DNA of 33,394 nucleotides, taken from Candidatus Peregrinibacteria bacterium CG1_02_54_53 (GTDB taxonomy: Bacteria > Patescibacteriota > Gracilibacteria > Peribacterales > Peribacteraceae). Positions 1 through 33,394 of this stretch are shown piece after piece. Both the position numbers and the translations under genes were made by a program. Location of the stretch: NCBI GenBank assembly GCA_001872575.1, contig MNWP01000017.1:1-33394 (forward strand), written 5' to 3'. Below the pieces are notes generated by a model. It saw nothing but the letters and a program-made list of their open reading frames with translations, was not told the DNA's origin and did no database searches. Each line of letters starts with the position of its first letter. Positions within the stretch are counted from its first letter, which is position 1.

Positions 1-157
1 CGGTGTAGCGGTCATACACCAGAGGACGGTTCCGCTTCAGCTCCCGACTGATCGTGGACTGCGAGCAGCCAATGAGCTGAGCGATCTTGGATTGCCTTAT
101 GCCAAGCTGGTACAAGACCTCCAGTTTATCGCGCTGGGAACGCGTAATATGGGCCAT
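1..157 (-). CDS. IS30-family transposase, N-terminal fragment (cut by window edge)
   Basis: The first 52 codons of a minus-strand gene are present, and the rest lies outside the window. The protein starts MAHITRSQRDKLEVL and then has a helix-turn-helix with the core IAQLIGCSQSTISREL followed by KRN. This is the N-terminal DNA-binding domain (HTH_38) typical of IS30 transposases. The catalytic DDE domain is not visible. The start is the first ATG of the frame. About 60-80 bases upstream, near 213-240, there is sequence that could be the insertion-sequence end, but no second end is available for comparison. Family assignment rests on the HTH motif alone. Confidence 0.8.
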   Translation of the reverse strand, partial: MAHITRSQRDKLEVLYQLGIRQSKIAQLIGCSQSTISRELKRNRPLVYDRYT

Positions 158-301
158 ACGGTAGGTGGGAAAGGGTTAAGCGCCTTCCCTCCTACCGTAC
201 CTACAGAATTCTTATGCGTTTCAGGTTACAGTTCGCCCTTCTCTATATTTGACATATATTAATTTAATTGTTTATCGATCAATATTAAATACCCATAAAT
301 A

Positions 302-329
302 TTGACTCTCGGCCTTTTCTCTCTATTCT
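302..329 (+). promoter_or_regulatory. Putative sigma-70 promoter of rplJ-rplL
   Basis: TTGACT at 302-307 and TATTCT at 324-329 are separated by 16 bases. Transcription would start near 336 and leave a leader of about 180 nt before rplJ. The AT-rich stretch at 245-300 immediately upstream, including another TTGACA at 249-254, could act as an UP-like element or a second promoter. Nothing coding was recognised in 158-301. Confidence 0.5.
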
Positions 330-335
330 GGGGCC

Positions 336-482
336 TGACCGAAGACCGAGGGCACAAGGCCGCAGGCCGAAATAAGCCCCTCCGAGGCATACAGCATCGG
401 CCGCCCGGCCTCGGCTTGGTGATTCGTGCCGTCTGCCTCGCTGGTCTCCCGGTCTCACATCGTCTCCGTCCGGGAGATTTTT
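336..482 (+). promoter_or_regulatory. L10 leader (ribosomal protein L10 autoregulatory RNA) with attenuator
   Basis: The leader of rplJ contains CCGAAGACCGAGGGC at about 338-354, which resembles the conserved L10-binding segment of L10 leader RNAs. GC-rich pairing segments follow. It ends in a hairpin, CTCCCGG (446-452) with CCGGGAG (470-476), followed by ATTTTTG, which looks like an intrinsic terminator upstream of the start codon. The known role of this RNA class is binding of the L10(L12)4 complex to repress its own operon. The family match is from memory of the conserved core and was not tested with a covariance model. Confidence 0.7.
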
Positions 483-518
483 GTATCCGAATTCGCATCC
501 CCACTCCCTACCCCTACC

Positions 519-1079
519 ATGGCTGTCACCCGAGCACAGAAAGAGGCCCAGCTCACGGAACTGAAAGAGAAGATGAGCAAAGCCCAGTCGACCATGTTCG
601 CCCAATACATCGGGCTCACCGTCAGTGAAGTCGGTGAACTGCGCCAGATGCTCAAAGAAGCCGATGCCGAAATGAAAGTCGCCAAGAAGACCCTCATGCG
701 CATCGCAACGAAAGATTCTGATCTGCCCGAGATCAGCGAGAAAGGCCTTGAAGGACCGGTTGCCTGCATTTTCAGTTTTGCCGATCCGTTGTCGGGTGCT
801 CAGGTAGCGTTCAAATTCGCCAAAGATCACAAGCAGGTACAGCTCATTGGCGGTATCTTTGACGGTAAGTTGCTCTCGAAAGAAGAGGCGATGGAAATGG
901 CCAAGATGCCGGATCGCCAACAGCTGCTCGCGATCTTCGCGATGATGTTGCGCTCTCCATTGGTCTCGTTCGCCAGTGCGTGTTCGTCACCGCTCACCGG
1001 TATGGCCCGCGGCCTTTCGGAGCTTGCAAAGAAGAACGGTTCTTCCGCCACTCCTCCTTCCGATACTCCTCAGTCGTAA
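519..1079 (+). CDS. rplJ: 50S ribosomal protein L10
   Basis: This 186-residue protein forms the base of the ribosomal L7/L12 stalk. It starts [19 protein letters not shown] and contains the typical L10 stretches [13 protein letters not shown] and [11 protein letters not shown] charged Ser/Thr/Pro-rich tail ends the protein. The start was placed at 519 rather than at upstream in-frame codons because family members begin with this short helix. No Shine-Dalgarno sequence precedes it, only the pyrimidine-rich CCCTACCCCTACC. It is followed by rplL after 35 bases in the usual order and is presumably controlled by the L10 leader upstream. Confidence 0.95.
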
Positions 1080-1114
1080 TCTCTATTTTCCCCAATTCCC
1101 TACCCCCTATTCCT

Positions 1115-1522
1115 ATGGCAGACGCCACTGACGCACCGACGCTCTCCGCAGGAGAGAAAGCGGTGATTGACGCCGTTGAGAAGCTGAATGTCGTTGAGCT
1201 GAACAACGTCGTGAAGTACATGGAAACCGTGTACGGTATTTCAGCCGCCGCCCCCGTGGCAATCGCCGCCCCAGCCGGCGGTGGAGCCGGTGGCGAGGCC
1301 GCCGAAGAGAAATCTTCATTTGATGTCGAAGTCACCGATGCCGGCGCACAGAAAATCGCCGTGATCAAGGTGGTTCGCGAAATCACGGGCTTAGGATTAG
1401 GCGAGGCCAAGGCCGCCGTCGATAGCGCCCCCAAGGTGATCAAGGAGGGTGTTGCCAAGGCCGATGCCGAAGAGATGAAGAAGAAAATCGAGGCAGCCGG
1501 AGGAAAAGTGACGCTGAAATAA
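1115..1522 (+). CDS. rplL: 50S ribosomal protein L7/L12
   Basis: This 135-residue stalk protein recruits translational GTPases. It has the N-terminal dimerisation helices, an Ala/Gly-rich hinge ([15 protein letters not shown]) and the C-terminal domain with [25 protein letters not shown] and a terminal GGKVTLK, all family hallmarks. Length is slightly above the usual 120-130 residues because of the hinge. The start codon follows the polypyrimidine stretch CCCTACCCCCTATTCCT instead of a Shine-Dalgarno site. It is second in the rplJ-rplL operon and is followed by an intrinsic terminator. Confidence 0.96.
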
Positions 1523-1549
1523 TCTTTAAGAACAATTGTGCTTTTCCAC

Positions 1550-1586
1550 CCGCAGTCGGGGTCCCTGAGACCGCGGCTGCGGTTTT
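1550..1586 (+). terminator. Intrinsic terminator of rplJ-rplL
   Basis: CCGCAG (1550-1555) pairs with CTGCGG (1577-1582), with an inner GGTC/GACC stem, followed by TTTT. It lies directly behind rplL and just before the next gene. Confidence 0.7.
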
Positions 1587-1604
1587 GTGAGTAGAATGAA
1601 GAGG

Positions 1605-2342
1605 ATGGACGAACGCTATGCCGAGATCGATCTGCTGCGCAGCCTCGCGATCGTCTGCATGATCGCCTACCACGCCGCGTTCGACCTCTCGTTCTTCTAC
1701 GCGTTCCCGCTGAACCCCCTCTCAGGAGGCTGGCTGCTTCTCCAGCGGTTCACGGCGAACCTCTTCCTCCTCGTCGTCGGGGTGAGCTTCGCGATCTCCT
1801 ACGGGCGCATGGAACGGCGAAGGGCGAGAAGGACGGAGATCCTCAGGAAATACGCGAAGCGCGCCGCTCTGCTCTTCGCCTGTGGCGGCCTCGTTTCCGC
1901 TGTGACGATGGTGACAGCCGGCGATCAGTGGGTCCGTTTCGGCGCCTTGCACCTCATCAGTACGGCAACGCTCCTGCTCCCATTCTCCATGCCCCTGCGT
2001 GAAGGGAACGTCCTCCTTGCACTCGGCATCCTGTGCCTCTCTCCCGTCTTCCGGGACCTCGCCTTAGACTCTCCCCTCCTCCTTCCACTCGGTCTGCCGC
2101 CGCGCGCATTTGCCTCAGTAGACTACTTCCCGATCATCCCGTGGATCGCTCCCGTCCTGCTGGGAGCCGCTTTGGGAAACGCTCTCTACAACCGGCACTT
2201 GCTGCGCCGTCACCTCCCGGACAATCGCCTCACCACTCTCCTCGTCCTCCCCGGTCGGCATGCGCTCATGATCTACCTCCTCCACCAGCCGCTCCTGCTC
2301 TTGATCCTCTGGATCCTCCTGAAAAATCCGAACATCTCGTAA
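1605..2342 (+). CDS. DUF1624-like integral membrane protein (acyltransferase-type)
   Basis: This 245-residue multi-pass membrane protein starts MDERYAEIDLLRSLAIVCMI and continues with AYHAAFDL. The N-terminal pattern E-I-D-x-x-R-(S/G)-x-A-I...H is typical of DUF1624/HGSNAT-like and related membrane acyltransferase families. About six or seven hydrophobic segments follow, and the end is very Leu-rich. The family acetylates sugars or unknown substrates in the membrane; the substrate here cannot be inferred. In-frame starts also exist at 1587 (GTG) and 1596. I prefer 1605 because a -10-like TAGAAT lies at 1592-1597, 7 bases upstream, the same spacing seen at many genes in this window. Confidence 0.7.
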   Translation: MDERYAEIDLLRSLAIVCMIAYHAAFDLSFFYAFPLNPLSGGWLLLQRFTANLFLLVVGVSFAISYGRMERRRARRTEILRKYAKRAALLFACGGLVSAVTMVTAGDQWVRFGALHLISTATLLLPFSMPLREGNVLLALGILCLSPVFRDLALDSPLLLPLGLPPRAFASVDYFPIIPWIAPVLLGAALGNALYNRHLLRRHLPDNRLTTLLVLPGRHALMIYLLHQPLLLLILWILLKNPNIS

Positions 2343-2371
2343 AAAATCTGAAAGAAAAATTCTGCGCCGAG

Positions 2372-2517
2372 GGCAAGCTTCGCTTGCCTGGCCATTCGGC
2401 CCTGAAGGGCCTCCCATTCGGGTCCGAGACCCTCAGGATCGAGGACAGGCCCTGAACGGGAGGCGCACCACTGAGGGAAAAGAGAACCCGTGACCCCATT
2501 CGACAGGATCAGGGTCA
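2372..2517. repeat. Cluster of palindromic intergenic repeats (left half of a 379-base gap)
   Basis: The gap 2343-2721 holds no recognisable gene. It contains a perfect hairpin GGCAAGC-TTC-GCTTGCC (2372-2388), a longer imperfect inverted repeat joining CCTCCCATTCGGG (about 2410) to CCCTGAACGGGAGG (about 2450), the module CACCACTGAGGGAAAAGAG (about 2467-2485) and the palindrome TGACCC...GGGTCA (2491-2517) with CATTCGACAGGATCA inside. The module and the palindrome recur in the same order near 20500-20546, so this is a composite repeat. Confidence 0.7.
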
Positions 2518-2638
2518 TCCACGCACCACATACCAGCGTTTCTTTAAGGTGTCATCCCGAGCGTAGCCCGCCCGGCCCGCCAGTACCGACTTGTCGGGTT
2601 GGCCGTTGGCCGGTACGGACGGGTCGAGAGATGAGAGG

Positions 2639-2686
2639 AAAACCGCCCTGTCGGCCGTAGCCCCGAAGGGCGAAGGCTGGAGGTTT
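2639..2686. repeat. 48-bp dispersed repeat, copy 1
   Basis: This segment is identical over 48 bases to 20608-20655. Its core GCCGTAGCCCCGAAGGGC continues GAAGGC and folds as a nested hairpin whose arms are GAGGAAAACC and GGTTTTCCTTT. It ends about 35 bases before the LCP gene. The -10-like TACACT (2708-2713) of that gene lies just beyond the repeat. Confidence 0.85.
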
Positions 2687-2721
2687 TCCTTTCACGCCTC
2701 TTTTCGCTACACTCCCCCTCG

Positions 2722-4269
2722 ATGTCCTTCTCCGTCCGTCGTGTCTCCGAGATGCGTAAGAAGCGTCGTTTCCCGTGGCAAAAATTGCCACTCATTCTCG
2801 CTGTCGTCCGTCCTCTCGCAGGATGGTACCGATCGTGGAAGATGCGCCATGAGAAAAAAGTGCGCCACGAGCAACGCACACTGCTTCTCAAGCGCGCACT
2901 GCTCGTATTGCTCGCCATTCTCTTCGCCTTCCTGCTGTTTGCCGGAACGGTAAAAGCACTCGTGGGTCTGCACATCATTTCAATGCGATCGCTGGTTTCA
3001 CTGACCGGAACGGATCTGCCAAAAGACGAGAAGGGATTCACCAACATCCTTCTGCTGGGCGAAGGCGATGCCGATCACGACGGTACGGACCTGACCGATA
3101 CCATCATCGTGGCCAGCATCGATCCGACAGAGACGAAGAGTGCCGTACTGCTCTCTCTTCCGCGCGATTTGTATTTTCTCAAAACGGAGAAAATGGGAAA
3201 AGGCCGCCTCAACAGCCTTTACCGCGATTACAAAATCCTCCTCCGTCGCCAGGGAACGGAGGAGCGCGAAGCCTCGCTCGAAGCAATCAGGGAACTCGGC
3301 AAGGTCGTTGGCGAGAACCTGGATCTTCCCATTCACCACGTCGTGAAAGTGAACTTCACCGGTTTTGAACAGGCCGTGGATGCCATCGGCGGCATCGATA
3401 TCACCGTTCCCGAAGCGATCAATGATACGGAGTATCCTGACGAGAATTACGGATACGAGACATTCTCAATCGCCGCCGGACCGGCACACCTCGACGGCAA
3501 GACCGCGCTCAAGTACGCGCGCAGCCGTCACACATCAAGCGACTTCGCCCGCTCCTCGCGCCAACAGCAGATCATCGTCGCCATCGGAGAGAAGGTGAAA
3601 TCAAAGGGTCTGTACAAGAACCCCTCAATAGTTACGGACCTCATGAAGATTTTCGCCGACAATGTCGAAATGACAATGAGCGTGCGCGAACTCGTCGGAC
3701 TGGCGAATCTCGCCGAGCGCATCGCTCCCGACCGGATCATCGCCATGCAACTCAACGACCGCAATGCCCTCTACGACAGCATCATCGAACCGGGAGGATT
3801 TCTCTACACGCCGCCGCGCGATGAGTTTGAGGGTGCTTCGGTACTGCTTCCCGTTTCCATCCCCGAATTCCCCGTCACGTGGAAACAGGTCAAGACTTTA
3901 AGCGCCATTCTCTTTCGTGAGCGTTCGGTTATTCTCGCACGCCCGGCCATCGGCATTCTCAATGCCGGTGCCAGGAGCGGACTGGCACGCAGACTTGGAA
4001 ACGAACTCACGCGCTATGGATTCAATGTACAACGCATCGAGAATGCCGACATCCCCAAAGATCTTCAGAAGCAGAATGACTGGACCATGATCATCGCCCG
4101 CGCAGACGGCAACATGGAGGTTGTCGAGTATTTGAGTAATCTGCTCAAGATCACTACGAACAGTGAAGATGTGCCCATTTCCCAGGAGCAGCGGGAAACA
4201 GTGACCATCGTGCTCGGCAAAGATTACGGCTATCAGCCGCTGCAGAATCTTCTTGTCACTGACGAATGA
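2722..4269 (+). CDS. LytR-CpsA-Psr (LCP) family protein with LytR_C domain
   Basis: The 515-residue protein has a basic cytoplasmic N-terminus, one membrane segment at about 59-80, and a long extracytoplasmic part. The LCP domain spans roughly 105-310, with NILLLGEGD, LTDTIIVASID, LLSLPRDLYF, GGIDITVPEAI and the arginine-rich RSRHTSSDFARSSRQQQ. Residues about 395-505 resemble a LytR_C domain (GILNAGARSGLARRL). LCP enzymes transfer undecaprenyl-linked glycopolymers to peptidoglycan or to proteins, so a role in envelope assembly is expected. A start at 2752 (MRKKRR) is also possible. I prefer 2722 because a -10-like TACACT lies 8 bases upstream. It overlaps the next gene by 4 bases. Confidence 0.88.
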   Translation: MSFSVRRVSEMRKKRRFPWQKLPLILAVVRPLAGWYRSWKMRHEKKVRHEQRTLLLKRALLVLLAILFAFLLFAGTVKALVGLHIISMRSLVSLTGTDLPKDEKGFTNILLLGEGDADHDGTDLTDTIIVASIDPTETKSAVLLSLPRDLYFLKTEKMGKGRLNSLYRDYKILLRRQGTEEREASLEAIRELGKVVGENLDLPIHHVVKVNFTGFEQAVDAIGGIDITVPEAINDTEYPDENYGYETFSIAAGPAHLDGKTALKYARSRHTSSDFARSSRQQQIIVAIGEKVKSKGLYKNPSIVTDLMKIFADNVEMTMSVRELVGLANLAERIAPDRIIAMQLNDRNALYDSIIEPGGFLYTPPRDEFEGASVLLPVSIPEFPVTWKQVKTLSAILFRERSVILARPAIGILNAGARSGLARRLGNELTRYGFNVQRIENADIPKDLQKQNDWTMIIARADGNMEVVEYLSNLLKITTNSEDVPISQEQRETVTIVLGKDYGYQPLQNLLVTDE

Positions 4270-5249
4270 CCTCCGAACCCCTCTCCCCCCCTCCGAAACC
4301 ACCCCCTTCAACGGAGGAGGCGGCCGGAAATCGGAGCATGAATCCGCGCGACATCATCGCACAAGCCTGGGCAATCACCCTCAAAGAGCGCCAGCTGCGC
4401 ACATGGGGGTTTGCATCGGCTCTGCTGGAGACACTGCTGAGCACCAAGCTGCTGATTTACCAAACATGGTTTCTTATCAGTTATTGGCAGGGCGATCCCA
4501 TCGGATTCTTCGCCGATGTGGAGTGGCTCAGCCAGCATCTCTCCTTCGGCTGGGTGGCGGCTATTGTCACCTTCTTTCTGATTCTCATCTTCATCGAGTG
4601 GATCTTTCCGCACTTCGCCAAGGGCGCCATCGTCGGGCTCGCCGCCAAATCCTACAAGAAAGAGGAGGTGAAAGGCGGCCTGGTATTGGCGGTGTACAAC
4701 TTCTTTCCGCTGTTCGCGATCCATGAATTCTTCTTTATCGGCAGCGTGTCGATGGTGATCACTTTGAGCTCCATCATGCTGCGCTATGCCCCCGAAATCG
4801 CCCCCTTCGGCATCGGCCTGATGTGCATGCTCTTCGTCTTCGCCAATATTCTGCGTTTCTTCTTCATCATGTCGGAGGAAGGCGTTGTCATTCGCAGGTT
4901 GGGCATCGGCCAGGCAATGAAGGCCAGCTTCAAGCTCGTCATCAGTTACCTCGGCCATGTGGTGTTTCTGCTCATTTTGGGATTCCTGATCAGCCTGAGA
5001 ATTCTGCTGAATGCCGTGATGATCTTCCTTGTGCCCGGCATCATCATCGGAGTGGTCTTCCTCTTCGGGAGTTTCTTGCCCTTCGGCATCGCGGTAGCCA
5101 TCGGCGCCGTCATCGGCCTCGTTATCATCGGCCTCGCCAGTTACCTCTTCGCGTATCTGGAGGTCTTTCGCCAGAACGTGTGGACGATCACGTATCTGGA
5201 ATTGAGTAAATTGAAAGAGCTCGACGTCATCGAAGAAGATAAAAAATAA
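4266..5249 (+). CDS. Multi-pass integral membrane protein, function unknown
   Basis: This 327-residue protein starts within the stop codon of the LCP gene (ATGA overlap), implying translational coupling. A Pro-rich cytoplasmic N-terminus (SPPPKPPPST) leads into about six or seven hydrophobic segments between residues 45 and 305. The C-terminus is charged. The segment FFIMSEEGVVIRRLGIGQAMK followed by ASFKLV resembles membrane domains found in DUF975-like and glycerophosphodiesterase membrane-domain proteins, but I do not recognise a specific family. Coupling to an LCP gene suggests a role at the cell envelope. Confidence 0.75.
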   Translation: MTSEPLSPPPKPPPSTEEAAGNRSMNPRDIIAQAWAITLKERQLRTWGFASALLETLLSTKLLIYQTWFLISYWQGDPIGFFADVEWLSQHLSFGWVAAIVTFFLILIFIEWIFPHFAKGAIVGLAAKSYKKEEVKGGLVLAVYNFFPLFAIHEFFFIGSVSMVITLSSIMLRYAPEIAPFGIGLMCMLFVFANILRFFFIMSEEGVVIRRLGIGQAMKASFKLVISYLGHVVFLLILGFLISLRILLNAVMIFLVPGIIIGVVFLFGSFLPFGIAVAIGAVIGLVIIGLASYLFAYLEVFRQNVWTITYLELSKLKELDVIEEDKK

Positions 5250-5302
5250 GTTCAACCACTAGAGAAGAACTCTCGGTGACTGAAGCCAAAAATAGCCATC
5301 TC

Positions 5303-5331
5303 TTGACCGAAGACAATCGTACACCTATGAT
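5303..5331 (+). promoter_or_regulatory. Promoter of lexA-dinB, with possible operator
   Basis: TTGACC (5303-5308) and TATGAT (5326-5331) have the ideal 17-base spacing. The -10 is overlapped by an imperfect palindrome ATCGTA-N4-TATGAT (5316-5331), a possible LexA operator. It does not match the E. coli or Bacillus SOS box, so the operator call is inference. Confidence 0.65.
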
Positions 5332-5341
5332 GGTGGACGCT

Positions 5342-5432
5342 TGTCCTCCATAGCCCTGCTACTACGGGGCGACGGAGAATTCGTTCTCTACCCGCCGAAG
5401 CCCCGAGCACAGCCGAGGGGCGAAGGCGGATC
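5342..5432. repeat. Two palindromic repeats in the lexA leader
   Basis: CTCC-ATA-GCCC...GGGGC-GAC-GGAG (about 5346-5376) is followed by CCGCC-GAA-GCCCC...GGGGC-GAA-GGCGG (about 5391-5432). Each is a stem interrupted by a small three-base internal loop next to GCCC/GGGC. This is the same plan as the core of the 48-bp repeat at 2639 and 20608. Confidence 0.6.
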
Positions 5433-5448
5433 CATTCCACTCTTATCT

Positions 5449-6054
5449 ATGACGCTCACCCCCCATCAGCGCACCGTGCTCAATTACATCCGTGAATTTC
5501 AGACGAAGCGCGGATACTCCCCTTCACTTGCCGATCTCGCCCTCGCATTTGGCGTGCGCAGCAAGAACGCCATCGCCAAAGTGGTGAATGCACTTCTCAG
5601 GGAAAAGCAGTTGGAGAAGGACCCCAAGGGTCGGATCAAGATCCTCGAAATGCCCGACGGACAGGAGCGTCCGCAGCCGATGGTTTTGCCATTGTTCGGC
5701 CCCATCGCGGCAGGTTTCGCCACGGCTGCAGAGGAACAGGCAGAAGAACTTGTGGGAATCGAAGATTTTCTCGTGCGTGATCGAGCTCGCACGTTCCTGC
5801 TGCGTATCAAAGGCGACAGCATGATCAACGCCGGCATTCAGGAAGGCGACATCGTCATCGTGGAACGAGGCAAAGAACCCAAGGTGAATGACATCGTCGT
5901 GGGGGTTCTCGATGGCGAATTCACTCTTAAGCGTCTCAAAAAAGATAAGGGAAAGTTCTATCTGCAGGCAGAGAACCCCGCTTACCCCGATATGTACGCC
6001 ATGGAGGAGCTGCAGGCAGCCGGGGTTGTGCGTGGGGTAATGCGGAAATACTAG
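5449..6054 (+). CDS. lexA: LexA repressor
   Basis: The 201-residue protein is the SOS regulator. Residues 1-65 form the winged helix (MTLTPHQRTVLNYIREF, RGYSPSLADLALAFGVRS). The self-cleavage site is Ala88-Gly89 (GPIAAGFA), and the catalytic dyad is Ser124 (GDSMINAGIQEGD) and Lys161 (FTLKRLKK). All required residues are present. An in-frame TTG at 5341 would add 36 residues encoded by palindromic repeats. I reject it because LexA proteins start at this helix and the ATG follows the pyrimidine tract CCATTCCACTCTTATCT. dinB follows after 40 bases, forming an SOS operon. Confidence 0.95.
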   Translation: MTLTPHQRTVLNYIREFQTKRGYSPSLADLALAFGVRSKNAIAKVVNALLREKQLEKDPKGRIKILEMPDGQERPQPMVLPLFGPIAAGFATAAEEQAEELVGIEDFLVRDRARTFLLRIKGDSMINAGIQEGDIVIVERGKEPKVNDIVVGVLDGEFTLKRLKKDKGKFYLQAENPAYPDMYAMEELQAAGVVRGVMRKY

Positions 6055-6094
6055 ACGCACCCCTTCGTGGGTGCGGCGACTCCATCATTGTTCT

Positions 6095-7339
6095 ATGTTC
6101 GCGCACGTCGATGCCGATGCATTCTTTGCGTCTGTTCTCGAACGCAAAGATCCGCATCTGAAAGGCAAGCCTCTGCTCGCTCTCGGAGCCGGGGGCGGTA
6201 TCGTAATCGCCGCAAGTTATCCGGCCAAAGCGAAGGGAGTGAAAACGGGAATGCGGCTGCGCGAGGCGAAAATGCTCTGCCCCGAAGCCATTGCCCTGCT
6301 CTCGGATTTCACCGAAGCCTGCGTTGCTTCTGATCAAATTGAAACATTTCTCCGCTCCCTCACGCATGCAGTGGAACAAATGTCGGTCGATGAGTGGTTT
6401 TTGGATCTCAGGGAACTCGTACGAGGAATTCCGACAGACTCTGTGCAGTGGGCACGGGATCTGCAGCAAACAATCGCGGAATCCGTAGGTATCGGCATGT
6501 CGGTCGGAATCGCGCCGACCAAGCTGCTCGCGAAGATGGCGAGTGAGTATCGCAAACCTGCAGGAATCACCTGCATACGGGATACGAGATACATGATACG
6601 AGATACGCCAGGTATCATCGCTATTGAAACATTTCTCCGCGACCGTCCCGTGGCGGCCATTCCCGGAATTGGCCGCGCAAGACAGGTACGCGCCGCATCT
6701 CTGGATTGGCTAACGGCGTGGGATTTTGCCTCTGCAGAGCCAAAGACAATCGTCCACCTCTTCGGCAGGCCCGGAAGAGACCTGCAGGAGGAATTGAGAG
6801 GTAATCCCGTGAGCTCCGTCGTCTCCGCAAACGCTCCGCCAAAGTCCATCTCGCGCGGAAGAAGCTTTCGGCAGAGTCGTGATCACGCCGAAATCTTCAG
6901 CATCGTTGTACGACATCTAAGTATCTGCATCTTGCGCATGCGCGAACAGGGCCTGGCGTGCCGACACATCACTCTCTGGTTGCGTGACGGAAAATTCCGG
7001 TTCGAGGATGAACACCTGCGCCTGCCGCGGCCAATGGATACGGAAGATGTTTTGCTTCCGTATGTACGTCATGGATTCACAGCAATCTGGCGGCGCGTGC
7101 AGGGGTGCACACAGGCAGGCCTGGCACTCGGTGATCTGCGTCCTTCCGGCCCTGCGCAATACTCGCTCTTTCAGGAGCCTGCTCACCTGCTGCGGTCCGA
7201 ATGCGTTCAGTCGTCACTCGATACCATACGCAAACGCTTTGGCCGAGAGAGCATCACGCGCGCAACCAGCCTGCAACACACATCTGCAAAACGACCACAG
7301 CGGCCAAACACGTACGGCCACATCGGCACCACAGGATGA
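6095..7339 (+). CDS. dinB: DNA polymerase IV (Y-family, DinB)
   Basis: This 414-residue translesion polymerase has the Y-family motifs FAHVDADAFFASV (first catalytic Asp), SYPAKAKGVKTGM, SVDEWFLDL (second acidic motif), SVGIAPTKLLAKMAS and the helix-hairpin-helix AAIPGIGRA. The tail carries QYSLF, a typical beta-clamp binding motif. The second acidic motif has Trp where DinB usually has Ala (S-I-D-E-A). Residues about 165-178 contain an extra loop made of repeated Arg-Asp-Thr, encoded by a short tandem repeat. A hairpin GCACCC/GGGTGC at about 6057-6074 lies between lexA and dinB. It ends directly against the convergent deaminase gene. Confidence 0.93.
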   Translation: MFAHVDADAFFASVLERKDPHLKGKPLLALGAGGGIVIAASYPAKAKGVKTGMRLREAKMLCPEAIALLSDFTEACVASDQIETFLRSLTHAVEQMSVDEWFLDLRELVRGIPTDSVQWARDLQQTIAESVGIGMSVGIAPTKLLAKMASEYRKPAGITCIRDTRYMIRDTPGIIAIETFLRDRPVAAIPGIGRARQVRAASLDWLTAWDFASAEPKTIVHLFGRPGRDLQEELRGNPVSSVVSANAPPKSISRGRSFRQSRDHAEIFSIVVRHLSICILRMREQGLACRHITLWLRDGKFRFEDEHLRLPRPMDTEDVLLPYVRHGFTAIWRRVQGCTQAGLALGDLRPSGPAQYSLFQEPAHLLRSECVQSSLDTIRKRFGRESITRATSLQHTSAKRPQRPNTYGHIGTTG

Positions 7340-7784
7340 TCAGGCATCGATAACGGAGATGTCGGCAAGCTCCAGCAAATTTGCCCACCGCCGACAAGAA
7401 TCGCATGCGTAGGTATGTCCCGAGAGGTATAGCGTTACCCCTTTAAGCACTTCCCGTTCCTCCTGCGTAGAGTTCCTCGGTGGGTTCGACCGTGGCAATG
7501 CAGCGCTCAAAATCATCCAAAGAACGATCGAGACGTACACGCAGCATGGCACTCACTTCGGCATGTACGGGCCGCGAGAGCTCATATCCTTCCCCCGAAG
7601 GAAGATCCAGACGCGCACATTTTTCCGATGGAATCATTGCGCAACGGGAACACCCGCCGCACGCGCAGGAATTCCATCCGACGGAAACAATGCTCCCATC
7701 TTTTACCAATACGACACCCACTTTCTGCTTGGCGCAATTACTCCATCGACTCCCTGCCTGTGCTTCGTCAAAAAACTGCTGCAT
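7340..7784 (-). pseudogene. Zinc-dependent cytidine/dCMP deaminase-family protein, frameshifted
   Basis: The first frame (7784 down to 7443) encodes 113 residues including a Cys-rich insert (NSCACGGCSRCAMIPSEKC) and the zinc motif His74-Ala-Glu76. It then runs to a stop. The second zinc-binding half, TLYLSGHTYACDSCRRWANL, lies in the +1 frame and ends with a TGA at 7340-7342. Joined by a +1 shift near 7450-7465, the two parts give a deaminase of about 147 residues. The shift region holds AGGAGG, reminiscent of the stimulatory site of prfB-type frameshifting, but ordinary mutation or a sequencing error is simpler. It starts 6 bases after valS and is in the same operon. Confidence 0.7.
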
Positions 7785-7790
7785 GTCCCA

Positions 7791-10541
7791 TCATGAAAGC
7801 GCCTTCAGTCGCTCCTCGATCTTCGCAATTTTCGCCTCGGCATCGGCAAGTTTCTGCTTCTCATTCTCGATCACCTCGGGCTTGGCACGGGCCATGAACT
7901 GCTCGTTCTCAAGCTTGGCACGTACGCCTGAGAGGAACTTCGTAAGCTGCGTGCGTTCGGCCTCCAGATTCACTTTCACCTGCGCCAAATCCACAATGCC
8001 CTCCAATGAAAGATGAACATCGATGCCCTTTCGAAAGGCGCTCACCATACCGTGATGGTGGGCGGGAGCCTTGGGAACCACGGCAAGCTCACTCACGTTC
8101 GCAAGACGTAACACATGTGCCTGATGCTGAGAAAGGAAGGGCCCGGAACGCGTTGCGTGCACGGTCGCTGGAATCTTCATCTCGGGCACAACATCGTACT
8201 CCGCACGAAGACTGCGGATAGACGAAATCACATCGATGAGCAGTTGCAATTGCTCCTCCGCTTCACGATCAATCAGCTTCTTGTTTGCAACCGGCCACGG
8301 CTCGCGAATGAGCGGGCTGCATCCTTTCGGCCCAATTTGACCCCACAATTCCTCCGTCACGAAGGGGCAGTAGGGATGCAGAAGGTGGACGATCGTCCTT
8401 AATGCATGCACGAGAACCACGGGATTCGACTCACCCTTCGAGAATTCGAGGTACCAGTCGCAGAAGTAGTCCCAAACGAAGCTGTACAGACGCTCCCCCA
8501 CCTCACTCAAGCGGTACTTCTGCAGTCCTTCCGTTACATCCGCGATCAAAGCCTGCAATGAAGACAGAAGTGCGCGGTCCACCACAGAAAGATCCCCTAA
8601 CCCTAACCCTTTCCCTGCCCCTTTCGGATCCACTCCCGCTTTCTCGCACTGCATCAGCACGAACCGTGACGCGTTCCAGAGCTTGTTGATGAAGTTGCGA
8701 TACCCACCGATCTTCTCTTCGTAGAGCCGAAAGTCATTACCGGGGCTCTGCCCGACGATCATCGAGAGGCGCAGGGCATCGGCACCGTACTTGGGGATGA
8801 TGGCGAGCGGATCGATGCAGGTCGAAGGGTCAGACTTGCTCATCTTCTTGCCGTCTCTGGTGCGCACGAGCCCGTGCAGGTACACATGCTTGAACGGAAT
8901 CTGACCCGTAGCGTAGGTCGTCATGAGGATCATGCGTGCCACCCAGAAGAACAGGATGTCGTACCCCGTCTCCATCACGGCCGTAGGGTGAAACTTCTGA
9001 AAGTCGGGGCTCTTCTTCAGTAAATCCTGCAGCGACAGGGAAGTATCTTCTGCGAGCGTGGGATCAATGAGCGTGGACCACGTCCAAAGCCCCGAGCTGA
9101 ACCATGTATCGAGGGTATCGGGATCTTGTTCCACAGGACCGCCGCACTGCGGGCACTTTTTCAGCGACTGCAATGATACGAAGATACCCCGATGTCCTAA
9201 TCCCGAATCCCGAATCCCTTCTCCGACCCTGCTCTTCCCTTCACCACACTCCAAACAATAATAAACAGGGATACGGTGTCCCCACCAGATCTGGCGGCTG
9301 ATGCACCAGTCGCGCAGGTTGTCGACCCAATGGAAGTACACTTTTTCAAACCGCTCCGGGATGATTTGAATGTCTTTGGAGCGAATGACATCCTGCATCA
9401 CCTCTTTGAGGCTCAGTTTCTTTTTCTTCCACACAACGACCGGCTTATTCACATCAATGAACCACTGCTCCTTGATTTGTGGCTCTACGATGCCCTTTCC
9501 GCGATAGCTCACCGCGATACGATGTATGTAGTTCTCGTCCACTTTCACGAGAAGCCCCTTCTCTTTGAGCTTCTCGACCACCTTGGGCCGCGCCTCTTCG
9601 ATGGGCATGCCGGCAAATTCCCCGGCAACATCGAGCAAACGACCATCGAATCCGATGATCTGCTCGCGTGACAGATGGCGTCGCTCGGCGAGATCGAAAT
9701 CCGTCATGTCATGCCACGGTGTGATCGTCATGCAGCCGGTGCCGAATGTGGGATCGATCGCCTTGTCATCTTTGATCACCGTCGCCATGATTTTTCCGTT
9801 GATCCATTCGCATTCAAAAGTGTCACCGTCCTTGTATTGTTTATAACGTTCGTCATCGGGATGCATCACCACGACCTTGTCGCCGAACTTCGTCTCAGGC
9901 CGTGCCGTACTGATCTGAAATGGTCCGTACTGGAAGGTGTAGAAGGGTGCCTTTTCCTCTATGTGTTCAATCTCATCATCCGAGACCGTTGTCTGCATCT
10001 TGGGATCCCAATTCACGATGCGCTGGCCGCGATAAATGAGCTCATCGGCGTACATCCTCTTAAAGACCTCGTTCACACACCGGTTCAGTGACGCATCCAG
10101 CGTGTACCGCTCGCGGCTCCAGTCGCAGCTGGCACCCATTTTGCGCACTTGTGAACGAATGGTGGAACGGCTCTGCTCGACGAATTCCGCAATCTTGGCG
10201 ACGAGCTTCTCGCGCCCGTAGTGCGCGCGGGGATCTTTGATCTTCTCTTCTTTCTGGATCTTCTTGATCACGACACTCTCGGTGGCAATCGCGGCATGGT
10301 CCGTGCCGGGGAGCCACAGCGCCTCTTTGCCCTGCATGCGCGCGAAGCGAATGAAGATATCCTCCAGCGCCAGCATCACGGCATGCCCCAAATGCAGCTG
10401 CCCTGTGGCATTAGGAGGAGGCATGCTGATCACGAAGGGTTCCTTTTTGCTCTTGGCATCGGCTTTGAAGGCACCACTCTCTTCCCAGAGAGCGTAAATC
10501 TTGTCCTCGCAGGCCTTAGGGTCGTACGCTTTGGGAAGCAT
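7791..10541 (-). CDS. valS: Valyl-tRNA synthetase
   Basis: The 916-residue class I enzyme charges tRNA-Val. It has the HIGH motif in PPNATGQLHLGHA (residues 42-54), the editing domain, KMSKS in GKKMSKSDPS, and a C-terminal coiled-coil arm rich in Ala/Lys/Glu. The ATG at 10541 (MLPKAYDPKACEDKIYALWE) fits the family, and the in-frame extension upstream does not. A -10-like TACGCT with a preceding TGG lies 8 bases upstream. Two odd inserts are encoded by low-complexity DNA: one between the zinc-ribbon Cys pairs (about 9165-9245, repeated GGGATTC) and one near 8590-8620 (TTAGGG repeats, giving GKGLGLGD). Confidence 0.96.
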   Translation of the reverse strand: MLPKAYDPKACEDKIYALWEESGAFKADAKSKKEPFVISMPPPNATGQLHLGHAVMLALEDIFIRFARMQGKEALWLPGTDHAAIATESVVIKKIQKEEKIKDPRAHYGREKLVAKIAEFVEQSRSTIRSQVRKMGASCDWSRERYTLDASLNRCVNEVFKRMYADELIYRGQRIVNWDPKMQTTVSDDEIEHIEEKAPFYTFQYGPFQISTARPETKFGDKVVVMHPDDERYKQYKDGDTFECEWINGKIMATVIKDDKAIDPTFGTGCMTITPWHDMTDFDLAERRHLSREQIIGFDGRLLDVAGEFAGMPIEEARPKVVEKLKEKGLLVKVDENYIHRIAVSYRGKGIVEPQIKEQWFIDVNKPVVVWKKKKLSLKEVMQDVIRSKDIQIIPERFEKVYFHWVDNLRDWCISRQIWWGHRIPVYYCLECGEGKSRVGEGIRDSGLGHRGIFVSLQSLKKCPQCGGPVEQDPDTLDTWFSSGLWTWSTLIDPTLAEDTSLSLQDLLKKSPDFQKFHPTAVMETGYDILFFWVARMILMTTYATGQIPFKHVYLHGLVRTRDGKKMSKSDPSTCIDPLAIIPKYGADALRLSMIVGQSPGNDFRLYEEKIGGYRNFINKLWNASRFVLMQCEKAGVDPKGAGKGLGLGDLSVVDRALLSSLQALIADVTEGLQKYRLSEVGERLYSFVWDYFCDWYLEFSKGESNPVVLVHALRTIVHLLHPYCPFVTEELWGQIGPKGCSPLIREPWPVANKKLIDREAEEQLQLLIDVISSIRSLRAEYDVVPEMKIPATVHATRSGPFLSQHQAHVLRLANVSELAVVPKAPAHHHGMVSAFRKGIDVHLSLEGIVDLAQVKVNLEAERTQLTKFLSGVRAKLENEQFMARAKPEVIENEKQKLADAEAKIAKIEERLKALS

Positions 10542-10549
10542 TGGCCAGA

Positions 10550-10555
10550 AGCGTA
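10550..10555 (-). promoter_or_regulatory. Extended -10 element of valS
   Basis: On the minus strand the sequence reads TGG-TACGCT followed by 8 bases and the valS ATG. This is the same arrangement as at several other genes here, giving an almost leaderless mRNA. No convincing -35 was found. Confidence 0.4.
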
Positions 10556-10581
10556 CCACAGAAAAAAGTACCGGACCCAAC

Positions 10582-10609
10582 TTGACCAAGCAAAATAGAA
10601 GTTTACAGT
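10582..10609 (+). promoter_or_regulatory. Promoter of a candidate ncRNA
   Basis: TTGACC (10582-10587) and TACAGT (10604-10609) are 16 bases apart on the plus strand, facing away from valS. There is no plus-strand gene before the terminator at 10753. Confidence 0.45.
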
Positions 10610-10615
10610 GCGCGC

Positions 10616-10792
10616 AACCAAGCGTTTCTGGATTTGGAACTCTCGCACAGGAGGCAATAGATGCCACCGTTCTGAGTTCAGGTGCTCCGGGGTTCACCCT
10701 GAAGCACCTTCCGACCCTTCCGGTCGTTACTGTTCCGATTCCTTGGTCCTACGGAGGTGCACTTGCTTTCAGCTCGTGCACCTCCAATTTTT
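10616..10792 (+). ncRNA. Candidate structured ncRNA (about 175 nt), family unknown
   Basis: The segment has a promoter in front and a strong terminator behind, and no recognisable open frame. It folds on paper into a closed multibranch structure. ACCAAG (10617-10622) pairs with CTTGGT (10742-10747), and TGGAAC (10635-10640) with GTTCCG (10732-10737). Inside are hairpins GGCA/TGCC (10653-10665), AGGTGCT/AGCACCT (10680-10709) and CGACC/GGTCG (10712-10726). GAACTC (10637-10642) and GAGTTC (10674-10679) offer an alternative pairing. I could not match it to 6S, SRP, RNase P or tmRNA. On the opposite strand it lies upstream of valS, but valS appears to have its own promoter after it. Confidence 0.45.
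10753..10792 (+). terminator. Intrinsic terminator of the candidate ncRNA
   Basis: A perfect 10-bp stem GGAGGTGCAC (10753-10762) / GTGCACCTCC (10776-10785) is followed by AATTTTTG on the plus strand. Confidence 0.75.
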
Positions 10793-10826
10793 GAGTGTGC
10801 CAATTCGCTATTGAATCCATGAAATT

Positions 10827-10851
10827 AAAAAAACGTGCCGAAGCGCCGGCA
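10827..10851 (-). terminator. Intrinsic terminator, minus strand
   Basis: Reading the minus strand, TGCCG-gcgctt-CGGCA is followed by CG and seven T. It would end transcripts coming from the small gene at 10984-11127. A perfect palindrome ATGAAAG-GG-CTTTCAT lies a little upstream at 10864-10879. Confidence 0.6.
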
Positions 10852-10899
10852 TCCCCAATATTGATGAAAGGGCTTTCATATCTGGATAAATAAGTCGTC

Positions 10900-10988
10900 G
10901 CGAACCCCGCACTTGTTGCGGGGTGGAGCGACACCTTTGAGGGAAAAGAGAGCTCATGAGAGAAAAACCTTACGGTTTTTCTCTCATG
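10900..10988. repeat. Composite palindromic repeat
   Basis: The hairpin CCCCGCA-CTTGT-TGCGGGG (10905-10923) is followed by TGGAGCG and CACCTTTGAGGGAAAAGAG. Then comes a perfect 15-bp inverted repeat CATGAGAGAAAAACC-TTAC-GGTTTTTCTCTCATG (10955-10988). The first half recurs inverted at 21151-21197. The AGGGAAAAGAG module recurs at about 2475 and 20503. The outer arms match those around the 48-bp repeat at 20608. Confidence 0.75.
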
Positions 10989-11127
10989 CCTTAAAAAAAT
11001 GACCGTCCTGGTAGAGGAGCGGCCATTCGAAGGTGGAAAGAACGATGTTTTCGATCTGCCGCACAGTGCGGAAAGAGCCGAAAGCGGTGAATGTATACAG
11101 AAGCAGAGAAATGAATGCAAGAAAAAT
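10984..11127 (-). CDS. Possible 47-residue membrane protein with non-AUG start
   Basis: The minus-strand frame reads IFLAFISLLLYTFTAFGSFR and ends with YQDGHFFKA and TGA. It has one hydrophobic helix followed by a plausible amphipathic segment, unlike random translation. There is no ATG, GTG or TTG in frame. The most likely start is ATT at 11127, which is preceded by ATTTCCCTTTTGTCTC, the same pyrimidine tract that precedes other starts in this window. The stop lies in the 15-bp inverted repeat at 10955-10988, and an intrinsic terminator follows at 10827. It could also be a decayed gene or chance. Confidence 0.35.
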   Translation of the reverse strand: MFLAFISLLLYTFTAFGSFRTVRQIENIVLSTFEWPLLYQDGHFFKA

Positions 11128-11160
11128 GAGACAAAAGGGAAATCGGCAAGAGTGGAACCG

Positions 11161-11169
11161 TGGTAGAAT
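11161..11169 (+). promoter_or_regulatory. Extended -10 promoter element
   Basis: TGGTAGAAT, an extended -10 (TGn-TAGAAT), ends 9 bases before the ATG at 11179. No clear -35 box. Confidence 0.5.
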
Positions 11170-11178
11170 GTGTCTCTC

Positions 11179-11601
11179 ATGTTCCTCTTTCGATTCGATT
11201 GTTCGGCTGAGCGACGTCTGGTCTTCCTCTTCAAAGAAGTGGGATCAAACATGGAAAGCTGGGGCAAGAGCACCGCGGACAAGTACATCACGCAACCGGT
11301 GGAGCAGGGCAATGCAGTCAAGACGGTTCTCGGAACAGCTGCAGCAGGCATGAGTGCCATTCTCGAGGTCCCCGATGCCATCGTCGCCGGCGCGCTGGAT
11401 AACAAAGTAAATTTCAATCGTCCGGGGCTGCGCACCACCCGCGACATTGGGATGTTCACGAAGAACGCCCTCACGCTGCACTGGCTGCGCGCAGCAACTG
11501 ATGCCCTGCGCATCCCCACGACGGACCTGCCGATGGACCTGATCGATACTGTCGGAGGGTTCCGCAACCGCGCCGCACAGACACTTTCCACTGCAGCCTG
11601 A
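11179..11601 (+). CDS. Hypothetical protein, unrecognised
   Basis: This encodes 140 residues from ATG 11179, or 116 from the alternative ATG 11251 (MESWGKSTADKYI). The spacing to the extended -10 box favours 11179, while the natural look of the N-terminus favours 11251. The body (AVKTVLGTAAAGMSAILEVP, GLRTTRDIGMFTKNALTLHW) is mainly alpha-helical with mildly hydrophobic Ala-rich stretches and no Cys motif. No family recognised. Its TGA overlaps the ATG of the next small gene, so the two are likely translated together. Confidence 0.6.
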   Translation: MFLFRFDCSAERRLVFLFKEVGSNMESWGKSTADKYITQPVEQGNAVKTVLGTAAAGMSAILEVPDAIVAGALDNKVNFNRPGLRTTRDIGMFTKNALTLHWLRAATDALRIPTTDLPMDLIDTVGGFRNRAAQTLSTAA

Positions 11602-11735
11602 TGGAATCCTTGAGCGAAGCCCCGATCGCCGCAGAGGCCGGTTTCAACGCTCACGCACTCGTCACATTGGGCGTTGCAACCGTGGCCGTATGGGTCGGAT
11701 GGAAAATCTTCAAAAACCTCAGCGGCAATCAGTGA
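11601..11735 (+). CDS. Small single-span membrane protein (44 residues)
   Basis: The frame starts in the stop codon of the previous gene (TGATG). The protein has an acidic N-terminus (MESLSEAPIAAEAG), one transmembrane helix (ALVTLGVATVAVWVGWKIF) and a short polar tail (KNLSGNQ). Coupled translation and the clean helix support a real gene. Its TGA is also the first part of the TGATACGAT promoter element of the next gene. Function unknown. Confidence 0.65.
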   Translation: MESLSEAPIAAEAGFNAHALVTLGVATVAVWVGWKIFKNLSGNQ

Positions 11736-11750
11736 TACGATACTTCCGAC

Positions 11751-12059
11751 ATGCCCACTTACGATTTCCGCTGCCTGAAGTGCTCTCACGTGTTTGAGGC
11801 AGTTCTCTCATTCGGCGGTAAACAACGTCCTGCCTGCCCCGCGTGTAAGAATGCAAAGACCGAGAAGCTCATCGCCCCTCCTGCAATTCACTTCAAGGGA
11901 ACGGGTTTCTTCAAGACCGATAGCCGAAAACCAAGCCCGAAGAAATCCGCAGAATCACCGGTAGAGAAATCGACAGATACGCCCGCAAAAAAATCGACAG
12001 AGCCGGTGGCAGACAAGAGCAAAGATCCCCCGTCCACAACGGATAAAAAGAATCCGTAG
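11751..12059 (+). CDS. FmdB-family zinc ribbon protein
   Basis: The 102-residue protein starts MPTYDFRCLKCSHVFE and has two CxxC knuckles (Cys8/Cys11 and Cys29/Cys32), matching the FmdB/CxxC_CxxC_SSSS putative regulatory family. Residues about 55-102 are a low-complexity Lys/Ser/Pro/Thr tail with repeated 'EKS', 'KKST' and 'DKS' units, probably disordered. The cellular role of this family is poorly known. A TGATACGAT extended -10 ends 9 bases before the ATG. Confidence 0.85.
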   Translation: MPTYDFRCLKCSHVFEAVLSFGGKQRPACPACKNAKTEKLIAPPAIHFKGTGFFKTDSRKPSPKKSAESPVEKSTDTPAKKSTEPVADKSKDPPSTTDKKNP

Positions 12060-12107
12060 AAAAGCGCATATCGCAAAAACACGGGTTTTCTGCTACAATA
12101 GAAGGAA

Positions 12108-12977
12108 ATGCGACCTCACAAGGGCACAAACGGCCGTTTCACCACCCTGCACACGCATGTGATGGAGAGAATCACGGCCTTGCCCTACACAACGCTCTTC
12201 TTGGTGTGGTTCATGCTCGCAGGCTTGTTTGGCATGGCCTACGCCGTTCTCGCGACGTACCTGCCTGCACACGCACCACAGCAGCTGTTGGGGCTGCCTA
12301 CACTCACGCGCATCGGCGACAGTCTCTACTACAGCATCATCACTGCCACCTCCACGGGCTACGGCGATATCGTCCCTATGGGCTTCTCGAAAGTGCTGGC
12401 AAGTACACAGGCGATTTCGAGCCTCTTTATCTTCGCAACGCTCGTCACCAAACTGGTGAGCCAACAGCAAGAACTCGCTGTACGTCAGATGCATCGCCTC
12501 ACGTACGAAGACGTCTTTCACAATACCCGTGAAGGTCTCTTCGTCATCCGCAAAGACTTCGATCATCTGATTGCCAAAGTGGAGCAACGTGACATGCCCA
12601 CGACGGAAGATTGGGAAGATATGGCCACGGCCTTCAAGCAGGGGCAAAGTCTGCTGATGGAAATTCCCGATTTCTACGATACCGAGAATCAGCTCTACAT
12701 GATCGATGAACGTCGTGAGCAACTGTTGCAGGAAGCCGTGCATCGCACCCTGCACCGCATCAATCAGCTCATCGATGAATGCGCTATCGCCGGTATCGAT
12801 TGGATGGCACAGCGGGAAGTTGCACAAGAACTCACCGAGTTCCTCCACGTAGTGGAAAAAGTGACAACGCTCTGGCGCGAACGCTCCCCCTACGCCAAGC
12901 ATGAATCATTCGAGACAATTCTGCGCCTGAAAGAGCGGGCCGGAAATCGTATGAAGGGCACCATACAAAAAGGGTAG
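12108..12977 (+). CDS. K+ channel-type two-helix membrane protein
   Basis: This 289-residue protein has two membrane helices (about 29-52 and 100-117) around a pore loop with the selectivity filter T-G-Y-G-D (83-87, within TATSTGYGDIVP), typical of Ion_trans_2 channels. The cytoplasmic part of about 170 residues is helical and acidic and does not look like a standard RCK/TrkA-N domain. It probably mediates K+ flux. The start codon lies 8 bases after a TGC-TACAAT extended -10, so the mRNA would be almost leaderless. GAAGGA between them is too close to the ATG for normal Shine-Dalgarno use. It is convergent with pnp. Confidence 0.88.
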   Translation: MRPHKGTNGRFTTLHTHVMERITALPYTTLFLVWFMLAGLFGMAYAVLATYLPAHAPQQLLGLPTLTRIGDSLYYSIITATSTGYGDIVPMGFSKVLASTQAISSLFIFATLVTKLVSQQQELAVRQMHRLTYEDVFHNTREGLFVIRKDFDHLIAKVEQRDMPTTEDWEDMATAFKQGQSLLMEIPDFYDTENQLYMIDERREQLLQEAVHRTLHRINQLIDECAIAGIDWMAQREVAQELTEFLHVVEKVTTLWRERSPYAKHESFETILRLKERAGNRMKGTIQKG

Positions 12978-13012
12978 GTTGCCCTACCCCTAAATCCTAA
13001 TCCTAACTCTAA

Positions 13013-15265
13013 TCACCGCCTCGGCGGCCCTCTTCTTCCACCACCGAATCCGCCGCGGGAGGGACCTCCGGGACCGCTACGGCGTGGAACCGCACTGTAT
13101 CCTTCGGGCGGATCTGTCATCTGCTTGAGTGACATGCGTGTCTTGCCATCGATCGGATCGTACTCGACACATTTCGCCTTCACTTCATCACCCATTTTAA
13201 GCACGTCTTCCACCTTTTCGGTGCGCGCCCACTGGAGCTCAGAGATGTGGATCATGGCGTCCTTGCCGCGCAGGAACTCGACTATCGCACCGACGCCGTC
13301 GATGATGCGCACGACTTTGCAGTCGTAGACTTTGCCGATCTCCGGCTTGGCCACGATGCCCTGAATCCACTCTTTGGCCTTCAGCATCGAATCGCCATTG
13401 AGCGCGGTGACGAACACAAGGCCGCTGTCTTCAATATCGATTTCCACTCCCAGTTCGCCGGTGATCTTCTGAATCGTCTCGCCGCCTTTTCCGATGACCA
13501 AACGAATATCATCAGGATTGATTTGGATAACCTCAATACGGGGAGCATGGGGCGAAAGCTCTTTACGCGGCTCGGGGATTGCCGCCGTCATGACCTTCAT
13601 AATCTCCATTCGACCTTCGTGCGAACGCGTAATCGCTTCTTCAAAGACGGAGTCCGGCAGACCCTTGATCTTGATATCCATCTGAATGGCCGTAATGCCC
13701 TTTTCGGTACCGCCGACTTTGAAATCCATATCGCCACCGAAGTCTTCTTCATCCTGCAAATCGGAGAGAATGACATACTTGCCCTTCTCTTCGTCTGAAA
13801 TAAGGCCAAGAGCAATACCCGATACCGGAGCCGCAATCGGCACACCGGCCGCCATGAGCGCGAGCGTTGAACCGCAGGTAGCCGCCATGGAAGACGATCC
13901 GTTACTCTCGAGAATTTCGGTGACCGTGCGGATCGTGTAGGGGAAATCGTCTTCTGTCGGCAACACCGGCTCGAGTGCGCGCTGCGCAAGATTGCCATGA
14001 CCGATCTCGCGATTCCCCACCATCAGACGGTTGCTCGTCTCGCCCACCGAGAACGGCGGGAAGTTGTAGTGATGCATGTAACGCATCTTGTACTCACCCT
14101 CCATACCCTCGACAATCTGCTTATCGCCGGGAGCGCCCAGCGTGCAGGTGGTGAGGCCCTGTGTCTCGCCGCGCTGAAAGAGTGCTGATCCATGCACAAA
14201 ATTCGGCAACGCATCAATGGTGGCCGTGATGGGACGGATCTCGGTAACCTTGCGGCTGCTCATGCGAATGCCCTCTTCGAGGATCAAGCGACGCACTTCA
14301 CTCTTGATAATCTTGTCCATGAGTTCGGGCGCATTAGCGTAGAGAGCCAAAAGTTCCTCCTTTTCGCCGGCCGGACCATACTTCTCTTGCAGTTTCTCGG
14401 CAGCTCCGTTAATGAAGTTGTTGAAAATCGCACGACGGTCGAGCTTCTTTAAGGGATCTTTGATCGCCTTGGTGACATCTTTCAGCGCCCACTCTTTAAG
14501 GAGAGCGGAAGCTTCTGCATTTTCGTACGGCGGAGCCAGATCGAATTTCTTTTTGCCCTCCTTCTTCTGAAGATCCCCGAAGAACACCGCGATCTTCTGC
14601 GCCCATTTCTTTCCGAACTGAATCGCACGCAGAATTTCCGCTTCGGGAACCTGGTTCGCACCTGCCTCGATCATGACGATTCGCTCGGCCGATGCCGTAA
14701 CGAACATATCGAGCTCACTCTTGATGCGTGCCTCGTGCGAGGGATTCAATACCAATTCTCCGCCAATCAGGCCGACACGCACCGTACCGAGCGGGCCCGC
14801 TGCGGGACAATCGGAGAGTGCCACAGCCAAGTTTGCCGCATTCGCCGCGGCGATGTCGTGTTCATGTTCCATGTCATACGACAGCACCGTGCAGAACACC
14901 TGAATATCGTTGCGAATGTGCTTGGGAAACATGGGACGCAGCCCGCGATCCACCACGCGTGCAAGCAGGACGAACTGATCGGCAGGACGACCTTCGCGCT
15001 TGCGGAAGCGGCTGCCACCGATACGGCCCCCGGCGTAGTACTTCTCCTGAAACACCACCTGCAGCGGAAGAAAATCAACGCCGTCACGAGCCTTGGCACT
15101 TACCGTCACGTTACCCATGCACACGGTACCGCCCGTCTGACAGAGCACGGTGGCATTGGCCTGGGTACCGATCAGCCCGGTCGAGAACTTCATTTCCTGA
15201 TCACCGAGCATGAGGGTGAATTCCTTCTGCGCGGCGGCAGAGGATGAACGAGTGAGTATGGACAT
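13013..15265 (-). CDS. pnp: Polyribonucleotide nucleotidyltransferase (PNPase)
   Basis: This 750-residue 3'-5' phosphorolytic exoribonuclease has two RNase PH domains with the linking helical domain, a KH domain (DIRLVIGKGGETIQKITGEL) and an S1 domain (KVYDCKVVRIIDGVGAIVEF). The C-terminus is a Gly/Arg/Pro-rich tail (GGPSRGGFGGGRRGPPRR), a likely RNA-binding extension. The start at 15265 (MSILTRSSSAAAQKEFTLML) fits the family and follows TTTCTCTCTTTCCCTTTC. A long leader with a hairpin separates it from its promoter. Confidence 0.97.
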   Translation of the reverse strand: MSILTRSSSAAAQKEFTLMLGDQEMKFSTGLIGTQANATVLCQTGGTVCMGNVTVSAKARDGVDFLPLQVVFQEKYYAGGRIGGSRFRKREGRPADQFVLLARVVDRGLRPMFPKHIRNDIQVFCTVLSYDMEHEHDIAAANAANLAVALSDCPAAGPLGTVRVGLIGGELVLNPSHEARIKSELDMFVTASAERIVMIEAGANQVPEAEILRAIQFGKKWAQKIAVFFGDLQKKEGKKKFDLAPPYENAEASALLKEWALKDVTKAIKDPLKKLDRRAIFNNFINGAAEKLQEKYGPAGEKEELLALYANAPELMDKIIKSEVRRLILEEGIRMSSRKVTEIRPITATIDALPNFVHGSALFQRGETQGLTTCTLGAPGDKQIVEGMEGEYKMRYMHHYNFPPFSVGETSNRLMVGNREIGHGNLAQRALEPVLPTEDDFPYTIRTVTEILESNGSSSMAATCGSTLALMAAGVPIAAPVSGIALGLISDEEKGKYVILSDLQDEEDFGGDMDFKVGGTEKGITAIQMDIKIKGLPDSVFEEAITRSHEGRMEIMKVMTAAIPEPRKELSPHAPRIEVIQINPDDIRLVIGKGGETIQKITGELGVEIDIEDSGLVFVTALNGDSMLKAKEWIQGIVAKPEIGKVYDCKVVRIIDGVGAIVEFLRGKDAMIHISELQWARTEKVEDVLKMGDEVKAKCVEYDPIDGKTRMSLKQMTDPPEGYSAVPRRSGPGGPSRGGFGGGRRGPPRR

Positions 15266-15403
15266 ACTTTGAAAGGGAAAGAGAGAAAGAAACTCTCCTT
15301 CCGACAAGATCAGATCCACTGTATGTAGGATTCACGCGGCCCCGCACCCTTTACAGATTTTACTGAGAAGCAGCAAAACCGCAAAAGTCCAAAGGGGAGC
15401 AAC

Positions 15404-15429
15404 GCATCTTCTCTTGGAAGAAAAGATGC
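15404..15429 (-). promoter_or_regulatory. Hairpin in the pnp leader
   Basis: GCATCTT...AAGATGC forms the base of a roughly 11-bp imperfect stem inside a leader of about 215 nt. In E. coli a leader hairpin of pnp is cut by RNase III and mediates autoregulation. A similar role here is inference. Confidence 0.45.
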
Positions 15430-15489
15430 GGGGCAGTGTAAACCCAACACAGAGGAGGAAGACGACCTGCGGAAGGAAAGAGCAGGGCC

Positions 15490-15495
15490 ATTGTA
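15490..15495 (-). promoter_or_regulatory. -10 element of pnp promoter
   Basis: TACAAT on the minus strand, with weak -35 candidates (TTGTGA at 15 or TATTGT at 17 bases). It lies just after the terminator of the preceding operon. Confidence 0.45.
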
Positions 15496-15519
15496 CCCCT
15501 CTTTTAGACCTCACAATAG

Positions 15520-15549
15520 AAAAACCCCCTGGAAACAAGCTTCAAGGGA
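15520..15549 (-). terminator. Intrinsic terminator of the phzE-like/radical SAM operon
   Basis: On the minus strand CCCTTGAA pairs with TTTCCAGGG (one mismatch), followed by GGTTTTTC. It lies 12 bases after the radical SAM gene. Confidence 0.6.
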
Positions 15550-15560
15550 TAAGGGATGTT

Positions 15561-17540
15561 TCACCTCTTTCCACGACGAAATAAATCTTCCAGAATTTCC
15601 TCTGCCGACCGACTATCTCTAAGCTCATTTTGAAAACGTACACTTGGACAAATGTTGCCACCAACACCAGGACGTGGGGCAAGGTCTCTCACATTCACCA
15701 ATGGTTCAAGAGTTTGAATCATCTCCGGAGACTCCCGACTTGTGATGACCAGCTCCGTCTCTGGCAGAAATATTCGCAGGAGTGCGTGGTAGTACACATA
15801 GGACCGGTCATCGAGAAAATTCGGCGTGGAAAAATTTGAATCTTCGACGCGTTGATGACGCGGTATGGAAAGACTCTTAGGATATCTGCCAAACATCTGC
15901 TTGATACGATCCGCATGCTGCACGAGAGCAGTGATCTCAAAATCATGCCCTGCAGTATTGAGGCCCATCAGCGCTCCGATGCCGATATCGGAAAAACCTG
16001 CCTGTAGTGCACGCTCCTGCGCAGTCAGCCTGCCATGGAATGCGCTCTTCGGACCGGTAACGTGATACTGCTCGTAGAGCGTAGGATCATACGTTTCCTG
16101 GAAGATTCGGTACTGCAGGCGCACTGTCGGATCTGCTGCCGCCACGATCTTTTCAAAATTCTCAGGGGTCTGCGGCGCGATGTTCAGCGTGACGCATTGC
16201 AGGGGAGATCTGTGCTTCTCGTTCACCGTACGCAGCACGTGAAGGGCATCGCAGCACTGTTGCGCTGCATGCGGGTTATCCCCTGCAAGAATGCAGAATT
16301 CCTCCGGCCGATGCCGCACCACCGCAGAAAAATCTTCCGCCATCTGCTCCGGAGTCAGCGCGGATCGCTGATGAACAGAAGACGCCCGATGACCGCAGTA
16401 CAGACAATCATTCACACACTCGTCTGAGATGTAACTGATACCATAGAGTTTCAGCTTGTCTCCGAACACGAGACAATTGATACGAGAAGCGCTCTCGACG
16501 ACTGTGTCAAAATAGTCTTCCCTCTGAGAAAGGAGCCTCTGAAGAATCTGCGTTCTTTCGCTGCTCGGAATGGCATTCTTCCTCAGTATATCCATAGAGG
16601 GAGTTTTGTTGATCCTCACTGTTTCCGTCGTCTTTTCCTCCTTTTTACCGAGGTCAGATTGCATCTCGATCCCCCGTACGAAGTCTCCGCCCTCATAGGG
16701 GCTGCACTCCCCTTCGCGTTGGAAGAACGCATCCGCCACTCCGAGAATGCCCATGAACGATGCATCCGTTCTCCGCAGCGGGATGAACCGATCACGCTCA
16801 AAGCGGCGCACGTCTCCGCCTTCACCGCAGGAATAGCGCTGCTGCCCGTTCAAATCAACGGTCAACACATCCAAAAGATCTTTTCTGAAGAGTTGCATCA
16901 GCAATGGGAAAAGCTCACCGAGGACCGGACCGAAATGTGGCACTTTGGCATGAAAGTCGAGGAGATCCTTTCCGATGTACGTATTCCTCCCCTGCTTGTC
17001 TTTCGGTGTTTTCTCGAACACGGAAATGTCGGCCATGTACTGCATCGCCTCACCCTTGACCAATACGGCAGCCAGATCCTGCCGTATATGACATGCCACG
17101 TAATGAAGTAGGTCAGCACCATGCAACAGAACATTGTTTGCTTTCCGGATACGTCCCGATGGATCGAATTCCATTGGTGGTTCCTCCGGCAGTGTGAATA
17201 CGCCGTAGCCTTGCGGATCCTCATAGATTGTTCCTCCAAGGCGAGGGAGGATGTTCCGAACGACAGAAACGGAATCTTTGCTCTGGTAATCCGATGCGAA
17301 AGAGGCGATGTGGTATGCGCCTCCATCTCCCGTGAGTTCAGCAAGTTTGGCATGTTTGAGCCGATCGGAAGCAGGGGTGAAAAGACGCGCAGATTCGCGC
17401 TTCGGTGGAATTTTCTCCTGGCCTGTCGCGACCAGCCGCATCATCTGAACCAAAGCATCGAGTCTCTTCCGTACATCATATTTGTTGCCTCTGGCATCAA
17501 GATAGAAGGATCGGGCCGGAGAGGGAAAATAATGTTCCAT
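15561..17540 (-). CDS. Radical SAM protein: unknown N-terminal region fused to a ThiH/HydG-type domain
   Basis: The protein has 659 residues. Residues about 315-659 form a radical SAM domain with the cluster motif Cys375-x3-Cys379-x2-Cys382 (CVNDCLYCGHR). Conserved ThiH/HydG segments follow: NIAPQTPENFEKI, FQETYDPTLYEQYH, GPKSAFHGRL, AGFSDIGIGALMGL, SIPRHQR and ITSRESPEM. Such enzymes cleave aromatic amino acids (tyrosine in ThiH/HydG, tryptophan in the relative NosL). HydG's C-terminal Cys cluster for its auxiliary iron-sulfur centre is missing, so hydrogenase maturation is unlikely. Residues 1-310 are not recognised; notable stretches are DYQSKDSVSVVRNILPRLGG and HGADLLHYVACHIRQDL. It starts 17 bases after the phzE-like gene, with TTTCCCTCTTTATTCCC before the ATG. 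Confidence 0.85.
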   Translation of the reverse strand: MEHYFPSPARSFYLDARGNKYDVRKRLDALVQMMRLVATGQEKIPPKRESARLFTPASDRLKHAKLAELTGDGGAYHIASFASDYQSKDSVSVVRNILPRLGGTIYEDPQGYGVFTLPEEPPMEFDPSGRIRKANNVLLHGADLLHYVACHIRQDLAAVLVKGEAMQYMADISVFEKTPKDKQGRNTYIGKDLLDFHAKVPHFGPVLGELFPLLMQLFRKDLLDVLTVDLNGQQRYSCGEGGDVRRFERDRFIPLRRTDASFMGILGVADAFFQREGECSPYEGGDFVRGIEMQSDLGKKEEKTTETVRINKTPSMDILRKNAIPSSERTQILQRLLSQREDYFDTVVESASRINCLVFGDKLKLYGISYISDECVNDCLYCGHRASSVHQRSALTPEQMAEDFSAVVRHRPEEFCILAGDNPHAAQQCCDALHVLRTVNEKHRSPLQCVTLNIAPQTPENFEKIVAAADPTVRLQYRIFQETYDPTLYEQYHVTGPKSAFHGRLTAQERALQAGFSDIGIGALMGLNTAGHDFEITALVQHADRIKQMFGRYPKSLSIPRHQRVEDSNFSTPNFLDDRSYVYYHALLRIFLPETELVITSRESPEMIQTLEPLVNVRDLAPRPGVGGNICPSVRFQNELRDSRSAEEILEDLFRRGKR

Positions 17541-17557
17541 GGGAATAAAGAGGGAAA

Positions 17558-19441
17558 TTATGAAAGCAGCCGCGTAAGCGTCTCTCCGAGAATCTGAAAC
17601 CCGTTCTTGGTCAGTACGGACTCCGGATGGAACTGGAAACTTGCGAACTGATCGCCTCGCAGTGCGTGAACACACTGAGACTCTCTATCGTATGCCACTT
17701 CGACTCCGGGAACCTCCTGATGACGCGCAGAAAACGTATTGTAGAAACCAACGAGCTGCTGCTCACCAAAAAGATCGATCTGTTTTCGGACTCCCTGTGT
17801 CGGTGTCTCCTGCCGCACAACCTCCATGCCCAACTCCCTGCTGAGAATCTGATGGCCAAGGCAGACGGCGAGGAATTTCTTTCCCGATGCCCGAAGCTCG
17901 CGCACAACGCGACTCAGCTTCTGCATCTTTGGATTCTGTTTATTATTTGGATCGCCGGGGCCGGGACCGACGACGACGAGATCTGCATCATCTGATGCAC
18001 AATCGTACGTATCAAGACTTACCACACGAACAATCGCACCCATGCTCGTCATCATGTGTTTGAGCGTATGACAGAAATCATCTTCATTATCGATAACAGT
18101 AATGGCCTTTCCCTGAACGGCTTCGAGTGTGTTATTCACTCCTTCCTGATCCTCAAGAAAGTAGCGCGAGAGATCGATGTTTCGCTCTCTGAGTACCTGA
18201 AGAACCTCTTCATCAGAAAGGAGATCTGTATCTAAAGGAACGGCCATTTCTTGTGTCGGATGCAGAATGCTCCCCATAAGGGCACTCAACTTCGCCTGTG
18301 TCTCTTTCACTTCGCTTTCCGGATCCGAATCCCGAACCAAGGTGGCACCTGCACGTACGGAAATCGTACCATCGGCATCAATCTCTGCCGTGCGGATCGG
18401 GATGGCGCTATCAAGGCTTTCTCTGACATCCGCGTCCCGACCCAATAAGGCGAGCGCAGAAGCATAATACCCACGAGAACCAAGTTCGTACTTTTTGAGA
18501 ATCCTGCACGCATTTTTCATGGGACTGCCCGTGACCGTCGGTGCGTACATGGATGTGCGCAGCAGATCAATGACTGGCAAATCACTGTGACCACGCAACA
18601 GATATTCGGTATGAATCAGTCGTGACATGTTCTTGAGGAGTGGACCGATGACCGTTCCGCCTCGCTCACACATCTGCGACATCATCTTGAGTTCTTCATC
18701 GAGCACCATGAAGAGTTCAAGGATCTCTTTGTCGTCACAGAGGAATGCGAGGAGCTCCTCTCTCGTAACATTCTGTCCCAGCTTCTTTCGTAAAGTACCA
18801 CTGATCGGGTTCATCATTACCTTTCCTTGCTGCACAGAAAGATGCCTCTCCGGTGACGCTCCGATGAGGTACTTCTGTCCATCGAAGAAAATGAATGTCA
18901 TGTAACTGCCATGCTCCGCTTGCAGAAGCGACCGATAGATACTCAGTGCCTTTGCTCGATTCATTTCGACGATCTGTCCCCTCCCCGTATTCGCGATGAC
19001 GAAGTTCGCCCCTTCCCCTTGACCGATTTCTTCATCGAGCACCTGCTGGATAACTTCTGCATACTCCTCGGGCGTCTTGTCGAACTGGATACCGTTTTTG
19101 AGCGTAATGTCTTCGGAAGGAACAGAAGCGAGTAACTCCTGCAAATTCACCCTCGTCTGTCGGGCAATATCAATGCAACGAATCGATTCATTTTCCGAGT
19201 GCGCCTCAAATCCACGCTCACGAACCTGAGAGAAAGGAATCGCGCAGACAGTTTCCACTGCGCCATCTAAACCCGGAGCTCCGACGTTGCGCTGCATATC
19301 CGCAAGAGAATGGCAAAGCCGCTGTGTCCCCGAAAGTACCTGTACCTCCTCTTCAGCGCCACGCCGGATCATGACAAAGGGATCGGTGCCGTGGAGTATG
19401 TCTTCGATTGGGGCCGATGATGAGTGAGAAGAAGATTTCAT
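17558..19441 (-). CDS. phzE: PhzE-like chorismate aminotransferase (ADIC synthase type), MST-GAT fusion
   Basis: The 627-residue protein joins a chorismate-using MST domain (about 70-390) to a glutamine amidotransferase domain (about 445-627). PhzE-like signatures are EIGQGEGANFVI, IGASPERHLSV, MNPISGT, LFMVLDEELKMM, HTEY, APTVTGSP, RGYY, TPTQGVRKQIDLFG, VGFYNTFSAR and FQFHPESVLT. Amidotransferase residues Cys527 (AVCLGHQ), His605 and Glu607 are present. Length and domain order match PhzE, which converts chorismate and glutamine to 2-amino-2-deoxyisochorismate; TrpE-G fusions that make anthranilate are the alternative. No other phz or trp biosynthetic gene is near. The start follows TTTCCCTTCTCATTTCATTCCC. 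Confidence 0.88.
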   Translation of the reverse strand: MKSSSHSSSAPIEDILHGTDPFVMIRRGAEEEVQVLSGTQRLCHSLADMQRNVGAPGLDGAVETVCAIPFSQVRERGFEAHSENESIRCIDIARQTRVNLQELLASVPSEDITLKNGIQFDKTPEEYAEVIQQVLDEEIGQGEGANFVIANTGRGQIVEMNRAKALSIYRSLLQAEHGSYMTFIFFDGQKYLIGASPERHLSVQQGKVMMNPISGTLRKKLGQNVTREELLAFLCDDKEILELFMVLDEELKMMSQMCERGGTVIGPLLKNMSRLIHTEYLLRGHSDLPVIDLLRTSMYAPTVTGSPMKNACRILKKYELGSRGYYASALALLGRDADVRESLDSAIPIRTAEIDADGTISVRAGATLVRDSDPESEVKETQAKLSALMGSILHPTQEMAVPLDTDLLSDEEVLQVLRERNIDLSRYFLEDQEGVNNTLEAVQGKAITVIDNEDDFCHTLKHMMTSMGAIVRVVSLDTYDCASDDADLVVVGPGPGDPNNKQNPKMQKLSRVVRELRASGKKFLAVCLGHQILSRELGMEVVRQETPTQGVRKQIDLFGEQQLVGFYNTFSARHQEVPGVEVAYDRESQCVHALRGDQFASFQFHPESVLTKNGFQILGETLTRLLS

Positions 19442-19498
19442 GGGAATGAAATGAGAAGGGAAATACAAAATCGCTCCAACCGTGTGAGACGCGCACCG

Positions 19499-19513
19499 GA
19501 CTGAACATCAGTC
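19499..19513. promoter_or_regulatory. Short palindrome upstream of the phzE-like gene
   Basis: GACTGA-ACA-TCAGTC is a perfect 6-bp inverted repeat in the 85-base gap between the unknown protein gene and the phzE-like gene. It could be an operator for the nearby TrpR-type protein or an RNA hairpin. No function is demonstrated. Confidence 0.3.
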
Positions 19514-19526
19514 ATTCAGAAGCGCT

Positions 19527-20066
19527 TCACACTTGCACTTGAACAGGCCAGGTATCGATTTCGGAAATTTCAGGAACAGCCGTTGCCGGAATTCCCGACA
19601 CTGCAGAATCGGATCTCATCGCCGAAATTTCTACCCGCTGACCGCATAGCTTAAGAGGAGTACCCGGCTCCCGCATGCCATCCGTTCCCGTCAGCGCTCC
19701 GACCGGGAAAAAATATCCGTTGTTGTGCGGATTCCGTTTCAGCGGCTTGTCGGCAGTGTCGGCATTACACGGGTTATCCTCGTCAACGAGGAATGGCAAT
19801 CGGCAATTTCCCGTAAACTGTGCATCACAATCACAGAAAACAATCGTCTCATCCGGATTGAGTGATCCCACCCGAGCTACAGACTCCTGCACGCTCCTGC
19901 AAATTCTCTGCAATGCAGCTTCATCAATACGAAGATCTGCACAGAGAGCCTGTACTTCTGCCGTCACGTTCTGCACATTCGTTGTCATCTCACGAACGTC
20001 TCTTCCGGATCGGATCCGTACTGCGAGGAGCTGCTGCGCCGAAGGAGTGGAGGGGGATGTTTCCAT
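19527..20066 (-). CDS. Unknown protein in the phzE-like operon (179 residues)
   Basis: I do not recognise a family. Residues 1-70 look alpha-helical and contain spaced hydrophobic residues. Residues about 75-145 contain a Cys cluster (FCDCDAQFTGNC, then DEDNPC, and a later LKLC) and a Gly/Asn/Pro-rich stretch (RNPHNNGYFFPVGALTG). The end is hydrophobic and polar without a membrane segment. It has no signal peptide. It begins the likely transcription unit with the phzE-like and radical SAM genes, having its own promoter at 20078-20106. The Cys residues could bind metal, and its place suggests a role in the same pathway. Confidence 0.65.
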   Translation of the reverse strand: METSPSTPSAQQLLAVRIRSGRDVREMTTNVQNVTAEVQALCADLRIDEAALQRICRSVQESVARVGSLNPDETIVFCDCDAQFTGNCRLPFLVDEDNPCNADTADKPLKRNPHNNGYFFPVGALTGTDGMREPGTPLKLCGQRVEISAMRSDSAVSGIPATAVPEISEIDTWPVQVQV

Positions 20067-20077
20067 GTACCGCTACA

Positions 20078-20106
20078 ACAGTACATTCACTTTCCTCCAA
20101 AATCAA
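20078..20106 (-). promoter_or_regulatory. Promoter of the phzE-like/radical SAM operon
   Basis: On the minus strand TTGATT (20101-20106) and TACTGT (20078-20083) are 17 bases apart. The ATG of the first gene is 11 bases downstream, again giving an almost leaderless message. Confidence 0.5.
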
Positions 20107-20130
20107 GAGAAACACTTCTGTATTTCCTAT

Positions 20131-20418
20131 TTACCTCGTCTTCTTCAGTTTCTTCAGGAAATAGGCAAATCCCCCGCCCCCATACTGCAGCATCCGCGAC
20201 CCGCGCGTGATCTTGCTGATCGAAATATTCAGTTTTCTTGCAATATCCCGTTGAGGCGTGCCCTTATTAAGCTCCTGAATGAGCTGCCAGCGCTCCGCGA
20301 CGGACGCCAGTTCCTGCGGCGTGAGAATATCGCAAAGGAGCTTCTCGGCCTCCTTCTTGTTTTGCACGGAACAGAAGAGCTCGTAGAGATCCCGTAAATG
20401 CTTTGGCGGCACGCTCAT
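20131..20418 (-). CDS. TrpR/YerC-family transcriptional regulator
   Basis: This 95-residue all-helical DNA-binding protein has the TrpR-superfamily helix-turn-helix: LTPQELASVAERWQLIQEL, then GTPQRDIARKLNISISKITR and GSRML. This matches the YerC/YecD group of TrpR-like proteins (family TIGR02531). The E. coli relative represses tryptophan genes with tryptophan as corepressor; ligands of the YerC group are unclear. A -10-like TATACT (20427-20432) lies 8 bases before the ATG. It sits directly upstream of the phzE-like operon on the same strand, so regulation of that operon is an attractive inference. Confidence 0.9.
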   Translation of the reverse strand: MSVPPKHLRDLYELFCSVQNKKEAEKLLCDILTPQELASVAERWQLIQELNKGTPQRDIARKLNISISKITRGSRMLQYGGGGFAYFLKKLKKTR

Positions 20419-20456
20419 CAAAAGGAAGTATATCTCAATTCAATAACCGCGGCGAA

Positions 20457-20655
20457 GCGGTGGGTGGCTCTGACGGGCCCCACCGCTGGAGCCGCACCAC
20501 TTAAGGGAAAAGAGAGCCCATGACCCATTCGACAAGCTCAGGGTCACCCCAAATCACCAAAGAAACATAATCAACCTGTCACCCCGAGCGTAGTCGAGGG
20601 GTGAGAGAAAACCGCCCTGTCGGCCGTAGCCCCGAAGGGCGAAGGCTGGAGGTTT
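20457..20655. repeat. Composite intergenic repeat between rpsO and the TrpR-like gene
   Basis: Elements in order: hairpin GCGGTGGG/CCCACCGC (20457-20486); module TGGAGCCGCACCACTTAAGG continuing GAAAAGAG; palindrome TGACCC-ATTCGACAAGCTCA-GGGTCA (20521-20546); a TCACCCC...GGGGTGA hairpin; and copy 2 of the 48-bp repeat (20608-20655), identical to 2639-2686. The order matches 2410-2686. It lies just after rpsO and may also act as its 3' structure. Confidence 0.8.
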
Positions 20656-20667
20656 GTCTCTCATGAA

Positions 20668-20934
20668 TTACTTCTTCAAATCGTGCGCCTCGAGTACCGA
20701 CTGATACGCTTCGGGCTTGTTCATCTTCAGGTAGTTGAGGAGCTTGCGGCGCTGCGCCACTTTGCCCAAAAGTCCCCGGCGAGCCGAGAAATCTTTCTTG
20801 TGATCTGCAAGGTGCTTACTGAGAAGATTGATCTCTTTCGTGAGAATGGCGACCTGCACGGGAGCGGAACCTGTGTCGCTCTTGTGAGTTTGGTGCTTGG
20901 TGATAAGACGTTTCTTCGAGGCGCGCTTGAGCAT
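20668..20934 (-). CDS. rpsO: 30S ribosomal protein S15
   Basis: This 88-residue primary 16S rRNA-binding protein contains the typical stretches HKSDTGSAPVQVAILTKEI, LSKHLADHKKDFSARRGL and AQRRKLLNYL. The ATG at 20934 (MLKRASKKRL) gives the normal family length. Upstream in-frame codons would add residues encoded by the leader hairpin and are rejected. The start follows CGTTCCCTTCCACTTCTCCT, pyrimidine-rich without a Shine-Dalgarno site. Confidence 0.96.
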   Translation of the reverse strand: MLKRASKKRLITKHQTHKSDTGSAPVQVAILTKEINLLSKHLADHKKDFSARRGLLGKVAQRRKLLNYLKMNKPEAYQSVLEAHDLKK

Positions 20935-20939
20935 AGGAG

Positions 20940-21050
20940 AAGTGGAAGGGAACGTGTCATGTCGCTCGCGAGCGACATGACGTGCGAAAAGAAGTTGCGA
21001 GCCGCGCCTCCCGAGCGATCGAACGCTCAAACGGAGAAGCGTGGACAGGT
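20940..21050 (-). promoter_or_regulatory. Structured rpsO leader with a perfect 26-bp palindrome
   Basis: The leader contains GAGCG-TTCGAT-CGCTC (21013-21028) and a perfect palindrome at 20956-20981 (arms GTCATGTCGCTCG / CGAGCGACATGAC). S15 represses its own translation in several bacteria through unrelated leader structures, so autoregulation is plausible here but unproven. The palindrome could equally be a DNA operator. Confidence 0.5.
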
Positions 21051-21054
21051 GTCA

Positions 21055-21082
21055 ATTCTAAGCGGAATTTTGAGGAAAGCAA
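21055..21082 (-). promoter_or_regulatory. Promoter of rpsO
   Basis: On the minus strand TTGCTT (21077-21082) and TAGAAT (21055-21060) are 16 bases apart. Confidence 0.5.
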
Positions 21083-21110
21083 GCAATTAGGCGTGGAAGG
21101 GCCACCTACG

Positions 21111-21283
21111 GTGCCCTGAGCGGTAGTCGAATGGGCACGGACCCACCCTTCCCTTAAGCGGTTGTGCTCCACCCCGCAGCAAGTGCGGGGTTCGCGCATT
21201 TGTTTTTCCTGCAGGTAAGTTTTCTATTGAATGGAGTTCAAAAGAGAGTGGACAGATGTTCACCCTTCGACTACGCTCAGGGC
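21111..21283. repeat. Palindromic repeats upstream of the rmuC-like gene
   Basis: This gap contains GTGCCCTGAGCGGTAGTCGA continuing ATGGGCAC (21111-21138). It also contains an inverted copy of the 10900-10950 element with hairpin CCCCGCA-GCAAG-TGCGGGG (21151-21197), and CCCTTCGACTACGCTCAGGG (21264-21283). Two of them share the TTCGAC...CTCAGGG palindrome also found at 2491, 20521 and 22497. Confidence 0.7.
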
Positions 21284-21306
21284 AAGCCCCTTGCTAGGAT
21301 GCTCAT

Positions 21307-22425
21307 ATGACTCTCACCAATATTCTGCTGGCTGTATCGCTGGTCGGCATTGCCATCGTTCTCGTAAAGTCCTTTCGTACACGTGGTGAAGGAGACCCCC
21401 TTCTTCAAGCCGAGCTCGATCGCCGCAAAGAGGAAATCGGCGAACTGAAAAATAAGATTGATGAGATCAAGTCTGAAAACAATGAGTTGAGGGGTAAAGG
21501 CAAGCAGCTTTCTGCTGACTACATGAAGATGCAAGCAAGGAACGAGGAACTATCCACGCAGGTCGCGGAATATAAAACGGCACAGAAGCAGCGTGAGAAA
21601 GATCAGCAACAGGCACTCAGCCAGCTCGACAGTGTAAAGAAATCACTGGAGGATGAGAAGATGCGCGTACGACGTGAAGATGAAGAACGCATGCGAAGAG
21701 AGGAAGAGGAACGCGATCGCATGTGGGCCGAACATGAAATCAGTGTCGTCTCTCTGCTCACTGACCTCTGTAAAAAGCCGCAGCATGCCTTCAGCTCGTA
21801 CGACAATACGAATTTGCCCGAAGGATTCCACGGTAATCTGAAGCCGGATTTCCTCATCGAATTCTTGGAGCATTACGTCATCTTCGATGCAAAGATTTCG
21901 AAGGCGGCCAACCTGCAGGTGTACATCGATGATCAAGTGAAGAAAACAGCGTCGAAAGTGAAGGGAAAGGAGGGCATCTACCCTCGCATCTTCCTCGTGG
22001 TTCCCACAAGCGCCATCAGCGAGCTCAAAAAAACCTACTATTACGAGGACGGCTTCCATTTCTACGTCGTATCACCCGAGGCACTGGCCCCCATTCTCGC
22101 AAGCCTGAAGCATATTGAAAGCTATGAAACGATTGAGGGATGGGATCCACAGGAACGCGAGGCGATCGTCGATCTCATTACGCAATTCGACTACCACATC
22201 AGTCTTCGCAACTTCGCCGAATATCAACTCATGCAGCATGGAATCGACACGCTTGAGAAGACGCAGGCCGCCGATACGGAATTGGCAAAAGAAGTGGCGA
22301 TCCGCAAGGCGAAGATGCGCACACTTAACTTTAAGACAGCCGATCAGAAAGCCTTTGTCTCGAATCCTGAACTCTTGCGGCAAAAGCTGCTGGAGCTGAC
22401 GGAACCGCAGTCGAAGATGAAGTAA
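21307..22425 (+). CDS. RmuC-like membrane-anchored PD-(D/E)XK nuclease-family protein
   Basis: This 372-residue protein has an N-terminal membrane helix (5-21) and a long charged coiled coil (about 30-145). Its globular domain carries a PD-(D/E)XK-like pattern: Asp181 in NLKPDFLIEF and Asp194-Ala-Lys196 in YVIFDAKISK. This layout is that of RmuC, a protein limiting recombination at inverted repeats. Similarity beyond the layout and motif is uncertain. A TGC-TAGGAT extended -10 (21295-21300) ends 6 bases before the ATG. A terminator follows at 22571. Confidence 0.75.
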   Translation: MTLTNILLAVSLVGIAIVLVKSFRTRGEGDPLLQAELDRRKEEIGELKNKIDEIKSENNELRGKGKQLSADYMKMQARNEELSTQVAEYKTAQKQREKDQQQALSQLDSVKKSLEDEKMRVRREDEERMRREEEERDRMWAEHEISVVSLLTDLCKKPQHAFSSYDNTNLPEGFHGNLKPDFLIEFLEHYVIFDAKISKAANLQVYIDDQVKKTASKVKGKEGIYPRIFLVVPTSAISELKKTYYYEDGFHFYVVSPEALAPILASLKHIESYETIEGWDPQEREAIVDLITQFDYHISLRNFAEYQLMQHGIDTLEKTQAADTELAKEVAIRKAKMRTLNFKTADQKAFVSNPELLRQKLLELTEPQSKMK

Positions 22426-22496
22426 TTGACTCGGGAAAAGAACCCTTTACCATAGTCCCAGATGCAACAGTTCTGCGTCGTCGTTAGCCTCCCCTG

Positions 22497-22515
22497 CCCT
22501 GAGCTCGTCGAAGGG
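22497..22515. repeat. Palindromic repeat CCCTGAGCTCGTCGAAGGG
   Basis: This copy of the TTCGAC/CTCAGGG family, in the opposite orientation to the copies at 20521 and 21264, lies between the rmuC-like gene and its terminator. Confidence 0.65.
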
Positions 22516-22570
22516 GTCGTCGTCGCCACTGAAAGGTGAGCGCGAGTGAGCTGACGTAATGTCTCCCCCA

Positions 22571-22592
22571 CCTCGCGCAAGCGGGGTTTTTT
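22571..22592 (+). terminator. Intrinsic terminator after the rmuC-like gene
   Basis: CCTCGC-GCAA-GCGGGG is a 6-bp stem with a tetraloop, followed by six T. It is only 22 bases upstream of the next start codon, so it could also act as an attenuator of that gene. Confidence 0.8.
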
Positions 22593-22613
22593 GTATCTCT
22601 TCCCTTTTCTCTC

Positions 22614-22820
22614 ATGGAATCAAAGATGAACAGACCACCCGATGAAGCGGATGGGTTCCGCACCACGTACGCGCCTATCAACGGATCCGGCAAAACCCGT
22701 ATCACCGTGATGGAACTGAGCACCGGCAGGCAAGCCTCCGAAGAAGCACGACCAAGCGCAATTAGCGGAGGCCTGCAGAGCATCCGCACACTGCTCATTC
22801 GTCAGCTCCAGCGCGGTTGA
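22614..22820 (+). CDS. Small unrecognised protein (68 residues)
   Basis: The ATG follows TCTCTTCCCTTTTCTCTC, the pyrimidine tract seen before other genes. The protein contains GFRTTYAPINGSGKTRITVM and ends in a basic helix (SIRTLLIRQLQRG). No Cys and no membrane segment. It resembles the next small protein in its 'P-(I/V)-N-G ... T-x-I-x-V' core, so the two may be diverged tandem paralogues. A second in-frame ATG at 22626 is possible. Confidence 0.5.
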   Translation: MESKMNRPPDEADGFRTTYAPINGSGKTRITVMELSTGRQASEEARPSAISGGLQSIRTLLIRQLQRG

Positions 22821-22870
22821 CAGAGCTGAGGAGAGATGTACCCTATTCTTCCTCTCTTCCCTTCTCATTA

Positions 22871-23140
22871 ATGGCAAAAGCGGAAATATCCTGTTTCACA
22901 CCAATGCGGGAACCTGATGGCCGGCTGGAAGGCATCCGTTGGTGGCTCCCGGTCAATGGCGAAACGACAATCTGCGTTGAAGACCAACAGACGGGCATCA
23001 TCGTCAAAGGTATCGCCGATAAAGGTGAGACCACTGAACAGACATGTAAGCGTCTTGCAAACGAGACTGAGCAAATTGCACTCAAACATCGCCGAAATAT
23101 TTCTACGAATCAGAAACCGTCTGATACGATGCCGCAGTGA
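22871..23140 (+). CDS. Small unrecognised protein (89 residues)
   Basis: The frame starts MAKAEISCFTPMREPDGRLE and contains GIRWWLPVNGETTICVEDQQ, probably a small beta-rich fold, then a helix (ETTEQTCKRLANETEQIALK). An in-frame TTG at 22817 is rejected because the ATG at 22871 follows TTCCTCTCTTCCCTTCTC. The last codons overlap the extended -10 TGATACGAT and the GTG start of the helicase gene. Confidence 0.6.
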   Translation: MAKAEISCFTPMREPDGRLEGIRWWLPVNGETTICVEDQQTGIIVKGIADKGETTEQTCKRLANETEQIALKHRRNISTNQKPSDTMPQ

Positions 23141-25413
23141 AGGCGGCCGACACTCCATCAAAGTCTGAATTGATCCTTGGATCCCTCAATGCTCCGCAGC
23201 GCAAAGCCGTTGAACACATCAAGGGGCCGATCCTTATTCTGGCTGGAGCAGGCAGCGGCAAAACCAAAGCACTCACGCATCGCATCGCCAACCTCATCGC
23301 ACAGGGCGTGCCACCGTGGCAGATTCTCGCCGTCACATTCACCAACAAAGCGGCAAAAGAGATGCGAACACGCATCGAGAACCTGCTGCACTTAACCGAA
23401 GGTGAAGATCCCGCCGCATGGGGATCGAAGAGCGCCAAACTCCCCGTAATGGGTACGTTTCACAGTGTCTGTGCGCGAATTCTGCGTAAAGACATTGAGA
23501 AGCTGGGGCGCGATAGGTCATTCGTGATCTACGATAAAGATGATCAGGAGCGGCTCGTAAAACAGGTTCTGCGCGAAATGAAGGTGGACGAATCGGAACT
23601 CAAGCACCGTGCCGCACTTTCGTACATCGGCCGCTTCAAGTGCGAGGCACTGAGTCCAACGGAAGCCATGAAAGACGCAACGTCTCCGCGTATGGAGATT
23701 ATTTGTCGCACTTACGCGGCATACGAGAAAGCACTACGCACGGCCAATGCTCTCGACTTCGATGATCTGATGCTCGAAACAGTCCGCCTGTTTCATGAGG
23801 TGCCCGCCGTACTCGATCGCTACCAGGAAACGTGGCGCTACCTTAACGTGGACGAGTATCAGGATACCAACCACGCGCAGTATCTGTTTACGACTCTGCT
23901 CGCACAAAAGTACCGCAATCTCTGCGTGATCGGCGATCCGGATCAATCCATCTACGCATTCCGTGGTGCGGATATCCGCAATATTCTTGAATTCCAAAGG
24001 GAGTACAAAGATGCTACCGAGATCAAGCTGGAACAAAACTACCGCTCGACGCAGCTCATTCTCTCGGCAGCAGATGCCGTGATCGCGGCCAATCCCAATC
24101 GGCCCAAGAAGAAAATGTGGTCGCAGCGCACAGAAGGGCCGCAGATTCTCGTGCACGAAGTTGAGGATGAACGCAAAGAGGCGGAAGAAGCACTCAAGCG
24201 CATCAATCAGATCAAGGCGGACGGCGTACCGCTCAATCAACAAGTGATCCTCTACCGCACCAATGCACAATCGCGTCTGTTCGAAGAGGCATGTATGCGA
24301 CTGGGTATCCCGTACCGTATCGTGGGCGGGGTAAAGTTCTACGCACGCAGAGAAGTGAAGGACGTGCTCGCATACCTGCACGTGATTCTCAACCCCGCAG
24401 ATATCGTCTCGCTGCTGCGCATCATCAACGTGCCGACGCGCAAAATCGGCGAGACAACGCTGCAACGCATTCGTGACTGGAGCGGGACGAATGACGCATC
24501 ACTCTGGTCATCACTGGAACAGGTGGATGAAATTCTGGAACTGAATGAGGGAACCAAAAACCGCATCAGAGAATTCGTGAAGATCATCACCGAGCTGCAA
24601 GGCGATGCCGCGCGGCTGGCCGTGGCGGATCTCACAGTACGAATGTTGCAACGCATCGGTTTGGAGAAATGGCTCAAAGATGGCACCGAAGAAGGTGATG
24701 ATCGCTGGCAGAACGTGGAGGAATTACTCTCGGTGATGCGCAAGTACGATCACTTGGAACCTCGGCTCTCCCTCACGAGTTTTCTGGAGGAAGTGGCTCT
24801 CGTCTCGGAGGTGGATCGTCTGGCCGAGCTCAAAGATGATGCCATCACCCTCATGACGGTACACCTGTGCAAGGGCCTGGAATTCGAGCACGTGACGGTT
24901 GTCGGGTGCGAAGAGGGCATCTTTCCGCATGCCAGCAGTGTCTATGACCGCGAGCAACTCGAAGAAGAGCGGCGCCTCATGTACGTGGCGATGACGCGGG
25001 CCAAAACGAATTTGACTCTGCTCTTCACGCGCTCGCGCATGCTCTGGGGCGAGACCAAGGCCAATGCCGCAAGCCGCTTCCTGGATGACCTGCCCGACAG
25101 CGTGATTGAGCGAAGGAGCGACTCGATTTTGAGCAGCTTCGCATGGGCCGCGCAGCGCGGGCAGGAAGAAGCCATCACCGGAGGCACCGTAGAACCCTTC
25201 AATCAGAATAAGAAGCTGCACGTGGAATTTAATCAGGACGTCGTATTCGATGACAGTACACAGGAAACAATGGCCGAAGGCGCGCGCGTCGAGCACCCCA
25301 AATTCGGCCAGGGCACCGTAGCGGGAGTGCGCGGCGGTGTGGCCGATATCGCTTTCGATTCGGGCGAACGCAAGAGCTTTGCGCTGAGCATCGCTCCATT
25401 GAAGATCTTGTAG
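23137..25413 (+). CDS. pcrA: ATP-dependent 3'-5' DNA helicase, PcrA/UvrD
   Basis: The 758-residue SF1A helicase acts in repair and replication restart. Motifs: I AGAGSGKT (36-43), Ia VTFTNKAAKEM, II VDEYQDTNH, III GDPDQSIYAFRGAD, IV LEQNYRS, V TVHLCKGLEFEHV, VI YVAMTRAK. The end, RVEHPKFGQGTVAGVRGG, is the Tudor-like tail of PcrA. It starts with GTG 6 bases after TGATACGAT (23122-23130), and the start overlaps the previous stop by 3 bases. That distance implies a leaderless mRNA. It is convergent with the SLH gene, 3 bases apart. Confidence 0.96.
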   Translation: MKAADTPSKSELILGSLNAPQRKAVEHIKGPILILAGAGSGKTKALTHRIANLIAQGVPPWQILAVTFTNKAAKEMRTRIENLLHLTEGEDPAAWGSKSAKLPVMGTFHSVCARILRKDIEKLGRDRSFVIYDKDDQERLVKQVLREMKVDESELKHRAALSYIGRFKCEALSPTEAMKDATSPRMEIICRTYAAYEKALRTANALDFDDLMLETVRLFHEVPAVLDRYQETWRYLNVDEYQDTNHAQYLFTTLLAQKYRNLCVIGDPDQSIYAFRGADIRNILEFQREYKDATEIKLEQNYRSTQLILSAADAVIAANPNRPKKKMWSQRTEGPQILVHEVEDERKEAEEALKRINQIKADGVPLNQQVILYRTNAQSRLFEEACMRLGIPYRIVGGVKFYARREVKDVLAYLHVILNPADIVSLLRIINVPTRKIGETTLQRIRDWSGTNDASLWSSLEQVDEILELNEGTKNRIREFVKIITELQGDAARLAVADLTVRMLQRIGLEKWLKDGTEEGDDRWQNVEELLSVMRKYDHLEPRLSLTSFLEEVALVSEVDRLAELKDDAITLMTVHLCKGLEFEHVTVVGCEEGIFPHASSVYDREQLEEERRLMYVAMTRAKTNLTLLFTRSRMLWGETKANAASRFLDDLPDSVIERRSDSILSSFAWAAQRGQEEAITGGTVEPFNQNKKLHVEFNQDVVFDDSTQETMAEGARVEHPKFGQGTVAGVRGGVADIAFDSGERKSFALSIAPLKIL

Positions 25414-25416
25414 GGG

Positions 25417-27090
25417 CTAAAAGACATAGAACGTCCCCTGCAGCTGCGCACCGTCAAACGGCACCCACGAGAAGCCGGTCGTGCCATCGGTCCACGTGAG
25501 CGCGCCCGCAGAAGAGACCGAGCCTGCGGGCATCAGTGCAACCTGTAATCCTGCGCTCTGCGACAGAGCGGGAATCGTGATATCGCCGCGCAATGTGAGG
25601 ACGCGCCTGCCGCCCGAAACGGTGCCAACGCCTTCGGGAATGGAAGTACACGTAATGGTATCGCTGACAACGGAACAGCTGACACGATCCGAGGTGCCGT
25701 CCGCACCAAGCGTGACATTGGAAAGGGTTACGCCTCCGCTTACACCCAGAGAGAAATCAATATCCGTCACTCTCAGATCCGCGCTGCCGTCACCTTTCAC
25801 GCCTTCAAGCCTCCACTGCCCAAGTGTGCGGCCGATGCCACCCACAAGCGCATCCTCTGTCGGTCCCGCATTCGCAATAGAGATAAATGTTGAGCGTGCG
25901 GTCTCAAAAGTCTGATACGTCTCGATCGTGGATTGGTTATAGCGACGGCTGCTCCAGTCACCTCGTCCCTCGATAAAGAAGTGATCGATACGAACATCCT
26001 CACCGCTCTCTCCGCCCTGATCGAAACTGCGAGTGATAGCCCGCGCATAGACCGAAGTTTCTTCTCGTCGTGCCACAGAAAGAAGCCCGGAGGAAGAATG
26101 CAGCGTAAATGAAGAGGGATCGGAAGCATTGCGCGATGCGCCGCCGAGGTAACGACCGTCTGCCGTTGCATACAGGCGCACCTGATCAATGGCGGGAACC
26201 GCACCGGTGAATACGACAGTAATGTCTTCGACAATAAACGGCTCGGAATTATTGAAAATCTTGGCCGCGCCAAGGATGGATGACACCGTACCCAAACGCA
26301 GGAACGAGGATCCCTGCGAAAAATCCGGTCCGGGATCGGTGATGAATGAGGAGGAGGAAGATGCCGAGGAGACCGAAGATGCCGAGGATGCAGAAGAGGA
26401 TGAGCGAATTGAAGAGGAAGATATAGAGGCAGCCGAGGACATCGAAGAGGAGAAGGATGCATTGCCCTCCTGCACGACACGAAGCTCTGCCAGCTCGCCG
26501 CGACTCCAAGCAAGGAACGATGCCGCCAACTGTGCCACTTCTCCGCGCGAAAGCGCACGAGCCGGCCCCACATCAAGAGCAAGACCCTCTGCCGACGCCG
26601 CAGCGATCAATGGCTGGTACCACACCGTTCCGGGAACGGGCGGAACAGCCAGGCCGAAGGATCCCGTGAGCATTTCTAATGCTTCGGCATAGTTCACCGT
26701 GCGAGTGGGATGAAATCTCCATGAACTCTGCGGAATCCCATCCATCGCATCACCGCTCACAATGCCATCGCGCTTCGCCGCGCAGACAAACGACGCATAC
26801 CACGCCGCAGGATCAATATCGGGAAAACAGGCGGTATCCACAGGCGGAATCACCTCCGTAGCACTTGCACGCTGAGAAACCTTCAAAAACTCCGCACGGT
26901 TCACCGGCTGATCGGAACGGAATGTTCCATCGGGATATCCCTGCAAGATCCCCTCTTCCGTGAGAAAACTTACGGCCACGGCCGTGGCGCGATCGATCGG
27001 CGCATCGGAGTACGGCAAATGTGTCGAGTCGTAGGCGGCAAATGCAACGAGTGGAAACAAGCCGATGATGAGTATGATTGCTTTGCGCAT
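25417..27090 (-). CDS. Secreted S-layer homology (SLH) domain protein
   Basis: This 557-residue protein has a signal peptide (MRKAIILIIGLFPLVAFA) and three SLH-like repeats in residues about 20-195. They include GILQGYPDGTFRSDQPVNRA and FPDIDPAAWYASFVCAAKRD; the third is poorer. An almost pure Ser/Ala linker (about 205-245) and a beta-rich C-terminal domain with LTLRGDITIPAL follow. SLH domains bind secondary cell-wall polymers, so it is probably a surface-anchored protein, consistent with the LCP protein elsewhere in the window. The ATG at 27090 was chosen over 27096 because TACAAT (27099-27104) lies 8 bases before it. Confidence 0.88.
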   Translation of the reverse strand: MRKAIILIIGLFPLVAFAAYDSTHLPYSDAPIDRATAVAVSFLTEEGILQGYPDGTFRSDQPVNRAEFLKVSQRASATEVIPPVDTACFPDIDPAAWYASFVCAAKRDGIVSGDAMDGIPQSSWRFHPTRTVNYAEALEMLTGSFGLAVPPVPGTVWYQPLIAAASAEGLALDVGPARALSRGEVAQLAASFLAWSRGELAELRVVQEGNASFSSSMSSAASISSSSIRSSSSASSASSVSSASSSSSFITDPGPDFSQGSSFLRLGTVSSILGAAKIFNNSEPFIVEDITVVFTGAVPAIDQVRLYATADGRYLGGASRNASDPSSFTLHSSSGLLSVARREETSVYARAITRSFDQGGESGEDVRIDHFFIEGRGDWSSRRYNQSTIETYQTFETARSTFISIANAGPTEDALVGGIGRTLGQWRLEGVKGDGSADLRVTDIDFSLGVSGGVTLSNVTLGADGTSDRVSCSVVSDTITCTSIPEGVGTVSGGRRVLTLRGDITIPALSQSAGLQVALMPAGSVSSAGALTWTDGTTGFSWVPFDGAQLQGTFYVF

Positions 27091-27145
27091 GAGCATTCAT
27101 TGTACAGGATGCGCCTTAATAGAAGGTTAAAATAAGCCAATAGAA

Positions 27146-27949
27146 TCACCGATAGAACGTCGTCCCGATTGCCCCGCTCAATAGACGATGAATCGCATTA
27201 CGCGTCCGACTGTTGCCAATATGAACAAGAACTCCCGCAAGAGCAGCTTCTTCGGCCGCCGCTCCTTTCGTGTCAAAACCACCGGTGCCATTCTTCGATT
27301 TTTTCCCCTTAGTGACATGTTGCCACCAATCGTAATTTCCCGCGTGCACCCTTGGAACAAGTGCAGATGACGCATCATGAGGATCGCCCGTATAGAGACC
27401 ATCAATTTCCGAAAGAATAACAAGGTGTTTCGCCTTCTTAATGATGGCAATCTTTCCTGCAATACGATCATTGTCATTTTGAATAGGGCCCAAAGTCACA
27501 AAATCATTTCCATTGATGATAGGAATGATAGGCTCACCCCACGCATCTTCAACTTCATAGTACTGACGGAACGTACGACGCATATTCTCTCTCCCTTCTT
27601 CTGTCTCAAAATCATGTTCCTCCACCAACCCCTGTGCACAATGAATACCGTGGGCAGCAAAATATTTCGTCCAGAGTCTCATAAGTTCATTTTGTCCAAG
27701 ACCGGAAAGCGCCTGCTTATTCTCCTTCATTGCCTCCGCAACATCTGCAGGTAATAAGGATCCCCCCGTACCGATGGCACCAGAAGAAACGAGAATGACA
27801 CGCGCATGTTCCCGAATTTTTGCCATCTGATAGGCAAGGCGGCGCATGATCTTCTCGCTTGGTTTCCCGTTATCGCATAGCGCATCTGTGCCTGCTTTGA
27901 TGACATACGTATCGCGTTGATGAGCGAGATGAGTGAATTGATGCTTCAT
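27146..27949 (-). CDS. proB: Glutamate 5-kinase
   Basis: The 267-residue amino acid kinase makes gamma-glutamyl phosphate, the first step of proline synthesis. Motifs: YVIKAGTDALC near the start, VILVSSGAIGTGG, PIINGNDFVT, QNDNDRIAG, LSEIDGLYTGDP and GTGGFDTKGAAAEEA. The C-terminal PUA domain of many ProB proteins is absent, giving the short form. proA is not in the window. The start at 27949 follows TATTTCATTTTCTTTTTCATCC. A leader peptide and terminator precede it. Confidence 0.9.
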   Translation of the reverse strand: MKHQFTHLAHQRDTYVIKAGTDALCDNGKPSEKIMRRLAYQMAKIREHARVILVSSGAIGTGGSLLPADVAEAMKENKQALSGLGQNELMRLWTKYFAAHGIHCAQGLVEEHDFETEEGRENMRRTFRQYYEVEDAWGEPIIPIINGNDFVTLGPIQNDNDRIAGKIAIIKKAKHLVILSEIDGLYTGDPHDASSALVPRVHAGNYDWWQHVTKGKKSKNGTGGFDTKGAAAEEAALAGVLVHIGNSRTRNAIHRLLSGAIGTTFYR

Positions 27950-27972
27950 GGATGAAAAAGAAAATGAAATAT

Positions 27973-27996
27973 AAAAAATCCGGGCTGAAACCCGGA
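27973..27996 (-). terminator. Terminator in the proB leader (attenuator)
   Basis: On the minus strand TCCGGG-TTTCAG-CCCGGA is followed by six T, 23 bases before the proB start. Upstream in the same leader lie GGGGGC/GCCCCC (28005-28020) and CGTAAA/TTTACG (28026-28039) hairpins. Being inside the leader, it would work as an attenuator. Confidence 0.8.
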
Positions 27997-28034
27997 ATCG
28001 GCTTGGGGGCAGGCGCCCCCGCAAACGTAAAAGT

Positions 28035-28106
28035 TTACGCAGGCAGCACCTCCCCCGCTTTCGGCGGAGTAAGAATGTTGCCCGACAGAGTCACAGAGAG
28101 TGACAT
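28035..28106 (-). CDS. Putative leader peptide of proB (23 residues)
   Basis: The open frame MSLSVTLSGNILTPPKAGEV ends with LPA and TAA. It contains two tandem Pro codons (CCG CCG) and a third near the stop, which fits proline-sensitive attenuation of proB. The ATG lies 9 bases after the -10 box of a good promoter. The last codons (GCGGGGGAGGTGC...CTGCGTAAAC) can pair with GTTTGCGGGGGCGCCTGCCC further downstream. Unlike the aromatic leaders, I see no direct overlap between this pairing and the terminator stem. Confidence 0.55.
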   Translation of the reverse strand: MSLSVTLSGNILTPPKAGEVLPA

Positions 28107-28115
28107 GCAGGAACG

Positions 28116-28145
28116 ACAGTACTGGAGCCAATAGTCCCCTGTCAA
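28116..28145 (-). promoter_or_regulatory. Promoter of the proB leader
   Basis: On the minus strand, consensus TTGACA (28140-28145) and TACTGT (28116-28121) are 18 bases apart. The -35 begins just outside the end of aroG. Confidence 0.7.
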
Positions 28146-28146
28146 T

Positions 28147-29193
28147 TCATCTGTGCACGGAATGCCCCATCATGCGATCTACGGCATCGGCTGTGGCCCG
28201 AATGAGCGTATCGGTATCTTCCCATCCGAGGCAGGGGTCGGTGATCGAGAGCCCGTCATGGGTCATCTCAGGCCCGATTTTCTGGCTTCCACGATGCAGA
28301 AAGCTCTCGAGCATGAAGCCGCGCACGTATTCGTATCCGTCGACTGCATTCTCTTTGGCGCTCAGAACCGTGCGTACGACATGAGCCTGAATGGTGGGAT
28401 CTTTACCATTGCCGTTACGACAATTGTCGTGACTGCCGTCGACCATAATCATGGGATGCTGCACGCCGCGGTTCTGCAGTAAGTGCGCAGCCAGAGCCAC
28501 GGATTGCGGATCGTAGTTGCTGCCGGTCTTGCCGCCGCGGAGGATGAGATGTGCATGGGGATTACCCGTTGTGCTGACGTGATTGCCCTCCCATGAGAAT
28601 TCGTGCGGATGCTGAACAACCTGCACACCATCGACACCGACCTCGGTGTTGCCATCAACCGGATGCTTAACACCCACAGGTGTGGGCAGACCCGAAGCAA
28701 TGAAACGATGTTCTTGGTCGCAAGAGCTGCGCGCACCGAGTGCGAGGTAGCTCAACATGTCATCGAAGTACGGACCATTGTGTGTGAAGAGCATTTCATC
28801 GGCGAGCGGAAGCAGCTTGCCGACCTTGGTCATCATCGCACGACATTCCCAGATACCACGATGAATATCGGCAGGAGCGAGAGGATCGGGTTGTGCGAGA
28901 GGTCCGGGCCACCCGAGCGTCGTTCGCGGCTTCTGAATGTACGTTCTCAGCACAAGGAATAAGCGCTCCCGCACATCTTCCTGCAGACGAGCGAGACGTT
29001 CTGCGTACTGTTCCACGGCAGGAATGGGCCATGCGGAACACGGGCCGACGACCATGAGAAGTCGTGGATCAGTACCTTCTTGAATATTGCGAATGTTCTG
29101 CCGATGTTCGTCGACGCGGTGCTCCGGACCCGTCGGCAAACTCTCGGCGAGTTCGGCAGGATCCGGGAGTGTCTGCTTGATTGTGAAAGCCAT
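28147..29193 (-). CDS. aroG: 3-deoxy-7-phosphoheptulonate (DAHP) synthase, class I (AroF/G/H type)
   Basis: The 348-residue enzyme condenses phosphoenolpyruvate and erythrose 4-phosphate, the first step of the shikimate pathway. Motifs: VVGPCSAWP, YIQKPRTTLGWPG (the KPRT phosphoenolpyruvate site), GARSSCDQEHR, VDGSHDNC and SITDPCLGW. Length matches the E. coli AroG group. It follows orf106 behind the Phe/Tyr leader peptide attenuator, which suggests control by aromatic amino acid supply in addition to any feedback inhibition. The ATG at 29193 is preceded by ATTTCCTCTTCCCTCCTTTCTT. Confidence 0.93.
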   Translation of the reverse strand: MAFTIKQTLPDPAELAESLPTGPEHRVDEHRQNIRNIQEGTDPRLLMVVGPCSAWPIPAVEQYAERLARLQEDVRERLFLVLRTYIQKPRTTLGWPGPLAQPDPLAPADIHRGIWECRAMMTKVGKLLPLADEMLFTHNGPYFDDMLSYLALGARSSCDQEHRFIASGLPTPVGVKHPVDGNTEVGVDGVQVVQHPHEFSWEGNHVSTTGNPHAHLILRGGKTGSNYDPQSVALAAHLLQNRGVQHPMIMVDGSHDNCRNGNGKDPTIQAHVVRTVLSAKENAVDGYEYVRGFMLESFLHRGSQKIGPEMTHDGLSITDPCLGWEDTDTLIRATADAVDRMMGHSVHR

Positions 29194-29218
29194 AAGAAAG
29201 GAGGGAAGAGGAAATACA

Positions 29219-29539
29219 TCACTTCAGACGAACGATTTCATGCACCATCTGGCATACGACAGCTCTGCGTTCTTCGAGATCGTTGATTGCGAGTAGCGCT
29301 TCCGCCATGCTGCGTGCGTTCTGCGCGTCTTTCTGTAATCGAAGAAGGAGCGCAATATTTGGCGAGATAGCGAGATGGTGACGCTGACATCTCTGCTCCA
29401 ATTCTCTTGCCGCACTCCAGAGGAAACATTCGTCGGCTACGGAGTACTGCCCGATCCGGTCGACAGGCAACTCTTCTTCGGTAGCAGGCACACAAGATTC
29501 GGATACGTCGGGCGGATGAGAGAGTGCAGCGATATTCAT
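29219..29539 (-). CDS. Unrecognised helical protein in the aro operon (orf106)
   Basis: The 106-residue protein lies between the Phe/Tyr attenuator and aroG. Residues about 40-106 are clearly alpha-helical (ECFLWSAARELEQRC, LLLRLQKDAQNARSMAEALL, ERRAVVCQMVHEIVRLK). Size, helicity and position would suit a chorismate mutase, an activity not otherwise seen here, since pheA has only dehydratase and ACT domains. However, I cannot line up the AroQ catalytic residues, so this is only a hypothesis. The start at 29539 follows TTTGATTTCCCATTCACCC. Confidence 0.6.
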   Translation of the reverse strand: MNIAALSHPPDVSESCVPATEEELPVDRIGQYSVADECFLWSAARELEQRCQRHHLAISPNIALLLRLQKDAQNARSMAEALLAINDLEERRAVVCQMVHEIVRLK

Positions 29540-29560
29540 GGGTGAATGGGAAATCAAAGT

Positions 29561-29586
29561 AAAAAACACCTTCCGCTGGGGGAAGG
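29561..29586 (-). terminator. Terminator of the aro (orf106-aroG) attenuator
   Basis: On the minus strand CCTTCC-CCCAGC-GGAAGG is followed by TG and six T. Its 5' arm (29579-29586, CCTTCCCC on the minus strand) can instead pair with GGGGAAGG in the leader-peptide coding region (29635-29642), reinforced by ATCTGAA/TTCAGAT (29619-29625 with 29596-29602). The two structures exclude each other. Confidence 0.85.
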
Positions 29587-29614
29587 CTCGAATGCATCTG
29601 AATGTTTACGAAGA

Positions 29615-29695
29615 TTACTTCAGATCATACGGCTCCTTCCCCGCAAGATAGGGGGTAAAGAAGAAGCCGTAGAAGTAAGATTGGCGATGCGCCAT
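29615..29695 (-). CDS. Phe/Tyr-rich leader peptide of the orf106-aroG operon
   Basis: This 26-codon frame starts MAHRQSYFYGFFFTPYLAG and ends KEPYDLK, then TAA. It has four Phe and four Tyr codons, most of them in the block YFYGFFF. If the ribosome stalls on these codons, GGGGAAGG stays free to form the antiterminator. If translation reaches the stop, the ribosome covers that segment and the terminator forms. This is the classical attenuation layout. The ATG is 12 bases after the -10 box. No family search is needed for the logic, but the peptide itself is a prediction. Confidence 0.8.
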   Translation of the reverse strand: MAHRQSYFYGFFFTPYLAGKEPYDLK

Positions 29696-29707
29696 GAGAC
29701 AGAAGAA

Positions 29708-29735
29708 AGATTAAGCCGGATAGGGGAAAAGTCAA
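29708..29735 (-). promoter_or_regulatory. Promoter of the orf106-aroG operon
   Basis: On the minus strand TTGACT (29730-29735) and TAATCT (29708-29713) are 16 bases apart, immediately after the pheA stop codon. Confidence 0.65.
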
Positions 29736-29736
29736 A

Positions 29737-30624
29737 CTAGTTCTCGTAATGACGGTCCCAACTTCCGAGCCACTTGATATCTTGAATGCTTGGGTTAGCC
29801 TTGAGCATTTGTGCCATTAGGTCAAACTCAATCGGAGTCCCTTGTCGTTCCATCTCGACATAAAAACAGTACTTTTTAGGACCGATGGAACGACTATGAA
29901 GAGATACCAGATCCACCCGCGCATTCGCCACAATTTGCAGAATGCGATTCAGCACACCGCGCTCATTTTCCGGAGTGATGATGGCGACATGCCGAAGTGC
30001 ATCGGGAAACGGAAGATGATTTTCCGGATTCGAATGAATGAGGAGAAATTGGGTGATGTTTTCATCGGGCGGCAAATCGGCCGCATGCGGAGAAAGCTCA
30101 TGCAATCCAAAATTTTTGATCGCCAATGGAGAAGAGAGGGCAATATGCCGGGGATTCTCCAATCGGCTTACCTCCCTGGCAGCTGCCGCTGTACTGGGAA
30201 CTGCATGCTGATGCACTCCACTCGGCAGTCGATCCGCAATGAATGTCTGACATTGATCCAGCCCCTTCTGATGAGAGTGAACATCGGTTACCTGATCAAG
30301 GCAGGCGCCCCTCACTCCTCCGGCCATCATGCGGACCTTCACATTCGCCTCTGCCGCGATGCGGACGGCATCTCTGCGCAGACGATCGAGATGTGCCCAG
30401 ACGACATTGCCCGATGAATTTTCAACGGGGATTACGCCGTATCCTCCTTCCTTTACTCCACGCCAGATACCATCAATACCATCGTGATACACGATCTCTG
30501 TTCCGGGAGCATCGTCACCGATCAAATGTGCCGCTTCGTCGGAGAAAGAATACTCCTCCAGCGCGTGAATCTGCGTTTCTTCCGGCAGCACACGAGATTG
30601 AGATGATTCAAGAGTTGAAGACAT
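29737..30624 (-). CDS. pheA: Prephenate dehydratase with ACT domain
   Basis: The 295-residue enzyme makes phenylpyruvate for phenylalanine. The PDT domain (about 24-196) has GYGVIPVENSSGNVV, the His-Gln-x3-Gln-Cys region (VHSHQKGLDQCQ), and PSTAAAAREV. The ACT domain (about 207-290) shows ENERGVLNRIL. There is no chorismate mutase domain. The family's catalytic T-R-F motif appears as T191-Q-F193, and the ACT ESRP motif as HSRS, so activity or Phe feedback could differ. The start at 30624 follows TTTATTTCCTGTTTTCTGTT. It is controlled by its own Phe-rich leader peptide. Confidence 0.88.
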   Translation of the reverse strand: MSSTLESSQSRVLPEETQIHALEEYSFSDEAAHLIGDDAPGTEIVYHDGIDGIWRGVKEGGYGVIPVENSSGNVVWAHLDRLRRDAVRIAAEANVKVRMMAGGVRGACLDQVTDVHSHQKGLDQCQTFIADRLPSGVHQHAVPSTAAAAREVSRLENPRHIALSSPLAIKNFGLHELSPHAADLPPDENITQFLLIHSNPENHLPFPDALRHVAIITPENERGVLNRILQIVANARVDLVSLHSRSIGPKKYCFYVEMERQGTPIEFDLMAQMLKANPSIQDIKWLGSWDRHYEN

Positions 30625-30644
30625 ATTGAATAACAGAAAACAGG

Positions 30645-30673
30645 AAATAAACCTCTCCACCACTTGGGGAAGG
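30645..30673 (-). terminator. Terminator of the pheA attenuator
   Basis: On the minus strand CCTTCCCC (30666-30673) pairs imperfectly with GGTGGAGAGG (30652-30661), followed by TTTATTT. The same CCTTCCCC can pair with GGGGCAGG (30714-30721), supported by GTCTGA/TCAGAC (30699-30704 with 30682-30687). It is weaker than the aro terminator. Confidence 0.65.
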
Positions 30674-30693
30674 CTCCGAACGTCTGAGGAAAT

Positions 30694-30771
30694 TTAATTC
30701 AGACACATCGGCTCCTGCCCCGCACTAAACGGGAAAGCGTAGAAACCGAAGGTAAATGTCTGAACGGGCAT
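30694..30771 (-). CDS. Phe-rich leader peptide of pheA
   Basis: This 25-codon frame starts MPVQTFTFGFYAFPFSAG and ends QEPMCLN, then TAA. It has five Phe codons and one Tyr, with no His, Trp or Leu cluster, fitting phenylalanine-sensitive attenuation. Its final part A-G-x-E-P...L parallels the aro leader (A-G-K-E-P...L-K), because these codons also form the 5' arm of the antiterminator. The ATG lies 10 bases after the -10 box. Confidence 0.8.
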   Translation of the reverse strand: MPVQTFTFGFYAFPFSAGQEPMCLN

Positions 30772-30781
30772 GTACAGGCAC

Positions 30782-30809
30782 ACTTTACTTCGAATAGTGA
30801 TGCTGTCAA
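30782..30809 (-). promoter_or_regulatory. Promoter of pheA leader
   Basis: On the minus strand consensus TTGACA (30804-30809) and TAAAGT (30782-30787) are 16 bases apart. The -35 is 12 bases from the divergent rsmA start codon. Confidence 0.7.
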
Positions 30810-30821
30810 TGTCAGCCCCGC

Positions 30822-31661
30822 ATGGTTTCACTCCCTGATGAGATTCGGCAATTCTGCTCAATGCATGGGCTGAAGCTGAATACGAACATCGGGCAGCATT
30901 TTCTTTTAGATTCTTCTATTCTGGATCGCATTGTCGAGAGTGCAGATATCCTCAAGACCGACACCATCGTGGAGGTCGGACCGGGTATCGGGATACTCAC
31001 CCGAAAGCTCCTTGAACACGCAGGATCTGTCATCGCTATCGAGTTGGATGAGCGAATGATTCCGCTGCTTTCAGCATTTATTCACGATGATCCAAAATTA
31101 ACAATCACTCACGGAAACGCCCTGCACGTCGTCATGCCGAAGACACCCTACAAAGTCGTCGCCAACATTCCCTATCACATCACCTCCCCGCTTCTGCGAC
31201 ACCTCTTTCTCGAATCAAAACGCACGCCCACCACTCTTACTCTCCTCATGCAGCGGGAAGTCGCCGAGAAGATTTGTGACGCAGAAGATGCCGGCATGCT
31301 CACAATTCTCGTCGGACTCTTCGGAATTCCAAAGATCATTGCACGCGTACCACCGGAAGCATTTCTCCCCCCGCCCAAGGTAGACTCGGCGGTCCTGCAT
31401 ATCACATGCTTTCCGGAACCACTCACCGATCGCAAAACCATAGAACAGCTCTTCGCATTGACCAAAATCGCCTTCGGGCAGAAACGCAAGATGCTCCGCA
31501 ATACCCTGGGGACGTTCCATGGAGGGATGGAACGCCTTGCGGCGCTTGGAATAGCGCCAACACGCCGTCCACAAACACTTTCGGTACGGGAATGGATCGC
31601 GCTTGCGCGCGCATGGCCGGATGATCATGGTGCATGGTTCGACTCGGCTCACCACAGGTAA
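30822..31661 (+). CDS. rsmA: 16S rRNA dimethyladenosine transferase (KsgA/RsmA)
   Basis: The 279-residue SAM-dependent enzyme dimethylates two adenosines near the 3' end of 16S rRNA. Motifs: LNTNIGQHFLLD, VEVGPGIGILTR (SAM site), VIAIELDERM, and the catalytic NIPYHITSPLL. FLPPPKVDSAVL and FGQKRKMLRNTL lie in the C-terminal half. It is divergent from the pheA leader, and the two promoters must overlap. Its 3' end overlaps comEC by 28 bases. Confidence 0.95.
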   Translation: MVSLPDEIRQFCSMHGLKLNTNIGQHFLLDSSILDRIVESADILKTDTIVEVGPGIGILTRKLLEHAGSVIAIELDERMIPLLSAFIHDDPKLTITHGNALHVVMPKTPYKVVANIPYHITSPLLRHLFLESKRTPTTLTLLMQREVAEKICDAEDAGMLTILVGLFGIPKIIARVPPEAFLPPPKVDSAVLHITCFPEPLTDRKTIEQLFALTKIAFGQKRKMLRNTLGTFHGGMERLAALGIAPTRRPQTLSVREWIALARAWPDDHGAWFDSAHHR

Positions 31662-33154
31662 GACCATCACGACTTGCTGCCACGTTCCTCGGCTGCTTTC
31701 TCATCGCAACGTTCCTGCTGCAGTGGTGGCAGCGTGCCACATATCCCGTCGAGCTTTGGCTCACCCTGATTCTGCTCATCGGTATCGCCACTGTGGGACT
31801 GATAGCGGACGAAACGCAAACACCGTGTGCCTATCTCTGTGCAATGCTGCTCGGCATCTCATGTTCATTTTTCGCGGTGGAGCACGCGACGCATCAACCC
31901 TCCCCTGCAACAGTCGACTGGTTCGCCCGCGGGCAAACAGTCATTCTGCACGGCACGATTGCCGACGAGCCTGATCGTCGTCCGCCCGCCATCCGATACA
32001 CGCTCAATGCGTCGCTGCTTGCGGCAAGCGGCAGTATCGCGTGGAAATCGGTGAACGGACGTGTGCTGGTGACAGACCCCATCGGGTGGCCCGAGAGATC
32101 CTACGGCGATCAGGTCACTGCGCGAGGACGACTGACGTTGCCCGGTACCATCAACGGTTTTCGGTATGACCGATATCTGAGTATCGCAGACATCCGCGCC
32201 GTCATGACACGCGCACACATCGAAACATTGAAAGAGGGTGGCGGCAATCCGTTCTTCAAAACCCTCTTCCGGCTCAAGCAGCGCTTCGAGGCACGTCTCA
32301 ACCGGCTCTTTCCCGAGCCACATGCCTCGCTTGCGGCAGGCTTGCTCACGGGATCGCGACGAGGCATTCCGCAGCATCTATCCGATAGCTTTATGCAAAG
32401 CGGCCTCACGCACATCGTGGCGATCTCGGGTTTCAACATCACCATTGTTATCGCCCTGCTCTCGGGTCTGCTCTTTTGGATTCCAGTCACGTGGCGTCTG
32501 CTGCCTGCAACAATAGCCATCATCGCTTTCACGGTTTTCGTCGGAGCGAGCGCGTCGGTAGTACGTGCCGCGATCATGGGAATCCTGGGTCTTTTCGCCA
32601 TTTCAACGGGCAGACGTGTCAACGTGCGACTCGCAATTCTCTGGACAGCCTTCTTCATGCTGATGTGGAACCCGACCCATCTGTGGTACGACGGTAGTTT
32701 TCAGTTGTCATTCGCTGCGGTGATCGGTCTCAGTGAATTTTCTCCGCTGCTTAAGCCGGCACTCACACGGCTGCCGAACCTTCTGGGCATACGCGAAGCG
32801 CTCGAGGCCACGATTGCGGCACAGCTCTCTGCCATGCCACTGGGCATTCTGCTCTTCGGCAATCTCTCACTCATCTCTCCACTCGCAAACGTACTCGTGG
32901 CACCGGCGATTCCTGTTGCCATGCTCCTATGCGCTCTCGCCGCACTGACGAGCTATCTCATGTTTCCTCTTGGGCAACTACTGGCATACGGGGGCTGGAT
33001 TGTACTGCAGTGGATCATCTGGATCGCCGAATGGTGTGCGCGCATTCCCTTCTCATCGCTGCATCTCGAGAATGTGAGTGTCGTGATCATTCTTGCCTAC
33101 TATGCAGCCCTTATAACAGCCATAGTTGGCGTAGTGGACAATTTTGCAGGCTGA
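31634..33154 (+). CDS. comEC: ComEC/Rec2-family DNA uptake channel protein, short form
   Basis: This 506-residue polytopic membrane protein is the channel for single-stranded DNA import in transformation. It has two or three N-terminal helices and a DUF4131/OB-like region (TVILHGTIADEPDRRPPAIR). The Competence domain carries AGLLTGSRRGIP, GLTHIVAISGFNITIV, VVRAAIMG and GSFQLSFAAVIGL. The C-terminal metallo-beta-lactamase domain of longer ComEC proteins is absent. The gene ends only 8 bases before a transposase gene, so truncation is possible, though short forms without that domain are known. It overlaps rsmA, suggesting joint expression. Confidence 0.9.
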   Translation: MVRLGSPQVRPSRLAATFLGCFLIATFLLQWWQRATYPVELWLTLILLIGIATVGLIADETQTPCAYLCAMLLGISCSFFAVEHATHQPSPATVDWFARGQTVILHGTIADEPDRRPPAIRYTLNASLLAASGSIAWKSVNGRVLVTDPIGWPERSYGDQVTARGRLTLPGTINGFRYDRYLSIADIRAVMTRAHIETLKEGGGNPFFKTLFRLKQRFEARLNRLFPEPHASLAAGLLTGSRRGIPQHLSDSFMQSGLTHIVAISGFNITIVIALLSGLLFWIPVTWRLLPATIAIIAFTVFVGASASVVRAAIMGILGLFAISTGRRVNVRLAILWTAFFMLMWNPTHLWYDGSFQLSFAAVIGLSEFSPLLKPALTRLPNLLGIREALEATIAAQLSAMPLGILLFGNLSLISPLANVLVAPAIPVAMLLCALAALTSYLMFPLGQLLAYGGWIVLQWIIWIAEWCARIPFSSLHLENVSVVIILAYYAALITAIVGVVDNFAG

Positions 33155-33162
33155 AATACTGC

Positions 33163-33394
33163 TCACTTCGCTCGTAGGAACTCCTCAATCATGGGTAGTT
33201 TCTGATCGATGCGGAGTCCGCCATGGAGACGAATATTCTTCTTGATGTGTGTGAATATTCCTTCCAGAGAATTGCTCGTGTTGGGAATGTTCAACTCTGG
33301 ATGTCGCAGGTAGGTGAACAGGTATGGAAGATTCCTTTTCACACTGTAGTAGGCACTCCGAATTCTGCGATGGGTGTAGTGCCAGTGTCTCGTA
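33163..33394 (-). CDS. Transposase, C-terminal fragment (IS256/IS1249-like)
   Basis: The last 77 codons of a minus-strand transposase run off the right edge. The pattern NIPNTSNSLEGIFTHIKKNI followed by RLHGGL is the conserved region around the catalytic Glu in the (R/N)-T-x-N-x-(L/I)-E-G motif of mutator-type (IS256/IS1249) transposases. It ends FLRAK. No inverted repeat was recognised between its stop and comEC. It is a different family from the fragment at position 1. Confidence 0.7.
   Translation of the reverse strand, partial: TRHWHYTHRRIRSAYYSVKRNLPYLFTYLRHPELNIPNTSNSLEGIFTHIKKNIRLHGGLRIDQKLPMIEEFLRAK

Follow-up and report, generated by a model that had tools for sequence, protein, structure and literature searches.

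Why would a cell that lacks chorismate synthase keep a tightly regulated branch-point enzyme? This testable question is raised by a locus in a Peribacteraceae (Patescibacteria) MAG, here called G000, which at 1.37 Mb and 96% completeness fits the small-genome lineage presumed in the original prediction. The window, by which we mean the whole stretch of DNA that was analysed, comprises 33,394 nucleotides, and the genomes compared with it are draft MAGs in pieces. The locus had first been read as a new biosynthetic operon in which a PhzE-like enzyme and a radical SAM protein act together; its genes are real, the pathway idea mostly is not. Taken as a whole, the locus is probably best explained as a tryptophan-responsive operon that contains an orphan TrpEG-type enzyme.

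Gene order and flanking signals

Transcription on the minus strand of G000 runs from rpsO through trpR, a predicted operator, the leader ORF P0003, the PhzE-type enzyme and the radical SAM fusion to pnp. When the ORF coordinates were re-read, the four predicted ORFs stood where they had been placed, all on the minus strand; the 17 bases counted between the PhzE-like and radical SAM genes were borne out, as was the claim that no trp or phz genes lie around the locus. Pfam and NCBIfam profiles back the assignment of G000 ORFs to TrpR, to chorismate-binding plus GATase-I and to a ThiH/HydG-related radical SAM protein. The same order recurs in G004, a relative represented by the public Peribacteraceae contig JAQVMW010000007.1, and a search of contigs with P0001 matched the contig of G004 only. 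Conservation of the order is partial, as the genus-mate G002 and G020 carry rpsO-trpR-orf-phzE-pnp without the radical SAM module.

The signals proposed to bracket the enzyme genes held up less well. The promoter claimed at 20078-20106 is weak (about 7/12 consensus matches), was missed by the scanner and is overlapped by the predicted TrpR operator. The terminator claimed at 15520-15549 is a poor hairpin in G000 that the scanner also missed, but a clean 8-bp hairpin occupies the same place in G004; we annotate it as a weak terminator-like hairpin 3' of the radical SAM gene (15515..15552, minus strand), not significant in G000 and with a strong counterpart in G004. Terminator and promoter scans gave results at chance level.

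A TrpR-family repressor and its predicted operator

The regulator (20131..20418, minus strand, 95 aa) reaches 76.5 bits with Pfam Trp_repressor (cut-off 27), in agreement with the TrpR-type regulator originally proposed, and 59.1 bits with the NCBIfam TrpR model, slightly below its cut-off of 67.25. Its gene sits in an rpsO-trpR-X-pnp slot that is found in many Peribacteraceae.

In E. coli, a spacing of ten bases separates the GTAC half sites of the trp operator. A motif scan of the window, allowing at most three mismatches, returned one match where 0.01 were expected, namely the predicted operator TGTACTGTTGTAGCGGTAC at 20067-20085 (minus strand), which agrees perfectly with the consensus TGTACYGTTGTARCGGTAC. 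Operator matches occur in 23 of 58 relatives, all of them Peribacteraceae, and the reversed control gave two. In the four closest genomes, the stretch from trpR to the enzyme has almost nothing in common except TGTACYGTTGTARCGGTAC. For 21 of the 28 sites examined, a TrpR gene, the beginning of a TrpE/TrpEG/PhzE-type gene or both are close by; the bona fide trpE genes of G011, G190 and G228 are among these. In G331 a palindrome, GTACTAGTAC, lies upstream of trpR, beside the radical SAM gene.

Other genes are found at such sites as well. A TIGR04076 protein occupies the TrpR-operator slot in G018, G014 and G210 (L089:5357-6912, L092:2978-4469, L093:4590-4964), followed in G018, and by similarity in G014, by a protein distantly like indoleamine 2,3-dioxygenase (PF01231, E 0.0012). 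G018 also holds three further identical copies of a TrpR-operator-like site, away from trp-like genes (L090:3502, L091:2944, L089:7936).

Leader reading frames and a candidate attenuator

The Cys-containing protein of 179 residues, P0003 (19527..20066, minus strand), had been listed as unknown; it reads instead as an attenuator leader, with a single Trp codon (19548-19550, minus strand) six residues before its stop and alternative hairpins nearby. Its homologue in G010 is 57% identical, holds the same place after the operator and likewise has one Trp, four residues ahead of its stop; there is no PhzE-type gene at that site in G010. A second, unrelated family of leader ORFs is present in G002, G001 and G003, and a third in G004 and G020. 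Each of the seven leader ORFs encodes a single Trp, placed 3-6 residues ahead of the stop, in C-termini that are otherwise unlike. Directly after the stop, five genomes have GCGGAGCG in common (CGGAGCG in G002), whatever the ORF family.

The candidate trp attenuator of G000 (19466..19550, minus strand) comprises this Trp codon, an antiterminator with arms GTGTGAaGCGC and GCGCgtcTCACAC, and an alternative terminator hairpin with a short T-run. Folding was run twice, for a ribosome standing at the Trp codon and for one at the stop codon; the 15-base ribosome footprint and the points at which the folded stretches end 3' were our choices. In the first case, the free stretch folds into an antiterminator-like hairpin, and in the second, a later hairpin and T-run form in the enzyme-bearing genomes. 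In G020, the arm ACGCTCCG is common to both hairpins, and GCGGAGCGT/ACGCTCCG has a U-A pair where GCGGAGCGC/GCGCTCCGC has C-G. The same architecture is seen in six relatives. Mutually exclusive hairpins and a T-run terminator are clear in G020, G004, G011, G228 and G196; they are weak in G000, where the hairpins do not surpass those of shuffled sequences (z -1.6 and +0.4) and only four T make up the T-run. No convincing terminator was found after the leader in G218 and G222.

Comparable arrangements precede recognised tryptophan genes. Trp leaders with alternative hairpins stand before trpE in G011 (WWQVRKISAQR, then stop) and G228 (WWQDSKQSVRR, then stop) and before trpGE in G196, and WW leaders precede PhzE-type genes in G227, G218, G222, G219 and G221. 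The case that P0003 is an oversized attenuator leader is thus a comparative one, which rests on the relatives, and we regard it as strong.

Two further groups of small proteins were noticed. In G001 and G010, a small basic protein ending in PQWGGWLFE follows an attenuator-like hairpin (L097 about 5950-6300, L095 about 2800-3200), and another family of small Trp-containing proteins occupies the trpR-pnp slot in G003, G209, G191 and G218 (L096:7321-7575, L100:6980-7270, L101:6551-6826, L131:7259-7462).

The fused enzyme and the tryptophan pathway

The enzyme (17558..19441, minus strand, 627 aa) combines a chorismate-binding part with a glutamine amidotransferase and is the only chorismate-binding protein that a genome search returned for G000. 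Its nearest solved protein is PhzE (3r74), with 465 bits over the full length of the fused MST-GATase chain against 76 bits for the best TrpE, so the PhzE-family assignment of the original prediction was sound. The amidotransferase motifs CLGHQ and FHPES and the chorismate-site motifs are intact. The product is a separate matter, as anthranilate synthase and ADIC synthase are not distinguishable by sequence (PMC5958127), and for Streptomyces venezuelae a fused TrpEG that resembles PhzE is reported to be an anthranilate synthase rather than an ADIC synthase (ref. 53 cited in PMC3111181).

Among 353 genomes of the class, 29 encode a PhzE-type enzyme, and the surroundings of these genes point to tryptophan. 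Code-25 genomes have the gene in operons with trpC, trpD, trpF, trpB and trpA (L128, L143; order trpC-trpD-trpF-X-trpB-trpA, neighbour names assigned by eye), and parts of such an operon surround it at L142 and L144. In G349 and G346, the enzyme forms the N-terminal part of a chain of 1386 or 1383 residues with TrpD-TrpC-TrpF, followed by trpB and trpA; family matches back the fusion domains of G349. These two loci (L126:6520-10680, minus strand; L127:8559-12710, plus strand) place nearly the whole tryptophan pathway in one chain. In the code-25 genome G157, a PhzE-type gene adjoins one that resembles shikimate kinase (L139:5767-8938), and a second PhzE-type gene lies elsewhere.

In the tree, phenazine and other natural-product PhzE proteins form one clade (100/100) without any Patescibacteria sequence. 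Position 219 is K in 11/11 Peribacteraceae and in 6/6 trp-linked forms and Y in most phenazine forms, with the proviso that just five columns separate the trp and phenazine forms and that most of these are uninformative. Because relatives have the enzyme either within trp operons or joined to TrpD-TrpC-TrpF, and because the G000 protein falls outside the phenazine clade, a TrpEG-type anthranilate synthase appears to be the best reading; the same occurrence in sister lineages makes the ADIC originally proposed a doubtful, though possible, product. More broadly, PhzE-type enzymes of Patescibacteria are tied to tryptophan synthesis, not to phenazines.

An enzyme without its pathway

Profile searches for AroC (chorismate synthase), TrpD and TrpC found none in G000, G002 and G004; G020 likewise has no AroC and no TrpD and matches the IGPS model no more than weakly and in part, and TrpA is absent from 11/11 PhzE-bearing Peribacteraceae. 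The enzyme of G000 is an orphan, since the genome has neither chorismate synthase nor TrpD, TrpC or TrpA. A complete trp operon elsewhere in the genome, with the enzyme scoring as a plain TrpE-G, had been named as a way for the original idea to fail; these Trp proteins are absent and the enzyme scores as PhzE-family. The orphan state also counts against our own reading, given that anthranilate has no known use in a cell without the downstream trp enzymes searched for (TrpD, TrpC and TrpA). Two further genomes, G016 and G196, carry a fused TrpG-TrpE-like enzyme and then an aspartate-racemase-like gene behind a TrpR operator (L098:7255-10208, L106:4102-6968), and they too are without chorismate synthase.

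That aro and trp genes are present but were missed by the drafts, so that the enzyme would serve an ordinary split trp pathway, is the least probable of the explanations weighed here. All the genomes are MAGs in pieces, yet those with missing aro/trp genes are 96-98% complete, the gaps agree in G000, G002 and G004 and largely in G020, and identical searches find the genes, TrpA among them, in G011, G118 and G349. The loss of chorismate synthase and of the rest of the pathway would also suit a decaying remnant of a former trp operon with no present function. Such a relict is very unlikely, however, given open reading frames, intact catalytic motifs, a dN/dS of about 0.1 over four genomes (0.10-0.16 for the PhzE-type gene between relatives) and an operator and attenuator that were kept although the leader bodies were swapped.

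The radical SAM fusion

The last gene (15561-17540, minus strand) encodes 659 residues, with an N-terminal domain (16623..17540, minus strand) joined to a ThiH/HydG-related radical SAM domain (15561..16622, minus strand). NCBIfam assignment and motifs confirm the fusion as originally described: the core has CX3CX2C and the FQE(T/S)Y, GPK/GSK and PR motifs of ThiH and HydG. It scores 178.2 bits with the ThiH equivalog (cut-off 380) and 43.5 bits with that of NosL, 3-methyl-2-indolic acid synthase (cut-off 400), and likewise misses the HydG cut-off. Aligned with HydG, which has 480 residues, the protein stops near residue 386, without the C-terminal domain for a second Fe-S cluster, and in the tree its radical SAM domain and four others form their own clade (100/100). 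A role in thiamine synthesis was considered and rejected, as ThiG is unmatched in G000 and G004 and gives weak partial matches in the other genomes searched.

The N-terminal domain belongs to no known sequence family. It was found in five genomes of the class; in a 380-genome sample of the phylum only G000 matched, and viral contigs, plasmids, PDB sequences and Pfam gave no match. Two genomes, G322 and G327, encode it as a gene of its own, and in G352 there is just a C-terminal radical SAM fragment. Its predicted fold is HODM/PAS-like: among the best 1000 Foldseek chains compared, the HODM alpha subunit (5lte) matches both models best, with Z scores of 10.5 and 11.6 and an rmsd of 4.0-4.5 across 217-225 residues (about 10% identity and no sequence match), well above PAS domains.

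The distribution of the module bears directly on the proposal of a single pathway in which the radical SAM protein and an ADIC synthase of PhzE type together yield a new cofactor or small molecule derived from chorismate. Adjacency of the genes across a 17-base gap, in the same order in G004, speaks for it, as does the nearness of the enzyme to an ADIC synthase. On the other hand, only 2 of the 29 PhzE-bearing genomes (G000 and G004) have both genes, the module occurs without a PhzE-type gene in G331, G322 and G327, isochorismatase/PhzD is absent from 10/10 genomes searched, and the enzyme is part of trp operons in relatives. Between G000 and G004, identity changes abruptly at the gene boundary, with dS 0.93 for phzE and 0.22-0.37 for the radical SAM parts, and this drop suggests separate histories, with the fusion a later arrival in the operon or the product of exchange. 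A joint dedicated pathway is accordingly not supported, and we consider it unlikely.

The substrate of the radical SAM domain is probably an aromatic amino acid. TrpR adjoins the module in G331 and lies about 500 bases away in G322, and because this neighbourhood is repeated in independent lineages, tryptophan is favoured as a speculative candidate. It is possible, if doubtful, that the protein is a tyrosine or tryptophan lyase serving another need (dehydroglycine, CO/CN or similar) and merely hitch-hiking on the operon: its relationship to ThiH and HydG and the low dS, which suggests recent arrival, would fit, but TrpR neighbours in both G331 and G322 would not. The radical SAM family is rare, has an unassigned domain and comes with a physiological hint, namely tryptophan.

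Discussion

Our preferred reading, a tryptophan-responsive operon, implies the following course of events. With tryptophan plentiful, TrpR would very probably block the promoter, and a ribosome that passes the single leader Trp codon and reaches the stop would very probably allow a terminator hairpin to form before the enzyme gene. With tryptophan scarce, repression would very probably be lifted, and a ribosome stalled at the leader Trp codon would be expected to favour the antiterminator, so that the enzyme and the radical SAM protein are made. The enzyme would then convert chorismate and glutamine to anthranilate, or possibly ADIC. As G000 has no chorismate synthase, the chorismate would presumably be supplied from outside, by a host or a neighbouring cell; the anthranilate may be passed to a partner, for example one that completes tryptophan. 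The radical SAM fusion appears to have joined the operon in the lineage of G000.

A more ambitious version of this scheme is tentative and, as a whole, rather unlikely. In it, a host-dependent cell would use a doubly tryptophan-controlled anthranilate synthase to turn its partner's chorismate into anthranilate at tryptophan shortage, bypassing the partner's feedback and raising the partner's tryptophan; the PAS/HODM-like and radical SAM enzyme would belong to the same response, and the leaders would have grown into real, swappable proteins.

No relevant paper on TrpR or the tryptophan genes of Peribacteria or CPR came up in a literature search. Tryptophan-responsive control is the common theme, and what is new is a variant of trp regulation around an orphan enzyme, to which a rare radical SAM module is joined.

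Comparison with known systems

With the PhzE of phenazine clusters (3r74, an ADIC synthase), the G000 enzyme has the fused layout, full-length similarity and catalytic motifs in common, but it stands outside the phenazine clade, without PhzD/isochorismatase, and its relatives lie in trp operons. The fused TrpEG of Streptomyces venezuelae is likewise a PhzE-like fused enzyme, a likeness drawn from its description as cited, not from its sequence; unlike the G000 enzyme, it belongs to an actinobacterial cell with its own tryptophan pathway. The radical SAM domain resembles the ThiH/HydG lyases in its motifs and differs in its separate clade, in the missing HydG C-terminal cluster domain and ThiG partner, and in the unrelated 300-residue N-terminal domain, for which the HODM alpha subunit is the best structural match in two models, at low identity and with no sequence-family match.

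The closest parallel in regulation is the trp control of E. coli by TrpR and trpL. The enzyme downstream differs, being in G000 an orphan in a genome without chorismate synthase, and so does the leader, which in this genus and G010 has 92-179 residues and a single Trp codon, in contrast to the 14-residue peptide with two Trp in E. coli. Common to both are a TrpR-family repressor, a palindromic operator with the same GTAC spacing, and leader Trp codon(s) with alternative antiterminator and terminator hairpins, a candidate attenuator in G000, before a known or probable anthranilate synthase gene, which together point to E. coli-style dual trp regulation in Patescibacteria.
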